NCBI RefSeq assembly: GCF_004295665.1
Contig: NZ_CP034759.1
Location: 4,030,001-4,094,000 of the forward strand
DNA length: 64,000 nucleotides
DNA from: Litorilituus sediminis
GTDB taxonomy: Bacteria; Pseudomonadota; Gammaproteobacteria; Enterobacterales; Alteromonadaceae
Direction of reading: 5' to 3'
In this document: positions 1 through 64,000 of the stretch, piece by piece
Layout: every line of letters starts with the position of its first letter
How positions within the stretch are numbered: the first letter of the stretch is position 1
Made by a program: the position numbers and the translations under genes
Notes under the pieces: model-generated
What the model saw: only the letters and a program-made list of their open reading frames with translations
What the model was told of the DNA's origin: nothing
Databases searched by the model: none

Positions 1-582
1 AGCTTCGCCAAGACCAAAGACTTGCATCTTGATGGTTTGTTTATCAGCTTGTAATGAATATTGTTGACTTATTTGTGGCAAAATTTCTTTTGCTAGCATT
101 GTTTCTAGCTCATGAGGAACTCCAGGTGTGCAGTAAACTTGACAGCCAAGCAGCTGACATAAGAAACCCGGAGCACTGCCACTATGATTTTTTATTACGG
201 TGCTACCTTTGGGTAATAATGCCTGCTTTAAATTAGCTTGATTTAGCTCGCTTCCTCGTTGTTGGCACCAAGTGCTTAATTGTGAAAGTGCCTCTGGGTG
301 CTCTGCTAACTCTGTCGCCATCGCTTTTGATAACGCCAATGCGGTTAAATCATCTACGGTTGGTCCTAAGCCACCATTTACGATTAAAATATCGGTTTGC
401 GAGGCCATGTGCTTAAGCTCATTGACTAAGACCGCTAAGTCGTCACCTAGTGTAACTTTGCGAGCAATGCTAAGGCCATATTCATTTAACTGCTGAGCTA
501 TCATGGCTGAGTTGGAGTCAACTATATCGCCTGCCATCAGTTCGTTGCCCGTTAATAGTACTTGGATGCTTGGTTTTTTCAT
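1..582 (-). CDS. CinA-like protein, N-terminal part (cut by window edge)
   Basis: Reading the minus strand from the ATG at 580-582 gives 194 residues open to the window edge, so the C-terminus is missing. The translation opens MKKPSIQVLLTGNELMAGDI and contains NGGLGPTVDD and a TPGVPHE motif. These are hallmarks of the MoaB/Mog-like (COG1058) domain of the CinA / nicotinamide-nucleotide amidohydrolase-related family. Whether a C-terminal PncC deamidase domain follows cannot be seen. It is divergent from the DUF4097 gene at 743. The family is confident; the exact role (NAD recycling or pyrophosphatase) is not. Confidence 0.85.
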   Translation of the reverse strand, partial: MKKPSIQVLLTGNELMAGDIVDSNSAMIAQQLNEYGLSIARKVTLGDDLAVLVNELKHMASQTDILIVNGGLGPTVDDLTALALSKAMATELAEHPEALSQLSTWCQQRGSELNQANLKQALLPKGSTVIKNHSGSAPGFLCQLLGCQVYCTPGVPHELETMLAKEILPQISQQYSLQADKQTIKMQVFGLGEA

Positions 583-742
583 AAGTTAATCATGAAGCTA
601 GAATATTTATTTTTAATTTAAACCTTTTTAAATCCAGTTACATCTAATTATTTAAATTTAGTGCAGTTGAGCAGTAAATTAATTTTTTATTAGCTAGAAA
701 AAGCAAAATATTATTACATTAAGAAGAACACAAGGAATCAAT

Positions 743-1507
743 ATGAAAACGACTTTAAAGCAATCATTAATCACTATGAGCTTAGCAATGACAATGGCAT
801 TACCTGTGTATGCCGATGTGGAAGATGTCGTCGAGAAATCATTTTCAGTCAATGATGACAGCACATTCACTTTATCAAACATTAATGGTGAAGTTGAAAT
901 TACTAGTTGGCAGCAAGCAAAAATTAAAGTTATCGCGACAATTAAAGCCGATGATCAAGAAAGCAGAGATCGTATTGAAGTTAAAATGAAACAGCAGGGT
1001 GACCAAGTTAATGTTGCCACTCAGTATGAGAAATCATTTAATTACAAAAATAGCAATTCGGGGCAGGTGAGCTATCAAGTGTGGCTGCCGGCATCGACTA
1101 ATTTATCAGATATTGAATTAGTTAATGGCAGCCTAACCATAGAGGGGGTACAAGGCGAAGTAGAAGCAGAGCTGGTTAATGGTTCTATTGTGGCAAAAGG
1201 GCTAAGTCATAATAGTGACATTAGCTCCGTTAATGGCAGTATCAAAGCCTATTATCAATCGCTTGATCAAAATTTAGATGATATTGAAATAGAAACAGTT
1301 AATGGCAGCATTAAACTTTATCTACCTGAAGAGGTTAATGCCGCATTAGATATTGAGACTATGCATGGCAGCATCAACACAGATTTTGGCTTAAAGGCGA
1401 AGAAAAATAGCTATGTAGGTCGTAGCTTAAACGGCAATATTGGTCGTGGTGGCACTAAAATTAACTTAGAAAGCGTCAATGGTAGTATTAAAGTGTTAAA
1501 AAACTAG
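743..1507 (+). CDS. Exported DUF4097-type beta-strand repeat protein
   Basis: 254 aa with a clear Sec signal peptide (about residues 1-25, ending VYADVEDVV), so the product is periplasmic or surface-exposed. The mature part has a periodically repeated short motif of the VNGSI type: NINGEVEI, LVNGSLTI, LVNGSIVA, SVNGSIKA, TVNGSIKL, TMHGSINT, SLNGNIGR and SVNGSIKV, spaced roughly 18-30 residues. That is the signature of the DUF4097 (putative adhesin/bactofilin-like) beta-helix fold. A Shine-Dalgarno AAGGA lies just upstream of the ATG. A strong terminator follows, so it is probably monocistronic. The family's biochemical role is unknown. Confidence 0.8.
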   Translation: MKTTLKQSLITMSLAMTMALPVYADVEDVVEKSFSVNDDSTFTLSNINGEVEITSWQQAKIKVIATIKADDQESRDRIEVKMKQQGDQVNVATQYEKSFNYKNSNSGQVSYQVWLPASTNLSDIELVNGSLTIEGVQGEVEAELVNGSIVAKGLSHNSDISSVNGSIKAYYQSLDQNLDDIEIETVNGSIKLYLPEEVNAALDIETMHGSINTDFGLKAKKNSYVGRSLNGNIGRGGTKINLESVNGSIKVLKN

Positions 1508-1564
1508 CGAATTAACCAAGAGAATTTCGATATTCGCATTGGCAATAGTGTGAATTGTTATTAG

Positions 1565-1605
1565 AATAATGCGACTTTGTTTTGGCAAAGTCGCATTATT
1601 TTTTT
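1565..1605 (+). terminator. Rho-independent terminator after the DUF4097 gene
   Basis: Perfect 15-bp stem (1565-1579 with 1586-1600), 6-nt loop, followed by a T run (1601-1605). It lies 57 bp after the stop of the exported DUF4097 protein. Confidence 0.9.
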
Positions 1606-1653
1606 ATGCTTTCAATATGAACAATTAGCCCAGCTAGCAAGGCGTTTTGCTGT

Positions 1654-2034
1654 ATGAACTATGCAAGAGACTTACTTATTGGTCGTTGGTATCGTAATGA
1701 TACCAATGAGCAAGGCATTCGAACGGTAGAGTATGCAGAATTACTCGCAGATGGTAGTTTTGAATTTACCTTTGTTTGCTCTGATAGCGCAAGTAAACAT
1801 CAAGAGCAAATAATAGAACTTGGTGATTGGGGCTTAGTTGGCGATATTCATTTTACCATCACTAAGAATGAAGTGGTTGAGCAAGAAGTCTTTGCCGCAG
1901 ACTTAAATAATGCAGATAACTATCAAGCATATAAAGTTTTGCAGTTAACACACGATGTATTTAAATACCAACATGTTGTTAGCAAAGAAGAGTTTACTAT
2001 GTACAAAGTTGTTGATGAGGTAGGTCATTGCTAA
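1654..2034 (+). CDS. Hypothetical protein, 126 aa
   Basis: An ATG-started ORF of 126 codons with normal composition, lying between a terminator and dapA in the same direction. No signal peptide or membrane segment. It opens with LLIGRWYRNDTNEQGIRTVEYAELLADGSFEF, a pattern reminiscent of lipocalin-like or 'G-x-W' small beta-barrels (GRWYRN, then alternating beta strands such as GDWGLVGDIHFTI). That resemblance is only a pattern match. I do not recognise the family. Confidence 0.65.
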   Translation: MNYARDLLIGRWYRNDTNEQGIRTVEYAELLADGSFEFTFVCSDSASKHQEQIIELGDWGLVGDIHFTITKNEVVEQEVFAADLNNADNYQAYKVLQLTHDVFKYQHVVSKEEFTMYKVVDEVGHC

Positions 2035-2119
2035 CGAGTACTGACCGAATAATTTTATAAGTAGCAGGGCGCTAGCTAGTGCTATTTAATTTCCAAAAGT
2101 AGATATACTCGAGAATCCA

Positions 2120-3028
2120 ATGAAAAGATTACAAGCTGCCAGTCTAATAACCGCCATTAAAACGCCTTACGATAGTAAGGGAGATATTTGTTTACAAACT
2201 TATGATGCCTTAATTGAACAACAAATAGCCGCGGGCGTTGATGGTATTATTGTTGGTGGTACAACTGGCGAAGGGCAGTTACTTACGTGGGAAGAACACC
2301 TAATTTTAATTGCTCATTGTGTTCATAAGTTTTCTGATAAGTTAATTATTATCGGTAATACTGGTAGCAATAATACCCGTGAGGCTATTAAAGCAACTCA
2401 AAATGGTTTTGCTGTTGGTATGGATGCATCTTTGCAAATAAACCCTTACTATGGGCGTTCATCATTAGCTGGCGTAAGTGAGCACCTTAAGCGCGTACTT
2501 GATATTGGTCCTGCCTTTATTTACAACGTACCTGGACGTACAGGTCAAGACTTAACCCCTGAAGTGATAGAGCCATTAGCTAAACACCCTAATTTTGTCG
2601 GTGTTAAAGAATGTGCAGGAAACGAGCGTATAGCCCATTATGAAAAGCAAGGCATTGCCTGTTGGTCGGGTAACGATGATGAAAGTTATTTAGGTAGGCA
2701 TCAATTTGGCTCACATGGTGTTATTTCTGTGACCTCTAATATCGTACCAGGTTTAATGAGAACGTTAATGGACTCACAAAATGCTGAGTTAAACGATAGT
2801 TTACAAGCATTAATGAACTGGCTATTTTGCGAGCCAAACCCAATCGCCATTAATACCGCCTTGATGATGACAGAAGCAATTAAGCCAAACTTTAGACTAC
2901 CTTATAAAGCTTTAACGCTTGAACAACGTCAGCAAGGTTTAGCGCTATTAAAAGCGATTAACACCTCTGATTTAGTGGGGGATGCTTTGTCATTACTCGC
3001 TGATGATGATTTTAATTACTGCGCCTAA
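2120..3028 (+). CDS. dapA: 4-hydroxy-tetrahydrodipicolinate synthase (DHDPS)
   Basis: 302 aa, a class I aldolase-fold enzyme that condenses pyruvate with aspartate semialdehyde in lysine/diaminopimelate synthesis (cytoplasm). Visible signatures are GGTTGEG (about 46-52, with the catalytic-triad Thr), the aromatic Tyr in NPYYGR (about 110), YNVPGRTG (Tyr135, Arg140) and the Schiff-base Lys163 in GVKECAG. Length is close to the E. coli enzyme (292 aa). It is not beside bamC or other usual dapA partners, so a second dapA paralogue elsewhere is possible. Members of the DHDPS/NAL superfamily can have other substrates, but the GTTGEG/YNVPxR set fits true DapA. Confidence 0.88.
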   Translation: MKRLQAASLITAIKTPYDSKGDICLQTYDALIEQQIAAGVDGIIVGGTTGEGQLLTWEEHLILIAHCVHKFSDKLIIIGNTGSNNTREAIKATQNGFAVGMDASLQINPYYGRSSLAGVSEHLKRVLDIGPAFIYNVPGRTGQDLTPEVIEPLAKHPNFVGVKECAGNERIAHYEKQGIACWSGNDDESYLGRHQFGSHGVISVTSNIVPGLMRTLMDSQNAELNDSLQALMNWLFCEPNPIAINTALMMTEAIKPNFRLPYKALTLEQRQQGLALLKAINTSDLVGDALSLLADDDFNYCA

Positions 3029-3044
3029 TCATAATCATAGCGAC

Positions 3045-3941
3045 TTAAGCCAACTGAGGTCTAAGCTCAGTTGGCAATGCAACTTCTCTAGCTTGTCCTG
3101 TTAGTGGACAAGTAAATTTAAGGCTGACAGCACATAGCTGTAAATCGATATTATCAACATCAGACTTGCCATGTAATCTATCGCCTACCACGGGCATACC
3201 AATACTTGCGGCATGTAACCTAATTTGATGTTTTCTACCTGTGTCAATGTTAACTTGAATAAGTGATTGCTTCAGCTCGTTGTTGTAGTTTAAGCAAGTA
3301 AAAGTACTGCGCGCGCTTTTGCCATCAACATCAGCGGTAATAATTTGTGGTTGTGGCAAGCTGCTATGATCGCCATGAACAATAATTTGATATTGTTTAT
3401 CTAGCTGACGTTTTTCAAACATTTTCGCTAACGCACTCGCTGCTTTTTTACTGTGTGCTATTAGTATTAATCCTGTGGCTGCTCTATCTAACCTGTGTAC
3501 TAAAAAGCTAGGTCGCTGAGGTAGTAATGATTGCTCTACATAACGAGTGATGGTGCAGTGATCGCTCCATTTAGAGCCATTTGCTAACATGCCATAAGGT
3601 TTGTACCAAACGCTATAATCAGTAAAGTCAGCAATTAACTTGGCAGCTAAAGGGGTTGTACTAAGCACTTTCTGATTATAGTAAAAGTGCAAGGTGTCAT
3701 TGGCTTTTAGCGGCCTTTTCAAACGCCTTAACCTTTGTGTACCTTTACCGCGAGTTAACCATAAAGCACCTTTGTTAACTGCTTGTTTTATCTCGCTATT
3801 TGAAAGCTGCTGTTTTTGTTCATTGCAAGCAGCCATTAATAAGCTTACTACTGACTTTTCATTATTACTGTTGATATTGATATGACATTCTATGATTTGG
3901 TTTTTATCTAAATCAGTTTTATCGGAGCAGCTCTTAGGCAT
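3045..3941 (-). CDS. RluA-family RNA pseudouridine synthase
   Basis: 298 aa, convergent with dapA. The core motif VHRLDRAATGLILIAHS carries the catalytic Asp of HRLDxxTSG-type synthases. DKQYQIIVHG and TGRKHQIRLHAASIGMPVVGD are the other RluA-family blocks. The N-terminal ~100 residues contain a possible S4-like segment (KQAVNKGALWLTRG, NDTLHFYYN). It isomerises uridine in rRNA or tRNA. The target position cannot be read from sequence; the HRLDRAATG variant departs from the TSG consensus seen in RluA, RluC and RluD. Confidence 0.82.
   Translation of the reverse strand: MPKSCSDKTDLDKNQIIECHININSNNEKSVVSLLMAACNEQKQQLSNSEIKQAVNKGALWLTRGKGTQRLRRLKRPLKANDTLHFYYNQKVLSTTPLAAKLIADFTDYSVWYKPYGMLANGSKWSDHCTITRYVEQSLLPQRPSFLVHRLDRAATGLILIAHSKKAASALAKMFEKRQLDKQYQIIVHGDHSSLPQPQIITADVDGKSARSTFTCLNYNNELKQSLIQVNIDTGRKHQIRLHAASIGMPVVGDRLHGKSDVDNIDLQLCAVSLKFTCPLTGQAREVALPTELRPQLA
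3049..3075. terminator. Hairpin between convergent dapA and the pseudouridine synthase
   Basis: 10-bp perfect stem (3049-3058 with 3066-3075) and 7-nt loop, 20 bp after the dapA stop and inside the last codons of the minus-strand gene. There is no T run on either side, so termination efficiency is uncertain. Confidence 0.4.
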
Positions 3942-4033
3942 ATAAAGTCAGTCATCTTGATGCTAATTTCACTATTTTACTAGGTTTATGCTAATAGCAT
4001 AAGCTAAAATGTAAAGAGAACCTTAAAAAGTAA

Positions 4034-4381
4034 GTGAACATAATGACACGTGACTTTACGCTTTTTCCAAAAGATGACATAGGTAATACGCTATGGGAGA
4101 TGCAACAAGCAGGTGATGATTTGTCAGTTGAAAGAGAAATTGAATTTTCAGTTATTTTTCCCTCACAGGAATTAGCACTTAAATTTGGTCAACTGTTACT
4201 GGAGAATAACCAAAAATTATCATTTTGTCCTTTTGAGGCAAACCCTGATTTTCCATGGGAAATAACGGCTTACCCGAACATGCCAGCAAGCTATTTTAGT
4301 ATTAGTGGTTATCAAGAGCTATTAGAAACAAGCTCTGCGCCATTACATGGTAAGTTTGATGGCGTTTATTTTGTAAAGTAA
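4034..4381 (+). CDS. RraB-like (ribonuclease E regulator B family) protein
   Basis: Small acidic cytoplasmic protein, 115 aa from the GTG at 4034 or 112 aa from the ATG at 4043 (MTRDFTLFPKDD). The arrangement FPKDDIGNTLWEMQQAGDDLSVEREIEFSVIFPS, then ALKFGQLL, PWEITAYPNMPAS and a C-terminal KFDGVYF block resembles the RraB/DUF1260 fold, whose E. coli member binds and inhibits RNase E. It sits 11 bp before the small zinc-ribbon-like ORF and is probably co-transcribed with it. The family call is from motif memory; the function is only by analogy. Confidence 0.6.
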   Translation: MNIMTRDFTLFPKDDIGNTLWEMQQAGDDLSVEREIEFSVIFPSQELALKFGQLLLENNQKLSFCPFEANPDFPWEITAYPNMPASYFSISGYQELLETSSAPLHGKFDGVYFVK

Positions 4382-4392
4382 TTGATATATTT

Positions 4393-4608
4393 ATGAGTTT
4401 AGATCTTTCCAAGTTTGCGGCATTACAAAAATCCAGCAAACAATCTTTTTTTCAACAAAAAAAGCTTGTGACTCAGGTGCTAGCAGGGCAGAAGGTGTTG
4501 TGCCAAGAATGTCAGCAACCTCTTAAGTTTTCATCATCAGAGCAAGCTGAACACTCAGGTATATTTTGCCCAAAGGGCTGTACTGATATTCAGCTTGATT
4601 GTAGCTAA
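4393..4608 (+). CDS. Small putative zinc-ribbon protein, 71 aa
   Basis: 71 residues starting 11 bp after the RraB-like gene, so probably translated from the same mRNA. The basic N-terminal half (SKFAALQKSSKQSFFQQKKLV) is followed by CQEC near residue 38 and a C-terminal FCPKGC, giving a CxxC...CxxxC arrangement compatible with one zinc site. No signal or membrane segment. I do not recognise the family. The stop codon is inside a perfect 18-bp inverted repeat. Confidence 0.7.
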   Translation: MSLDLSKFAALQKSSKQSFFQQKKLVTQVLAGQKVLCQECQQPLKFSSSEQAEHSGIFCPKGCTDIQLDCS

Positions 4609-4637
4609 GCTAAGTTAAACTTAGCTTAGCTACAATC
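4597..4637. terminator. Perfect 18-bp hairpin overlapping the stop codon
   Basis: 18-bp uninterrupted stem (4597-4614 with 4620-4637) around a 5-nt loop. The left arm contains the TAA stop (4606-4608) of the small zinc-ribbon-like gene. It lies between convergent genes. There is no T tract on either strand, so it may act as a terminator or as a 3' mRNA stabiliser. Confidence 0.5.
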
Positions 4638-4662
4638 GATGAGTTAGATATTGGAAAAAACG

Positions 4663-5337
4663 TTACAAGAAGGTTGCTATATCTGATAACGATTTTTTCA
4701 CTTGAGCATGCGCAGGTATAGTCGCATCATCACTAGGGTAACCGGCAATGAGTAGCATGTAAGCTCGATCATTATCACCTCTTTCACATATCTTGTTTAA
4801 AAAAGACATTGGCTTTGGGGTGTGCGTCAAAGTCGCTAAACCTGCATTATGCAAGGCAGTAATTAAAAAGCCGGTTGCTATACCTACCGATTCATGAACA
4901 TAGTAATTGGTATTTTTATCTTCTTCTTTAATACCGCCTTTCTTTTGGCTAAAAATGGCGATTAACCAAGGCGCATGCTCTAGATAAGGTTTATTAGCAT
5001 CTGTGCCTAAATCTTTAAGTGCATTTAACCATTCTTCACCAGCGCGGCCATCATAAAAGCCACGTTCATGATATTCAGCTTGCTCTCTAATTTGCTTTTT
5101 AATTTCTTGGCTGCTGATAGCAACAAAATGCCAAGGCTGGTGATTTGCACCACTCGGAGCTGTGCCTGCGGCTTTGATGCAGTTTTCTATAATGGCTTTA
5201 TCAACCGCTCTATCGCTGAATTTTCGAATTGAATGACGACGTTTAATGTCTTGATAGAAGTCAGCAGAACGTTGTTGCATTTCTTCTGGGGGATATTCGA
5301 TAAAATCAGTTAACGGGCTGGAATCATGTGGTTGCAT
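4663..5337 (-). CDS. Nitroreductase-family flavoprotein, iodotyrosine deiodinase-like
   Basis: 224 aa FMN-dependent nitroreductase-fold protein. RRHSIRKFSD (33-42) and AAGTAPSGANHQPWHF (56-71) are the FMN-binding blocks; YYVHESVGIATGFLITALHNAGL and GYPSDDATIP close the fold. It matches iodotyrosine deiodinase (IYD) more closely than NfsA or NfsB: the segment between the flavin blocks has Glu91, Tyr95 and Lys116, with the same spacing (+4, +21) as human IYD Glu157-Tyr161-Lys182, which grip the iodotyrosine zwitterion. There is no N-terminal membrane anchor, so it is cytoplasmic. It lies downstream of purL but separated by a terminator. Reductive dehalogenation is inferred, not shown. Confidence 0.8.
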   Translation of the reverse strand: MQPHDSSPLTDFIEYPPEEMQQRSADFYQDIKRRHSIRKFSDRAVDKAIIENCIKAAGTAPSGANHQPWHFVAISSQEIKKQIREQAEYHERGFYDGRAGEEWLNALKDLGTDANKPYLEHAPWLIAIFSQKKGGIKEEDKNTNYYVHESVGIATGFLITALHNAGLATLTHTPKPMSFLNKICERGDNDRAYMLLIAGYPSDDATIPAHAQVKKSLSDIATFL

Positions 5338-5418
5338 AGCAAGTAAGCTCCCTTGTTATTGTTTTACTAAGCCGAACTCAGGTTGTTGACACTGAGAGCT
5401 TAACAATTTTTAAGCAAT

Positions 5419-5447
5419 AAAAAAACCGACATAAATGTCGGCTTTTT
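5419..5447 (-). terminator. Rho-independent terminator after purL
   Basis: On the minus strand: 6-bp GC-rich stem (5426-5431 with 5436-5441), 4-nt loop, flanked by A and T runs that extend the stem and give a T-rich tail. It lies 30 bp after the purL stop and before the deiodinase-like gene. Confidence 0.8.
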
Positions 5448-5477
5448 ATTCAATCTGTAAAGTTTAACGGTCGTTAA

Positions 5478-8400
5478 TTAACCGATAAATTTACGCGCAT
5501 TGCGGAACATGCGAACCCAAGGAGAATCTTCACCCCAGTTATCAGGGTGCCATGAGTTAGCAACCGTTCTAAAAACACGCTCTGGGTGAGGCATCATAAT
5601 AGTAACGCGACCATCTGTTGTCGTCAGTGCTGTGATACCATCAGGTGAGCCATTCGGGTTAGCCGGGTAAGTTTCAGTTACTTGACCATAGTTATCAACA
5701 TAACGCATTGATACTGTGCCTGAATCATTCGCTGCTGCAATGGCATCTTCAGAGCTAAACTCGGTACGACCTTCACCGTGAGATACTGCAATTGGCATAC
5801 GAGAGCCAGCCATACCATCAAATAAAACAGACGGACTGTCTTGAATCTCAACTAAAGAGAAGCGTGCTTCAAAACGTTCAGATTTATTTTGGACAAAACG
5901 TGGCCATGCTTCTGAGCCAGGAATGATATCTTTTAAGTTAGATAGCATCTGACAACCATTACAAACACCTAAGCTGAAGGTATCTTCACGTTCGAAGAAG
6001 GTTTTAAACATTTCACGCGCATTGGCATTGAATAAAATTGATTTTGCCCAGCCTTCACCAGCACCTAAAACGTCACCGTATGAGAAACCACCACAAGCGA
6101 CTAAACCGTTAAAGTCAGCTAAGTCAGTACGACCTGCGAGAATGTCAGACATATGTACGTCAATGGCAACAAAACCCGCTCTATCAAAAGCTGCCGCCAT
6201 TTCTACGTGAGAGTTAACACCTTGTTCACGTAAAATTGCTACTTTAGGGTGTGAATTGTTATCAGCATCTTTGGCAATTAAGTCAGCCACGATATCTTCG
6301 TTGATATCAAATGTTAGCTCAGCATTTAGACCAGGATCTTCTGTGTCAAACTTAACATCGTGCTCTTGTTGAGCACATTCTGGGTTATCACGTAGCGATT
6401 GCATTTGGTAAGTAGTTTGTGCCCAAAGCGTACGGTAGTAAGTACGAGTATTTGCTAATACTTCTTTACCATCACGACTAAAGCGAATCATATCATCGTT
6501 ATTGATTCGACCGATATCAGTACATAAATCAAGTACGCCGTGCTCAGCAAATACTTCATGTACTGCTTTTACGTCATCTTCAAGCACTTGAATAACAGCA
6601 CCTAGCTCTTCATTAAATAATACATCTAAGTCATTACCTAAGGTTGAGTTAAGCTTAGTAAGATCAACATCAACACCTGTGTGACCAGCAAAGGCCATTT
6701 CAGTGATTGTCGTGAATAGACCACCATCTGAAATATCGTGATAAGCAACTAACTTCTTCTTATCAACAAGCTCTTGAATGGCATTAAAGAAGCCTTTTAA
6801 TGTTTCGCTGTTATCAACATCAGGTGTTTCACTGCCTAGTTGCTTGTATACTTGCGCTAAACATGAGCCACCTAAACGATTTTTACCGCCTGATAAGTCA
6901 ATGGCAACAAGGCGTGAAGCACCTTTGTCAGTTCTTAATTGTGGCGTTACTGTTTTACGAATATCATCAACAGCGCCAAAGGCAGTGATCACTAATGACA
7001 ATGGTGAGGTGACCGCTTTGTCTTCACCGTTTTCTTGCCATTGTGTTTTCATTGACATTGAATCTTTACCAACGGGAATCGTTAAGTCTAATGCTGGACA
7101 TAACTCCTCACCAATGGCTTTAACTGCTTCGTAAAGGCCAGCATCTTCACCTGGGTGACCTGCTGGAGACATCCAGTTCGCTGAAAGTTTAATACGTTTT
7201 AAGCTACCAATATCAGCGCCAGCAATGTTTAAAATTGACTCTGCTACTGCTAAGCGAGCTGAAGCGCCGTAGTTTAATAGTGCAACTGGTGTACGCTCAC
7301 CCATCGCCATGGCTTCACCATGATAGCTGTCAAGTGCATTTGCAGTAACACCACAGTCAGCTACAGGTACTTGCCAAGGACCAACCATTTGATCGCGGTT
7401 AACCATACCTGTTACCGAGCGATCACCTATGGTGATTAAGAAGGTTTTTTCTGCAACGGTAGGTAAGCTTAAAATACGGTCAGCAGCATCAGCTAAGCTG
7501 ACATCTGCTAAGTTTAATGCATCGCCAGCAGCGGTTTTACTTTTCACATCTTTATGCATTTTAGGGGTTTTGCCTAATAAAATATCAAGCGATAAATCAA
7601 TTGGCTTGTTGTCAAAATGCTCATCAGTAACCGTTAAGTGCTCCTCTTCAGTGGCACGACCTACCACAGCAAATGGTGCTCTTTCACGTTCACAGATCTT
7701 GCTAAATGTCTCTAAATTTTCATCTGATACGGCAATTACATAGCGCTCTTGTGACTCATTACACCAGATTTCTAGTGGTGACATGCTGCGCTCATCGTTA
7801 GGTACGTTACGTAACTCAAACTGACCACCACGGCCACCGTCAGAGACTAATTCAGGAAACGCATTTGATAAGCCACCAGCACCAACATCGTGAATGAAGG
7901 CAATTGGGTTGTTTTCACCTAGCTGCCAACACTTATCGATAACTTCTTGACAACGACGTTCCATTTCAGGGTTTTCACGTTGCACAGAAGCAAAGTCTAA
8001 GTTTTCGCTTGATTGACCAGAAGCCATACTTGAGGCCGCACCGCCACCTAAGCCGATATTCATTGCTGGGCCACCTAAAGCGATCAGGTTGGCGCCAACG
8101 ACAATTTCACGCTTTTGTACGTGCTCATCACGGATGTTACCCATACCACCTGCAATCATAATAGGCTTGTGATAACCGCGTACTTCTTCACCGTTAAATG
8201 AATTGACTTTTTCTTCATAGGTACGGAAGTAACCTAAGATATTTGGTCGGCCAAATTCGTTGTTAAAGGCAGCGCCACCTAATGGCCCTTCTAGCATGAT
8301 ATCTAATGCTGATACGATACGCTCAGGTTTGCCAAAATCAGTTTCCCAAGGCTGTTCTGCGCCAGGAATGCGAAGGTTAGATACACTAAAACCAACCAAA

Positions 8401-9410
8401 CCTGCTTTAGGTTTAGAGCCAATACCTGTAGCACCTTCATCGCGAATTTCACCGCCGCTACCAGTTGCTGCACCTGGGTAAGGTGAGATAGCTGTAGGGT
8501 GGTTATGGGTTTCAACTTTCATCAAGACTTGAATGTCTTCATGATGATAGTCATAAACGTTAGTTTCGGCATTCGGGAAGAAGCGACCACCTTTGTTACC
8601 TACCATAACCGCGGCATTGTCTTTATATGCACTTAACACGAAGTCAGAGTTTACTTCGTGAGTATTGCGGATCATTTTAAATAATGACTTTGGCTGTTTT
8701 TCACCGTCAATAGTCCAGTCAGCATTGAAGATTTTGTGGCGACAATGCTCTGAGTTTGCTTGAGCAAACATATATAATTCAATATCGTTAGGGTTACGAC
8801 CTAACTTGGTGAAATTTTCGAATAAGTAATCGATTTCATCATCGGCTAAGGCAAGACCCATCTCAACGTTAGCGTTAATAAGGGCTTGCTTGCCACCTGA
8901 TTCAATATCTACAGAAACTAATTCACTTGGCTCAGCCGTAGCAAATAAGCTGCTGGCTTGCTCAAAGCTAGCAAAAACACTTTCCATCATGCGATCGTGA
9001 ATTAAGCTGATAAGCTGTGCTTGTTGTTGCTCTGATAATTCTGAGCCTGCTGCTACTTCAATGTAGTAAGCTAAGCCACGCTCTAAACGAACAACTTTTT
9101 CTAAGCCACAATTATGAGCAATGTCTGTTGATTTAGATGACCAAGGCGAAATGGTGCCAGGGCGAGGTGTTACTAAAAGCAATAGACCTTGAGGTTCATG
9201 TTCCTCAATAGTTGGGCCATAAGTTAATAATTGCTTTAATACATCTTCTTCTTGAGACGAAAGCTCAGCGTTTAGTTGAGCAAAGTGTGCAAATTCAGCG
9301 TAAATGTCTGTTACTGGTAGTTGTAACTGTTCACATTGAGTCAATAATTTTTTAACTCTAAACTCTGAAAGTGCTGGAGCGCCACGAAGATTTTTAATCA
9401 ACATCGTCAT
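5478..9410 (-). CDS. purL: Phosphoribosylformylglycinamidine synthase (large single-chain form)
   Basis: About 1310 aa, the fused PurL of gammaproteobacteria (E. coli 1295 aa) that makes FGAM from FGAR, glutamine and ATP in purine synthesis. The N-terminal part reads [16 protein letters not shown]; the AIRS-like core has [32 protein letters not shown]; the C-terminal class I glutaminase has [10 protein letters not shown] (catalytic Cys) and MPHPERVFR (His/Glu). The reading frame is open to 9590, but similarity to PurL begins only at LIKNLRGAP, so I place the start at the ATG at 9408-9410 (9402-9404 is equally possible). It is divergent from mltF, with a strong promoter at 9487-9515. Confidence 0.96.
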
Positions 9411-9486
9411 AGGATATTTACCAAGTTTTATGTGGGGGTTGCTTAGACCTTTACTCATTTTAGGTCTAACCGAAAATTTCGCGCGT

Positions 9487-9515
9487 ATTATAGTTGAAAA
9501 TATTCGCTTTGTTAA
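9487..9515 (-). promoter_or_regulatory. Predicted sigma-70 promoter of purL
   Basis: On the minus strand: -35 TTAACA (9510-9515), 17-bp spacer, -10 TATAAT (9487-9492). The leader to the chosen purL start is about 70 nt. A short perfect palindrome, CGAAAATTTCG (9471-9481), sits at about +1 to +10. It could be an operator, but it does not match the PurR consensus well. Confidence 0.65.
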
Positions 9516-9605
9516 TGGCAAAAACCTAATAGAAAAAAGTGCTTGGCTAAAAATCAAATACACGACACAATTAGTGTCATGAAATATCATTCACTTGACA
9601 TAACT

Positions 9606-11042
9606 ATGCATAACCCGCTCAGCACCTTACAGGAAAATAGCTTGAGCAAAACTTTGCGTTTATTCTTTTTTATTCTTGTTCTTATTAGTTTATTTTCATG
9701 TGGGCAAAAAGATGAGCCGGCAAGTTTATCTCGTGTATTAGAAAGAGGTGTGATTCATGTTGGCACCTTATATGGTCCCACTAATTACTATGTAAAAGCT
9801 GATGGTTATGCCGGTTTTGAATATGAATTGGCAAAAAAATATGCTGATTCCATCAATGTGGAGTTACGTATTGTGCCAAGTTATAGCTTGGATGAGTTAT
9901 TTGTGAAGTTAAACCGAGGTGAAGTCGATGTGCTTGCCGCTGGTTTATCGGTTACCGATAAGCGATTAAAACGATTTCGCTTTGCGCCAAGTTATGAAAC
10001 GGTGAGTCAAAAGCTGGTTTATAAGCAAGGTAAAAAGCGGCCAAGAAAAGTAGCTGATTTAACCGGGAGTTTATTGGTGACTGCGGGTTCAAGTTATGTG
10101 GAAAATCTTGAAGAATTAAAACTGAGAAACCAGCATTTAACTTGGCAAGAAACCGCTGATTTTGATAATGAAGAACTGCTTGGCAAGGTATTGAGTGAAG
10201 AGATTGATTACACCATTATTGATAGCAACAGCTTGGCAGTTAATCGTCGTTATTTTCCTGAAATTAGCATAGGTTTTACCATAAAAAAACCTGAGCAGTT
10301 AGCTTGGGTGGTGAGTAAAAATGCTAAAGATGATATTTTAGCTAGCCTAGTTGAGTTTTTTGGTCAGGTGCATCACGACGGAACCTTGCTGGCGTTAGAT
10401 GAAAAGTATTATGGTCATATTGAAAGTTTTGATTATGTTGATACCAGAACTTTTATTAAAGCCGTAGAAAAAAAACTCCCCAAATACCAGCACCTCTTTG
10501 AGAAATACGCCCAAGATATTGATTGGCGCTTGCTTGCAGCGATAAGTTACCAAGAATCTCACTGGCGACCTCATGCTCGCTCACATACCGGTGTCAGAGG
10601 TATGATGATGTTAACTTTGGCAACCGCAAAACAAATGGGTATAAAAAGCCGATTAGATACTGAAGAAAGTATTCGCGGTGGTGCAAAGTACTTTAAACGT
10701 ATGATAGATAAGATCCCTGATCGTATTCCAAGACCGGATAGAATCTGGTTTGCCTTAGCCTCATATAATGTTGGTTTTGGTCATTTAAATGATGCCAGAA
10801 TTATTACCCAGCGCCAAGGTGGTGATCCTGATCGTTGGGTGGAAGTAAAATCGCGATTACCGTTATTACAACAAAAGAAATATTACAAGAATACTAAGTA
10901 CGGCTATGCTCGTGGAGAAGAGCCAGTTCGTTATGTAGAGAATATTCGACGTTACTATGATACCTTGACTTGGCTTGATAATAAGGCCAAAGAGCTTGAG
11001 ATACCAGAGCAGGTGATTGTACCTGAGCAAATCAGTGAATAG
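9606..11042 (+). CDS. mltF: Membrane-bound lytic murein transglycosylase F
   Basis: About 478 aa from the ATG at 9606; the frame is open further upstream from a TTG at 9543, but that would add an unlikely leader. Hydrophobic N-terminus with a lipobox-like LFSC (about residues 29-32), then an SBP_bac_3-like substrate-binding module ([19 protein letters not shown] ... [12 protein letters not shown]), then an SLT lytic transglycosylase domain with the catalytic Glu in [16 protein letters not shown] and [10 protein letters not shown]. It cleaves peptidoglycan at the inner face of the outer membrane. The purL-mltF-(tadA) neighbourhood matches E. coli. Confidence 0.93.
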
Positions 11043-11074
11043 ATAAAAAATTCAATCGCCTTTTGATTTTTACT

Positions 11075-11108
11075 TTGTCATTAAACTGTCATGAAAGTTT
11101 TCAATAAT
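11075..11108 (+). promoter_or_regulatory. Predicted PhoB box and -10 upstream of the 48-codon ORF
   Basis: Two 11-bp direct units, TTGTCATTAAA (11075-11085) and CTGTCATGAAA (11086-11096), form an 18-bp Pho box (11075-11092) close to the CTGTCATAWAWCTGTCAY consensus. Exactly 10 bp later is AATAAT (11103-11108), a -10 hexamer with one mismatch. The same box-to-10 spacing occurs at the pstC promoter in this window and at E. coli phoA. Confidence 0.7.
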
Positions 11109-11162
11109 ACTGATGAACTTGCTACTTAATTAAGCAATTAACACATTATTTGAGAAGGTATT

Positions 11163-11309
11163 ATGAAACTAAAAAGACAATTACAAACAAGTCAGCGCAG
11201 AAAGCAACTTATCCGCCAACAACAAAAAATGATTAACAGAAGACAGTTTTATTTTAACCAAACTTTATCAGTTGTTGCTCGTCAAGTTGATGGTGCGGCG
11301 GTTAACTAG
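11163..11309 (+). CDS. Small basic protein, 48 aa, predicted PhoB-controlled
   Basis: ATG to TAG gives 48 residues: MKLKRQLQTSQRRKQLIRQQ, then QKMINRRQFYFNQTL and [13 protein letters not shown]. It has about eleven Lys/Arg and ten Gln, mostly in the first 28 residues, which look like an amphipathic basic helix; there is no signal peptide or membrane segment. A Shine-Dalgarno GAGAAGG (11152-11158) precedes the ATG. A Pho box with -10 lies about 55-90 bp upstream, so phosphate-starvation induction is inferred. The 3' end overlaps the convergent histidine kinase gene by 4 bp. I do not recognise the family; the basic composition suggests RNA, DNA or ribosome binding, which is speculative. Confidence 0.6.
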   Translation: MKLKRQLQTSQRRKQLIRQQQKMINRRQFYFNQTLSVVARQVDGAAVN

Positions 11310-14300
11310 TCATCAACTACCACGGCATTATTTTGCGTTAATTCTTTGCTAATTAAACAAGTTAGCGAACTAGAGCTAGCGTTTATTTGAATTAATAAAG
11401 GCGTTAGGGCTTGAAGATTATTCGCTTTTACTTGCTGCTCAAATGTTTTACTTAAATTGTGTAATTCAATCGCACTGATATTTGCTGCCATACCTTGAAT
11501 TTTATGACTTGCTTGCAGTAGTTGTTCTAAATTGCTCTGCTCAAGATTGTTCTGCTTAAGCGCATTATTCAGTACGCTTAACTGACTAGGTAATTCATCA
11601 ATAAATAATTTGAGTAATTGTTCAAGAATCACTTTATTATTGTTTAAGCGCTTAAGTAACGCTTCTTTTTTCCACACGCTTAATTTTTCTTCTTTTTCCC
11701 CTTTCTTCTCTTTGGCTGTTTTTGCTAACACTGTTGGCGTTTGCGTTTCTGGCATAGTTTCAGTTGCTTTGTTGTTTACCATTTCGCTTACTGAGGTTTT
11801 TTCATTATGCACTAGGTAATGAAGAAGCTTTTCTTTTAACTGTTCGGGCTCAATCGGCTTGGTCAAATAGTCTGTCATGCCGGCGTTGAGACATTTTTGT
11901 TTATCTCCCTTCATGGCATTTGCCGTCATAGCGATAATAATAATATCTTGATTCGCCTTTCCTGCATCGCCTTGCCTAATTGCTTTAGTTGTTTGGTAGC
12001 CATCCATATGCGGCATTTGGCAATCCATTAAAATAAGGTCATAAGGGGTATCAGCACAGGAAAGTTTTAGTGATTCAATCGCCTCGACACCATCGGCTGC
12101 GACATCAGGGGTTATGCCAAATTCAGCGAGTACATGTCGCGCTACCTCTTGATTGATACGATTATCTTCCACTAATAATAACCGACAGGACGCTAATTCT
12201 TTGGCATTGCTTGGTGTTGAATCAAAACCTTGCTCTATTGTGTTTTCTTGTTCGAGTTCTCTTAACAAGTGTTGTGTGATAATAGGTACAGCTTGAGTCT
12301 GATTCTTTTCTGCCAGTGTCAAAGCGATTGCTTTAAATATATCTTCGGTGGTTGTTGGTTTTGGAAAATAGGCACTAAAACCAAGGCTGGAAAAATAACT
12401 GGCATCGCCTCGAGATGCCATAGAGGTCATCATCACCAGTTTTAATTCTGCTAATTCAGGTTCTGCTTTAATACGTTTGGCCAGCTCAGCACCATCCATA
12501 CCAGGCATATTCATATCTAAAAAAGCGACTTTAAATGGTTGAGCATTTTGATTGTTTGCTGAGGCTGAATGTTTAAGTATATTTAACGCGGTAACGCCAC
12601 TGTCTGCTTCCGTTACGCTCGCACCCCAATGCTCTAACTGTTGCTTTAATACCAGGCGGTTGGTGGCATTGTCGTCAACAACTAACATGGCGATATTTTC
12701 AATATTTATATTAGGGATAACTTTTTTCGCCTGTTCACTGGTTTGTAATGCGATTGTAAAAGAAAAAGTAGAGCCTTGATTTAAGACACTAGTTACCTGA
12801 ATATCACCATGCATAAGCTGACATAATTGCTTTGATATGGCTAAGCCCAGGCCTGTGCCACCGTATTTGCGTGTGGTAGAAGCATCAACTTGGGTAAAGG
12901 AATCAAACAAGGTTGCTATTTTATCTTCAGGAATACCTATGCCAGTATCGCTAATAGCACAATGAAACGCTAAGTTACCCTTTGCGCCATAACCTTGTTT
13001 TTCTATTAGCTTGGCAGTAATGACTATTTCACCACGTTCGGTAAATTTAATCGCGTTACCTGTTAGGTTGGTTAATATTTGCCTTATGCGACCAGGATCG
13101 CCTTTAACATGGCTGTGTTTGATTTGGCTATTGTCTAAGATGATCTCAATGTTTTTTTCTTGGCTTTTTAGCGCCATTGATTCGGCAAAGTCACCAAGTA
13201 GCTTTCTTAAGTCAAAGTCGATAAATTCTAGCTCTAGTTTACCGGCCTCAACCTTAGAAAAGTCTAAGATATCGTTAACTAAATTAAGTAGCGCTTGAGC
13301 GCTGGAATTTGCAAGTTTCACTCTATGCATTTGTTCGTCACTTAGCTCATTACGCATAAGTAAACCTAGCATGCCAAGCACGCCATTCATTGGCGTGCGT
13401 ATTTCGTGACTCATACTCGCTAAAAATTCAGCTTTTACCCGAGCCGTTTCTTCTGCTAATTCTTTAGCGGCGATATGTTTTTGCTCAACTTCTTTTAGTT
13501 TTGTGATATTAAAATTGACGCCAATTACTTGTACTACATGACCTTGGCTATTAAGTTTGACTCTGGCATTGGCTTTAATAAACTTAGTTTGACCACTTGG
13601 GGTTACAATGCGAAATTCATGGTTGAAAAAGCCTTTTTCTTGAATAGCTTGCTCTATGGCTTGTGTCGCTGTGGCTAAATCGTCTGGATGTACAGCATTT
13701 TGCCAATCAGTAATGTTACCGGCAAAACTTTGTTTATTTGCTTCATAAATCTTGAACATCCATTTATCCCAAGTGAGCTTATCTTGTTTTAAGTCATACT
13801 GCCAAATACCTATATTTGCGGCATCGGTTGCTAGGCTGATCCGCTCATTGACTTCTAATAATGCCTTTTGGTTTTGTTCTTGCGCTATTTCTAGTTGAAT
13901 TTCTTTTGAAATGTCGCGAATAATCCCTGTGAAGATATAACCTTGATCGGTTTGCACTTTTGATACCGCTAAATGAATAGGGAACTCTTCACCTGATTTT
14001 TTAACCGCTGTGAGCTTTTGCCCTGTACCTATAATGTCAGTAAGGCCTGTTATGATAGCTTCTTTAATCGCGTTATCGTAGGTTGTCGCGTGTATTTTAG
14101 GTATTAATAAGGTGATGTTTTTCTCTAGGATTTCTTTTTCTTGATAACCGAAGATAGATTGCGCTGCTCGGTTGAACGACATTATTTTGCCTTGTTCATC
14201 AATAGTAATAAAGCCTTGTGCTGCATTATCAAAGATGGCTGTAATCTTATTTGCTGCTTCTTCAGCGAGTAGCGCAGAGTGTTCTTGTTCATGCAAAGCC

Positions 14301-15595
14301 AGTTGTATTTCAATTAATAAATTATGAAAGCTACGCGCTAATACCCCAATTTCTGTGCAGCTATTGGTCGGCAGTTTGGAAAGCGCTTTGCCACTTTCAT
14401 AGTTTTCCAGGCTCTTAGCGATAGTTTTTAGTGGTTTGGCAATACGTTTTGCGGCAAAAACAGCAAGCGCCAAAGACAGTAAAGCCATAACGCTGCCTAA
14501 AAGTAGACTGCGATTTTTAAATGAAGATAATGTTTGCTCAATAACATCGGTTTGCTTTAATACTAATAGGTTTAAGTAGTGCTCATTACCTAATTCAGTA
14601 AAGGTCAGCTGTTTAAAGTGACCTAGGTATTGCTTATTGCCTTTAGATACTTCTGATAAGCTTTTATCCGTAAGCTTAGTTGTGATGGCTTCGCCAAGTT
14701 GAGGGAACTCATCTTGCATTAAGTAAGGTTTGCCAAGATCAAAGCCAAAACGTTTATCTTTTTCTGGATGAAAAACAAAGTCGCCTCGTTCATTAGCTAA
14801 ATAAAATGATAGTTCTCTTAGTTCATGTTGATTAAGTTGCTCAATAAACTCGCCAAAATTAATATTAATGATGATAAAACCAAAGACTCGCTCTGTACTT
14901 GGGTGGTAGATGGGCGTTGCTGTTCTTAATACCGCTTTATGCGGTATTTCAACCTTGCCATAATTTCGAGCTAATTCAATTTTTGAGAAAAATACCTGAC
15001 CAAGAGCTTTTTCAATAGCTTGGCTAAAGTAGGGCCGGTGAGACTTTGCTTGTAGCTTTCTGTTAGGCACTGCGCTTACTTGCTGATTACTTTCAAAACT
15101 TCTGACATTAACCAGTTCTAGGCCATTATTTTCTACTCCTATGTAACGAATTTGGTAATAAAACGGTTTGTTTTGCACAAACTTGGTAAAAATCTGCTCT
15201 AAGCGATTTTTCCATAATTGATAATTTAAGGTGTCGTTTTGCTCCGTAGCATTGAGTAAGCCCATGATAGGCGGTGTGCCGCTAAGAAATAGCGTATCAG
15301 AGTATGCTTGGGTGTATAGCTGGTCTATGATGGGTTTAACTAAGTTTACTTCTTCTGCCAGCTCATTACTGGTTTGTTTAGCTAATACTCTTTGCGTTTC
15401 AAAGTAAAAGAAAAAGCTGACGATAGCCGCGATAGAAATGGATAAAATAAAAGCGGCGACTGGAATTTGCAAACCAATAGAAAATTGAGTTTTTTCAATA
15501 GGGAGGAGCTTTTCTTTTAGCTCTTGTTGTTGCCTTGTATGCGAACTTTCCCTTTGGCTAGCTGATTTAGTGTTATTGGCTGAGTCATCAGACAT
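11306..15595 (-). CDS. Hybrid sensor histidine kinase with two PAS, two receiver and one Hpt domain
   Basis: 1429 aa. Order of parts: TM about 42-65; extracytoplasmic Cache-like sensor about 70-355; TM about 360-382; HAMP about 383-435; PAS about 445-565 and PAS about 590-705; HisKA with His730 in [12 protein letters not shown]; HATPase about 835-950 with GNAIKFT, DTGIGIP and GGTGLGL; receiver 1 about 970-1095 (Asp1027, Lys in YFPKP); receiver 2 about 1138-1262 (Asp1191, Lys in YLTKP); Hpt about 1308-1420 with His1364 in [10 protein letters not shown] complete phosphorelay in one chain, BarA/TorS-like in plan. It lies between mltF and tadA, which are adjacent in E. coli. No cognate response regulator is nearby, so the ligand and output are unknown. 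Confidence 0.9.
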
Positions 15596-15735
15596 AGTAT
15601 CCCTTCTTGACGATGTACTTTATTGTCAGCATAAAACTGACAGCATAGAAACTATTATTTAACATAGCACAAGGGAGGTGAAACAACACTTAATCTATAT
15701 TGTTCACAGTTATTCAATTAACTGTAGTACTTGAA

Positions 15736-16275
15736 TTAACTAGTTGAGTTATCTTTAGCTTGCTTTTTCAACGCTTTTTTCTCTTCACGTCTACGCTTGA
15801 AAAACGCTGATAGCATATGGCTGCATTCATCTGCTAATACGCCGCTAGTCACATCTATTTGATGATTAAGCTGTGAGTTAGCTACTAAATTAAAGCTGCT
15901 GCCGGCAGCACCTGTTTTAAAATCAGCGCTGGCGTAAACCAAACGTTTTATTCTGCTGTGTACCAGTAAGCCTGCACACATAGGGCAGGGCTCTAGCGTG
16001 ACATATAATGTGCAATCAAGCAGGCGGTAATTGTTAAGCTGTTTACCTGCCTCTCTTATGGCAATCATTTCAGCATGAGCAGATGGATCATTTAAGGTGA
16101 TGGATTGGTTATAGCCTTCAGCGATAATGTTATTGTTATAAACCACTACAGCGCCAACCGGGATTTCACCATAGCTTTCAGCTACCTGAGCTAACTCAAA
16201 GGCGCGCTGCATAAAGGCTTTATCTGCTGATAATTGACATTGCTTGTGGATATCTTGCTGCTTTAGTTCACTCAT
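15736..16275 (-). CDS. tadA: tRNA-specific adenosine deaminase
   Basis: 179 aa from the ATG at 16273-16275, which overlaps the hemW stop as ATGA (translational coupling). The open frame runs further up to 16332, but that would bury the start in hemW. Zinc-site motifs: His67-Ala-Glu69 in SAHAEM and PCPMC (Cys97, Cys100). It converts the wobble adenosine 34 of tRNA-Arg(ACG) to inosine. The basic C-terminal tail (FKRRREEKKALKKQAK) is typical. Last gene of the minus-strand yggS-to-tadA run. Confidence 0.93.
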   Translation of the reverse strand: MSELKQQDIHKQCQLSADKAFMQRAFELAQVAESYGEIPVGAVVVYNNNIIAEGYNQSITLNDPSAHAEMIAIREAGKQLNNYRLLDCTLYVTLEPCPMCAGLLVHSRIKRLVYASADFKTGAAGSSFNLVANSQLNHQIDVTSGVLADECSHMLSAFFKRRREEKKALKKQAKDNSTS

Positions 16276-17420
16276 AAAAATAACTCGAGTAAGTCGTTTA
16301 GATACCTGTGACCTAGGGTGGTAATTTGCCACTGTTGATTACTGTTTGTGATGAGCTTTTTATCTTGTGCTTGCTTAAGTTGGCTTAAAACCGTTTTACT
16401 TGCTAAGCCTGTTCTTTGTTCAAAATCATCGAGCGTAAACGGTGAAAACAATCGCAAGCGGTTCATCATATATTCAAACGGTAATTCATCAGCTGTTACT
16501 GTGGTTAAATGATCTAAATGAGGGCGACTGGTGTCAAGGTAGCCCTTGGGATGTTTAACTTTTACAGTGCGATAAATTTCCTTGCTTAGTGTATCGGTAA
16601 TTTTACCATGGGCACCACAACCTATGCCTAAGTAGTCGCCAAATTGCCAATAGTTTAAGTTATGTTGGCATTGTTTATCTGCTTTGCTAAAGGCTGAAAT
16701 CTCGTATTGTTTATAGCCCGCGTCACTGAGAAGCTGAAAACCTTTATCTTGAATGTCCCATAATACTTCATCCTGTGGCAGCTTTGGTGGCTTGGAGTGA
16801 AATGCAGTATTAGGTTCAATGGTTAATTGATACCAAGAGAGGTGATCGGGCGCTAAGCGAATCGCTGTTTTTAAATCATCTAGGGCATTGTCTAATGATT
16901 GATTTGGCAGGCCATGCATTAAATCAAGGTTGAAGCTCTTTATACCTGCTGTTTTAGCAAGTTGTGCGGCTTTAATGGCTTGTTGGCTGTCATGAATTCG
17001 GCCAAGTTTGATGAGCTTGTCTGATTCAAATGATTGCACGCCAATAGATAAACGTGAAATCCCTGCTTGGGCAAAACCTGTAAACTTATCACTTTCTACC
17101 GTGCCAGGGTTTGCTTCTAAGGTAATTTCAATATCACTATGATGTTCAAATCGCTGTAGAACTTGGCTGAGTAATTTCTCAATTGCTTGAGGAGAAAATA
17201 AGCTCGGAGTACCGCCGCCAATAAAAATTGAATGCAGATGACGGTTATTTAATTGAAAACGTTCAATATCACTATCGAGATCTTTAATTAATTCATTAAC
17301 ATAATTAACTTCATCCATAGTGTTTTTGATGGCATGTGAATTAAAGTCACAATAGGGACATTTTTGTACACACCAAGGAATATGGATGTAAAGAGAAAGG
17401 GGGGGATTAATTAATTGCAT
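16272..17420 (-). CDS. hemW: HemW, radical SAM heme chaperone
   Basis: 382 aa. The radical-SAM cluster is Cys17-x3-Cys21-x2-Cys24 in WCVQKCPYCDF, followed by FIGGGTPSLF, the ANPGTVE block and GVQSF. Having CxxxCxxCxF with a short N-terminus before it marks HemW (YggW) rather than true coproporphyrinogen III oxidase HemN. It donates heme to respiratory enzymes in E. coli and Lactococcus studies. The gene starts 14 bp after rdgB and overlaps tadA by 4 bp. Confidence 0.92.
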   Translation of the reverse strand: MQLINPPLSLYIHIPWCVQKCPYCDFNSHAIKNTMDEVNYVNELIKDLDSDIERFQLNNRHLHSIFIGGGTPSLFSPQAIEKLLSQVLQRFEHHSDIEITLEANPGTVESDKFTGFAQAGISRLSIGVQSFESDKLIKLGRIHDSQQAIKAAQLAKTAGIKSFNLDLMHGLPNQSLDNALDDLKTAIRLAPDHLSWYQLTIEPNTAFHSKPPKLPQDEVLWDIQDKGFQLLSDAGYKQYEISAFSKADKQCQHNLNYWQFGDYLGIGCGAHGKITDTLSKEIYRTVKVKHPKGYLDTSRPHLDHLTTVTADELPFEYMMNRLRLFSPFTLDDFEQRTGLASKTVLSQLKQAQDKKLITNSNQQWQITTLGHRYLNDLLELFL

Positions 17421-17434
17421 GCTTGTAGGCTAAC

Positions 17435-18052
17435 TTACTCTGCTAACGTGGTATTACTTAACGCTTCGACCAGCTGAGCCAATGCTTTACCACGATGACT
17501 TAATTTGTTTTTTATCTCTCTTGGTAACTGTGCAGAAGTTTGTTGCAGCGCTTCTTGCCAAAATACCGGGTCGTAACCAAAGCCTTGTTCACCCATTTTT
17601 TCTTTCGTTATGCTGCCATGCCAGATGCCATGACATATGATAGGTGTTGGGTCTTGATGATGCTTCATATACACTAAAACACAGTGGAAACGGGCAGTGC
17701 GTTTTGCTTCTTCTACCTCAGCGAGTGCACAGAGTAGCTTATTGGTGTTATCGTCATCTGTTACTTTGCCTGAGACAATGTCACTGGCATAACGCGCTGA
17801 ATAAACGCCAGGGGCGCCATTAAGGGCATCTACTTCAAGGCCTGAGTCATCCGCGATTGCAGGTAACCCCGTTATTTTTGCCGCGTGCCTTGCTTTAATT
17901 ATGGCATTCTCAACAAAGGTCGTTCCTGTTTCTGCAACATCAGGAACATTGTAATCACTTTGTGGAACGATAGTGATATTGTGCTCTGCAAGCAAAGCAG
18001 ATAACTCGGCTACTTTGCCTTGATTACCTGTGGCTAAGACGACTTTGGACAT
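17435..18052 (-). CDS. rdgB: XTP/dITP diphosphatase (non-canonical purine NTP pyrophosphatase)
   Basis: 205 aa from the ATG at 18050-18052, preceded by AAGG. The frame is open upstream to 18151, but that extension would run through a terminator. Motifs: MSKVVLATGNQGKVAEL (N-terminal substrate loop), ADDSGLEVDALNGAPGVYSARYA, GFGYDPVFW and LSHRGKAL. It hydrolyses dITP, XTP and related bases to keep them out of DNA. Order rdgB-hemW is conserved across gammaproteobacteria. Confidence 0.94.
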   Translation of the reverse strand: MSKVVLATGNQGKVAELSALLAEHNITIVPQSDYNVPDVAETGTTFVENAIIKARHAAKITGLPAIADDSGLEVDALNGAPGVYSARYASDIVSGKVTDDDNTNKLLCALAEVEEAKRTARFHCVLVYMKHHQDPTPIICHGIWHGSITKEKMGEQGFGYDPVFWQEALQQTSAQLPREIKNKLSHRGKALAQLVEALSNTTLAE

Positions 18053-18114
18053 GAATTTACACTTACCTTGATTAGTTTGGCGCAATGATAACTTACTTCG
18101 AGCTGAGTAAAAAT

Positions 18115-18143
18115 GAAAAAAGAGCTCAAAAGGCTCTTTTTTC
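18115..18143 (-). terminator. Rho-independent terminator after the DUF4426 gene
   Basis: 11-bp stem (18115-18125 with 18133-18143), 7-nt loop, with six T as part of the downstream arm on the minus strand. It is 30 bp after the DUF4426 stop and separates it from rdgB, so rdgB-hemW-tadA probably have their own promoter. Confidence 0.8.
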
Positions 18144-18172
18144 CGTGTCACGAATGTAGACGATGGTGTCAG

Positions 18173-18610
18173 TTAATCAACATAGAATGTTTGAGAAAAC
18201 TTCAGTTGCTGCTGCTCTTTGCCATCATTAATGGTTAAATTAAAATGTACTGTTTCTTCATTGTTGTAGCTAATTTGTGCTAGATAATAAATTGCGCTGC
18301 CTTCTTTGACTTCTTTAAATTCAAGCGGCTTCATTTGACCAAGGTTATTTTTTGCCGTACCTGTAATACTTACCGATTTAGCTGGCGTACCTGATTTACT
18401 ATTATCAAGTACTGAAATATTCACTAGGCCATTATATCTGCTGCGGGTAATGCCATACACTTTAGCAATTTCTGGAGTGAAAAAAGTGGAGCCAATAGCC
18501 ATATAATGAACATTCATTGAACCTAACTTTTTCATGTTTTCAGCGTTGACAGTGCTCAGAAGCAACAGACTAACAAATAAGGTCAGGCAAGCTTTCATTA
18601 AAACTTTCAT
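18173..18610 (-). CDS. Exported DUF4426 protein
   Basis: 145 aa with a Sec signal peptide (residues 1-23, ending STVNAEN), so periplasmic. The mature part begins MKKLGSMNVHYMAIGSTFFTPEIAKVYGITRSRYNGLVNISVLD, characteristic of the DUF4426 family that is usually encoded between yggT and rdgB in Alteromonadales and Vibrio-like genomes. The predicted beta-sandwich has no catalytic motif I recognise. Function unknown. Confidence 0.82.
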   Translation of the reverse strand: MKVLMKACLTLFVSLLLLSTVNAENMKKLGSMNVHYMAIGSTFFTPEIAKVYGITRSRYNGLVNISVLDNSKSGTPAKSVSITGTAKNNLGQMKPLEFKEVKEGSAIYYLAQISYNNEETVHFNLTINDGKEQQQLKFSQTFYVD

Positions 18611-18733
18611 GGTGCTCTCCTTGTTAACTTGGTGTCAGACTATTCCAACGTCTTTTAAGTATAGAACAGTCTTAAAAAAATTGATGAAATTATACCGGCC
18701 TAATTCACTTATGTTGACTTAAGCCGCTATCGA

Positions 18734-19279
18734 TTAAAGTGATGCCCAGTAAGGCAATGAACCAGAAAGTAAGATATTGATTACATTCATAATTAAAAAT
18801 GCAACAATTAAAGATAAATCTAAACCGCCTATATTAGGGATCACCGCGCGAATAGGGCGTAAGAATGGCTCAGTAAGTTGATGGAAAATCATCAAAGTAG
18901 CATTGTAACCTTGTACAACCCAACTCATTATCGCCATAACGATCATAATGACGAACAGTAAGAAGCCTGCTTGTTTTACGAAAACTAGTAAACCGATATA
19001 AAGCGCCAATACACCTAAGTTTTCACCTGCTAATGCCGCGATAACAACAAACTTTAATGTCGCTACAGCATAAGCCAATAATAGTGTGGCTAAATCTAAG
19101 CCGCCTAAGCCGGGAATAATGCGTCTTAATGGCACAACTAAAGGATTACTTACCTTGACGATAAACTGGCTAAGTGGGTTGTAAAAGTCAGCTTTTACCC
19201 ATTGTAGCCATATTCTCATGATTAAAATCATTAATAAGGCATCAAAAGCGAATCTAAGCAAATAAATAATTGCTTCCAT
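18734..19279 (-). CDS. yggT: YggT-family inner-membrane protein
   Basis: 181 aa with two copies of the YGGT module, each a pair of membrane helices followed by a PLxxxxRxxIPxxGGLDL motif: NPLVVPLRRIIPGLGGLDL and EPFLRPIRAVIPNIGGLDL. An integral inner-membrane protein. E. coli YggT has been linked to osmotic/K+ handling; plastid homologues act in cytochrome b6 assembly and nucleoid distribution. Located between proC and the DUF4426 gene, the usual order. Confidence 0.9.
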   Translation of the reverse strand: MEAIIYLLRFAFDALLMILIMRIWLQWVKADFYNPLSQFIVKVSNPLVVPLRRIIPGLGGLDLATLLLAYAVATLKFVVIAALAGENLGVLALYIGLLVFVKQAGFLLFVIMIVMAIMSWVVQGYNATLMIFHQLTEPFLRPIRAVIPNIGGLDLSLIVAFLIMNVINILLSGSLPYWASL

Positions 19280-19397
19280 AGTGTTGTTTTCTCCGAAAAA
19301 TAATTGCTAACAGCACAATTTGTTAGCTCTAGCATAATGAAAAAGACCATTAAAGGCTATGGTAAAGTTTGTAACTGTTGATGTTACTAAGCTCAAG

Positions 19398-20222
19398 TTA
19401 ATTATTATTTTTAGCCATCTCTTGTGCTCGGTTAAATGCTGCCGTCATCGCGCCTGAAACGATTTGCTCTAAACCATTTTCTCTAAACTGCTCTAAAGCT
19501 GCAAAGGTGGTGCCGCCTTTTGAGGTTACATTTTCACGTAATTGGCTAATATCAATATTGTTGTGAGCCACCATTTGTGCAGCACCAAGCGCTGTTTGTT
19601 GTACTAGCATACGGCTTTCTTCACCTGAAAAACCAAATGCTAAGGCTTGTTTTTGCATCGCTTCCATAAATAAGAAAAAGTATGCCGGGCCTGAGCCTGC
19701 TACTGCTGTTATGGCATCAATTTTTGTTTCCGAGGTTAACCAAATAACTTCACCTACAGCTTTCATTAGTTTATCGGCTGCTGATTTTTGTGCTGCGTTC
19801 ACTTCAAGGGAAGCAAATAGTCCACTCATACCTAAGCCTAATTGCGAAGGGGTATTTGGCATAACGCGAACAACGCCGGCCTGGCAAGCTAATGCCTGTT
19901 GAATTTGTGCTACGGTAATGCCGGCTGCAACAGAAATGATGAGTTTATTTTGAATATTATTAACTTGGCTTAGCTGGGTACATACGGTATTAATAAAGTG
20001 TGGTTTTACTGCCAGTACTATAATATCAGCAAACTCAGCGGCTTTTACGTTATCATCAGTTTGCCCAATACCAAACTCATTGGCTAGGGCAAGTCGCTTT
20101 TCTGCTGATGGATTGGCTACCATAATGCTTTCTGGCTTGCTGCCTGAATTAATAAGACCTATGCTAATTGCTTTAGCCATGTTGCCTGCGCCAATGAAGG
20201 CTACCTTGGTTAAACTGTTCAT
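19398..20222 (-). CDS. proC: Pyrroline-5-carboxylate reductase
   Basis: 274 aa from the ATG at 20220-20222 (MNSLTKVAFIGAGNMAKAI). An alternative start at 20264 adds 14 residues outside the family fold and sits only 3 bp from the yggS stop. N-terminal Rossmann GxGxMA motif for NAD(P)H; AVKPH and VRVMPNTPSQLGLGMSG; the C-terminal dimer/active-site block AVAGSGPAYFFLFMEAM and VTSKGGTT. It catalyses the last step of proline synthesis. Co-transcribed with yggS. Confidence 0.94.
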   Translation of the reverse strand: MNSLTKVAFIGAGNMAKAISIGLINSGSKPESIMVANPSAEKRLALANEFGIGQTDDNVKAAEFADIIVLAVKPHFINTVCTQLSQVNNIQNKLIISVAAGITVAQIQQALACQAGVVRVMPNTPSQLGLGMSGLFASLEVNAAQKSAADKLMKAVGEVIWLTSETKIDAITAVAGSGPAYFFLFMEAMQKQALAFGFSGEESRMLVQQTALGAAQMVAHNNIDISQLRENVTSKGGTTFAALEQFRENGLEQIVSGAMTAAFNRAQEMAKNNN

Positions 20223-20267
20223 GTTGTTATTCTCAATAATTAAGTTGTTTTCTGTTGTTTTCATTGC

Positions 20268-20951
20268 TTAAGCTCTGGCGCCAAAAATGGCTGTGCCAAT
20301 TCTTACCATAGTTGAGCCGGCGGCAATTGCTGGTGCTAAATCGTTTGACATACCCAATGATAAGGTATCAACACTTGGATAGCGCTGTTGTAAGTCATTA
20401 AAAAGTTGCTGCATTTTTTGGTAAGTTTCAGTTGAAGCATTCTTTTCAGGTATGGCCATTAAACCGCGTAAGCAGAGATTTTTACACTGGTTTACTTGCT
20501 CAGCTAAGGGCAATATTTCCTCGATAGATAAACCTGATTTCGAATTTTCTTCGCTAATATTCACTTGTAAACAAATGTTTAGCGGAGTATCTTGGCTATC
20601 GATGTCATTTAGATGATCATTAAGGCGTAATGCAATTTTGGCTCTATCGATACTATGAACCCAAGCAAAGTGCTCAGCTATATGCTTAGTTTTATTGGAT
20701 TGAATAGGGCCGATAAAATGCCAGGTTATCTGAGGTAAATGGCTAAGCTGTGTGATTTTTTCTAAGGCATCTTGAAGGTAGTTTTCGCCAAAATCAGTTT
20801 GCCCGGCTAAGTAAGCTTGTTCAACATCACTGGCGGGCTTGGTTTTACTGACAGCAAGTAATTTCACCTCGTTAGAATTGCGACCACTTTGCTGGCAAGC
20901 TTGGTTAATTTGCGCTTTAATTTTATCAAGATTATCTTTAATGTTTATCAT
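20268..20951 (-). CDS. yggS: PLP homeostasis protein YggS
   Basis: 227 aa, single-domain alanine-racemase-like barrel. The PLP lysine is Lys36 in LLAVSKTKPA, the same number as in E. coli. GENYLQDALEK, WHFIGPIQSNKTK and LSLGMSNDLAPAIAAGSTMVRIGTAIFG are the remaining family blocks. It binds PLP and controls vitamin B6 and amino-acid balance without known catalysis. First gene of the minus-strand run and divergent from pilT, as in many gammaproteobacteria. Confidence 0.95.
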   Translation of the reverse strand: MINIKDNLDKIKAQINQACQQSGRNSNEVKLLAVSKTKPASDVEQAYLAGQTDFGENYLQDALEKITQLSHLPQITWHFIGPIQSNKTKHIAEHFAWVHSIDRAKIALRLNDHLNDIDSQDTPLNICLQVNISEENSKSGLSIEEILPLAEQVNQCKNLCLRGLMAIPEKNASTETYQKMQQLFNDLQQRYPSVDTLSLGMSNDLAPAIAAGSTMVRIGTAIFGARA

Positions 20952-21009
20952 GTTAAGTTTTTTTAACCTATTATAATCGTTCTACTTAATAACAATACTG
21001 AGGTTTTGT

Positions 21010-22053
21010 ATGGATATTACCGAATTACTTGCATTTAGTGTGCAGCATGACGCATCAGATTTACATTTATCAACAGGGACACCACCTTCAATTCGTGTAG
21101 ATGGTGACGTGCGTAAGCTTAATATTCCGGCGTTTGATGCCAAAGATGTCAATGCTTTAGTGTATGATATTATGAATGACAGGCAACGCAAAGAGTATGA
21201 AGAAAATTTAGAGGTGGATTTCTCTTTTGAAGTGCCTAATTTAGCTCGTTTCAGGGTGAATGCCTTTAACCAAAACCGCGGCCCAGCGGCAGTATTTCGT
21301 ACCATTCCCAGTAAAATATTGTCATTAGAAGAATTAGGTTGTCCTGATATTTTCCGCGATATTGCGGACACACCACGCGGTTTAGTGTTGGTAACAGGGC
21401 CAACCGGCTCTGGTAAATCGACGACCCTCGCCGCTATGGTGGATTATATTAATAACCACAAGCATGATCATATTCTTACCATTGAAGACCCGATTGAATT
21501 TGTTCACGAAAATAAAAAGTGCTTATTAAACCAAAGGGAAGTTCATCGTGATACCTTAAGTTTTGAAGCAGCACTTCGCTCAGCACTTCGTGAAGATCCC
21601 GACGTTATCCTCGTTGGTGAGATGCGTGACTTGGAAACGATTCGCCTTGCGATGACCGCAGCAGAAACTGGTCACTTAGTTTTCGGTACCCTGCATACTA
21701 CCTCTGCACCAAAAACCATTGACCGTATTATTGATGTATTCCCAGGGGAAGAAAAATCTATGGTGCGCTCTATGCTTTCTGAGTCACTGCGTGCAGTTAT
21801 TTCACAAACCTTAATCAAGAAGATAGGTGGTGGCCGAGTTGCTGCCCATGAAATTATGATTGGCGTGCCAGCTATTCGTAACTTGATTCGTGAAGATAAA
21901 ATTGCGCAAATGTATTCAGCCATTCAAACTGGTATGCAACACGGTATGCAAACCATGGATCAGTGTTTACAAAATCTAGTTAACCGAGGTTTGATTTCTA
22001 AACAAGATGCCATGGAAAAAGCACAAGATAAAAACCAGTTTGCCAGTTTTTAA
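21010..22053 (+). CDS. pilT: Type IV pilus retraction ATPase PilT
   Basis: 347 aa. The N-terminal PAS-like lobe opens with DITELLAFSVQHDASDLHLSTG; Walker A GPTGSGKST (about 130-138); Asp box TIEDPIEFVHE; Walker B ILVGEMRD; His box GHLVFGTLHT; and AIRNLIREDK, the conserved AIRNLIRE retraction motif. A cytoplasmic hexamer that powers pilus retraction and twitching. Length equals the usual 344-347 aa. Followed by pilU. Confidence 0.96.
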   Translation: MDITELLAFSVQHDASDLHLSTGTPPSIRVDGDVRKLNIPAFDAKDVNALVYDIMNDRQRKEYEENLEVDFSFEVPNLARFRVNAFNQNRGPAAVFRTIPSKILSLEELGCPDIFRDIADTPRGLVLVTGPTGSGKSTTLAAMVDYINNHKHDHILTIEDPIEFVHENKKCLLNQREVHRDTLSFEAALRSALREDPDVILVGEMRDLETIRLAMTAAETGHLVFGTLHTTSAPKTIDRIIDVFPGEEKSMVRSMLSESLRAVISQTLIKKIGGGRVAAHEIMIGVPAIRNLIREDKIAQMYSAIQTGMQHGMQTMDQCLQNLVNRGLISKQDAMEKAQDKNQFASF

Positions 22054-22068
22054 GCTTTAGTTATGTGT

Positions 22069-22090
22069 CGCTAAGTTTTGATACTTAGCG
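22069..22090 (+). terminator. Hairpin between pilT and pilU
   Basis: 8-bp stem (22069-22076 with 22083-22090), 6-nt loop, no T run. It is probably an attenuator or mRNA-processing structure and not a full terminator. Confidence 0.3.
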
Positions 22091-22150
22091 GCTATACTAA
22101 GGTAAGTGAAGATAAAGGTTTTAAGCTTGTTGGAAATTGAAGGTAGTAGA

Positions 22151-23284
22151 ATGAAGTTTCATCAGTTATTAGAAAAAATGGTGCAGTCAGATGCGTCGGA
22201 TATGTTTGTTACCGCGAAGTTGCAGGTTAGCGCCAAAATTAATGGTGAATTACAACCGATTGATGAAGAGGTGTTAACACCTGAAGCATCATTAGGTCTG
22301 GTGCATGACGCCATGAATGAAAAGCAAAAGCAGCAATTTGCCGAGGAAAAAGAGTGTAACTTTGCGATTGAAATTGAAGGTATAGGTCGTTTTCGTATTT
22401 CAGCTTTTTGGCAAAGGGATATGGCGGGTATGGTTATTCGTCGTATTGTAACTGAAATACCTGATGTTGATGCCTTGGGTTTACCGCCGGTATTAAAAGA
22501 TGTGGTGATGTCAAAACGTGGCTTAGTACTGTTTGTTGGTGGTACAGGTACAGGTAAATCAACCTCAATGGCTGCATTGATTGGTTATCGTAACCGCAAC
22601 TCCAGAGGCCATATTTTAACCATTGAAGACCCGGTTGAATTTGTCCACGAGCACGGCAAAAGTATGATAACGCAACGGGAAGTGGGCTTAGATACCGAGT
22701 CATTTACTGCTGCGCTGCAAAGTTCATTGCGTCAAGCGCCTGATGTTATTCTTATTGGTGAGATCCGAAGCCAAGAAATTATGGAGCATGCATTAAGTTT
22801 TGCTGAAACAGGTCACTTATGTATCGCGACACTGCATGCTAACAATGCTAACCAAGCCATTGACCGTATTATGCATTTAGTTCCTGCTGATCAGCATGGT
22901 AAGTTGTTATTTGATTTGGCATTGAACTTACGTGGCGTTATTGCTCAGCAGTTAGTACCCACTAAAGATGGTAATAGCCGTGTTGCCGCTATAGAAATAT
23001 TGCTTAACTCACCTTATGTTGCTGAATTAATTAAAAAAGGTGAAATTGGTGGTATTAAAGAAGTGATGGAAAAATCTAACGAGCTAGGTATGCAGACCTT
23101 TGACCAAGCACTCTTTAATCAATATCAGCAAGGGCTTATTACCTATGCCGATGCGCTACATCATGCCGACTCGCCAAATGACTTACGTCTCATGATTAAA
23201 TTGCGCAGTAATGAGCAAGGCGGCGTGGGCGGCTTATCAGGCGTGACCTTAGATGGTTTAGAGCCAAAAGAAGAAGAGTTTTAG
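22151..23284 (+). CDS. pilU: PilT/PilU-type ATPase PilU
   Basis: 377 aa from the ATG at 22151, preceded by GAAGG at good spacing; a GTG at 22106 in frame is less likely. Starts KFHQLLEKMVQSDASDMFVTA; Walker A GGTGTGKST; TIEDPVEFVHEH; Walker B ILIGEIRS; GHLCIATLHANN. Compared with PilT it lacks the AIRNLIRE motif and has a longer C-terminal tail ending in acidic residues, as is typical of PilU, the PilT-dependent accessory retraction motor. Confidence 0.93.
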   Translation: MKFHQLLEKMVQSDASDMFVTAKLQVSAKINGELQPIDEEVLTPEASLGLVHDAMNEKQKQQFAEEKECNFAIEIEGIGRFRISAFWQRDMAGMVIRRIVTEIPDVDALGLPPVLKDVVMSKRGLVLFVGGTGTGKSTSMAALIGYRNRNSRGHILTIEDPVEFVHEHGKSMITQREVGLDTESFTAALQSSLRQAPDVILIGEIRSQEIMEHALSFAETGHLCIATLHANNANQAIDRIMHLVPADQHGKLLFDLALNLRGVIAQQLVPTKDGNSRVAAIEILLNSPYVAELIKKGEIGGIKEVMEKSNELGMQTFDQALFNQYQQGLITYADALHHADSPNDLRLMIKLRSNEQGGVGGLSGVTLDGLEPKEEEF

Positions 23285-23303
23285 CTAAACCGAGTTCATC
23301 ATA

Positions 23304-23335
23304 GCGGCTAAAGGCTAGCTCTAGCTAGCCGCTTT
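23304..23335 (+). terminator. Terminator-like structure after pilU
   Basis: Two mutually exclusive stems: 7 bp (23313-23319 with 23324-23330, 4-nt loop) or 7 bp (23304-23310 with 23326-23332), followed by TTTGTTTG. It overlaps the last codons of the convergent CBS gene. Confidence 0.4.
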
Positions 23336-23759
23336 GTTTGATTTTCTTTCGATATTGCAGGGCAATTACCTTTAAAATATCACGCCAAGTAATAATACCA
23401 ATTGCTTTGCCTTGTTCGTTAGTAACAGGCAAACAAGAAATATGATTATCATGAAAGAGCAATACCGCTTCATTGAGGGATTGCTCTTTTTTTGCGCTGA
23501 TTAATTCTCTACTCATGATTTGATGCATTTTTCTTTGCATTAATGAAATATCTTTCGGACTTTCTTTGCTAGTACCAACGGTTGGGCTTAGATGTTTAAA
23601 TAAATCTCTATCGGTGATGACACCGGCAAGTTTATTGTCATCGTCAAGAATTAAAATATGGTGAATATTATGCGTATTAAAGACATCCTTTGCCTTGGAT
23701 AAGTCATCATCTAAATGTAGCGTAACCAACTTGGTTGACATTAAGCTTTCAATTTTCAT
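23325..23759 (-). CDS. Two-CBS-domain protein
   Basis: 144 aa made of two CBS motifs (about 1-60 and 75-140): MSTKLVTLHLDDDLSKAKDVF ... AGVITDRDLFKHL and MSRELISAKKEQSLNEAVLLF ... IGIITWRDILK. No effector domain. CBS pairs (Bateman modules) usually bind adenine nucleotides and sense energy state. It is divergent from the aldehyde dehydrogenase and convergent with pilU. The partner cannot be deduced. A second stand-alone CBS protein lies at 54596-55000. Confidence 0.85.
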   Translation of the reverse strand: MKIESLMSTKLVTLHLDDDLSKAKDVFNTHNIHHILILDDDNKLAGVITDRDLFKHLSPTVGTSKESPKDISLMQRKMHQIMSRELISAKKEQSLNEAVLLFHDNHISCLPVTNEQGKAIGIITWRDILKVIALQYRKKIKQSG

Positions 23760-23918
23760 GTTTTATCTCGAGTAAATGTATGGTTGTGCTTTGAAAGTAG
23801 TCGCCATCTGTTAAATATTATGCTTTTATAGCTCATCGGAGCAGATTGTTCATTAAACGAAAATTTGCCAAATAACGATATACAATCACAGCAGCTTTCT
23901 CAACCCTAGCGAGTTAAT

Positions 23919-25367
23919 ATGGCCGATAATACTTATTCACAACAACATGATAGCGAGCAAATAGCTAGACTAACGCAAGTGTTTGCCAAGCAAAAGCAAC
24001 ATTTTTGCGCAAATCCATACCCAGCATTAGAAACACGCTTAGCGGCACTAAAAAAGTTAAAAGCTGCGATACTGGCTAATCAAGAGCAACTCTGTCAGGC
24101 ATTATCTCAGGACTTTGGTAATCGCAGTTTTGATGAGAGTAAAATGGCTGACATTATGCCAACGGTTATGGGCATTAACTATACCATTAAGCATTTAGCC
24201 AAATGGCTTAAACCAGCTAAACGTCATGTTGGTATTTTGTTTCAGCCTGCATCTGCTTCAGTTATGTACCAACCATTAGGTGTTGTTGGCATTATTACGC
24301 CGTGGAACTATCCGGTGTTTTTATCACTTGGGCCGTTAACAACAGCCATTGCAGCGGGAAATACGGCTATGATCAAGATGTCAGAATTTACAGCAAACAC
24401 TAACGAGGTCATTAAGCAGTTACTGTCTGAGGTTTTCTTGGATGATGAAGTTGCTGTGGTAACTGGCGGTGCTAGTGTTGCGGGTTATTTTTCTGAGCAA
24501 GCATTTGATCACTTACTTTTTACTGGCTCAACAAATATAGGTAAAAAGGTCATGGCTTGTGCTGCTAAAAGCTTAACTCCAGTCACCTTAGAGCTTGGTG
24601 GTAAGTCGCCTACAGTTATCGCACCTGATTTTGATATCAAAACGGCGGTATCACGGTTTTTACTAGGTAAAACGCTTAATGCTGGGCAAACCTGTGTTGC
24701 GCCTGATTATATTTTGTGTCCAAAAGAGAAGGTAACAGAGTTAGCGCAAGCACTGGCAAAAAGCTTTGTGCGTATGTATCCATCGGTTGCAGGTAATCCA
24801 GATTATACCAGCATTATAAACAGTGCTCAGCTGCAACGCTTGCTAAACTATATTGAGGATGCACTTGCTAAGGGGGCTAAGGTAGAATATTTAGGCAAAG
24901 ATAGTGTGCAAACTTGCTTAGATAAGGGCAAATTACCTTTAGCTGTAGTAACTGATACCAGCGATGATATGTTATTGATGCAGGAGGAAATATTTGGCCC
25001 GATTCTGCCTATAATCCCTTATGATGACTTAGATGATGCCATAGCCTATGTTAATGCTCGACCAAGGCCACTTGCTTTATATTTATGTAGTTATGAAGAA
25101 CAAAGTCAGCGAAAAGTGCTTGAGCAAACGCATGCTGGCGGTGTGTGTATTAATGATGCTGCTATGCACGTAGCTCAAGATGACTTACCCTTTGGTGGTA
25201 TAGGGCCATCAGGAATGGGGCAATATCATGGTCATGAGGGCTTTTTAACCTTCTCTAAAGCAAAACCTATATTTAAAAAAGGTAAACTCAATACCGCCAG
25301 TAATGCTTTCCCTCCTTATGGTAAACTAATTCATAAGCTTATTTATAAATTATTCCTTTCAAAATAA
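23919..25367 (+). CDS. Aldehyde dehydrogenase, coniferyl-aldehyde-dehydrogenase-like
   Basis: 482 aa NAD(P)-dependent class 3-like aldehyde dehydrogenase. Active-site Asn130 in ITPWNYP, Glu225 in VTLELGGKSP and the nucleophile Cys259 in NAGQTCVAPDY are present. The N-terminal LETRLAALKKLKAAILANQEQLCQAL and the C-terminal hydrophobic tail (LIHKLIYKLFLSK) resemble coniferyl aldehyde dehydrogenases (CalB group) and membrane-tethered fatty-aldehyde dehydrogenases. The substrate is probably an aromatic or long-chain aldehyde; not provable here. A terminator follows, so it is separate from the pst operon. Confidence 0.85.
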   Translation: MADNTYSQQHDSEQIARLTQVFAKQKQHFCANPYPALETRLAALKKLKAAILANQEQLCQALSQDFGNRSFDESKMADIMPTVMGINYTIKHLAKWLKPAKRHVGILFQPASASVMYQPLGVVGIITPWNYPVFLSLGPLTTAIAAGNTAMIKMSEFTANTNEVIKQLLSEVFLDDEVAVVTGGASVAGYFSEQAFDHLLFTGSTNIGKKVMACAAKSLTPVTLELGGKSPTVIAPDFDIKTAVSRFLLGKTLNAGQTCVAPDYILCPKEKVTELAQALAKSFVRMYPSVAGNPDYTSIINSAQLQRLLNYIEDALAKGAKVEYLGKDSVQTCLDKGKLPLAVVTDTSDDMLLMQEEIFGPILPIIPYDDLDDAIAYVNARPRPLALYLCSYEEQSQRKVLEQTHAGGVCINDAAMHVAQDDLPFGGIGPSGMGQYHGHEGFLTFSKAKPIFKKGKLNTASNAFPPYGKLIHKLIYKLFLSK

Positions 25368-25373
25368 AGAGTT

Positions 25374-25398
25374 ACCCGCTAATGATGGCGGGTTTCTC
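25374..25398 (+). terminator. Terminator after the aldehyde dehydrogenase
   Basis: 6-bp GC stem ACCCGC/GCGGGT (25374-25379 with 25388-25393), 8-nt loop, pyrimidine-rich tail TTCTCT. It lies between the aldehyde dehydrogenase stop and the Pho box. Confidence 0.6.
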
Positions 25399-25401
25399 TG
25401 G

Positions 25402-25435
25402 TTGTCACAAAAGTGTCATATAACTGTCTTATAAT
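25402..25435 (+). promoter_or_regulatory. Predicted PhoB-activated promoter of the pst operon
   Basis: Three consecutive 11-bp units: TTGTCACAAAA (25402-25412), GTGTCATATAA (25413-25423), CTGTCTTATAA (25424-25434). The first 18 bp form a Pho box; exactly 10 bp later is a perfect -10 TATAAT (25430-25435). There is no separate -35, as expected for PhoB-activated promoters. Confidence 0.85.
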
Positions 25436-25469
25436 TGCCGCGTTGTTAATTATCATTGAGGCTAGCTGA

Positions 25470-27716
25470 GTGACAAGCGTTTCACTATCAACTCGTACTA
25501 GAGGATTTAAAAATTCATTAGCTAAGTGGCTAATCACCTTAGGTGGTATTAGTGTACTTTTTACCTTAGTTCTAATTTTTATGTACCTTTTGTACGTTAT
25601 TAAACCTATCTTTGAATCGGCTGAGGTTGAACCGGTTTCAAGCATTGCTCTGCAAAGTGAGTCAACACCGTTAACTACTGGCGTTGATGAATTAAAAGAG
25701 TTGGCTTACCAAATATCTGACCAAGGACTGATCGAATTTTATCAAATAAAAGAAACTGATAGCGCTAGCCAAGGCAAATTAATGCTATCTGAGCAGCTTT
25801 CTCAAATGAATGAAGTAGCTATGATTGCCTCAAGCGATCAAGATAAAAAGCTACTTGTTACTGAGCAAGGTCAAGGCTATTTAGTTGCGCCACGTTTTAA
25901 TGCTAAATATAGCAATAATACGCGCGAAATTATTCCAGCAATTGATTACCCCATCAGCAATGAAGCACTTATTTTAGATGAAGAAGAGCAAGGCTTTAAA
26001 AAGTTAAGCTTTGCTATGACAGAAGAAAAAGCGGTGTTTGTTGGTTTTACTCAAGATAATCGTCTTATTAAAACCACTTTTATTAGTGAAGATGAGTTCT
26101 CGGTTGATGATGAGTATGAAACTGTATTTCAACAAATCGAGCTTTATGCGCCTAGCGTTGACGATATTGCCATAACACCTGATTTAACAATGGCTTTCAT
26201 CCGTAGTGGCTCAACGGTATATGTGTACCATTTAGATGACGAGTACAGTGTTGATTTAAAAACGCAAGTTATCGCAACGACAGCGCATGATGCAGAATTA
26301 ACCACCATGGCATTATTATCAGGTGGTAGCTCGCTGTTACTTGCTGATGCGCAAGGTCAAATTAGCCAGTGGTTTGAAATATCAACAGAGCAAGGACGTG
26401 AATTTAAGCATGTGCGCAGCTTTAGTGCTGGCAGCGAAGCGATAGTTGCTATTTACCCTGAGCAATATCGTAAGAGCTTTTATACCATGACAGCATCTGG
26501 TGATTTAAATGCTTTCTTTACCACCAGTGAAGCAAACTTATGGCAAGGAAAAATTGCTGCGACACAACCAAAAGCGCTAGCTATTTCACCAAGAGCTGAT
26601 GCTTTAGTTGTTATAGCACAAGATAACTCAGTAGCATCTGGCCAAAGCTTAACTATTTTTGATGTTCATAACGAGCACCCAGAGGTAACTTGGCAAGCTC
26701 TTTGGCAAGAAGTTTGGTATGAAGGCTACCCAGAGCCAGATTATATTTGGCAATCTACTTCTGGCTCAGATGATTTTGAAGCAAAATTTTCATTAGTACC
26801 TATCTCATTTGGTACGATTAAAGCAGCGTTGTACGCCATGTTATTTGCGGTACCAATCGCGTTAACGGCAGCAATTTATACGGCTTATTTTATGACGCCA
26901 ACATTGCGTAAAAAAGTAAAGCCAACCATTGAATTAATGGAAGCATTACCAACCGTTATTTTAGGTTTCTTAGCGGGTCTTTGGTTAGCGCCGTTAATGG
27001 AAAAATATTTACCCGCGATTTTCTTACTCTTTATTTTCTTGCCGCTAGCAACCATATTAACTGCGTTTGTTTGGCACAATTTACCAAGAGAAATTAAAGA
27101 AAAGCTCCCAGAAACATTAGCACCTTTAATTTTAATTCCTGTGATGATACTTGCTATTTATGCTGCTTTTGCTCTATCGCCGTTATTTGAGGTGGCATTT
27201 TTCGGCGGCGATATGCGTCAATACATCACTAATGATTTAGGCATTAACTTTGACCAACGTAACGCTTTAGTTGTTGGTATTGCTATGGGCTTTGCAGTGA
27301 TTCCTACCATTTTCTCTATGGCAGAAGACGCTATCTTTAGTGTGCCAAGTCATTTAACCAGTGGTTCATTGGCATTAGGTGCTACGCAATGGCAAACCTT
27401 AGTTAAGGTGGTATTACTTACGGCAAGTCCAGGTATTTTCTCTGCGGTTATGATGGGCTTAGGTCGTGCGGTAGGTGAAACTATGATTGTGTTAATGGCA
27501 ACCGGTAACACCCCTATTTTAGATTGGAGTATTTTCCAAGGCATGAGAACCCTTGCTGCAAACATTGCTGTTGAAATGCCAGAGTCTGAGGTTGGTAGCT
27601 CGCACTATAGAATACTATTCTTAGCCGCCTTTGTTTTATTTGTTTTTACTTTCGTATTTAACACCTTAGCTGAATTTATTCGCCAAAGGTTACGTGAGAA
27701 ATACAGCTCAATGTAA
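25470..27716 (+). CDS. pstC: Phosphate ABC transporter permease PstC, long form
   Basis: 748 aa from a GTG at 25470 preceded by GAGG (25458-25461); no in-frame ATG lies near. TM1 about 20-42, then an extracytoplasmic insert of about 400 residues rich in beta-type segments (a propeller-like pattern: SSIALQ, LLVTEQGQGYLV, LLLADAQGQISQW, FYTMTASGDLNAF), then the permease core from about 445 with MEALPTVILGFLAGLWLAP and the EAA-like block SLALGATQWQTLVKVVLLTASPGIFSAVMMGLGRAVGETM. E. coli PstC is 319 aa. Long PstC forms are known in marine gammaproteobacteria. No pstS gene is adjacent. Confidence 0.88.
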   Translation: MTSVSLSTRTRGFKNSLAKWLITLGGISVLFTLVLIFMYLLYVIKPIFESAEVEPVSSIALQSESTPLTTGVDELKELAYQISDQGLIEFYQIKETDSASQGKLMLSEQLSQMNEVAMIASSDQDKKLLVTEQGQGYLVAPRFNAKYSNNTREIIPAIDYPISNEALILDEEEQGFKKLSFAMTEEKAVFVGFTQDNRLIKTTFISEDEFSVDDEYETVFQQIELYAPSVDDIAITPDLTMAFIRSGSTVYVYHLDDEYSVDLKTQVIATTAHDAELTTMALLSGGSSLLLADAQGQISQWFEISTEQGREFKHVRSFSAGSEAIVAIYPEQYRKSFYTMTASGDLNAFFTTSEANLWQGKIAATQPKALAISPRADALVVIAQDNSVASGQSLTIFDVHNEHPEVTWQALWQEVWYEGYPEPDYIWQSTSGSDDFEAKFSLVPISFGTIKAALYAMLFAVPIALTAAIYTAYFMTPTLRKKVKPTIELMEALPTVILGFLAGLWLAPLMEKYLPAIFLLFIFLPLATILTAFVWHNLPREIKEKLPETLAPLILIPVMILAIYAAFALSPLFEVAFFGGDMRQYITNDLGINFDQRNALVVGIAMGFAVIPTIFSMAEDAIFSVPSHLTSGSLALGATQWQTLVKVVLLTASPGIFSAVMMGLGRAVGETMIVLMATGNTPILDWSIFQGMRTLAANIAVEMPESEVGSSHYRILFLAAFVLFVFTFVFNTLAEFIRQRLREKYSSM

Positions 27717-27776
27717 TGCTGTAATTTAAAGTAAATATCGTAATAATTTTATCGTTTTAGAGTAAATGAGTTTTTT

Positions 27777-29414
27777 ATGAAAACATGGTTTAAATCAGGC
27801 TCTCCTTGGGTATGGCTATCTGCCGGTGGTGTTAGCCTTAGCTTAATCTCAGTCGTGGGCTTATTATGGTTAATCGCTTCGCGTGGTTTATCATTCTTCT
27901 GGCCTAGTGAGCTGTATCAATTTGATATGGTTGACAGTCAAGGTAAAGCGTCTGTTGTTATTGGTGAAATTTATGACAGAGAACAAATACCCGTTAGTCA
28001 ATTGGAACACTTAGAGCTAAATATACCTGCTGAGCAAGAAACAGTTGAACGTATCTTAGTGAAAACAGGTAACCGTGAATTAGTTAGCTTAGACTTTCGT
28101 TGGCTACTGGGTACTGATATTAAAAAGACCACAAAACCTGAAGAGTTGGCTGTGGTAGAGCGTAGAACTAATGGTAATTTCTATGGCTTTATTGAACAGT
28201 TATTTTTAGATGGTAAGGAAGTTAATGTTGACCGCCTACCTGAGCTTTTACAGCGAGTAGAGGAATTTCAGGTACAAATTGACGAGCTACAAAAAGTTGA
28301 TATTGGAGCCATTAACTATCAACTAGAAAGCTTACGCTTAAAAACTAGAAAGTATCAGCTAAAGAATGAATTAACGGCAGCGGTGCAGCAGGAAATTGAC
28401 GCAGAAACGAATGCCTTAAAAGCTGAGTATCAAGCGTTAGAAGCGAACTTAATGGCGCTGCGTAAAGAAATATCGCGTGATCAAATTGTCATGAGAGCGA
28501 TGGGCGGTGAATTAGTTACCATTAACTTTGAGCATATTTTAAAAGTTCACTTTAATAACAAACTTGGTTTTGTTGAAAAAGTGCAATTATTCTTTGCACA
28601 AATTGCGGGCTTTATTGTTGATGAGCCAAGAGAAGCAAATACTGAAGGCGGCGTTTTCCCTGCTATTTTCGGTACTGTGCTTATGGTGTTGTTAATGACG
28701 GTAATTGTTTCACCATTTGGTGTGATTGCGGCAATTTACTTACATGAATATGCAGGCAACAATGCCTTAACTCGATTATTACGTATTGCGGTTATCAACC
28801 TAGCCGGTGTACCTTCAATTGTTTACGGTGTTTTTGGTTTAGGTTTCTTTGTCTATATGGTAGGTGGCTCGTTAGACCAAATCTTCTACCCGGAAACATT
28901 ACCAAGCCCAACATTTGGTACACCTGGGGTATTATGGTCTGCCATTACCTTAGCTATCTTAACCTTGCCAGTTGTGATTGTTTCAACTGAAGAAGGTTTA
29001 GCCCGTATTCCTTCAGCGATGCGTCATGGTAGTTTAGCGTTAGGTGCGACTAAGGCTGAAACCTTATGGCGAATTATTTTACCTATTGCTAGTCCTGCGA
29101 TTATGACAGGTATTATTTTAGCAATTGCTCGTGCAGCTGGTGAGGTTGCGCCATTAATGTTAGTTGGTGTAGTAAAAATGGCACCTAACTTACCGCTTGA
29201 TGGTAACTTCCCGTTCTTACATTTAGATCGCAAATTTATGCACTTAGGTTTCCATATTTACGATGTTGGTTTCCAAAGCCCGAATGTAGAAGCAGCAAGA
29301 CCATTAGTATATGCAACCGCCTTATTGTTGGTGACTATTATTGTTGCGCTCAATATGACTGCAGTATCAATTCGAAACAAGCTGCGTGAAAGATACAAGA
29401 TGCTTGAGCACTAA
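27777..29414 (+). CDS. pstA: Phosphate ABC transporter permease PstA, long form
   Basis: 545 aa against 296 in E. coli. TM1 about 12-33, then about 260 extra residues outside the membrane, including a charged coiled-coil stretch about 155-245 (LQRVEEFQVQIDELQKV ... LEANLMALRKEISRD). The permease core runs from about 300: YLHEYAGNNALTRLLRIAVINLAGVPSIVYGVFGLGFF and the EAA loop SLALGATKAETLWRIILPIASPAIMTGIILAIARAAGEVAPLM. It pairs with the long PstC. The extra domains probably contact each other or the phosphate-binding protein; that is inference. Confidence 0.88.
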   Translation: MKTWFKSGSPWVWLSAGGVSLSLISVVGLLWLIASRGLSFFWPSELYQFDMVDSQGKASVVIGEIYDREQIPVSQLEHLELNIPAEQETVERILVKTGNRELVSLDFRWLLGTDIKKTTKPEELAVVERRTNGNFYGFIEQLFLDGKEVNVDRLPELLQRVEEFQVQIDELQKVDIGAINYQLESLRLKTRKYQLKNELTAAVQQEIDAETNALKAEYQALEANLMALRKEISRDQIVMRAMGGELVTINFEHILKVHFNNKLGFVEKVQLFFAQIAGFIVDEPREANTEGGVFPAIFGTVLMVLLMTVIVSPFGVIAAIYLHEYAGNNALTRLLRIAVINLAGVPSIVYGVFGLGFFVYMVGGSLDQIFYPETLPSPTFGTPGVLWSAITLAILTLPVVIVSTEEGLARIPSAMRHGSLALGATKAETLWRIILPIASPAIMTGIILAIARAAGEVAPLMLVGVVKMAPNLPLDGNFPFLHLDRKFMHLGFHIYDVGFQSPNVEAARPLVYATALLLVTIIVALNMTAVSIRNKLRERYKMLEH

Positions 29415-29440
29415 TCAGTGTGCTTGAGTAGATGAACAAA

Positions 29441-29464
29441 GAATTAAAGAATTAAAGAATTAAA
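29441..29464. repeat. Three 8-bp tandem units between pstA and pstB
   Basis: GAATTAAA repeated three times head to tail (29441-29464) in the 66-bp pstA-pstB gap, just after a separate 8-bp direct repeat TGCTTGAG (29401-29408 and 29421-29428). Low complexity; a possible slippage site. Confidence 0.6.
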
Positions 29465-29480
29465 ACATTAAGAGTAAATT

Positions 29481-30305
29481 ATGATTTCTGTTACCCCTAA
29501 GGCGTTATCAGGCAATGAAAACAAGGTTGATTTAAAGCAACTTTCTAGTGAACAAATTGCTTTAGATATTAAAGATTTAAACCTATACTACGGCCAAAAG
29601 CAGGCGCTGCAAAACATTACTATGTCAATCCCTAAAGGGCAGGTAACTGCTTTTATCGGACCAAGTGGTTGTGGTAAGTCTACTTTACTTCGCTGTATTA
29701 ACCGCATGAACGATTTGGTTGATGGTTGTAATATCACGGGTGAAATCAATTTGCATGGCGAAAACATCTATAACAAGCATGTTGATGTGGCAGAGCTTCG
29801 TCGTAAAGTGGGTATGGTATTTCAAAGACCAAACCCATTCCCAAAAACGATTTATGAAAATGTGGTTTATGGTTTACGTATCGCTGGCGAAAACAATCGC
29901 CGCGTACTTGATGATGCGGTAGAAAAGTCATTACGTAGTGCTGCGCTGTGGAATGAAGTGAAAGATAGACTTCACGAAAGTGCCCTGGGTCTATCGGGTG
30001 GTCAGCAGCAACGTTTGGTTATTGCTCGCGCTGTCGCTATTGAGCCAGAAGTACTTTTACTTGATGAGCCAACCTCTGCGCTTGACCCAATTTCAACATT
30101 AACGATTGAAGAGCTAATCAATGATCTGAAAAAGCAATTTACCGTAGTTATCGTTACTCATAATATGCAGCAGGCTGCTCGTGTATCAGATCAAACAGCC
30201 TTTATGTACATGGGCGATTTGATAGAATATAGCGATACCAATACGTTATTTACTACGCCGAGTAAAAAGAAAACTGAAGATTACATTACCGGTCGATACG
30301 GATAA
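29481..30305 (+). CDS. pstB: Phosphate ABC transporter ATP-binding protein
   Basis: 274 aa. Walker [11 protein letters not shown]-loop [19 protein letters not shown] (diagnostic for PstB), signature LSGGQQQRL, Walker [14 protein letters not shown], switch His in [13 protein letters not shown]. The C-terminus ends DYITGRYG, the usual PstB tail. It has an extra ~15 residues at the N-terminus. Couples ATP hydrolysis to phosphate import and, with PhoU, to PhoR signalling. 16 bp before phoU. Confidence 0.96.
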
Positions 30306-30321
30306 GCAGAGGATATTTATA

Positions 30322-31029
30322 ATGGATAACTTACATATAGGCCGTCATATTTCAGGTCAATTTAACGAAGATTTAGAGCGCGTTATCAATAATGTTATGC
30401 ATATGGGCGGTTTAGTTGAAAAGCAATTAACCGATGCCTTATCAGCAGTACATAATGCCGATGAAGAACTTGCTAAAGAAGTGCTTAATGGTGATTATCA
30501 AATCAATGCCTATGAAGTGAGTATTGATGATGAATGTACGCGTATTATTGCGAAAAGGCAGCCAGCAGCAGGTGATTTACGTTTAATTATGGCAATTGTT
30601 AAAACGATTGCGGATTTAGAGCGTATTGGCGATGAAGCGGAAAAAATCGCAAAAGTTGCGTTAGAAAGTTTTTCTTCTTCACAACAAGACTTATTAGTTA
30701 ATTTAGATAACTTAGGTCGCCATGTGATTGAGTTTTTACAAAAAACGTTAGATGCATTTACACGCATGGATATTGATGCGGCGATTAAAATTCATCAAAC
30801 GGATGATAAAATTAATCGTGAATATGAAGCCTTAATGCGTCAATTAATGACTTATATGATGGAAGACCCGCGCGCTATTCCGCAGGTAATGACAGTTATT
30901 TGGTCAGCTAGAGCGTTAGAGCGTATTGGTGATCGCTGTCAAAACATTTGTGAGTACATTATTTACTTTGTCAAAGGTAAGGTTGTAAGGCACACTACCG
31001 CAGAAGCTATAGAAGACTTAATAAAGTAA
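30322..31029 (+). CDS. phoU: Phosphate signalling regulator PhoU
   Basis: 235 aa with two three-helix repeats, each bearing a metal-binding E(D)xxxD-type motif: RLIMAIVKTIADLERIGDEAEKIAKVA and TVIWSARALERIGDRCQNICEYIIYFVKG. Begins HIGRHISGQFNEDLERVINNVMHMGGLVEKQL. Cytoplasmic negative regulator that links the Pst transporter to PhoR. Last gene of the pstCAB-phoU operon; phoB and phoR are not in the window. Confidence 0.96.
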   Translation: MDNLHIGRHISGQFNEDLERVINNVMHMGGLVEKQLTDALSAVHNADEELAKEVLNGDYQINAYEVSIDDECTRIIAKRQPAAGDLRLIMAIVKTIADLERIGDEAEKIAKVALESFSSSQQDLLVNLDNLGRHVIEFLQKTLDAFTRMDIDAAIKIHQTDDKINREYEALMRQLMTYMMEDPRAIPQVMTVIWSARALERIGDRCQNICEYIIYFVKGKVVRHTTAEAIEDLIK

Positions 31030-31050
31030 ATGACTTTATATATGAATTCT

Positions 31051-31081
31051 TTAGCTAGTACCTTATCGTGGTGCTAGCTAA
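31051..31081 (+). terminator. Hairpin after phoU
   Basis: 12-bp stem with one G-T pair (31051-31062 with 31070-31081), 7-nt loop, followed by an A run instead of T. It marks the gap between the pst operon and the pit pair. Confidence 0.4.
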
Positions 31082-31218
31082 AAAATTCTACCTACGCCTC
31101 AGAACACCTGTTTTATTGTCAAATTAAGCTAATATTAGCATTTAACTTTGTTCGTTAAATGGGTTACTATCCGCGGCGAATAACAATAACGAGAGTTCGT
31201 TCAGCTGGAAACATTATT

Positions 31219-31899
31219 ATGGCCAGAAATACAATCTTAGGTGTTTTTGCAAAATCACCTATCAAACCGTTAGAAAATCACATTCAAATAGTGGTTAAAT
31301 GTAGCAAACAACTTATCCCATTTTTTGCTGCTTGTGTTGAACAAGACTGGGACGAAGCAGCAACTATTCGTCGTAAATTGTCAAAGTATGAGCAAGAAGC
31401 CGATGCATTAAAGCGTCAGTTACGCTTAGAGTTACCTGGCGGTTTATTTATGCCAGTTGATAGAGCTGATTTATTAGAGCTATTAACTCAGCAAGATAAA
31501 ATTGCTAATAAAGCAAAAGATATTGCTGGCCGTGTTCTAGGTCGCCAATTGCAAGTGCCAGAAAGCTTACAAACAGAATTTACTGCTTATTTACAGCGCT
31601 GTATTGATGCGACTGAAAAAGCGGCAGAAGCAATTAATGAATTAGACGACTTACTAGAGACAGGCTTTAAAGGACGTGAAGTAGAGTTAGTGGCTAAGAT
31701 GATTGAGCAATTAGACTTAATTGAAGATGACACTGACACGCTACAAATTAGCCTGCGTAAAAACTTATTAGCGATTGAAAAGGATTTAAATCCAGTTGAT
31801 GTAATCTTCTTATATCAAATTATTGATTGGGTTGGCGACTTAGCTGACTTAGCTGAGCGTGTTGGCGCACGTTTAGAAATTCTTTTAGCTCGAAAATAA
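31219..31899 (+). CDS. Pit accessory protein, DUF47/TIGR00153 (PhoU-like)
   Basis: 226 aa from the ATG at 31219 (MARNTILGVFAKSPIKPLE); the frame is open back to 31159, but the family begins here. All-helical PhoU-like protein: LLTQQDKIANKAKDIAGRVLGRQL and IEDDTDTLQISLRKNLL followed by DVIFLYQIIDWVGDLADLAERVGARLEILLARK. The gene lies 10 bp before the PiT transporter, the standard pairing for the regulator of low-affinity phosphate uptake. Cytoplasmic. Confidence 0.9.
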   Translation: MARNTILGVFAKSPIKPLENHIQIVVKCSKQLIPFFAACVEQDWDEAATIRRKLSKYEQEADALKRQLRLELPGGLFMPVDRADLLELLTQQDKIANKAKDIAGRVLGRQLQVPESLQTEFTAYLQRCIDATEKAAEAINELDDLLETGFKGREVELVAKMIEQLDLIEDDTDTLQISLRKNLLAIEKDLNPVDVIFLYQIIDWVGDLADLAERVGARLEILLARK

Positions 31900-31909
31900 G
31901 GTTTAACTG

Positions 31910-33175
31910 ATGGAAATTTTACTTAACTATGGTTCAACCTTAGTCATTATTGCTGCGGTTGTCGGTTTCTTTATGGCTTGGGGTATTGGTGCAAATGACG
32001 TAGCCAATGCTATGGGCACCTCAGTAGGATCAAAAGCACTAACCATTAAGCAAGCGATTATTATTGCAATGGTGTTTGAATTTGCCGGTGCTTATTTAGC
32101 CGGTGGTGAAGTAACGTCAACCATTCGTAAGGGTATTATAGACGCTAGTTATTTCGTTGATACCCCTGAATTACTTGTCTTTGGTATGATTTCAGCCTTG
32201 TTTGCTGCGGCGACTTGGTTACTTATTGCTTCAGCGTTAGGTTGGCCGGTATCGACAACACACTCAATTATTGGTGCAATTGTTGGTTTTGCGGCAATGG
32301 GCGTAAGTGTTGATGCCGTTACTTGGAGCAAAGTAGGTGGTATCGTAGGTAGTTGGATAATAACACCACTTATCTCAGGTGTTATTGCTTTTGTCATCTT
32401 TAATAGTGCACAAAAATTAATTTTTGATACTGAAAAACCGCTAGAGCAAGCTAAGCGCTGGGTGCCTTTGTATATGTTCCTAGCAGGTTTTGTCTTAGCC
32501 TTAGTGACCATCAAAAAAGGTTTAAAGCACTTAAATCTACATATTGATGGTACAGAAGCCTACATATACGCAATATTAACTGCTGTTATTGTTGCCGTTA
32601 TTGGTAAAGTATTTATTGCTAAACTTAAGTTTGACGAAAATGTTGCTAAAGAAGCGCACTACGTTAATGTTGAGAAAGTATTTGCTATTTTAATGGTGGT
32701 AACGGCATGTTGTATGGCGTTTGCTCACGGTTCAAACGATGTTGCTAATGCGATTGGTCCACTAGCTGCAGTTGTTAGTATTGTTGGTAATGAAGGTGAG
32801 ATTGTTGCTAAATCACCATTAGCTTGGTGGATTCTACCTTTAGGTGGTTTTGGTATTGTTGCTGGTCTGGCTATTTTTGGTCATAAAGTTATCGCAACCA
32901 TAGGTAAAGGCATTACCCATTTAACGCCAAGTCGTGGTTTTGCCGCTGAGCTTGCTGCTGCTTGTACCGTAGTTATTGCATCAGGTGCTGGTTTACCAAT
33001 CTCAACCACGCAAACATTAGTTGGTGCTGTATTAGGTGTTGGTATGGCGCGTGGTATTGCGGCAATTAACTTAGGTGTTGTTCGTAACATTGTTGTATCT
33101 TGGGTAATTACCTTACCTGTAGGTGCTGGCTTATCAATTATCTTCTTCTGGATGATGAAAGGCATGTTTGCTTAG
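31910..33175 (+). CDS. pit: PiT-family inorganic phosphate transporter
   Basis: 421 aa, about ten membrane helices, with the duplicated PiT signature: ANDVANAMGTSVGSKALTIKQA near the N-terminus and GSNDVANAIGPLAAV in the second half, plus paired PVSTTHSIIGAIVGF and PISTTQTLVGAVLGVG. A low-affinity phosphate or metal-phosphate symporter of the inner membrane. The length is in the 420-aa bacterial group, shorter than E. coli PitA (499). No Pho box was seen before its accessory gene, consistent with constitutive or oppositely regulated expression. Confidence 0.93.
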   Translation: MEILLNYGSTLVIIAAVVGFFMAWGIGANDVANAMGTSVGSKALTIKQAIIIAMVFEFAGAYLAGGEVTSTIRKGIIDASYFVDTPELLVFGMISALFAAATWLLIASALGWPVSTTHSIIGAIVGFAAMGVSVDAVTWSKVGGIVGSWIITPLISGVIAFVIFNSAQKLIFDTEKPLEQAKRWVPLYMFLAGFVLALVTIKKGLKHLNLHIDGTEAYIYAILTAVIVAVIGKVFIAKLKFDENVAKEAHYVNVEKVFAILMVVTACCMAFAHGSNDVANAIGPLAAVVSIVGNEGEIVAKSPLAWWILPLGGFGIVAGLAIFGHKVIATIGKGITHLTPSRGFAAELAAACTVVIASGAGLPISTTQTLVGAVLGVGMARGIAAINLGVVRNIVVSWVITLPVGAGLSIIFFWMMKGMFA

Positions 33176-33208
33176 GCAAACTTAAGCAAGTTACTAAATT
33201 TCTCGCAT

Positions 33209-33240
33209 AAAAAAGCCACAACCTAGGTTGTGGCTTTTTT
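33209..33240. terminator. Bidirectional terminator between pit and the parvulin gene
   Basis: 15-bp perfect stem (33209-33223 with 33226-33240) with a 2-nt apex, an A run at the left and a T run at the right, so it can end transcription from both convergent genes. Confidence 0.9.
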
Positions 33241-33263
33241 GTTTTTGAATGGATTAGCTAAGA

Positions 33264-33542
33264 TTAGCTACGAGAGGTTACTTCCAATAAGTGGTAGCCA
33301 AATTGAGTTTGTACAGGTCCCTGTACCTCATTTAATGGCGCTGAAAATACTACTTTGTCAAACTCTGGCACCATTTGTCCTGGACCAAAGCTACCTAAGT
33401 CACCACCTTGAGCATTTGAAGGGCAAGTTGAGTGATCTTTAGCCGCTTCAGCAAAATCTTTACCTGCTTCAATTTCAGCTTTAATCGCTAAACACTCTTC
33501 CTCGGTATCAACTAATAGATGACGTGCGGTTGCTTGAGACAT
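33264..33542 (-). CDS. ppiC: PpiC-type peptidyl-prolyl cis-trans isomerase (parvulin)
   Basis: 92 aa, a free-standing parvulin domain without signal peptide, hence cytoplasmic. Contains ATARHLLVDTEEECLAIKAEIEAGKDFAEAAKDHSTCPS, GGDLGSFGPGQMVPEFDKVVF and a C-terminal QTQFGYHLLEV, matching E. coli PpiC (93 aa) block for block. It isomerises prolyl peptide bonds. Confidence 0.93.
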   Translation of the reverse strand: MSQATARHLLVDTEEECLAIKAEIEAGKDFAEAAKDHSTCPSNAQGGDLGSFGPGQMVPEFDKVVFSAPLNEVQGPVQTQFGYHLLEVTSRS

Positions 33543-33732
33543 ACTTCTTTCCTATTTATTAATATTATTATGCATATAGTTTGGTCATTGCTCTTAAGTA
33601 ACCACCTAGCTATATATAATTTGAGCATAATCACCATAACGTATCTAAATGCAGAAAGAAAGAGAACTTTTGGTGAATTGTACTGGCTTTGCTACTATAA
33701 GCGCCAACTTGTTATTTACTAATAGAGTACCT

Positions 33733-34653
33733 ATGGATAGTGCTGTATCGCTTACTCATAGTAGGCTACCTAACCTTAAACACCTGCAATATCTTGTGGC
33801 TCTGGATAAACACCAGCATTTTAATCATGCCGCTAAGGCCTGTTTTGTTAGCCAATCAACGCTCAGTAGTGCGATTGCTAAGCTAGAAGAGCAACTGGCG
33901 TGTCAATTAATTGAAAGAGAACACAAAAGCTTTGTTTTCACCTCTCAAGGTAAGCGTATTGTCGCCATGGCGCAGCAACTATTACTTAGTGCCAATGAGT
34001 TAGTTGATTATGCGAAACAGCAAAGTTGCCCGCATTCAGGCAGTATTCGTATTGGCTGTATTCCAACCATAGCACCGTATTTATTGACTGATTTAGTCCA
34101 TGAGTGTCAACAGCATTTACCTGATCTTAAGCTGTATTTACGTGAAGACACCACGGAAAACTTACTAGTGCAGTTATCTCAAGGTGATATTGATACGGCA
34201 ATTCTTGCTTTACCTATAGCTAATCATGGCTTTGTCGAAAAAGTACTTGGTCAAGACGCATTTTTTATTGCTGGCGCTAGCGATAAAGTGGATAGTTTTT
34301 TGAAAAGCTATGATTACGTTACTTTACCAGAGCAAAGTGTCTTTTTACTTAATCAAGAGCATTGCTTAACTGAGCATGCAATTTCAGCCTGCCAATTAAA
34401 AGATGTTAGCCGTATTAATTCCTTCTCTGCGTCAAGCTTAGCAACCTTAGTACAAATGACGGCATTTCATCAAGGTATTACGTTTTTACCTAGTATGGCG
34501 GTTAAAAAAGGTATAGGAATGGGGCAGGGGCTTTCTATTCAACCTATGGAAGGGGAAGTTTATCGAGATATAGGCATGCTTTGGCGAGCAAGTAGTCAGC
34601 GACAAGCAACCTTTGAACTATTGTCTGACAGAGTATCAGCTTTGCTAGATTGA
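33733..34653 (+). CDS. LysR-family regulator, OxyR-like paralogue
   Basis: 306 aa from the ATG at 33733 (an earlier in-frame ATG at 33649 gives an unlikely leader). N-terminal winged helix: LPNLKHLQYLVALDKHQHFNHAAKACFVSQSTLSSAIAKLEEQL. The effector domain includes IGCIPTIAPYLLTDLV and EHCLTEHAISAC, where two Cys are nine residues apart, as Cys199 and Cys208 in E. coli OxyR. The second LysR gene here (55134) is the closer OxyR match, so this is a diverged paralogue that could be peroxide-responsive. No peroxidase gene is beside it; yaiL-like, glutaredoxin and msrPQ genes follow. Confidence 0.82.
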   Translation: MDSAVSLTHSRLPNLKHLQYLVALDKHQHFNHAAKACFVSQSTLSSAIAKLEEQLACQLIEREHKSFVFTSQGKRIVAMAQQLLLSANELVDYAKQQSCPHSGSIRIGCIPTIAPYLLTDLVHECQQHLPDLKLYLREDTTENLLVQLSQGDIDTAILALPIANHGFVEKVLGQDAFFIAGASDKVDSFLKSYDYVTLPEQSVFLLNQEHCLTEHAISACQLKDVSRINSFSASSLATLVQMTAFHQGITFLPSMAVKKGIGMGQGLSIQPMEGEVYRDIGMLWRASSQRQATFELLSDRVSALLD

Positions 34654-34728
34654 TAGATAGGATTGTAGGCTTGTATCCTTTACTATTAACGTTAAAATAC
34701 GCTCATTTAGTTATTTAAGGTCTTTTTT

Positions 34729-35280
34729 ATGGCATCTCTTCAAGAACAGTTGCTTAAAGCGGGGTTAACAACCAAGCAAAAAGCACGTCAAGCAAATACA
34801 GATAAACGCAAGAAAAATAAACAAAAACGCAGTGGTGTCGCCCATGACGCGACATTGCAAGAAAAGGTTAAGCAAGAGCTTGAACAAAGTAAGGCAGAAA
34901 AGCTTGCTAAAGATAATGCCTTAAATGATGAAAAGAAAAAGCAACTTGCAGCTAAAGAGCAAAGTTTACGTATTAAACAAATTCTTGAGCACCATCACCT
35001 TAGTGATGTTGCTGGCGAGCAGGAGTATAACTACACCTTTGATAATAAAATTAAAAAATTAGCATTGGATGATAAAACCTACCAAGCCTTGGTAAATGGT
35101 CGCCTTGCGTTATGTGGCTTAAATGATGTGACTTATATTGTTACCTCAGAAACCGCGGCAAAACTTGCTGAGTTAGATGCTAAAGTCGTGTTAGTACAAA
35201 ACGATAAAGTGACTGATGAAGCAGTAGATGAAGATGATCCGTATGCTGATTACCAAATACCTGATGATTTAATGTGGTAG
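34729..35280 (+). CDS. yaiL: DUF2058 (YaiL-like) nucleoprotein
   Basis: 183 aa, highly charged. Begins MASLQEQLLKAGLTTKQKAR followed by a lysine/arginine-rich stretch, then a long helical part (EKVKQELEQSKAEKLAKDNALNDEKKKQL) and a conserved C-terminal globular half (YNYTFDNKIKKLALDD, LVNGRLALCGLNDVTYIV) ending DDPYADYQIPDDLMW. This is the DUF2058/YaiL pattern, annotated as nucleoprotein/polynucleotide-associated. Cytoplasmic; role unknown. Confidence 0.88.
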   Translation: MASLQEQLLKAGLTTKQKARQANTDKRKKNKQKRSGVAHDATLQEKVKQELEQSKAEKLAKDNALNDEKKKQLAAKEQSLRIKQILEHHHLSDVAGEQEYNYTFDNKIKKLALDDKTYQALVNGRLALCGLNDVTYIVTSETAAKLAELDAKVVLVQNDKVTDEAVDEDDPYADYQIPDDLMW

Positions 35281-35358
35281 CGCTAAAGCATTTTTAACAT
35301 TAAGTTTTTAGCACTGAGTTGTTAGCACTGGATTTAGCCGAATATTATTTTTATACAC

Positions 35359-35396
35359 CCGCGCGACTTTATGCTAAAATCGCGCGGTTTTTATTT
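35359..35396 (+). terminator. Terminator after the yaiL-like gene
   Basis: 8-bp GC-rich stem (35359-35366 with 35380-35387), 13-nt loop, then TTTTTATTT. It covers the in-frame ATG at 35371, which argues that the glutaredoxin really starts downstream at 35413. Confidence 0.75.
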
Positions 35397-35412
35397 GAGT
35401 AGAGTTATAACT

Positions 35413-35787
35413 ATGTTGATGTCTATTATTCGTTGGCCCATTGGTCGTTTGATATTATTACTTAATTTTATCTTTTCACCTAGATCACCAAAGCGTCCTG
35501 CTCAAGAGCAAGCAACGTTGGATGAGAAAACGCAAAACCTGAGCTTATATCAACTACCAAGTTGCCCATTTTGCGTTAAAGTGCGCCGTGCCATGAAGCG
35601 TGAAGGTTTAAAAATTGAACTGCGTAATATTAATGGCAACAATGATTTTCGCGAAGAATTAATCCGCGAAGGTGGTAAGCGTACTGTACCTTGTTTACGT
35701 ATTGAACATGAAGACGGCAAGGTGCAATGGCTTTATGAGTCAAGTGATGTGGTTGCTCATTTGCAGCAATTAACAAAAGCCGCCTAA
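35413..35787 (+). CDS. Membrane-anchored glutaredoxin-like protein
   Basis: 124 aa from the ATG at 35413. Residues about 5-22 (IIRWPIGRLILLLNFIFS) form one hydrophobic helix, then a linker, then a glutaredoxin domain with the redox pair Cys51-Pro-Phe-Cys54 in PSCPFCVKVRRAMKREGL, TVPCLRIE (cis-Pro loop) and ESSDVVAHL. By the positive-inside rule (positively charged PRSPKR after the helix) the domain should face the cytoplasm. It lies immediately before msrP-msrQ, which suggests a shared redox-repair theme, though msrPQ take electrons from the quinone/flavin side. Confidence 0.85.
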   Translation: MLMSIIRWPIGRLILLLNFIFSPRSPKRPAQEQATLDEKTQNLSLYQLPSCPFCVKVRRAMKREGLKIELRNINGNNDFREELIREGGKRTVPCLRIEHEDGKVQWLYESSDVVAHLQQLTKAA

Positions 35788-35865
35788 ATTCCACTATTTG
35801 AGAAATTTTTTCTCAGCACTTCGTGTCTAATGAATTAATCTATCATTATTTTATTAGGCACATCT

Positions 35866-36873
35866 ATGCTTATTAAGCTTACACGTCGCAGTGATATCAA
35901 AGAATCACACGTTACCGATGAAGAGGTATATCTTCAGCGTCGTCAATTATTAAAACAGTTTGGCTTTTTAGGGGCTGGGGCTTTATTAGCCAGTGCCAGC
36001 AATCAAAGTTATGCCAGTTGGTTTAGTGATGAAAAGCAGTCTCAGTTTAAAACCACGCCTTTAAAGTACAAAGCGGATAGTCAAAATAGCTCACTTATTT
36101 TAACCGATGAAGCAAAAGTTATTTCTCATAATAACTTTTATGAATTTGGCGCAAAGAAAGAGCAGCCAGCGCAGTTATCACAATCATTTAAAGTAAACCC
36201 TTGGCAGTTAAAGGTCACAGGTGAGTGCGAAAATCCCATTACCTTAGATTACGATGATTTATTTTCAATGTTTGCCATTGAGGAGCGTATTTATCGCTTA
36301 CGTTGTGTTGAAGCATGGTCAATGGTCATTCCTTGGTTAGGTTTCCCTTTGGCGAAATTAATTGCCAAAGCAAAGCCAACGTCAAAGGCAAAGTATGTCG
36401 CTTTTGAAACCTTGTATGATCCTGAGCAAATGCCAGGACAAACCAATAGGCGTTTAGGTGGCGGAATTAGCTACCCTTATAAAGAAGGCTTAAGGCTTGA
36501 TGAAGCAAGCAATCCATTAACGCTTATGAGTGTTGGCTTATATGGAAAAACGCTGCCGCCGCAAAATGGCGCGCCAATTCGTTTAGTTGTGCCATGGAAA
36601 TATGGCTTTAAAAGCATTAAATCTATTGTTGGTATTCGCTTTGTTGAGCATCAACCGGCAACAACATGGAATGATTTAGCCCCTCAAGAATATGGCTTTT
36701 ATGCCAATGTCAATCCGAATCACGACCACCCAAGGTGGAGTCAAGCAAGTGAGCGTCGCATTACTGGCGCAGGTTTATTTGCCGCTAAGCGCATAGATAC
36801 TTTGCCTTTTAATGGCTATGGCGAGCAGGTCGCTGATATGTATCAAAAGATGAATTTAAGTCAGTTTTATTAG
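35866..36873 (+). CDS. msrP: Protein-methionine-sulfoxide reductase catalytic subunit MsrP
   Basis: 335 aa periplasmic molybdoenzyme (formerly YedY). Twin-arginine signal: Arg25-Arg26 in [20 protein letters not shown]. The Mo-ligand Cys147 lies in [26 protein letters not shown]-like [25 protein letters not shown] binds the molybdopterin. It reduces oxidised methionines of periplasmic proteins. The gene is 9 bp before msrQ. Length equals E. coli MsrP (334). Confidence 0.96.
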
Positions 36874-36882
36874 TGTAGCGAT

Positions 36883-37545
36883 ATGACCATAGTGAAATTA
36901 AGCAAAGCCGCGCCTAGTAACAAACTTTCTAGTAGCGCTAAAGTAACAGGGTTAAAGGTGATTATTCATATATTAGCCTTGTTGCCTGTGGTGCAAATAT
37001 ATTACCTTGCCTTTACCGCACAAATATCAGGTGATGTTGTTCAGCGGTTAATACATTTTACTGGCATAGGCGCTTTTAATTTACTGTTAATCACCTTAGC
37101 GGTAACACCAGTAGCTAAGCGATTTAAGCAAGGGTACTTAATGCAGGTTAAGCGCTTGTTAGGCTTATACAGCTTTTTTTATGGCTTATTACATGTTTTA
37201 AACTTTATGCTTTTTGATCTGCAGTTGGATTTAGCGCTATTTTTTGCAGAGGTGGTGAAGCGTCCTTATATCACTATAGGCATGTTGGCTTTTATTGCTT
37301 TAACCGCCTTAGCCGTCACCTCAATTTCGCGCATTAAACGCCGGATGGGAAAACGTTGGCAAGCGCTACATAATGTCATTTATCTTATTGCCATTTTAGT
37401 TGCCGTGCATTTTTATTGGTCGGTTAAATCAGAGCTGACATCACCTATTTTTTATTTCGCCATTACCTTAATTTTACTCAGTTTTCGATATAAAAAACTC
37501 AATGCTTTGATCTCATCGGTCTTTGCTCGTAAAAGCGCGCCCTGA
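36883..37545 (+). CDS. msrQ: MsrQ, heme-binding membrane subunit of the MsrPQ system
   Basis: 220 aa with about six membrane helices and the ferric-reductase-like core: LIHFTGIGAFNLLLITLAVTPVAKRF, LLGLYSFFYGLLHVLNFMLFDLQLD, KRRMGKRWQALHNVIYLIAILVAVHFYWSVKSE. His residues in FFYGLLH, WQALH and AVHFYW fit the b-type heme ligands. It passes electrons from the inner membrane to MsrP. Overlapping transcription unit with msrP. Confidence 0.94.
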   Translation: MTIVKLSKAAPSNKLSSSAKVTGLKVIIHILALLPVVQIYYLAFTAQISGDVVQRLIHFTGIGAFNLLLITLAVTPVAKRFKQGYLMQVKRLLGLYSFFYGLLHVLNFMLFDLQLDLALFFAEVVKRPYITIGMLAFIALTALAVTSISRIKRRMGKRWQALHNVIYLIAILVAVHFYWSVKSELTSPIFYFAITLILLSFRYKKLNALISSVFARKSAP

Positions 37546-37631
37546 TAGTTGTTTTATTCACCAGTATTTTATAATGTTGCCTGATAATTTATGACTTTAT
37601 CTTCTAACTTACAGGCGTTAATGTAGTTAAA

Positions 37632-37745
37632 GGCTTTTTATTTAGTTGAAGGCTTTTTATTTAGTTGAAGGCTTTTTATTTAGTTGAAGGCTTTTTATTT
37701 AGTTGAAGACTCTCTATTTAGTTGAAGGCTCTCTATTTAGTTGAA
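37632..37745. repeat. 19-bp tandem repeat, six units
   Basis: Six head-to-tail copies of a 19-bp unit (GGCTTTTTATTTAGTTGAA). Copies 1-4 (37632-37707) are identical; copies 5 and 6 (37708-37745) carry CTCTC-type substitutions, and partial units flank both ends. It lies between msrQ and the hemerythrin-GGDEF gene. It contains no ORF and no spacer, so it is a VNTR-like minisatellite. Confidence 0.95.
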
Positions 37746-37813
37746 GACTCCCCTATAGAGTAAGAGCAAAAGATAAAGTTGTGTAATCACGAATGTAATT
37801 TGTAGCAGTGTAG

Positions 37814-40027
37814 ATGACGAAGTTAGTTTGGAATGAAGGGATGAGTGTTGGCGTAGATGCCATCGATGAGGATCATAAAAAGATAATCTCTGTCCTTGCA
37901 AAACTGGTTGATAGTAAAAATACTCAGGCTTCTCTTTCGGTGGTTGAGGAAACGTTTTCTGAATTAGAACATTATGTAATTCAACATTTTACTAAGGAAG
38001 AAGCGCTACTAGAAAAAATTGGCTATAAAGAGATAGAGGCTCATAGACGTAGCCACCTTGCCTTTGTTGAAAAAATCGCTGTCTTGAAGCAACAATGGCT
38101 ATCGCAAAACTCAGATGAAATCAGCAATGAAATTACCGACTATCTACAACGTTGGTTGTTAGAACATATATTACAAGAAGACCTAGACTTTGTTCCTGCG
38201 CTGCATAGCTACAATAAGATTCTTGAGTATCAAGAGTACAAAAAGAGCAAGCATCCATTTTTACGCTTTTTCTCGAAAAAGTTAGCGCAATATATTTCTA
38301 TTAGTCAGCGGGTATTTTTAACCACTTTATCTCCGGTTATTGTACTGTTAGTACTGTGTTTTGTGTTACTTAAAGACAGTTATCTGCGTTATCAAAATGT
38401 TTCTTTATTGTACGGCTTAAATACGGTTGTTGCGCAAGTAAACACTACTAGTCATTCATTGCAGTCAGAGCGTGGTCTATCGAGTGGTTATGCTAGTTCA
38501 AATTATCAAGAATTCTCTGAGCGATTAGCAAAGCGGCGAATAATTACCGACGCAAAACTGGCTAAGTTTTTATTACTTATGGACTTACATGTTGATGACA
38601 AAGTAAAACAAAGTATTAGCCAGTATGCACAAAATGCCCGTGAAGCAATTAAAACCTTACATGAGCACCGATTATTACTGGATAAGGGCGTGGTTTCTGT
38701 TCAAGAAAGTAACTTTGTTTATACCCGTTTAATATCCCAGCTGTTATCAATTTCTGAAAGTCTTATTCGGGTTGATGCGGGTTCGCAGTTAGTTAATGAT
38801 ATTTCAGCCATTAATGCCATTTTGCTGTTTAAAGAGTATATGGGGCAAATTAGGGCTACAGGCATGGATCTTCTACAAGAAGATTACCGCAGTATTTATG
38901 ATAATTCAGCCATTAGCATGCTTGTTGGTAAGCAACTTAACGCCTTAAGAGACTTTAGCTATTCAGCCAGTGAAGAGCAAAAGCAGATCTGTATTGATTA
39001 TTGTAATGAACAAACACAACAACAATTAGTTGATCACTTTTATCAAAATGTAGTGCACTCTTATGCGAGCGATGAACGTAGTAATCAGTGGTTCATTGTG
39101 ATGTCAAACGAAATTGATAATATCAAGTTAGTCACAGAGCAATTGATTGCTGATTTTAACAAAAAAGTGCAACAGGAAGCCGATAGTATTGAAACGACTT
39201 ATATTTGGGTGCTTGTCGCTTTAGTGAGCTTTTTTGTTTTATCTACGTTATTTGCGTTAGTACTTAATTACTCCATTATCAGCCCTGTGAGAAAGTTAAC
39301 TTATGCATTAAATGATATGTCAGCAGGGCAGACTCATATTCAGTTTACGCATATTATTTCTAATGATGAAATAGCGGCGATGCAAAAGGCTTACGAGAAG
39401 CTACGTCGTAAGTTAATGCAGGCTGATATCTACAAGGCTCGGGTGAGCGATCAACAAAAAGAAATTCAGTACCGAAAATCTCAGCAAGACCATTTCCAAC
39501 AACTTGCCCTAACGGATGCCTTAACTGGTGCGGTTAACAGGCATCACTTTAATGACGTACTAGGCAGAGAAATAACCAATGTTAATGAGCATGGCAGGCC
39601 GCTTTCAATTATGGTGCTAGATATAGATCATTTTAAGCAAATTAATGATACCTATGGCCATGTTGTTGGCGATGAAGTGCTTATTATGTTTTATCGCACC
39701 TGCAAACAAGCGGTAAGAAACACGGATGTGGTAGCTCGTATAGGTGGTGAAGAGTTTGTTATTGTTATGCCAAATACCTCGCTAGATAGTGCGAAACAAT
39801 TTGCTGAACGGTTACGTAAAAGTATTGCTGAGTTGGAAATTGAGGTGGATGGTAATCAAGTTTCCTTAACGGTAAGTATTGGCGTAAGTCAGTGGCATGC
39901 TGAGCAGTTTATCAATGCGGAAACCTTTATTGCCCATGCCGATAAGTCTTTATATCAGGCAAAAAAATCAGGCCGTAACAAAGTTGTGGTTGCTGATAGT
40001 TTATGCGTTGAAAAATATTCCTCCTAA
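37814..40027 (+). CDS. Hemerythrin-NIT-HAMP-GGDEF diguanylate cyclase
   Basis: 737 aa. Residues about 1-135 are a bacteriohemerythrin with the full di-iron ligand set: His21, His58-x3-Glu62, His77-x3-His81, His118-x4-Asp123. TM about 168-187; a periplasmic region about 190-460 with a NIT-like helical sensor (LQSERGLSSGYASS); TM about 463-484; HAMP about 487-540; GGDEF about 565-730 with active GGEEF and an RNTD inhibitory site five residues before it. Predicted to make c-di-GMP in response to O2 or NO at the cytoplasmic hemerythrin and possibly nitrate/nitrite outside. No partner phosphodiesterase nearby. Confidence 0.9.
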   Translation: MTKLVWNEGMSVGVDAIDEDHKKIISVLAKLVDSKNTQASLSVVEETFSELEHYVIQHFTKEEALLEKIGYKEIEAHRRSHLAFVEKIAVLKQQWLSQNSDEISNEITDYLQRWLLEHILQEDLDFVPALHSYNKILEYQEYKKSKHPFLRFFSKKLAQYISISQRVFLTTLSPVIVLLVLCFVLLKDSYLRYQNVSLLYGLNTVVAQVNTTSHSLQSERGLSSGYASSNYQEFSERLAKRRIITDAKLAKFLLLMDLHVDDKVKQSISQYAQNAREAIKTLHEHRLLLDKGVVSVQESNFVYTRLISQLLSISESLIRVDAGSQLVNDISAINAILLFKEYMGQIRATGMDLLQEDYRSIYDNSAISMLVGKQLNALRDFSYSASEEQKQICIDYCNEQTQQQLVDHFYQNVVHSYASDERSNQWFIVMSNEIDNIKLVTEQLIADFNKKVQQEADSIETTYIWVLVALVSFFVLSTLFALVLNYSIISPVRKLTYALNDMSAGQTHIQFTHIISNDEIAAMQKAYEKLRRKLMQADIYKARVSDQQKEIQYRKSQQDHFQQLALTDALTGAVNRHHFNDVLGREITNVNEHGRPLSIMVLDIDHFKQINDTYGHVVGDEVLIMFYRTCKQAVRNTDVVARIGGEEFVIVMPNTSLDSAKQFAERLRKSIAELEIEVDGNQVSLTVSIGVSQWHAEQFINAETFIAHADKSLYQAKKSGRNKVVVADSLCVEKYSS

Positions 40028-40376
40028 TATCTGTGTTAACTAGTTGTTACCACCGCTAATCTCACGCTAGGGGTATTTTATCGCCTAGCGCTTGTTGTTA
40101 TGACTTTTTCATAATAAGCTAAAAAATATCTACCTAACCTCAGGTTTACATAAGAAATAGTGCAAAACTCAAGCACAATAATGATTTATGGCTATTTTTG
40201 ATTTTTAGCTAGGTATTTTTGTCTGAGTTCAAGGCTTTTTGAAGTAGGAATAGTCAGCTATTTCACTTCAAAGTAACCCAGAAGTCAGTAAAAATAACTG
40301 CTAGAAACGCATAGTTTATGTGAAGCTGAGGTTAATTATAATCATAACTCGCTTAAGTAATTCCAAAGGAAGCCAT
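40028..40376. other. Intergenic region, 349 bp, no gene seen
   Basis: I see no supported ORF or RNA here. A weak hairpin (40065-40071 with 40084-40090, 12-nt loop) near the left end could terminate the GGDEF gene. The right end holds the AAGGA ribosome-binding site of the amidohydrolase at 40377. Confidence 0.5.
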
Positions 40377-41792
40377 ATGTCAATAAACCTATCTGGGCTG
40401 CGTTTTCGCAAAAGCCTACTGTCGGTTAGCGTTATTTCTTTATCGTTAACTGCTTGTTTACCGCAAGAGAAACAAGACGCCAAAGTCACGATTAATAAAA
40501 ACCCGTACCCGAGCACTTATAAGGCATTGGCTCATCAAGATACTTTATTTACTAATGCGACAGTATTAACGGGCACAGGCGAACGCCTTAATGATACTGA
40601 TGTTTTAGTGCGCGATGGTAAAGTGTCAAAAGTAGGCCAAGATCTTAATGAGCAGGGTGTTACTGTAATTGATTTACAAGGCAAGTGGCTTACTCCGGGG
40701 ATTATTGATGTGCACTCACATTTGGGGGTTTATCCAAGCCCTAAAGTAGAGTCGCACTCTGATGGCAATGAAATGACGGCACCAAATACTTCTGAAGTTT
40801 GGGCAGAGCACAGTATTTGGCCGCAAGATCCAGGTTTTCAAACCGCGCGAGCTGGCGGTATTACCAGCTTACAAATATTACCTGGCTCAGCAAACTTATT
40901 TGGTGGTCGTGGTGTAACGCTACGAAATGTGCCAAGCCATACCATGCAAGGGATGAAATTTGCAGATGCGCCTTACGGTTTAAAAATGGCCTGTGGTGAA
41001 AATCCAAAACGTGTTTATGGTAGTCGTAAAGTGCTGCCGTCAACACGTATGGGTAATGTTGCTGGCTATCGTAGTGCTTGGTTAGCTGCAACCGAATATA
41101 AACGTGCTTGGGAAAAGTATGAAAAAGATTATGCTGCTGGTAAAAATCCTCAAGCACCAAAACGTGATTTAGAACTCGATACGCTAATGGGGGTTTTAGA
41201 GGGCGAAATATTAATCCATAACCACTGTTATAAAGCAGAAGAAATGGCGGTGATGATTGACTTAAGTAAAGAGTTTAATTATCACGCTGGTACCTTCCAT
41301 CACGGTGTTGAAGCATACAAAATTGCGGACTTACTTGCAGAGAACGGCAACTGTGCTGCGATGTGGCCAGATTGGTGGGGCTTTAAAATGGAAGCTTACG
41401 ATATGGTTGAAGAAAATGTTGCTATTGTTGATGCCGTGAAAAACTCATGTGCGGTAGTACATTCAGATTCTGCTATTACCATTCAGCGCTTAAATCAAGA
41501 AGCGGCCAAGGTGATGTACCGCGCCAATGAAAACGGTTTTGATTTAAAAGAAGAAGATGCCATTAAGTGGATAACCTACAATGCCGCTAAATCTTTAGGT
41601 ATTAATGACTCAGTTGGCAGTATAGCGCAAGGTAAACAAGCCGATATTGTTGTTTGGAGCAGTAACCCATTTAGTGTTTATGCTCATGCAGAGCAAGTTT
41701 ATATCGATGGTGCTAAGGTATTTGATAAGTTTGATGACAAGTATCAAGCGCAAAGTGACTTTTTGTTAGGCCAAACTAAGGCAGGTAAATAA
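40377..41792 (+). CDS. Amidohydrolase-superfamily lipoprotein (intact metal site)
   Basis: 471 aa from the ATG at 40377, preceded by AAGGA; an in-frame GTG at 40320 is less likely. Lipoprotein signal with lipobox LTAC (about residues 24-27). Amidohydrolase barrel: LTPGIIDVHSHLG (HxH metal ligands), ILIHNHCYKAEEM, YHAGTFHHGVEAY (further His ligands), VVHSDSA (catalytic Asp) and the C-terminal GSIAQGKQADIVVWSSNPFSVYAHAEQVYIDG. The class resembles imidazolonepropionase/dipeptidase-like exported enzymes. The substrate is unknown. The gene is directly followed, 2 bp later, by a paralogue lacking the metal ligands. Confidence 0.85.
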   Translation: MSINLSGLRFRKSLLSVSVISLSLTACLPQEKQDAKVTINKNPYPSTYKALAHQDTLFTNATVLTGTGERLNDTDVLVRDGKVSKVGQDLNEQGVTVIDLQGKWLTPGIIDVHSHLGVYPSPKVESHSDGNEMTAPNTSEVWAEHSIWPQDPGFQTARAGGITSLQILPGSANLFGGRGVTLRNVPSHTMQGMKFADAPYGLKMACGENPKRVYGSRKVLPSTRMGNVAGYRSAWLAATEYKRAWEKYEKDYAAGKNPQAPKRDLELDTLMGVLEGEILIHNHCYKAEEMAVMIDLSKEFNYHAGTFHHGVEAYKIADLLAENGNCAAMWPDWWGFKMEAYDMVEENVAIVDAVKNSCAVVHSDSAITIQRLNQEAAKVMYRANENGFDLKEEDAIKWITYNAAKSLGINDSVGSIAQGKQADIVVWSSNPFSVYAHAEQVYIDGAKVFDKFDDKYQAQSDFLLGQTKAGK

Positions 41793-41794
41793 TC

Positions 41795-43090
41795 ATGAAC
41801 AATAATAAATCACTGACTAACTTAGTGGGCGCAGCCAAGGCGACAAAAAAATTATCACAGTTTAGCTTACTCGCTTTAGCATGTTTTTCTGCCAATGCCT
41901 TGGCTGAATCTGTCGCTATTACCAATGCTGAAGTTTATACACTTGCCAGCAAAGGTATTTTATCGAATGCTACTGTGGTATTTGATGAGGGTAAAATTAC
42001 CGCGGTTTATGCTAATGATGAACTGCCTGAACAATTATCTGTAGATAAAACCATTGATGCCAAAGGGAAAGTGTTAACGCCAGGCTTTATCGCTTCAAAT
42101 AATTTATTGGGGTTAGTTGAAGTTGGCGCGGTTGCTAATAGCCGTGATGGTGCGGCAAAAAAGGCTGATATTACCTTTGATGCCAGTTTAGCCTTTAACC
42201 CTATGTCCAGCCTTATTCCTTATACGCGCAAAGGTGGAATTACCACTAACATTGTCATGCCTAAAGGAGGCGATTCTCTGTTTAAAGGGCAAAGCTTTGC
42301 GGTTAATTTATCAGGTGATTTTGATAGCGTCATTGCTAGTAATAATGGCGTTATTGTTGAGCTAGGCGCTAAAGCAAAAGGCTCTAGAGCATTAACCTTA
42401 CAAAAGCTTGCTAACACTCTTGAAGATGCCGACAAAAAATTAACGGCTAAGGACAGTAAAAAGAAGAGCAAAAAAGAGCCTAAGCGATCGGAAGTTGTTG
42501 TTAATGCATTACTTGCCGGTGAAAAACCACTACTTGCTAAAGTGGACAGAGCAACAGATATTTTAGCCTTACTTAAGTTAAAAGCGCGTTACCAACTTGA
42601 CCTTGTGCTAGTAGGCGCTAGAGATGCGTTATTAGTAAGTCAGGATATTGCTAAAGCTAACGTTCCTGTGATGATTAGCACTATTGATAACTTACCAAAT
42701 AGCTTTGATTCTTTGCATGGCTCGCTAACAACGGCTGCTGAACTAGAAAAAGCAGGTGTTAAGGTGATTATTGCCACCAGTGGTGAAAGTCATAATATTA
42801 ATCAATTACGTTTTGATGCCGGTGTTGCTGTTGCAAATGGCTTAGAGCATAGTTCAGCATTAGCGGCCGTTAGCGCAAATGTTGCCGATGTCTTTAAGCT
42901 TAATAGCGGTCGTATTAGCGTAGGCAAAGATGCCGACTTAGTATTGTGGAGTAACGATCCATTTGAAATCAGTACTCAGGTCGACACTATGTGGATTAAT
43001 GGTAAGCAAGTTTCCACTAAATCTAGGCAGGATGCTTTGCGAGATCGCTATACCAGTGAAAGCGATATGCCAAGAGCTTATATCAAATAA
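41795..43090 (+). CDS. Exported amidohydrolase-like protein, apparent pseudoenzyme
   Basis: 431 aa, starting 2 bp after the intact amidohydrolase. N-terminal signal peptide to about ALA-ES (residue 38). The fold is kept: VLTPGFIASNNLLGLVEV at the start of the barrel and RISVGKDADLVLWSNDPFEISTQVDTMWINGKQV at the end. Where its neighbour has HSH it has SNN, where the neighbour has IHNHC it has LAKVD, and HAGTFHH and HSDSA are also replaced. It should therefore not bind metal. A Lys-rich insert (KKLTAKDSKKKSKKEPKRS) lies near residue 210. Possibly a structural or regulatory partner of the preceding enzyme (inference). Confidence 0.82.
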   Translation: MNNNKSLTNLVGAAKATKKLSQFSLLALACFSANALAESVAITNAEVYTLASKGILSNATVVFDEGKITAVYANDELPEQLSVDKTIDAKGKVLTPGFIASNNLLGLVEVGAVANSRDGAAKKADITFDASLAFNPMSSLIPYTRKGGITTNIVMPKGGDSLFKGQSFAVNLSGDFDSVIASNNGVIVELGAKAKGSRALTLQKLANTLEDADKKLTAKDSKKKSKKEPKRSEVVVNALLAGEKPLLAKVDRATDILALLKLKARYQLDLVLVGARDALLVSQDIAKANVPVMISTIDNLPNSFDSLHGSLTTAAELEKAGVKVIIATSGESHNINQLRFDAGVAVANGLEHSSALAAVSANVADVFKLNSGRISVGKDADLVLWSNDPFEISTQVDTMWINGKQVSTKSRQDALRDRYTSESDMPRAYIK

Positions 43091-43104
43091 CAGCTCCACC
43101 TTTT

Positions 43105-43140
43105 TAGGGTATTGATAAGGCTTGAATTATCAATACCCTA
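43105..43140 (+). terminator. Hairpin after the amidohydrolase pair
   Basis: 13-bp perfect stem (43105-43117 with 43128-43140), 10-nt loop; no pure T run follows. It lies between the second amidohydrolase and the patatin gene. Confidence 0.5.
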
Positions 43141-43180
43141 ACTTTACTATAGCTTTATCATTAACCGCCGTTGATAAAGC

Positions 43181-45397
43181 ATGCGTTTCATTTCCTCTCT
43201 TTTAATTGTCGTTTTTTTTATTTGCTCTACTAACTTGCAGGCGCAAGAAAGAAAAAAAATAGGGCTAGTATTAAGTGGTGGTGGTGCCAAAGGCTCTGCT
43301 CATGTTGGTGTTTTAAAGGTATTAGAAAAGCACAATATTCCTGTTGATTATATTGTTGGTACTAGTATTGGTGCTTATGTTGCCGGCATGTATGCACTGG
43401 GTTATTCAGCAAAAGATATTGAAGATATTATGCTTAACTTGCCTTGGGATGATGGCTACTCAGATACTATTCCTCGAGAGTCATTGCAGTTTATGGATAA
43501 GCAATTGCGTGATAAATATAACCTTGCCATTCGTTTAGGTTATAGCGAGGGTGAGTTTAAAGTTCCGCATGGCTTATTATTAGGGCAAAGTGCCTACCAG
43601 TTACTCAGACAATCTACTGATACCATTGAATATTTTGATAGTTTTGATGATTTAGCTATTCCTTATCGCGCTGTCGCTTCTGATATTGCAACCGCACAAG
43701 CTGTTATATTAGCATCCGGTAGTATTAACCAAGCGATGAGAGCCTCGGCTGCGGTGCCGGGTATAGTTGCCGCGGTTGAAATTGATAATAAGATGCTAGT
43801 GGATGGCGGTATTACCAACAATATGCCGATTGATGTGGTCAAGCAAATGGGGGCAGATATTGTCATTGCCGTTGATATTGGCTCTTCTTTGTCAGAGCAA
43901 AGCGAATTAACCAGTACTGTGGCGGTCTTAAATCAGTTATCTACCATTTTAACCAATAATACTAGCTTGGCTCAAAAAGCGCTGTTATCGCCTGAGCGTG
44001 ATATTCTAATTCGCCCAGCAATTGATGATTTAAGTACAACCGACTGGTCTATTTTACCTGTGGCGCTAGAGTTAGGTGAAAAGGAAGCGCTGAATAATTT
44101 AGCGAAATTAACCTCATTAAGCGTAAGTAAACAAGAATTTGCTCAATATTTGACTGATAAGCAGCAAAAATCGGCACGTTGGTTTAAGACGTTGCCGAAA
44201 AAAGTTGTTGAAATTCAGTATAAAAACACCTCTAAAGTACCTGATAATATTATTGCGCAACATTTTGATATTGCGCTTGGTGATTCTATCAGTAAAGAGG
44301 CGTTAGATCTTGCTATTGATCGTGTCTATGCCCTTGATAAGTTTGAACAAGTTAGTGTTGAGTTTGTCGATACTGATGAAGGTCGTATTTTACAGTTATA
44401 CACCAAAGAAAAATCATGGGGGCCAAATTATTTTGATTTCGGCTTTAGCTTGCAAACAGACTTCTCTGAGCATTCAGTTACCACCTTGAATATGGCTTAT
44501 AAACTTACGGATGTTACCCCTAATGGTGGCCAGTGGTTAAATGAGCTTATGTTAGGCTGGGAAACGGCTTTTGCTACTGAGTTTTACCAACCACTAGATC
44601 AAGCCCAACGCTACTATGGTATTGCTCGTGCCGAGTATGTTCAAGAAAAGTGGGAAAGGACCAAAAAGCGGCAGACTAAAATTACTAATAAGTATGGCTT
44701 GGTTAAACTTGGTACCGGTTTCAATTACTCTTTTAATGGTATTTTTGAGTTAGGTGTGGTTGGTGAAAAAGGTGATTTATCATTAGATACTGAAACCTTG
44801 GGGGATTATGACTACGACAGTTATGGTGGCTATGCTAAGTTTGCTTATGACTCATTAAATAGCATTAACTTTCCTACCAATGGCGGCAAATTCACCGCTG
44901 AAGTACTGTGGCGCGAAGATAGCTACTCACCATTATTAACCTCGGCAGTTGATGATACCTCGGTAGAAATTACCCTTGATTGGCATGGAGCCGTCAGTGT
45001 TCGTGGTCATTCATTTTTAGGGATAGCCTCATTTGCCACGGTTGAAAATGATACTGACTTTACCGTGCACGTTTCTGAGTTGGGCGGTTTTTTAAATTTA
45101 TCTGGCTATCGAGAAGATGCCCTTATTGGTGCTCATAAAGCGTTTGCGGCGATAGCTTATCAATATGATTTAGGACGCGAAGTACCCGGAGGCTCAGGAT
45201 TGCCAATTTATTTGGGCGCTAGCATAGAAGCGGGTAATGTTTGGCAAATCAATGAAAGCGTCAAGCTTGATGATCTTATTACCTCGGGTAGCTTATATTT
45301 GGGAACCGATACCAGCTTTGGCCCCGCGGTATTAGGTTTAGGTTACGCCTCTGAGGGTGAAAGTACGGTATTTTTATCACTAGGTAAGAATTTTTAG
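43181..45397 (+). CDS. Patatin-like phospholipase with POTRA and outer-membrane barrel (type Vd-like)
   Basis: 738 aa. Signal peptide to about residue 21 (NLQAQE). Patatin domain about 27-220: oxyanion motif GGGAKG (33-38), nucleophile Ser62 in GTSIGA, catalytic Asp208 in VDGGITNN. A POTRA-like stretch about 340-410 (VVEIQYKNTSKVP ... ALDKFEQVSVEFVD) is followed by a 16-strand-type barrel to the end (VFLSLGKNF, terminal Phe). The plan matches PlpD of Pseudomonas (type Vd secretion), where the lipase is exported by its own barrel. Substrate phospholipids are assumed. Confidence 0.88.
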   Translation: MRFISSLLIVVFFICSTNLQAQERKKIGLVLSGGGAKGSAHVGVLKVLEKHNIPVDYIVGTSIGAYVAGMYALGYSAKDIEDIMLNLPWDDGYSDTIPRESLQFMDKQLRDKYNLAIRLGYSEGEFKVPHGLLLGQSAYQLLRQSTDTIEYFDSFDDLAIPYRAVASDIATAQAVILASGSINQAMRASAAVPGIVAAVEIDNKMLVDGGITNNMPIDVVKQMGADIVIAVDIGSSLSEQSELTSTVAVLNQLSTILTNNTSLAQKALLSPERDILIRPAIDDLSTTDWSILPVALELGEKEALNNLAKLTSLSVSKQEFAQYLTDKQQKSARWFKTLPKKVVEIQYKNTSKVPDNIIAQHFDIALGDSISKEALDLAIDRVYALDKFEQVSVEFVDTDEGRILQLYTKEKSWGPNYFDFGFSLQTDFSEHSVTTLNMAYKLTDVTPNGGQWLNELMLGWETAFATEFYQPLDQAQRYYGIARAEYVQEKWERTKKRQTKITNKYGLVKLGTGFNYSFNGIFELGVVGEKGDLSLDTETLGDYDYDSYGGYAKFAYDSLNSINFPTNGGKFTAEVLWREDSYSPLLTSAVDDTSVEITLDWHGAVSVRGHSFLGIASFATVENDTDFTVHVSELGGFLNLSGYREDALIGAHKAFAAIAYQYDLGREVPGGSGLPIYLGASIEAGNVWQINESVKLDDLITSGSLYLGTDTSFGPAVLGLGYASEGESTVFLSLGKNF

Positions 45398-45499
45398 TTT
45401 GCTAAGGCTGAAAGCTTTTATGCTTTCTATCATTAAAAGTTAGCATTAATATGCGTGGTAATCAGTAATAGCTAAATTTCAAGCAAAGTGAAGTCTGCG

Positions 45500-46387
45500 A
45501 TGAGTGAAGTATTATTTTCCAATGAATATGCACGAATAACCAAAACAGTGCTTAATGAGACCGTTGAGTTATTATCTATTGAACATGAGCATTGTAGCGC
45601 TCAAGTAAGCTTATATGCTGGGCAAGTACTTAGCTATAAGCCAAGCAACACTCAAGAATTATTTTGGTTAAGTAAGGATTCTTTGTTTGAACCCGGCAAA
45701 GCTATTCGTGGTGGTATTCCGCTATGCTGGCCTTGGTTTGGTGAAAATAATAAGCAAACAGCGCAGCAAAAGGCCGGCAACCACGGCTTTGCTCGACAAG
45801 TTACTTGGCAGGTCAGTGCTATTTCTGCTGATGAAACGGCTGTCTATCTTAGTTTAAGCTTTCAAGGGGAAAATCAGCACTCGCTTTGGCCACATAAATG
45901 CCATTTACAGCAGGACTTTATTTTAGGTAAAGACTTTAAGCAAAGTTTAATCATGACTAATTTAGCCAATGAGCCAGTAGAATATACTGGTGCCTTGCAC
46001 AGCTATTTTTACGTTAGTCACCCTGAACATGTTGTTATTGAACGCCTCGATGGCGTTGCGTTTGATGATAAATTAACTGGGCTTAAACAAAGCCAAGCGT
46101 CTTTGCCAAATTGCCAAGGACCAATAGATAGAATTTATCACAGTGGTAATACCATGGTTTTGCAGGATAAAGTGTGGCAAAGAGAAATTGAGATACACAG
46201 TAACACTTCTCAGTGGGTGCTTTGGAATCCTGGCACTGAGACGGCAAGTGCTATGACTGATATTCACGCTGGCGGTGAGCACGAGTTTGTCTGTTTAGAA
46301 GCGGCTAATACCAATTGGCAGCAGATTGAGGCAGGACAGACAGCGGTTATGCAGCAGCATATTAAAGTTCATTCATTAAAACGTTAA
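45500..46387 (+). CDS. D-hexose-6-phosphate mutarotase (YeaD-like)
   Basis: 295 aa from the ATG at 45500; a GTG at 45488 would add four residues. Aldose 1-epimerase-like beta-sandwich: FEPGKAIRGGIPLCWPWFG (substrate-binding Arg), NHGFARQVTWQ (catalytic His), LHSYFYVSHPE (second His) and DIHAGGEHEFVCLEAAN (catalytic Glu). It interconverts anomers of glucose-6-phosphate-type sugars in the cytoplasm. The stop is 4 bp from the convergent mutH stop. Confidence 0.9.
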   Translation: MSEVLFSNEYARITKTVLNETVELLSIEHEHCSAQVSLYAGQVLSYKPSNTQELFWLSKDSLFEPGKAIRGGIPLCWPWFGENNKQTAQQKAGNHGFARQVTWQVSAISADETAVYLSLSFQGENQHSLWPHKCHLQQDFILGKDFKQSLIMTNLANEPVEYTGALHSYFYVSHPEHVVIERLDGVAFDDKLTGLKQSQASLPNCQGPIDRIYHSGNTMVLQDKVWQREIEIHSNTSQWVLWNPGTETASAMTDIHAGGEHEFVCLEAANTNWQQIEAGQTAVMQQHIKVHSLKR

Positions 46388-46391
46388 GGCA

Positions 46392-47060
46392 TTAATTTAC
46401 GCGTAAATACTTGTGAAGTAACATTTGTGTGAAGTTAATTTTTAAATAAAAACCACGAGGTAAGGTCATAAAGGGCTTACCATTACGATCAAATGCTTGT
46501 GTTTTCGCTTTGCTATTTGCAGCCTTTGGCCTAAGCTGCATGACTTGGCCGTGTTTGCCGTGAATGTTTTCCACATCCCCAAGTACTATCATATCGGTAA
46601 GCTCTTGCCAGTCTTGCGCTAGTAAAGCTTCTTCATCTGGGCTAGGTGACCATAAAAACGGCGTAGCCACCATACGTTCAGCTAAAGGAATACTGGCACT
46701 ACTGATAACAGGCACCCAGAGCACGCGAGCCAGTTTCTTTTTTACATAGCAATTTTGCCAGTTAATCCCTACTAGGCCAGTAAGTGGCGCAACACTAACA
46801 AAAGTGGTTTCTAGTGGCTTTGCCTGCTCATTGATGGGCAGGGTTTTTAATTCTATCCCTAGGTGGGGAAAGTCTGGCTCAGGCTTTGAACCTGCACTTG
46901 CGCCAAGCACATGTTCTAGTAATAAACCGATCCAACCTTTATTGCGCTTTAAATCTTTTGGCATAGCTATGTCTGCTTGCTTGGCAATTTCAGCTAAGGT
47001 TAACCCTGCTAGGTTTTGTGCGCGTTGGAGAAGTTCTTGTTCAGATTGCGGGATATTCAT
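46392..47060 (-). CDS. mutH: DNA mismatch repair endonuclease MutH
   Basis: 222 aa. Catalytic triad Asp63, Glu70, Lys72 in [16 protein letters not shown], with the same spacing as E. coli Asp70-Glu77-Lys79, and [13 protein letters not shown] before it. It nicks the unmethylated strand at hemimethylated GATC sites after MutS/MutL activation, so Dam methylation is implied. Divergent from rppH, as in E. coli. Confidence 0.95.
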
Positions 47061-47207
47061 ACAGAATGTTGTTGATATGCTAAATAGTTATGGCGCGTTG
47101 GCGTATTATGTTGTTAACAACGAAAAAAATCAAAGTTAACATTTGCTCAACTCCAGTTAATGTGGTTGAATCTAAGTAACTAATTTTTAAGTTTGTCAGG
47201 AGTTCCT

Positions 47208-47723
47208 GTGATCGATGCCGAAGGCTATCGCGCCAATGTCGGCATAGTAATAATTAATGACAGGGGACAAGTATTTTGGGCACGACGTCATGGACAACAT
47301 TCATGGCAGTATCCGCAAGGTGGCGTTGATGAAGGCGAATCAGCCGAGCAAACCATGTATCGAGAGTTATATGAAGAGGTTGGCTTAAAACCAGAGCATG
47401 TAAAAGTGCTGTCATCAACAAAACATTGGTTGAAATATAGATTACCAAAGCGCTTTATAAGGCATGATTCAAAACCTGTGTGTATTGGGCAAAAACAGAA
47501 ATGGTTTTTACTTAAACTCACCGCACCTGAGTCAGCTATAAATTTGTTGCATAGCAATCATCCTGAGTTTGATGATTGGCGCTGGGTGAGTTATTGGTAC
47601 CCAGTACGACAAGTTGTCTCCTTTAAACGTGATGTTTACCGTAAAGTGATGAAAGAGTTTGCCCATGTGGCTATGTCATCATCTCAGGAAAGACGTCATG
47701 AAAGGCGTAAACGTCGCGCCTAA
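47208..47723 (+). CDS. rppH: RNA pyrophosphohydrolase
   Basis: 171 aa. I chose the GTG at 47208 because CAGGAG (47197-47202) sits 5 nt before it and the protein then starts like E. coli RppH ([15 protein letters not shown]); an in-frame TTG at 47193 overlaps that ribosome-binding site. Nudix box [23 protein letters not shown] has all the required Glu residues. [14 protein letters not shown] and [15 protein letters not shown] are RppH-specific. It removes 5' pyrophosphate from mRNA to start decay. Confidence 0.95.
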
Positions 47724-47755
47724 ACACTCATTATTACTATGATAGTTTAACAGTT

Positions 47756-47805
47756 AATAGCCTACACTTAGTTCTGAAAGAATTTAGTTGTAGGCTATTT
47801 TTTTG
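47756..47805 (+). terminator. Terminator between rppH and ptsP
   Basis: 11-bp stem (47756-47766 with 47789-47799), long loop of 22 nt, followed by a T run to 47804. It separates rppH from ptsP. Confidence 0.75.
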
Positions 47806-47847
47806 CCTGAAGTGGAAAATATTCCCCAATAGCATTTAAGGAGTAAA

Positions 47848-50175
47848 ATGTTATCAACACTGCGTAGAATAGTTTTAGAATTTGGCCAAGAAGATGAGTT
47901 ACAGCAAGCTTTACAGCGTATGGTGAGCCAAGTTAAACGTGCCATGCAAACTGATTGCTGCTCTATTTATTTAGCTGATTATCATTACCAACATTTTTTA
48001 TTGATGGCCTCAGATGGCTTAGCAAAGGATTCGCTAGGGCAGACCTGCATAGGTTTTTCTGAAGGCTTAGTTGGTTTGGTTGGTCAAAGGGAAGAGCCAT
48101 TAAATATTGCTAATGCCCAAGAACACCATGATTATATTCACGCACCCGAAGTACAAGAAGATGATCTTAATGCTTTTTTAGGCACGCCCATTATTCATCA
48201 ACGCAAAGTGCTTGGCATTTTGACTATTCAGCAAAAGCAGGCGCGACACTTTTCTGAAAACGAAGAAGCCTTTTTAGTTACCTTATCAGCACAGCTAGCC
48301 AGTGCTATTGCCAATGCCGAAGTAAAGCAGCTTTTAAGTAGTCAGCAAGAAACAAGTAATCGAGTGACTCAATTGCAGGGCATTGCTGGTGCGCCTGGTA
48401 TAGCGATGAGTTCGATAGTTTTGTGTCAACCACAAGCAGATATTAGCACCGTAGCGTTAAAGAAAAGCGCAGATACGGTAAAACAGCATCAACGTATTGA
48501 ATTAGCTATAGAAAAAACCCGTAAAGACTTTCAGCAGTTAAGTGATAAATTAAGCTTGTTTATTAAAGACGATAGTTTAGCTATTTTTGATGTTTATTTG
48601 CAGTTGCTTGCACAAACAGGTTTAGTTCAGGAGATAAAAGAGAAAATCACCTTAGGTTGGCGAGCAGGTAGTGCTTTAAAGCTGGTAGTAGAGCATTATA
48701 TTGTTCAGTTTGAAGCCATTGAAGATAGCTATTTAAAAGAGCGTGCCAGTGATATTAGAGATTTAGGCAACCGAGTGCTACTCAACCTTAGGCAACAAGA
48801 GCAAGAAACCTTACATTTACCTGATAATTTTATACTGCTTGCGCAAGATGTGACGGCATCTATGCTTGCTGAATATCAGCATAAAGGCTTGCAAGGCATT
48901 ATTTCTTTATCTGGCTCTAATAACTCTCACGCGGCTATTTTAGCACGCTCATTAAATATTCCTGCCATTATGGGCGTTAATTTAGTGGCCATAGAGCAAT
49001 TACATCAGCAATTTGCCATTATTGATGGTTACAGTGGTGAGCTTTATATTCATCCTGATGAGGTATTACGCCGCGAATATCAGCATTTATTAAATCAAGA
49101 GCAAGCCTTAACTGAAAAGGTGATGCAGGTTGCCAATAAGCCTTGTATTACACCTGATGGCCGTGCGGTTGAGTTACAACTTAATGCTGGTTTATCAGAA
49201 GGTGTTGAGCACTCGTCTAAGTTAGGCGCTCTGGGTATTGGCTTATATCGTACTGAAATTCCGTTTATGAATCGCAGTTGTTTTCCCTCTGAGCATGAGC
49301 AGACTAAGCTCTATAAAGATGTTCTGAGCGCTTTTCCAAAACATGCGGTTACTATGCGCACCCTTGATGTTGGCGGAGATAAATCGCTACCGTATTTTCC
49401 TATTCAAGAAGATAATCCTTTTTTAGGTTGGCGCGGTATACGTATTACACTGGATCACCCGGAAATTTTTCTAGTGCAAGTGCGCGCTATGATGCGAGCC
49501 AACCAAAGGCTAGGTAACTTAGAAATTATGCTGCCTATGGTGTCCAGTGTTGAAGAAGTTGATGAAGCTATCAGGTTGATTAATCAAGCATACTTTGAAC
49601 TTAAAGCGGAATTAAAAGCAGATATTTTAGAACAGTTAATTGCTGATGAGAAAGCAGAGTTAAAAGCTGAGAAGATTGCTCAGCAATTAGTTCGACCTAA
49701 AATTGGTATCATGCTGGAAGTGCCGTCGGTTATTTTTCAATTAGAAGATTTAGCCAAGCGTGTTGATTTTTTCTCTGTCGGTAGTAATGACTTAACTCAG
49801 TACTTATTGGCCGTTGATCGTAATAACAGCCAAGTGTCTAATTTATATGATGCCTTTCATCCGGCAGTGCTGAGAGCCCTTAATAACATAGCGCAAGAAT
49901 CTGCGCGCTTGTTAGTACCAATTAGTCTATGTGGTGAGCTTGCTTCAGCCCCCTCTGGGGCGTTATTATTGCTGGCAATGGGCTTTGATAAACTGAGCAT
50001 GAACGCTCACAATGTCCCGCGAATAAAGTGGATTATTCGTCATGTGCAGTTTTCTCAGGCACAAGCAATATTAGCTCACGTGCTAACTCTCAGTACCGTT
50101 AAGCAAGTTCACGATTATTTGAATGAGCAGCTTGAGCAGCTAGGCTTAGGTGGCTTTATTCGTGCGGGTTTTTAG
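47848..50175 (+). CDS. ptsP: Phosphoenolpyruvate-protein phosphotransferase PtsP (Enzyme I-Ntr)
   Basis: 775 aa. N-terminal GAF domain about 15-165 (DCCSIYLADYHYQHFLLMASDGL); PEP-utiliser N-domain; phospho-His in SGSNNSHAAILARSLNIPAIMG; C-terminal PEP-binding barrel with YRTEIPFMNR, MRTLDVGGDKSLPYF, GWRGIRI, VDFFSVGSNDLTQYLLAVDR and the catalytic Cys in PISLCGELAS. The first enzyme of the nitrogen PTS (EI-Ntr, NPr, EIIA-Ntr) that governs K+ and nitrogen signalling. Position after rppH is conserved. Confidence 0.95.
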   Translation: MLSTLRRIVLEFGQEDELQQALQRMVSQVKRAMQTDCCSIYLADYHYQHFLLMASDGLAKDSLGQTCIGFSEGLVGLVGQREEPLNIANAQEHHDYIHAPEVQEDDLNAFLGTPIIHQRKVLGILTIQQKQARHFSENEEAFLVTLSAQLASAIANAEVKQLLSSQQETSNRVTQLQGIAGAPGIAMSSIVLCQPQADISTVALKKSADTVKQHQRIELAIEKTRKDFQQLSDKLSLFIKDDSLAIFDVYLQLLAQTGLVQEIKEKITLGWRAGSALKLVVEHYIVQFEAIEDSYLKERASDIRDLGNRVLLNLRQQEQETLHLPDNFILLAQDVTASMLAEYQHKGLQGIISLSGSNNSHAAILARSLNIPAIMGVNLVAIEQLHQQFAIIDGYSGELYIHPDEVLRREYQHLLNQEQALTEKVMQVANKPCITPDGRAVELQLNAGLSEGVEHSSKLGALGIGLYRTEIPFMNRSCFPSEHEQTKLYKDVLSAFPKHAVTMRTLDVGGDKSLPYFPIQEDNPFLGWRGIRITLDHPEIFLVQVRAMMRANQRLGNLEIMLPMVSSVEEVDEAIRLINQAYFELKAELKADILEQLIADEKAELKAEKIAQQLVRPKIGIMLEVPSVIFQLEDLAKRVDFFSVGSNDLTQYLLAVDRNNSQVSNLYDAFHPAVLRALNNIAQESARLLVPISLCGELASAPSGALLLLAMGFDKLSMNAHNVPRIKWIIRHVQFSQAQAILAHVLTLSTVKQVHDYLNEQLEQLGLGGFIRAGF

Positions 50176-50208
50176 CATTTTCTGATCCTTATATAAATTA
50201 CAACCTCT

Positions 50209-51003
50209 ATGATATTCATTGTTTTTTTATCCTGCATTGCTTTAGGCGCAGTGGTGGGTTTTCTTGCCGGCCTATTAGGTATAGGTGGTGGCTTAATTGT
50301 TGTACCTGCTTTGGTGTATTTATTACCTCAATTAGGGGTGAATGAAACTGTAGTTATGCCGTTAGCATTAGGCACATCTTTAGCGGCAATCGTTATTACT
50401 TCTTCTAGCGCAGCGTTGGCGCATCATAAGAATAATAATATTCCATGGCATTTGGCTAAGCCTTTAATGATGCTAGTGGCAATTGGCGCGTTAATGGGGG
50501 CATTTATTGCTGATGCTTTATCAACGCAAGCTCTAAAAACCTTTTTTGCCTCTGTAGTTATTTTACTAGCAACTTATATGTTGCTATCAATCTCTAGTCA
50601 AAAAGAGCGTGAATTACCGTCAAAGTTAGTGTTACAAGGCATAAGTTGGCTAACGGGAATTATTGCTAGCTTAATGGGCATGGCTGGCGGTGCGATTTTG
50701 GTGCCTGCATTGAGTTATTTTGGTATGCCATTAAGGCATAGCATAGGTATAGCCACCGCATGCGGTGTGCTGGTGGCACTTTTTGGCTCACTTGGTTATA
50801 TCATTACCGGGTTAAGTCAAGATGCGCTACCACAATGGAGCCTTGGTTATATATATTTGCCGGCACTGCTAGGTGTTATTATTAGCTCATCAATGCTTGC
50901 GCCTTTAGGGGTTAAATTTGCCAGTAAATTGCCAGTTAAAACCCTGAAAAAATGTTTTGCGGTGTTCTTGATTTTTGTTGCCATTGAAATGATTGCTTCT
51001 TAA
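50209..51003 (+). CDS. TauE/SafE (TSUP) family sulfite/sulfonate permease
   Basis: 264 aa with about eight membrane helices in two repeats. Both repeats start with the glycine-rich motif: GFLAGLLGIGGGLIVVPALVYLLPQ and SWLTGIIASLMGMAGGAILVPALSYFGMP. Inner membrane. TSUP proteins export sulfite, sulfoacetate or related organosulfur anions; the substrate cannot be assigned. Located between ptsP and lgt, a frequent arrangement in Alteromonadales and Vibrio. Confidence 0.9.
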   Translation: MIFIVFLSCIALGAVVGFLAGLLGIGGGLIVVPALVYLLPQLGVNETVVMPLALGTSLAAIVITSSSAALAHHKNNNIPWHLAKPLMMLVAIGALMGAFIADALSTQALKTFFASVVILLATYMLLSISSQKERELPSKLVLQGISWLTGIIASLMGMAGGAILVPALSYFGMPLRHSIGIATACGVLVALFGSLGYIITGLSQDALPQWSLGYIYLPALLGVIISSSMLAPLGVKFASKLPVKTLKKCFAVFLIFVAIEMIAS

Positions 51004-51148
51004 GTACTGCTCGATGTAAACATTTACAAAAATAGCAGGTAAAGCTAAGGACATTCGTCGCTAAATCGGTATAATCAGTGGCAGTTTTTGCGATATTAAT
51101 ACTCACATTTTATTAAGTTTTCAAACTTAGTATGTTTATGGAAATCAC

Positions 51149-52009
51149 ATGTCAGATCAGTATTTACAATTTCCCGTTATTGACCCGGTTATTTTCAGTA
51201 TAGGCCCTGTTGCGCTGCGTTGGTACGGTACTATGTACTTAATCGGTTTTATTGCCGCCATGTTTATTGCCAATAAAGCGGCCGATAAAAGTAATGGCTT
51301 ATGGACAAGAGAGCAGGTCAGCGATTTATTATTTTATGGCTTTTTAGGGGTTATTTTAGGCGGTCGTTTTGGTTATGTGCTGTTTTATCAGTTTGACTAC
51401 TTTTTGGCTGACCCTCTGTATTTATTGAAAATATGGCAAGGAGGCATGTCATTTCATGGTGGCTTACTTGGTGTTATTTTCGCTATTTATTTATTTGCCC
51501 GTAAGACTAAGAAAAAATTCTTGCAAGTGGGCGATTTTGTTGCGCCACTTGTGCCCATTGGTTTAGGTATGGGACGCTTAGGTAACTTTATTAACGCTGA
51601 GCTTTGGGGGCGTCAAACCGATGTTCCTTGGGCTATGGTGTTTCCAACGGATCCGCTGCAAGTGCCGCGTCACCCTTCGCAGTTATACGAGTTCTTTTTA
51701 GAAGGTGTGGTCTTATTCGCTATCCTCTTTATTATTATGCGTAAGCCAAGAACCTTAGGTTTAGCATCCGGTGCGTTTTTAATTGGCTATGGTGTCTTTA
51801 GAAGTTTTGTTGAGTTCTTTAGGGAGCCAGACGCGCATTTAGGTTTGTACTTTTCATTTATATCCAAAGGGCAAATTTTAAGTATTCCTATGATACTTGC
51901 CGGTATTGCCATTATCTATATTGGTTATTTACACCAAGAGAAAGCTAATATTGCCTCGAGTAGTTCAAGTAATCAAAAAGAAAAACAAACACTAAAAGGA
52001 GCGAAATAA
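51149..52009 (+). CDS. lgt: Prolipoprotein diacylglyceryl transferase
   Basis: 286 aa, about seven membrane helices. [11 protein letters not shown] near the N-terminus, [12 protein letters not shown] (essential His) and the Lgt signature [19 protein letters not shown]; then HPSQLYE. It transfers diacylglycerol from phosphatidylglycerol to the lipobox Cys of prolipoproteins. The stop TAA shares one base with the thyA ATG (TAATG), so the two are translationally coupled. Confidence 0.96.
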
Positions 52010-52860
52010 TGCGTGCTTATTTAGATTTATGCCAACGAATTATCGATGAAGGTACTTGGGTTGAAAATGAGCGCACAGGTAAGCGTTGCCTAACGGTAAT
52101 TAATGCCGATCTGGAGTACAATGTTGGTGCTAATGAATTTCCGATGATCACCACGCGTAAGAGTTATTTTAAATCAGCGATTGCTGAGTTTTTAGGTTAT
52201 ATTCGTGGTTATGATAATGCGGCTGATTTTCGCAAACTAGGTACGAAAACATGGGATGCTAATGCTAATTTAAATGAGTCATGGCTGAACAATCCTCATC
52301 GTAAAGGCGAGGATGATATGGGGCGAGTTTATGGTATTCAAGGTAGAGCTTGGGCTAAACCAGATGGCGGCACTATAGACCAGCTACAAAAAATTGTTGA
52401 TAACCTGACAAATGGTATTGATGATCGCGCAGAAATCATGACCTTTTATAATCCGGGAGAATTTCATATGGGCTGTTTGCGCCCATGTATGCATACTCAC
52501 AACTTCTCTTTATTAGGTGATACTCTGTATTTGACGAGCTTTCAGCGTTCATGTGATGTGCCTTTAGGGCTTAACTTTAATCAAATTCAAGTGTTTACTT
52601 TCTTAGCTTTGATAGCGCAAATTACCGGTAAAAAAGCCGGTATGGCTTATCATAAAATTGTTAATGCCCATATTTATGAAGATCAACTTGAGTTGATGCG
52701 CGATGTGCAGCTAAAACGTGAGCCTTTACCTTTGCCCAAGTTAAATATTAATCCAGATATCAAAACCCTGAAAGATTTAGAAACTTGGGTGACTATGGAT
52801 GATTTTGAAGTGGAAGGGTATCAGTGTCATGAAGCTATAAAATACCCCTTTGCGGTTTAG
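52009..52860 (+). CDS. thyA: Thymidylate synthase
   Basis: 283 aa. Folate- and dUMP-binding blocks: [23 protein letters not shown], catalytic Cys160 in [14 protein letters not shown], and [16 protein letters not shown] with [14 protein letters not shown]. The residue after the catalytic Cys is Met instead of the His in the E. coli PCH motif; this long-form variant (about 283 aa) is common in Vibrio and Shewanella relatives. Converts dUMP to dTMP. The host terminator behind it is split by an IS insertion. Confidence 0.95.
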
Positions 52861-52898
52861 GGCAGCCGAGTTAAGCCCAGTAAGTGATAGCGTAAAAC

Positions 52899-52916
52899 AG
52901 GCCTTTTATAAGGCCT
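52899..52916 (+). repeat. Left copy of the 18-bp palindromic target duplication (thyA terminator core)
   Basis: AGGCCTTTTATAAGGCCT, identical to 54547-54564 on the other side of the IS. It is the inner stem and loop of the thyA terminator; joining the flanks without the IS restores AAAAC + hairpin + GTTTTTTT. Confidence 0.9.
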
Positions 52917-52925
52917 CAGATTACT

Positions 52926-52961
52926 GACAAACCCCGTCATTCTGTTCGGGGTTTGTCTTTT
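52926..52961 (+). terminator. IS left-end terminator-like hairpin (copy 1)
   Basis: 11-bp stem (52926-52936 with 52947-52957), 10-nt loop, TTTT tail on the plus strand, starting 9 bp inside the IS end. It is placed to stop transcription from thyA entering the element. Confidence 0.75.
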
Positions 52962-53104
52962 ATGAGCAGCCGTAGGCTGCGATCTCGATATTTTTCTAGC
53001 CACGTCTTTTCTATTTTATTTGGTTTTTCTGGACTTGTTTGGGGCTTATCTTCCCTATTTGGCGTGTTAATGTCTCGAATTGAGCTTTTAAAGGGCTATC
53101 CTTT

Positions 53105-54469
53105 TTAGATTGCCATTATTTGGGGAATATTTGATAGCGTCATTGCCATCTTCTTCATATTTTGTGCTGCCGCAGCCATATATGCTTGCATTTGAACATT
53201 ATGCTTACCTCGGTATCTTGCATACCTGTGACCATGGTGTTGCTTTGCATCAGCAAAACTTCTTTCAACGGTTTCGCATCGTCGTTTGTAAAGGTATTTA
53301 CCAAGGCTTGTTAAGCGAAATTCATTAGCCCGATCTTGACTCGCAGCCATTACGTGGCGTGTTATCACTTTCTTATGACTTTTACTCTTAGTGCAATCTT
53401 TTAATTGAGGGCAATTAACGCATACCTTGGGGTCAGAATGATATTCTCGGTAACCCTCTCGACTGGTGGTCGAGTAGATTAACGTTTGCTCTTGCGGGCA
53501 GGTATACGTATCTGCTTTCTCGTCGTATTTGAAGTGCTTTTTCTTAATGGCATTCTTCGTTCGTGAAGGACGACGGTAACCAAACACCCCTTGGATGTTA
53601 CGTTGTTCCAGATTAAAACAGACGGGCGCTGTGAAGTAGCCTGCATCAATACCAACAAATTCAGGGGATAGTGCAAAGCGATTTTCAATGGCATCAAGGC
53701 GAGCAATGTATGGTTGAGAATCGTGGACATTACCTGGCGTAATATGCGTATCTACAATAATGTTATAGTCGTTATCTACGGTTCTGTGGTCTAGGTAGAA
53801 AAAACCTTTTGGCTTTTCATCTCGGTGCATATAACCGCTATCACTATCGGTTTTACTTACCTTATTCCGCTTTATCTCACAATAGCCTTTATCCTTGAGT
53901 GGCTTTTTTCCAGCCGCTTTACGGTCTGCCTCCACAGCTTTGTTGATTTGCTTAATATAGGCACTGGTTGAGACGGGTTTGAGCTTGTTGGTGAACTTTC
54001 GTTTATTGGCGTTTGCTTTTAAGTGTGTGCTGTCGGTGAATAAGGTTTTGCCCCCAACTAGACCATGTTTAATGGCTTGTTGGACGATGTGATTAAATAT
54101 ACGTTCAAATACATCTGTGCCATTGAAACGACGAATACGATTTTGACTAAGTGTTGAGGCATCGATAACTTTCTCGGTAAGCCCCATGCGGAGAAACCAT
54201 CGATACGCGACATTTACTTCGATGTCTTTGATGATTTGGCGCTCACTTTTAATACCAAATAAGTACCCAAGTAGCATAATTTTAAATAGCTGGACTGGCT
54301 CCACCGGAGGACGACCATTATCAGTGCAATATAAGTCTTTGACTTCATCTCGAATAAACTCAAAGTCAATATACTTATCGAGTTTACGAACTAGATGGTT
54401 GGCTGGAACTAACTGGTCTAGCGTGACCATTTCGAGTTCATGTTGTTGCGGGGAAGGTTCTCTTAACAT
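53105..54469 (-). CDS. IS1182-family transposase
   Basis: 454 aa, intact. N-terminal DUF772-like part (LVPANHLVRKLDKYIDFEFIRDEVKDLYCTDNGRPPVEPVQLFKIMLLGYLFGI), then a DDE domain: Asp146 in LFTDSTHLKANANK, Asp275 in VGIDAGYFTAPVC, Glu402 in CETVERSFADAKQHHGHRYARYRG. A Cys cluster (Cys324, 350, 353, 359) is typical of IS1182 transposases. The gene runs toward thyA. Being intact and nearly identical to a second copy, it was recently active. Confidence 0.95.
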   Translation of the reverse strand: MLREPSPQQHELEMVTLDQLVPANHLVRKLDKYIDFEFIRDEVKDLYCTDNGRPPVEPVQLFKIMLLGYLFGIKSERQIIKDIEVNVAYRWFLRMGLTEKVIDASTLSQNRIRRFNGTDVFERIFNHIVQQAIKHGLVGGKTLFTDSTHLKANANKRKFTNKLKPVSTSAYIKQINKAVEADRKAAGKKPLKDKGYCEIKRNKVSKTDSDSGYMHRDEKPKGFFYLDHRTVDNDYNIIVDTHITPGNVHDSQPYIARLDAIENRFALSPEFVGIDAGYFTAPVCFNLEQRNIQGVFGYRRPSRTKNAIKKKHFKYDEKADTYTCPQEQTLIYSTTSREGYREYHSDPKVCVNCPQLKDCTKSKSHKKVITRHVMAASQDRANEFRLTSLGKYLYKRRCETVERSFADAKQHHGHRYARYRGKHNVQMQAYMAAAAQNMKKMAMTLSNIPQIMAI

Positions 54470-54506
54470 GGTTAATTTTTGTAATTTTCCATGTTTTTAT
54501 TAGATC

Positions 54507-54534
54507 AAAGTCCTAGACTACTGTCTAGGACTTT
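54507..54534. terminator. IS right-end hairpin (copy 1)
   Basis: 12-bp perfect stem (54507-54518 with 54523-54534) with a 4-nt loop, 12 bp inside the right IS end and upstream of the transposase start. It would shield the transposase from outside transcription. Confidence 0.7.
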
Positions 54535-54546
54535 GTCATCAGTCTG

Positions 54547-54572
54547 AGGCCTTTTATAAGGCCTGTTTTTTT
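54547..54572 (+). repeat. Right copy of the 18-bp target duplication plus host terminator T run
   Basis: Second AGGCCTTTTATAAGGCCT (54547-54564) followed by GTTTTTTT (54565-54572), the original tail of the thyA terminator now 1.65 kb away from thyA. Confidence 0.9.
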
Positions 54573-54595
54573 GTGCGGTGAATAACCTCATAGCT

Positions 54596-55000
54596 TTAAC
54601 TGCACAGTGAAAGGCTATTGTTAAGCGCTGATAAAATGTTTGTTCGGCTAATTGAACCAACAAAATGATCCTTGTGAATGAGTGGAAAGCTATCTTGTGC
54701 TAACTCGACTGTTTGTATGGCGATATCAGCGATACTCTGTTGCGCTGTGATGGTCAATGGATTTTGCTGCATAATATCAATAGCCGTTACGGGTTTATCA
54801 CAGTGATAACTACTCATCAATAACGCCTTGTGACAATCTTGCTCGCTTACTAGGCCAACTAACTGCTTCTGCTCATTAAGCACGGGTAGTGAGTTTATGG
54901 CAATAGTGCTGAGTGTGGCTACTATGTCACTTAGTGGTGTGTTGGTTGACACTGTTGTACTTTGCTGCTGGGCGAGTGCTAGTAAATTCATCTTGGTCAT
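54596..55000 (-). CDS. Two-CBS-domain protein next to oxyR
   Basis: 134 aa: two CBS motifs (STNTPLSDIVATLSTIAINSLPVLNEQKQLVGLVSEQDCHKALL and MQQNPLTITAQQSIADIAIQTVELAQDSFPLIHKDHFVGSISRTNILSAL), no other domain. Divergent from oxyR with a 133-bp gap that holds a predicted OxyR site, so OxyR could act on both. CBS pairs usually sense adenine nucleotides. Unrelated in detail to the CBS protein at 23325-23759. Confidence 0.82.
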   Translation of the reverse strand: MTKMNLLALAQQQSTTVSTNTPLSDIVATLSTIAINSLPVLNEQKQLVGLVSEQDCHKALLMSSYHCDKPVTAIDIMQQNPLTITAQQSIADIAIQTVELAQDSFPLIHKDHFVGSISRTNILSALNNSLSLCS

Positions 55001-55098
55001 GTGCTTATTCCTCTAGGCTGCTTGCTGAAGGCAAGTTATGGATTAAATCTGCTAAAAAGTTATGTATTCATCATAAATGGCTTGTTAATATAGATAAA

Positions 55099-55135
55099 AT
55101 TGATTGTTTGTATTTAACTGATAGGATTTGGCTAT
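55099..55135 (+). promoter_or_regulatory. Predicted OxyR operator over the oxyR start codon
   Basis: Two half sites in the ATAGnTnnnAnCTAT format separated by 7 bp: ATTGATTGTTTGTAT (55099-55113, 7 of 10 consensus bases) and ATAGGATTTGGCTAT (55121-55135, 8 of 10). The second half contains the AGGA ribosome-binding site and the first two bases of the ATG at 55134. The second half differs at one base from that of the ahpC-side site at 61623-61637. Confidence 0.6.
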
Positions 55136-56033
55136 GATAAAGCTGCGAGATTTGCAATACTTAACCGCTATTGCCGAGCATAAGCACTTTGGTAAAGCGG
55201 CAAAAGTGTGTTTTGTGAGTCAGCCAACCTTAAGCGGGCAATTAATGAAGCTAGAAGAGCAACTTGGTTTGACTTTAGTGGAGCGCGAAACTCGCAAGGT
55301 TATGTTAACGCCAGCAGGCGAGCAATTATTAGGGCAAGCTCGGCAAGTATTACAAGCTGCAGATGACTTTGAACTAGCTGCTAAGGCGTTGTTAGATCCT
55401 TTGGCAGGCGATCTTCATATTGGTTTAATTCCTACACTTGCTCCATATTTATTGCCACACATTATGGCTGATCTCAATGAAAACCTGCCAAATATTGACT
55501 TCTTCCTTCATGAGAATAAAACCCAGAATTTATTAACAGAGTTAAAAGAAGGCAAGCTTGATGTCCTGATATTACCTTGGCTTGAGGAAATGGCATCATT
55601 TGAGCGTTATGACTTATTTGCTGAGCCTCTGGTGTTGGCAACCTCGCCAAAACACCCTCTGGCAAATACTAAACAGTTAAGTTTTGATAAGCTAAAGGCG
55701 TTTGAAGTGCTTACCCTAGAAGATGGTCATTGCTTAAGAGAGCAGGCGATGGGTTATTGCTTTATGGCAGGAGTGAAAGAAGATCAAAGCTTTCGCGCCA
55801 CCAGCTTAGAAACCTTACGTTATATGGTGGCGAGTAACCGAGGTATTACCTTGTTGCCTAAACTGGCTACCTTAAACTTAGCCAACTCAAATATGATAAA
55901 TTATATAGGCTTTACTGAGCCACAACCGGTTAGGCAAATATCACTTGTAGTGCGTTCAGGTTATTCTCGCTTAGCCTGTGTTCGAGAAGTGGTGAAATCT
56001 ATTAAAAGTTCAATAGCAAGGGTTAACCTATAA
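55134..56033 (+). CDS. oxyR: Peroxide-sensing transcription regulator OxyR
   Basis: 299 aa from the ATG at 55134 (MIKLRDLQYLTAIAEHKHFGKAA); an in-frame TTG at 55128 is less likely. LysR-type helix-turn-helix KVCFVSQPTLSGQLMKLEEQLG. The regulatory domain has IGLIPTLAPYLLPHIM and the redox loop LEDGHCLREQAMGYCFMAG, with both OxyR cysteines (E. coli Cys199 and Cys208), then RATSLETLRYMVASNRGITLLP. It activates peroxide defence. ahpC-ahpF lie 5 kb away with a matching operator. Confidence 0.95.
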   Translation: MIKLRDLQYLTAIAEHKHFGKAAKVCFVSQPTLSGQLMKLEEQLGLTLVERETRKVMLTPAGEQLLGQARQVLQAADDFELAAKALLDPLAGDLHIGLIPTLAPYLLPHIMADLNENLPNIDFFLHENKTQNLLTELKEGKLDVLILPWLEEMASFERYDLFAEPLVLATSPKHPLANTKQLSFDKLKAFEVLTLEDGHCLREQAMGYCFMAGVKEDQSFRATSLETLRYMVASNRGITLLPKLATLNLANSNMINYIGFTEPQPVRQISLVVRSGYSRLACVREVVKSIKSSIARVNL

Positions 56034-56084
56034 ACCTTGTTGAGTTAACCCTAGTTTTAATTGAGCTATTAGCATGCTCATTTA

Positions 56085-56732
56085 TTAGAAAAAGTAAGAA
56101 GCTGAAATGCTTAAGGTATCAATATTATCAAGCTGTTCATAGCCTGCACCAATGGCAAAATTATGAGTAAAGTAATACTTGGCTGAGACATTAAAGCCAC
56201 CTTTAGAAGTGTAAGGCAGCGTTGAATAGTTTATTGAACTACTTAACTCGATATTATCGGTGACCAAAGAGCGAATCCCCAGCATTAATGCTTGACCATT
56301 ATAGTTTTCATCAGCACCTGTGATTAAACCAGAGCCTTTAACTTCTTTATCTTGGTATGATAGCACCGCAAACATATCAGTCTTGCTAAATAATGTATAA
56401 CGATAACCTAGTCCAATTGAAAACCTATTAATATCTAAGTCATATTTATCACCTGGCAGGCCGACACTATCTGAAACAGTAGAATATTGACCTGTAACAA
56501 AAAAGTTTTCACTGAAGAGTTTTGTCCCTGCTATTGCGTAACCACTGAAGCTTCTACCATCTTCATCAGAGGATAGATAAGAAATTGATGCGTTATCCCA
56601 GCGGATGAAATTTCTACCACCCTCATCAGAGGATAAATAAGAAACCGAGGCGTTGTCCCATTGGATTTCATCTTGTGCATGTACATAGCTGGAGGCTAAT
56701 AATATGACAGGTAAAAAAATAGCTTTTTTCAT
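56085..56732 (-). CDS. Small outer-membrane beta-barrel protein with internal duplication
   Basis: 215 aa. Signal peptide to about residue 19 (SSYVHAQDE). Two consecutive 20-residue repeats at about 23-62 (WDNASVSYLSSDEGGRNFIR and WDNASISYLSSDEDGRSFSG). Then alternating beta strands of an eight-strand-type barrel (SGYAIAGTKLF, FFVTGQYSTVSD, RFSIGLGYRYTLF, QALMLGIRSLV, IELSSSINYSTLP, GFNVSAKYYF, FAIGAGYEQLD) ending in Phe (LSISASYFF), the BAM recognition end. I do not recognise the exact family. The duplication corresponds to a 60-bp DNA repeat. Confidence 0.8.
   Translation of the reverse strand: MKKAIFLPVILLASSYVHAQDEIQWDNASVSYLSSDEGGRNFIRWDNASISYLSSDEDGRSFSGYAIAGTKLFSENFFVTGQYSTVSDSVGLPGDKYDLDINRFSIGLGYRYTLFSKTDMFAVLSYQDKEVKGSGLITGADENYNGQALMLGIRSLVTDNIELSSSINYSTLPYTSKGGFNVSAKYYFTHNFAIGAGYEQLDNIDTLSISASYFF
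56551..56670. repeat. 60-bp in-frame tandem duplication inside the outer-membrane protein gene
   Basis: 56551-56610 and 56611-56670 are two diverged copies of a 60-bp unit sharing, for example, TCATCAGAGGATA. They encode the two WDNAS-SYLSSDE repeats. Confidence 0.9.
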
Positions 56733-57065
56733 TTAATTCTCCTTGCCCATAGTGGAATAGTCGGCGTTAGGGTCTTTGAAGCTGACATTGAAAATTTCTT
56801 ATAATAGTTTGAACTTAATAGGGAAATTTTATCTTTCGGTGATAAGTATTGTTACATATGAGATGGCTTTAAGTTGATCAAATTCCAACAAAGTTTGTTT
56901 AAAAAGTGTAAGTTGAAAACGTGCCTTCCTTGGCATTGTTTTATATGAAGAGTTTTATATAGCGACTATTGCATTACTCAGATGATTATCGTATAGAAAT
57001 AGCTTAAGTTGATTTGGAAAATTTAGTAGTATTATTGAAGTGTAACAACAATAAGGCGACAAGGA
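56733..57065. other. Divergent intergenic region, 333 bp, no gene seen
   Basis: It separates the outer-membrane protein (minus) and the alkyl sulfatase (plus). It is AT-rich with a TATAAT-like hexamer near 56810 and an AAGGA ribosome-binding site before 57066. No ORF or RNA structure that I can support. Confidence 0.5.
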
Positions 57066-59087
57066 ATGAATAGAAAAATTACAGTAATGGCTATATCAAT
57101 AGCGCTATCTTCAACGTACGCAAGTGCAGATGAGCACGCGTTAAATCTAAAAAATGTTAATGGAAAGCCAGCGACTAGCGCTACAATACAGGCAAACAAA
57201 AACCTTGCCGCTAAGCTTAACTTTAATGATATGCGAGCCTTTGAAAATGATAATAAAGGGTTAGTTGCTGAGTTTGACCAAGAAACTGGTGATATTATTC
57301 GTAATAGCTTTAACTTTATTGACTTAGATAGTGCTGATGCTGCTCCAGAAACCGTTAACCCATCACTTTGGCGTCAAGCCGTGTTAAATCAAGGAGCTAA
57401 AGGTCTATATGAAGTATTGCCTGGTAAGGTTTATCAAGTTCGTGGTGCTGATTTAGCTTCGTTAACCTTTATTAAAGGTGAATCTGGCTGGATTGTTTAT
57501 GATGTACTGACGGTAAAAGAAGCCGCTGAGCAAGTCCTTAAGTTTTTCTTTAAAAATGTACCAACAGGTAAAGAGTTACCTATTGTTGCTATGCTTTACT
57601 CTCACTCACATGCTGATCACTTTGGTGGAGCTCGAGCGATCCAAGAAGCGTTTCCTGAGGTAAAAGTATATGGCTCAAAAAATATCACTAAAGAAGCGGT
57701 TGATGAAAACGTCTTAGCAGGTAATGCCATGTCTCGTCGTGCTGCTTATCAATATGGAGCAACATTAGAACGTAGCGAACAGGGCATAGTAGATGCCGCA
57801 CTTTCTAAAGGGATTGCTTATGGTGAAATAACCTATGTGAAACCCGACTATGAATTAAATCATCAAGGTAAAATAGAAACTTTGACTATTGATGGCATCG
57901 AAATGGTATTTTTAGATGCATCAGGTACAGAAGCACCATCGGAAATGGTGACTTATATCCCTTCAATGAAAGCGTTATGGACAGGTGAAGTTACTTATCA
58001 TGGAATGCACAATGTTTATACATTGCGTGGTGCTAAAGTGCGTGATTCATTGAAATGGTCAAAAGCGATAAATGAAATGTTGCATTATTTCGGTGATGAT
58101 GTTGAAACACTTTTTGGTTCACATTCTTCGCCTATCTGGGGCAACCAAGAAATTCAAGAATATTTGAAAATGCAACGTGATGCTTATGGCTTTACCCATA
58201 ACCAAACATTACGTTTGGCAAATAATGGTTATGTGCTGCAAGATATGGGGGATGCAATCTATAAAGTCATGCCAGAGAGTATTTTTAAGTCATGGCATAC
58301 CAATGGCTATCATGGTACTTATTCCCATAATGCCCGAGCTGTGTACAATATGTACCTAGGCTACTTTGATATGAATCCAGCAAATCTTAATCCGTTACCA
58401 ATAAAAGCAGAAGCGAAAAAGTTTGTTGAATATATGGGGGGAGGGAAAGCGGTATTATCAAAGGCTACAAGAGACTTTAATAATGGAGAATACCGCTTTG
58501 TTGCAACAGCACTCAATAAGGTGGTAATGGCAGAGCCAGATAACATGCTGGCAAGGAAATTGCTCGCTGATACCTATGAGCAACTTGGCTACCAAGCAGA
58601 AGGCGCTGGTTGGCGCAACATATACTTAACGGGGGCTCAAGAGTTGCGCTTAGGCAAAGTATCGCCTGGAGCACCAAAATCTGCATCTGCGGATGTTGTT
58701 TCTGAAATGGATATAGGTATGTTACTTGACTTTATTGCAGTTCAAGTTGACTCGTTAAAAGCACAACATACACCGTTTACCATGAGTATTAATTTAAAGG
58801 GAACCAGTGATTATTACTATGTGGAAATGTCTAATGGCAATTTAAGTAATATTCAATTAGATAAAGCGAAAGCCGCAGACGCTGAGTTAGTATTGGATGA
58901 CGCCGCCTTTAAGCAAATTCTGTTTGGTCAAGCCACACTAGCTCAACTTATTGAGCAAAAGAAAATTGACTTTAAAGGTGATCAAAGTGCCGTAGAGAAG
59001 TTGGCAAGCTCTTTGGTGGAATTCAACCCTGCGTTTGAAGTGGTGCCATTTAGTAAAAAGCAAGTAGATGCAGGTTATTATAAATAG
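57066..59087 (+). CDS. Exported alkyl sulfatase, metallo-beta-lactamase fold (SdsA1-like)
   Basis: 673 aa. Signal peptide to about residue 21 (STYASADEH), so periplasmic. Metallo-beta-lactamase domain with His180-x-His182-x-Asp184-His185 in YSHSHADHFGGAR, close to His169/171/Asp173/His174 of Pseudomonas SdsA1; GEVTYHGMHNVYTLRGAKVRD and ETLFGSHSSPIWG supply further ligands. A helical dimerisation part (about 430-530, LARKLLADTYEQLGYQAEGAGWRNIYL) and a C-terminal SCP2-like domain (about 540-665) complete the type III alkylsulfatase plan. It hydrolyses primary alkyl sulfates such as SDS to alcohols. Confidence 0.92.
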   Translation: MNRKITVMAISIALSSTYASADEHALNLKNVNGKPATSATIQANKNLAAKLNFNDMRAFENDNKGLVAEFDQETGDIIRNSFNFIDLDSADAAPETVNPSLWRQAVLNQGAKGLYEVLPGKVYQVRGADLASLTFIKGESGWIVYDVLTVKEAAEQVLKFFFKNVPTGKELPIVAMLYSHSHADHFGGARAIQEAFPEVKVYGSKNITKEAVDENVLAGNAMSRRAAYQYGATLERSEQGIVDAALSKGIAYGEITYVKPDYELNHQGKIETLTIDGIEMVFLDASGTEAPSEMVTYIPSMKALWTGEVTYHGMHNVYTLRGAKVRDSLKWSKAINEMLHYFGDDVETLFGSHSSPIWGNQEIQEYLKMQRDAYGFTHNQTLRLANNGYVLQDMGDAIYKVMPESIFKSWHTNGYHGTYSHNARAVYNMYLGYFDMNPANLNPLPIKAEAKKFVEYMGGGKAVLSKATRDFNNGEYRFVATALNKVVMAEPDNMLARKLLADTYEQLGYQAEGAGWRNIYLTGAQELRLGKVSPGAPKSASADVVSEMDIGMLLDFIAVQVDSLKAQHTPFTMSINLKGTSDYYYVEMSNGNLSNIQLDKAKAADAELVLDDAAFKQILFGQATLAQLIEQKKIDFKGDQSAVEKLASSLVEFNPAFEVVPFSKKQVDAGYYK

Positions 59088-59247
59088 CGTTTAAAGCTAT
59101 TTTATAGAGACTTTGTCTTAGATGCAGTGTTTATGGTCGTAGTTTAGCGGACGGCTAGTATGTACCAAGCTAATGAAATTGGGCTAATCATAACCATGAA
59201 AAGCCCATTTAAATTGTTAAGGAATGCAAGAGAATAGCTATTAGTGA

Positions 59248-60831
59248 CTAAGCGACTTTTGTATTACTAACTTCAGGCGTTCTGATTAAATAATCAAAGG
59301 CACCTAAGGCAGCGCTAGCGCCACTGCCCATAGCAATAATAATTTGTTTATATGGGCTGTCAGTTGCATCACCAGCAGCGTAAACTCCAGGTATATTGGT
59401 TTCACCTGAACTTGTGGTAATAATTTCACCACGCTGGTTTAGTGCTACCGTACCTTGTAAAAACTGGGTATTCGGTACTAAGCCAATTTGTACAAATATA
59501 CCTGCTAGCGCTAGCTGTTTTGTTTGTTGGCTTTCACGGCATAAGTAGTTTAAGCCGGTAACGTGTTTGCCATTCCCTAGAACTTCAGTGGTTTGTGCGT
59601 TCACTATAATAGAGATGTTGTCCATTGAACGTGCTTTGTCTTGTAATACGGCATCAGCTCTTAGCTTGCTATCAAACTCTAGTACAGTGACATGTTCTAC
59701 AATACCCGCTAAATCAATTGCGGCTTCTATGCCTGAATTGCCACCACCAATAACAGCGACTGATTTGCCTTTAAATAAAGGGCCATCACAGTGCGGACAG
59801 TAGGCCACGCCTTTACCACGGTATTCTTGCTCGCCTGGCACATTCATTTCACGCCATCTTGCGCCTGTTGCTAATATGGCTGAACGGGTTTGTAAACTTG
59901 CGCCGTTTTCTAGCTCTACTGTGATCAAGCCACCATTAACCTCAGCTTCAATAATGTTTTTTACGCGCTGACCATTCATCACATCAACATCATAATCATT
60001 AACGTGTGCTTCTAAACTTTGCACTAATTTAGGGCCTTCAGTCGCTTTAACTGAGATAAAGTTTTCAATCGCCATAGTATCTTGTACTTGACCGCCAAAC
60101 CTATCAGCAACCACGCCGGTTTTTATGCCTTTGCGAGCACTGTATATGGCTGAAGAAGCACCAGCAGGGCCGCCGCCAATTACTAATAAATCAAAGGTTT
60201 CTTTTTCATTTATTTTCTTCGCTTGACGGGCATCAGCATTAGTATCAACTTTCTTTAAAATCTCGGTAATCGTCATGCGCCCTTGGCTAAATTCTTGACC
60301 ATTTAAGTAAACGGCTGGCACAGATAAGACATCTTTTTGATAGACTTCCTCGGAAAAGACCGAACCATCAATCATTACATTGGTTATTTTTGGGTTGATT
60401 GCTGCCATCATATTCAAGGCTTGTACCACATCAGGGCAGTTCTGACAGCTAAGTGATACGTAAGTTTCAAAGCTAAATTCGCCTTCAAGCTGTCTTACTT
60501 GCTCAATGATTTCTTCATCTAATTTAATTGGGTGGCCCCCGCTGTGTAGCAGTGCCATAACAAGCGAAGTAAATTCATGACCCATAGGTACACCAGCAAA
60601 GCGAATTTCAGTGTTGTTTGCAACTGAGCGCACTAACATAGACGGAGTACGTTCATTAATATCTTGTTTTTCTACCATAGTGATTAATGGTGACATGGTG
60701 GCAATTTCTTGCGCTAATGCTTGTAGTTCTTTTGATTTTACGCCTTCATCTAGAAACACTGCTAATTCAACCGCAGAGTTTAAATTCTGTAAATAAGCGT
60801 TTAATTGATTTTTTAAGTTGGTATCTAACAT
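59248..60831 (-). CDS. ahpF: Alkyl hydroperoxide reductase flavoprotein subunit
   Basis: 527 aa. N-terminal tandem thioredoxin-like fold with redox Cys129-x2-Cys132 in [12 protein letters not shown] Rossmann motif [21 protein letters not shown]; a second nucleotide motif [19 protein letters not shown] for NADH; active disulfide [11 protein letters not shown] (about 345-350); C-terminal [30 protein letters not shown]. It recycles AhpC with NADH. 79 bp downstream of ahpC on the same strand. Confidence 0.96.
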
Positions 60832-60910
60832 GTTGAATTACCTTTATAAGAAAGCGTTGTAAAGGCAAGCCTTAAGGGTAAGGCTTGCGTTTTAGGGCGT
60901 TGATTTGGGC

Positions 60911-61480
60911 TTAGATTTTGCCGACTAAATCAAGTGATGGAGCAAGTGTTTCAGCACCTGGTTGCCATGCTGCAGGGCATACTTCACCGTCGTGATTGGC
61001 AACATATTGCGCTGCTTGAATTTTGCGTACTAATTCTGCTGCGCTGCGGCCAATACCTAAGTCATGTACTTCAGCAACCTTGATTTCACCTTCAGGGTTT
61101 ACTACAAAAGTGCCGCGAAGTGCTAAGCCATCTTCTTCAATCATTACACCGAAGTTACGGGTAATTTTACCTGTTGGGTCACCAATCATAGGGTATTGGA
61201 TTTTGCCTATGGTATCTGAGCTGTCGTGCCATGCTTTATGGGTAAAGTGGGTATCAGTTGATACCGAGTAAACTTCAACGCCCATGTCTTTAAGTTGCGC
61301 GTAATGGTCTGCCATATCACCTAATTCTGTAGGGCAAACAAAAGTAAAGTCTGCTGGGTAGAAGAAGAATACCGACCATTTACCGGCAACATCTTTTTCG
61401 CTTACTTCAATGAAATCGCCATTATGAAAAGCAGTTGCGTTAAATGGTAATAATTTAGTGTTGATTAATGATTGTGTCAT
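60911..61480 (-). CDS. ahpC: Alkyl hydroperoxide reductase peroxiredoxin subunit
   Basis: 189 aa typical 2-Cys peroxiredoxin. Peroxidatic Cys49 in YPADFTFVCPTELGD, resolving Cys168 in GEVCPAAW; YSVSTDTHFTHKAWHD is the AhpC-specific block. It reduces H2O2 and organic peroxides in the cytoplasm. First gene of ahpC-ahpF. A predicted OxyR site lies 121-157 bp upstream of its start. Confidence 0.96.
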   Translation of the reverse strand: MTQSLINTKLLPFNATAFHNGDFIEVSEKDVAGKWSVFFFYPADFTFVCPTELGDMADHYAQLKDMGVEVYSVSTDTHFTHKAWHDSSDTIGKIQYPMIGDPTGKITRNFGVMIEEDGLALRGTFVVNPEGEIKVAEVHDLGIGRSAAELVRKIQAAQYVANHDGEVCPAAWQPGAETLAPSLDLVGKI

Positions 61481-61600
61481 AGTGAACTCCGATTATTTAT
61501 CAAATAGTTAAATGATTAAGTTAATTTAAAGCTTGCCTGGTTTCTTTTGGTCTGTGCTTTAAGTTGAGTTCATATTAGCGAGTTAATTGTTATAGGTATA

Positions 61601-61637
61601 ATCGTTAGTGTTTATTCATTTGATAGGTTTTGGCTAT
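61601..61637 (-). promoter_or_regulatory. Predicted OxyR operator upstream of ahpC
   Basis: Half sites ATCGTTAGTGTTTAT (61601-61615, 7 of 10 consensus bases) and ATAGGTTTTGGCTAT (61623-61637, 9 of 10) with the canonical 7-bp spacer. It sits between divergent ahpC and the exported protein at 61770. A possible minus-strand -10 (TATAAC) is at 61589-61594, which would place the site over the -35 region of ahpC. Confidence 0.7.
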
Positions 61638-61769
61638 TGAATGTTTGTGGTGCATATAGGTCTACAATTAAAATATGAAGCGCTATACACATTTACTAAC
61701 GGTTTAGCACAAGCCGTAATATTTAGAGCGTGCTAGTATTTTAATAATAATGAAAAGAATGGATTTAAA

Positions 61770-62570
61770 ATGAGTTTAAATAGATTAATTACCTGTGTGG
61801 CAGCATCGCTGCTAGCGCTATCTTTGCCTGTTATGGCAGACGGTTTAACCGATTTGAATAATGCTTTAGACAAGCTAAATGGCAAAAGTACCATTGTTGG
61901 TACCTTGGAAACCGCTTATCAACAAGAGCGCGGCCGTAAAAAGAAAATAAAGAAAACCAATGGCTATGCTAGTGTCAAGTTGATTGATGATATCAATGGC
62001 TTACAGGTTGTTTATTCCAGTGAAACACTGGCTAATATTGCCAGAGAAGAAAATGAAAAAGAAAATAATGAAGAGGCGAATACGCCAACCCTTAATGCTA
62101 TAGATGATATTGATGCCGGCGAGTTGAGTAATATGTTATCGGCAGCAGCCCATTTGCGTCGCTCGTTAAACAAAGCGCAATTTAGTCGAGAAGAGGTGAT
62201 TGATTATCAAGGCAAAGAAATGCGAGAGCTACATTTTGATTTGCCACTAGAAGCGATAATAACTGACAAAGAAGTACGCTCTTATGTTGATGACTTTAAA
62301 GGCGATTATAGCGTAGTGATTGATGAGGCGGGGGTTCCGGTACAATCTAAGCTTAGCTTTGATGGTAAGGGCAGTATTTATATTTTCTTTAAACTATCGA
62401 TAAATCAGTCAATGACATTTTTCTATCAAGTGGTTGACGATAGGTTAGTGAATTATCGAAAACAATTTGAGCGCAAACAAAAGTCTACTTGGGATCAGCG
62501 TGACTCATCAGGGTATACTGAAATACAAATCAGTGATGATAAAGCCCAGCAAATAGCCTTTGAGCATTAA
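61770..62570 (+). CDS. Exported protein of unknown function, 266 aa
   Basis: Sec signal peptide to about residue 23 (LPVMADGLTD). The mature part opens LTDLNNALDKLNGKSTIVGTLETAYQQERGRKKKIKKTNGYASVKL, then an acidic low-complexity stretch (REENEKENNEEANTP), a helix and a beta-rich C-terminal half (RELHFDLPLEAIITDKEVRSYV, GDYSVVIDEAGVPVQSKLSF). The pattern of strands recalls outer-membrane-lipoprotein-sorting-like folds, but I cannot name a family. Divergent from ahpC across the predicted OxyR site, so it may share peroxide control. Its terminator is where the second IS is inserted. Confidence 0.75.
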   Translation: MSLNRLITCVAASLLALSLPVMADGLTDLNNALDKLNGKSTIVGTLETAYQQERGRKKKIKKTNGYASVKLIDDINGLQVVYSSETLANIAREENEKENNEEANTPTLNAIDDIDAGELSNMLSAAAHLRRSLNKAQFSREEVIDYQGKEMRELHFDLPLEAIITDKEVRSYVDDFKGDYSVVIDEAGVPVQSKLSFDGKGSIYIFFKLSINQSMTFFYQVVDDRLVNYRKQFERKQKSTWDQRDSSGYTEIQISDDKAQQIAFEH

Positions 62571-62593
62571 GCTTTACCGTTAAAGTTACGAAA

Positions 62594-62619
62594 AAGCTGA
62601 ATAGTTTGCTATTCAGCTT
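62594..62619 (+). terminator. Host terminator hairpin hit by the second IS copy
   Basis: 11-bp stem (62594-62604 with 62609-62619) and 4-nt loop, preceded by AAA; the expected T run is absent because the IS begins at the next base (62620). Confidence 0.8.
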
Positions 62620-64000
62620 CAGATTACTGACAAACCCCGTCATTCTGTTCGGGGTTTGTCTTTTATGAGCAGCCGTAGGCTGCGATCTCGATATTTTTCT
62701 AGCCACGTCTTTTCTATTTTATTTGGTTTTTCTGGACTTGTTTGGGGCTTATCTTCCCTATTTGGCGTGTTAATGTCTCGAATTGAGCTTTTAAAGGGCT
62801 ATCCTTTTTAGATTGCCATTATTTGGGGAATATTTGATAGCGTCATTGCTATCTTCTTCATATTTTGTGCTGCCGCAGCCATATATGCTTGCATTTGAAC
62901 ATTATGCTTACCTCGGTATCTTGCATACCTGTGACCATGGTGTTGCTTTGCATCAGCAAAACTTCTTTCAACGGTTTCGCATCGTCGTTTGTAAAGGTAT
63001 TTACCAAGGCTTGTTAAGCGAAATTCATTAGCCCGATCTTGACTCGCAGCCATTACGTGGCGTGTTATCACTTTCTTATGACTTTTACTCTTAGTGCAAT
63101 CTTTTAATTGAGGGCAATTAACGCATACCTTGGGGTCAGAATGATATTCTCGGTAACCCTCTCGACTGGTGGTCGAGTAGATTAACGTTTGCTCTTGCGG
63201 GCAGGTATACGTATCTGCTTTCTCGTCGTATTTGAAGTGCTTTTTCTTAATGGCATTCTTCGTTCGTGAAGGACGACGGTAACCAAACACCCCTTGGATG
63301 TTACGTTGTTCCAGATTAAAACAGACGGGCGCTGTGAAGTAGCCTGCATCAATACCAACAAATTCAGGGGATAGTGCAAAGCGATTTTCAATGGCATCAA
63401 GGCGAGCAATGTATGGTTGAGAATCGTGGACATTACCTGGCGTAATATGCGTATCTACAATAATGTTATAGTCGTTATCTACGGTTCTGTGGTCTAGGTA
63501 GAAAAAACCTTTTGGCTTTTCATCTCGGTGCATATAACCGCTATCACTATCGGTTTTACTTACCTTATTCCGCTTTATCTCACAATAGCCTTTATCCTTG
63601 AGTGGCTTTTTTCCAGCCGCTTTACGGTCTGCCTCCACAGCTTTGTTGATTTGCTTAATATAGGCACTGGTTGAGACGGGTTTGAGCTTGTTGGTGAACT
63701 TTCGTTTATTGGCGTTTGCTTTTAAGTGTGTGCTGTCGGTGAATAAGGCTTTGCCCCCAACTAGACCATGTTTAATGGCTTGTTGGACGATGTGATTAAA
63801 TATACGTTCAAATACATCTGTGCCATTGAAACGACGAATACGATTTTGACTAAGTGTTGAGGCATCGATAACTTTCTCGGTAAGCCCCATGCGGAGAAAC
63901 CATCGATACGCGACATTTACTTCGATGTCTTTGATGATTTGGCGCTCACTTTTAATACCAAATAAGTACCCAAGTAGCATAATTTTAAATAGCTGGACTG
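62620..64000 (-). mobile_element. IS1182-family insertion sequence, second copy (cut by window edge)
   Basis: Begins with the same CAGATTACTGACAAA end and left-end hairpin as the element at 52917 and matches it base for base at an offset of 9703, with two substitutions noticed: T at 62856 (C in copy 1) and C at 63750 (T in copy 1). The right end lies outside the window. Confidence 0.9.
62808..64000 (-). CDS. IS1182-family transposase, second copy (5' part outside window)
   Basis: The minus-strand reading frame continues past the window edge; by the 9703-bp offset its ATG would lie at about 64172. It is identical to the first transposase in the visible 397 codons except GGKTLF to GGKALF near residue 142 and KKMAMT to KKIAMT near the C-terminus. 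All three DDE residues are kept, so it is probably functional. Confidence 0.92.
   Translation of the reverse strand, partial: VQLFKIMLLGYLFGIKSERQIIKDIEVNVAYRWFLRMGLTEKVIDASTLSQNRIRRFNGTDVFERIFNHIVQQAIKHGLVGGKALFTDSTHLKANANKRKFTNKLKPVSTSAYIKQINKAVEADRKAAGKKPLKDKGYCEIKRNKVSKTDSDSGYMHRDEKPKGFFYLDHRTVDNDYNIIVDTHITPGNVHDSQPYIARLDAIENRFALSPEFVGIDAGYFTAPVCFNLEQRNIQGVFGYRRPSRTKNAIKKKHFKYDEKADTYTCPQEQTLIYSTTSREGYREYHSDPKVCVNCPQLKDCTKSKSHKKVITRHVMAASQDRANEFRLTSLGKYLYKRRCETVERSFADAKQHHGHRYARYRGKHNVQMQAYMAAAAQNMKKIAMTLSNIPQIMAI

Follow-up and report, generated by a model that had tools for sequence, protein, structure and literature searches.

Introduction

The Pho box is made up of tandem TGTCAT-type units with a period of 11 bp. 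Small proteins of the Pho regulon are already known, since YtfK, a Pho-regulon protein of 8 kDa, promotes the SpoT-dependent accumulation of (p)ppGpp according to the accessible part of the corresponding report (PMC6917717). A second system of interest comes from Vibrio cholerae, in which the mltF gene carries the tag VC_0866 (PMC8820737, available in part). For VC0865, the accessible portion of another report (PMC6451090) describes a conserved hypothetical protein, the mRNA of which was reduced 3.4-fold when VqmR was expressed. When the VC0865 5′UTR together with the first 20 codons was fused to GFP, the fusion was repressed by VqmR; it was not repressed in the absence of hfq, and the repression was impaired when the domain R2 was missing (PMC6451090). 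Here, we describe a gene encoding a small basic protein in a 64-kb window, which is the whole stretch of DNA analysed (64,000 nucleotides of Litorilituus sediminis, contig NZ_CP034759.1, positions 4,030,001 to 4,094,000). The protein family to which this gene belongs appears to be new in the libraries searched. In the literature covered, which was accessible in part, the family is not described except for VC0865 as a hypothetical protein.

Results

The small gene and its promoter

A first-pass annotation of the window had described a 48-residue basic protein encoded behind a Pho box, and we found the box, the −10 element, the Shine–Dalgarno sequence and the open reading frame where it had placed them (Table 1). 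No other site in the 64-kb window matches TGTCAT-N5-TGTCAT without mismatch. The same promoter geometry had been claimed for pstC and was recovered there: an 11/12 Pho box (25403-25419) is followed at the same 10-bp distance by TATAAT (25430-25435), and the reading frame behind these elements scored above the PstC cut-off (TIGR02138, 202.6 bits), which backs the identity of pstC. At this promoter (25403-25435), three tandem TGTCAT-type units precede the TATAAT −10 element. The amino acid composition of the small protein, given before as about eleven Lys/Arg and ten Gln, was counted as 7 Arg, 4 Lys and 10 Gln, and the net charge is +10 over 48 residues. The small reading frame and the convergent kinase gene share 4 bp where their ends meet. 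Our search for terminator-like hairpins yielded a single weak candidate (one found, 0.5 expected by shuffling).

Table 1. Features of the small-gene locus (positions in the window)
Feature	Position	Strand	Remarks
mltF reading frame	9543-11042	+	NF008112, 650.8 bits; upstream neighbour
Pho box TGTCATTAAACTGTCAT, TGTCAT-N5-TGTCAT	11076-11092 (18-bp box 11075-11092)	+	12/12 letters, 11-bp period
−10 element AATAAT	11103-11108	+	starts exactly 10 bp past the Pho box
Shine–Dalgarno AGAAGG	11153-11158	+	direct sequence reading
Small reading frame, 48 aa, basic	11163-11309	+	ATG 11163, stop 11307-11309
Hybrid histidine kinase gene, 1429 aa	11306-15595	-	convergent with the small reading frame
Weak terminator-like hairpin	11361-11380	+	within the 3′-terminal part of the kinase gene
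tadA	15736-16332	-	NF008113, 235.1 bits; convergent; kinase gene between tadA and the small reading frame

Homologues and selection

A single-sequence search detected homologues in 35 of 61 genomes, comprising 35 of the 37 genomes of the genus (L. sediminis included) and none of the 24 others. Among the genus genomes without a match, one (G023) gave partial weak matches and one (G031, 76% complete) gave none. A collection of named genomes contributed 23 loci from records of Colwellia and Litorilituus. The 35 genus rows have a core in common that is close to RRKQLxRQHHKMxxRRQxxFNQ. When we compared the coding sequences within the genus (595 pairs), 0.66 of the synonymous but only 0.31 of the nonsynonymous sites differed, and for the pair formed by the window gene and its relative L003 a dS of 1.84 and a dN of 0.16 were obtained. 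More distant groups behaved similarly, with values of 0.19 versus 0.037 in genus g9 of family f9 (21 pairs) and of 0.66 versus 0.16 in family f21 (45 pairs). Judged by these substitution patterns, the reading frame is under purifying selection at the protein level, and together with its retention in the relatives this strongly supports that 11163-11309 is a real gene.

Within the GTDB family, diversified profiles detected relatives in 162 of 246 genomes, which represent 41 of 52 genera (E ≤ 0.05; about 12 expected by chance), and at the level of the order in 74 of 394 genomes (E ≤ 0.02; about 8 by chance). For the class outside the order, seven of 274 sampled genomes gave weak matches (E 0.006-0.019), where chance gives about five, and collections of phages, plasmids and viral contigs contained no relatives at the limits used. 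Thus, by sequence comparison, the small protein is not peculiar to L. sediminis, and the family reaches Shewanella-like (f9) and Vibrio-like (f21) genomes, both names being inferred. These tiny, basic and predicted helical proteins form a widespread, unnamed family in marine bacteria.

Gene neighbourhood

Neighbourhood played no part in the choice of the loci, which was guided by score and genus; the fetched flank was as a rule about 1.5 kb long. Using MltF and TadA of the window as tblastn queries (E ≤ 1e-5), we found mltF upstream on the same strand at 124 of 133 fetched loci and a convergent tadA downstream, within about 1.5 kb, at 95. At least one of the two was present at 131 loci; the other two loci had short upstream flanks. 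Counting with looser sequence motifs gave 120 (mltF) and 95 (tadA) of 133; stricter motifs missed mltF at many loci, including all those of f9, and the tblastn count was used. One locus (L156, family f18) was a chance match inside another gene and was excluded from the box and neighbour counts and, its score being too low, from the −10 count. L137 was left out of the looser-motif and tblastn neighbour counts and of one alignment (A6), from which L192 was also omitted. The gene downstream of the small gene varies among the genus loci, because a relative of the window kinase was present at 2/35 and tadA lay within the flank at 12/35. E. coli K-12 has no room for the small gene between mltF and tadA, as these two genes share 4 bp.

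Conservation of the promoter

For each locus, we scored the best match to TGTCAT-N5-TGTCAT in the 200 bp upstream and used 200 dinucleotide shuffles as null model. Conservation of the box in relatives was evident: at least 10 of the 12 letters were matched at all 35 genus loci (0.34 expected), at 39 of 70 other loci of the family (0.7 expected) and at 12 of 12 loci of f9 (0.09 expected). At least 11 letters were matched at 34 genus, 23 other family and 9 f9 loci. The putative Pho box at the small-gene loci is therefore not a matter of chance. Counted by genus, a match of 11/12 or better was reached by one or more loci in 16 of the 34 family genera and by no locus in the other 18. At the 66 loci with 11 or 12 matching letters, window included, a −10 element stood in fixed register, with A in second position at 66/66 and T in last position at 64/66; these loci share kinship and are hence not 66 independent events. 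In some of the 32 box loci outside the genus, the box and the start codon are 130-184 bp apart; such distant boxes may be due to chance or may serve something else.

The regulation by PhoB that the first-pass annotation had proposed was thus backed by a box and a fixed −10 element kept across genera, and this conservation strongly supports a putative PhoB control of the small gene. A box of at least 10/12 letters was found at none of the 10 loci of f21 and none of the 7 loci of f6, nor at 31 of the 70 other family loci. Since the box is absent from the f21 and f6 loci examined, the predicted Pho control does not extend to all members of the protein family. For the same reason, and because of the 31 family loci lacking a box, the core role of the protein cannot be limited to phosphate.

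Pho boxes elsewhere in the genome

The 4.28-Mb genome of L. sediminis contains three perfect TGTCAT-N5-TGTCAT sites, one of which is the small-gene box. Another lies 108 bp ahead of phoB (TIGR02154, 362.6 bits, cut-off 296.2). The third site is located at genome position 4207382-4207398 (locus L221); no reading frame of at least 80 aa was found on the box strand in the 1.5 kb fetched, and a small RNA or a small reading frame may be located downstream. When one mismatch was allowed, 37 sites were obtained versus 15 for a reversed control, and for this reason one-mismatch sites alone are weak evidence. One such site (984103-984119, locus L226) is located about 100 bp before a reading frame of 125 or 133 aa, which consists mostly of tandem short repeats of the VGHGRGTRRLNDTGL type.

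Protein properties

In the alignment of 132 rows, the proteins are 38-60 residues long and carry a net charge of +7 to +17. R12 and R26 occur in every row, and K22 is conserved in at least 90% of them. Between residues 10 and 33, conservation follows the period of a helix and peaks at 100 degrees (P = 0.0004 by permutation); hydrophobicity alone was not phase-locked to the helix (P = 0.27). Most of the conservation falls on one face, formed by R12, L16, H/Q20, K22, V/M/I23, R26, R27 and F/Y30. With two different alignments, AlphaFold predicted one helix spanning residues 2-47 (mean pLDDT 85.4 and 87.9; pTM 0.50 and 0.56), but such a lone predicted helix is weak structural evidence even at a pTM of 0.56. 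Residues 9-10, which are mostly N, S or T, look like a helix N-cap, but in the AlphaFold model the helix already begins at residue 2, where the prediction is less confident.

Searches for known families

The protein had been said to match no known family, and our scans agreed with this: for the window protein and its relatives (132 rows) we saw no Pfam or NCBIfam match above a curated cut-off where one was given, and profile searches of the PDB gave no sequence match at E ≤ 10. Foldseek also found nothing in the PDB, which is uninformative for a single helix. RMF and HPF/YfiA were not among the Pfam and NCBIfam matches of the family rows. The nearest miss was the iron hydrogenase small subunit domain (Fe_hyd_SSU, PF02256). 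Five of 132 rows matched it at E ≤ 0.1; the best of them, from one relative, reached 23.0 bits (E 8.2e-5) and thus stayed below the cut-off of 24. Four of these rows, viewed singly, were genus loci (14.4-23.0 bits), and the window protein itself gave nothing against this family at E ≤ 1. The GS inactivating factor IF7A (NF052599) was weakly matched by two of 132 rows (best E 9.5e-4), and ten rows tried singly gave no match. This identity was rejected: none of 147 genomes had an IF7A match above the cut-off, and in the three of six weakly matching genomes for which the place of the small gene was known, the match lay elsewhere. Further weak matches at E ≤ 0.1 were to OrfB_IS605 (5/132 rows, lowest E 0.02), MPN555 (3/132 rows, lowest E 0.01), TraI (3/132 rows, lowest E 0.011), archaeal uL6 (2/132 rows, E 0.027) and TnpB (1/132 rows, E 0.042). 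Like the Fe_hyd_SSU match, they stayed below the cut-off wherever one was given and were read as effects of composition. uL6 and TnpB act on RNA, and their weak matches in two and one rows are no proof of an RNA role. Taken together, hhalign, PDB, Foldseek, Pfam and NCBIfam did not credibly link the protein to any known family that binds RNA or ribosomes.

Discussion

The comparison of relatives supports the gene, its putative promoter and the conserved face of the protein. From the promoter we infer that the gene would be induced when phosphate is lacking, and the reading that we tentatively favour, which falls a little short of being probable, is that a basic helix produced under PhoB control attaches to a structured RNA during phosphate starvation, the ribosome being the probable target. 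In detail, phosphorylated PhoB would bind the tandem box at 11076-11092 and, replacing a −35 element, would recruit RNA polymerase to the −10 element at 11103. The resulting short mRNA, starting near 11115, would encode the 48-residue basic protein, which would fold mostly into one long helix with the conserved face as working surface. This protein would dock on structured RNA, probably that of the ribosome, and would adjust or protect the machinery of translation, in which much phosphorus is stored, when phosphate is scarce. Ribosomes hold much of the cell's phosphorus, and it is this share, together with the size, the charge and the helical form of the protein, that suggests RNA or ribosome binding.

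The main rival to an RNA or ribosome target is a protein partner: the small protein could be a Pho-induced regulator, comparable to YtfK acting on SpoT, whose conserved face binds an enzyme or a sensor and alters its activity when phosphate runs short. We regard this as quite possible, though less than likely, since L16, V/M/I23 and F/Y30 sit beside the basic residues and a face mixing Arg with Leu, Val and Phe also suits a protein partner, and since there is the precedent of YtfK, which works via SpoT as far as described in the accessible part of the report (PMC6917717). However, the core of the protein is very basic, and no co-transcribed neighbour hints at a partner, the gene having its own promoter and a convergent gene downstream. 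The net charge of +10 in 48 residues would also be in line with binding of other polyanions, either in compaction of the nucleoid or in neutralising the charge of polyphosphate or nucleic acid, but a phase-locked conserved face exceeds what bulk charge needs and makes this improbable.

We consider it highly improbable that the transcript matters as RNA, be it as a dual-function RNA or as antisense to the 3′ end of the convergent gene, with the reading frame being secondary. The overlap of 4 bp with the convergent kinase gene and the position of the weak terminator candidate in the antisense region would fit such a role, but the protein appears to be under purifying selection, Rfam gave no match between 9500 and 16400 and the downstream gene differs among relatives. 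It is hardly tenable that the protein belongs, as a diverged relative, to one of the known small ribosome-linked families. Sra (bS22, PF08136) and bS21 (PF01165) resembled the short protein by eye, with short basic motifs that look alike, but hhalign probabilities were 3% and 0.2% for Sra and 0.2% for bS21. The L. sediminis genome had no Sra match at E ≤ 10, and PF08136 was matched in 9 of 295 genomes of the order, eight of them above the cut-off, all eight in f18 and none in the family of the window. A true bS21 is encoded separately in 26 of 26 genomes, that of L. sediminis included.

With one of the three perfect Pho boxes of the genome in front of it, and kept together with its promoter over many genera, the small gene makes a strong candidate for tying phosphate status directly to translation or to some other core process.

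Comparison with known systems

Sra/RpsV shares with the window protein the length of about 45 residues and the basic character, but differs in sequence (hhalign 3%), in its occurrence above the cut-off (f18 genomes only) and in its location, as the E. coli gene adjoins maeA and bdm whereas the window family adjoins mltF. YtfK of E. coli resembles the window protein, by description, as a small protein under PhoB control, a control that for the window protein would follow from comparison of genomes; it differs in its mass of 8 kDa and its known effect on SpoT, as given in the accessible part of the report (PMC6917717). As to VC0865, its tag adjoins that of mltF (VC_0866), the position at which the Vibrio-like f21 loci carry the small gene. 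From this tag order and the f21 loci, VC0865 is probably a relative, a comparison of position and not of sequence. In contrast to the window gene, its control as reported in the accessible text is by a small RNA of quorum sensing and not by Pho (PMC6451090). It is conceivable, if somewhat doubtful, that the mltF-adjacent family, widespread in marine Gammaproteobacteria, is a conserved ribosome- or RNA-binding factor, of which one branch has been wired to PhoB for managing the ribosomal phosphorus store under starvation and the Vibrio branch has come under a quorum-sensing small RNA. If VC0865 belongs to this family, a hypothetical protein that is a reported small RNA target gains a family identity.
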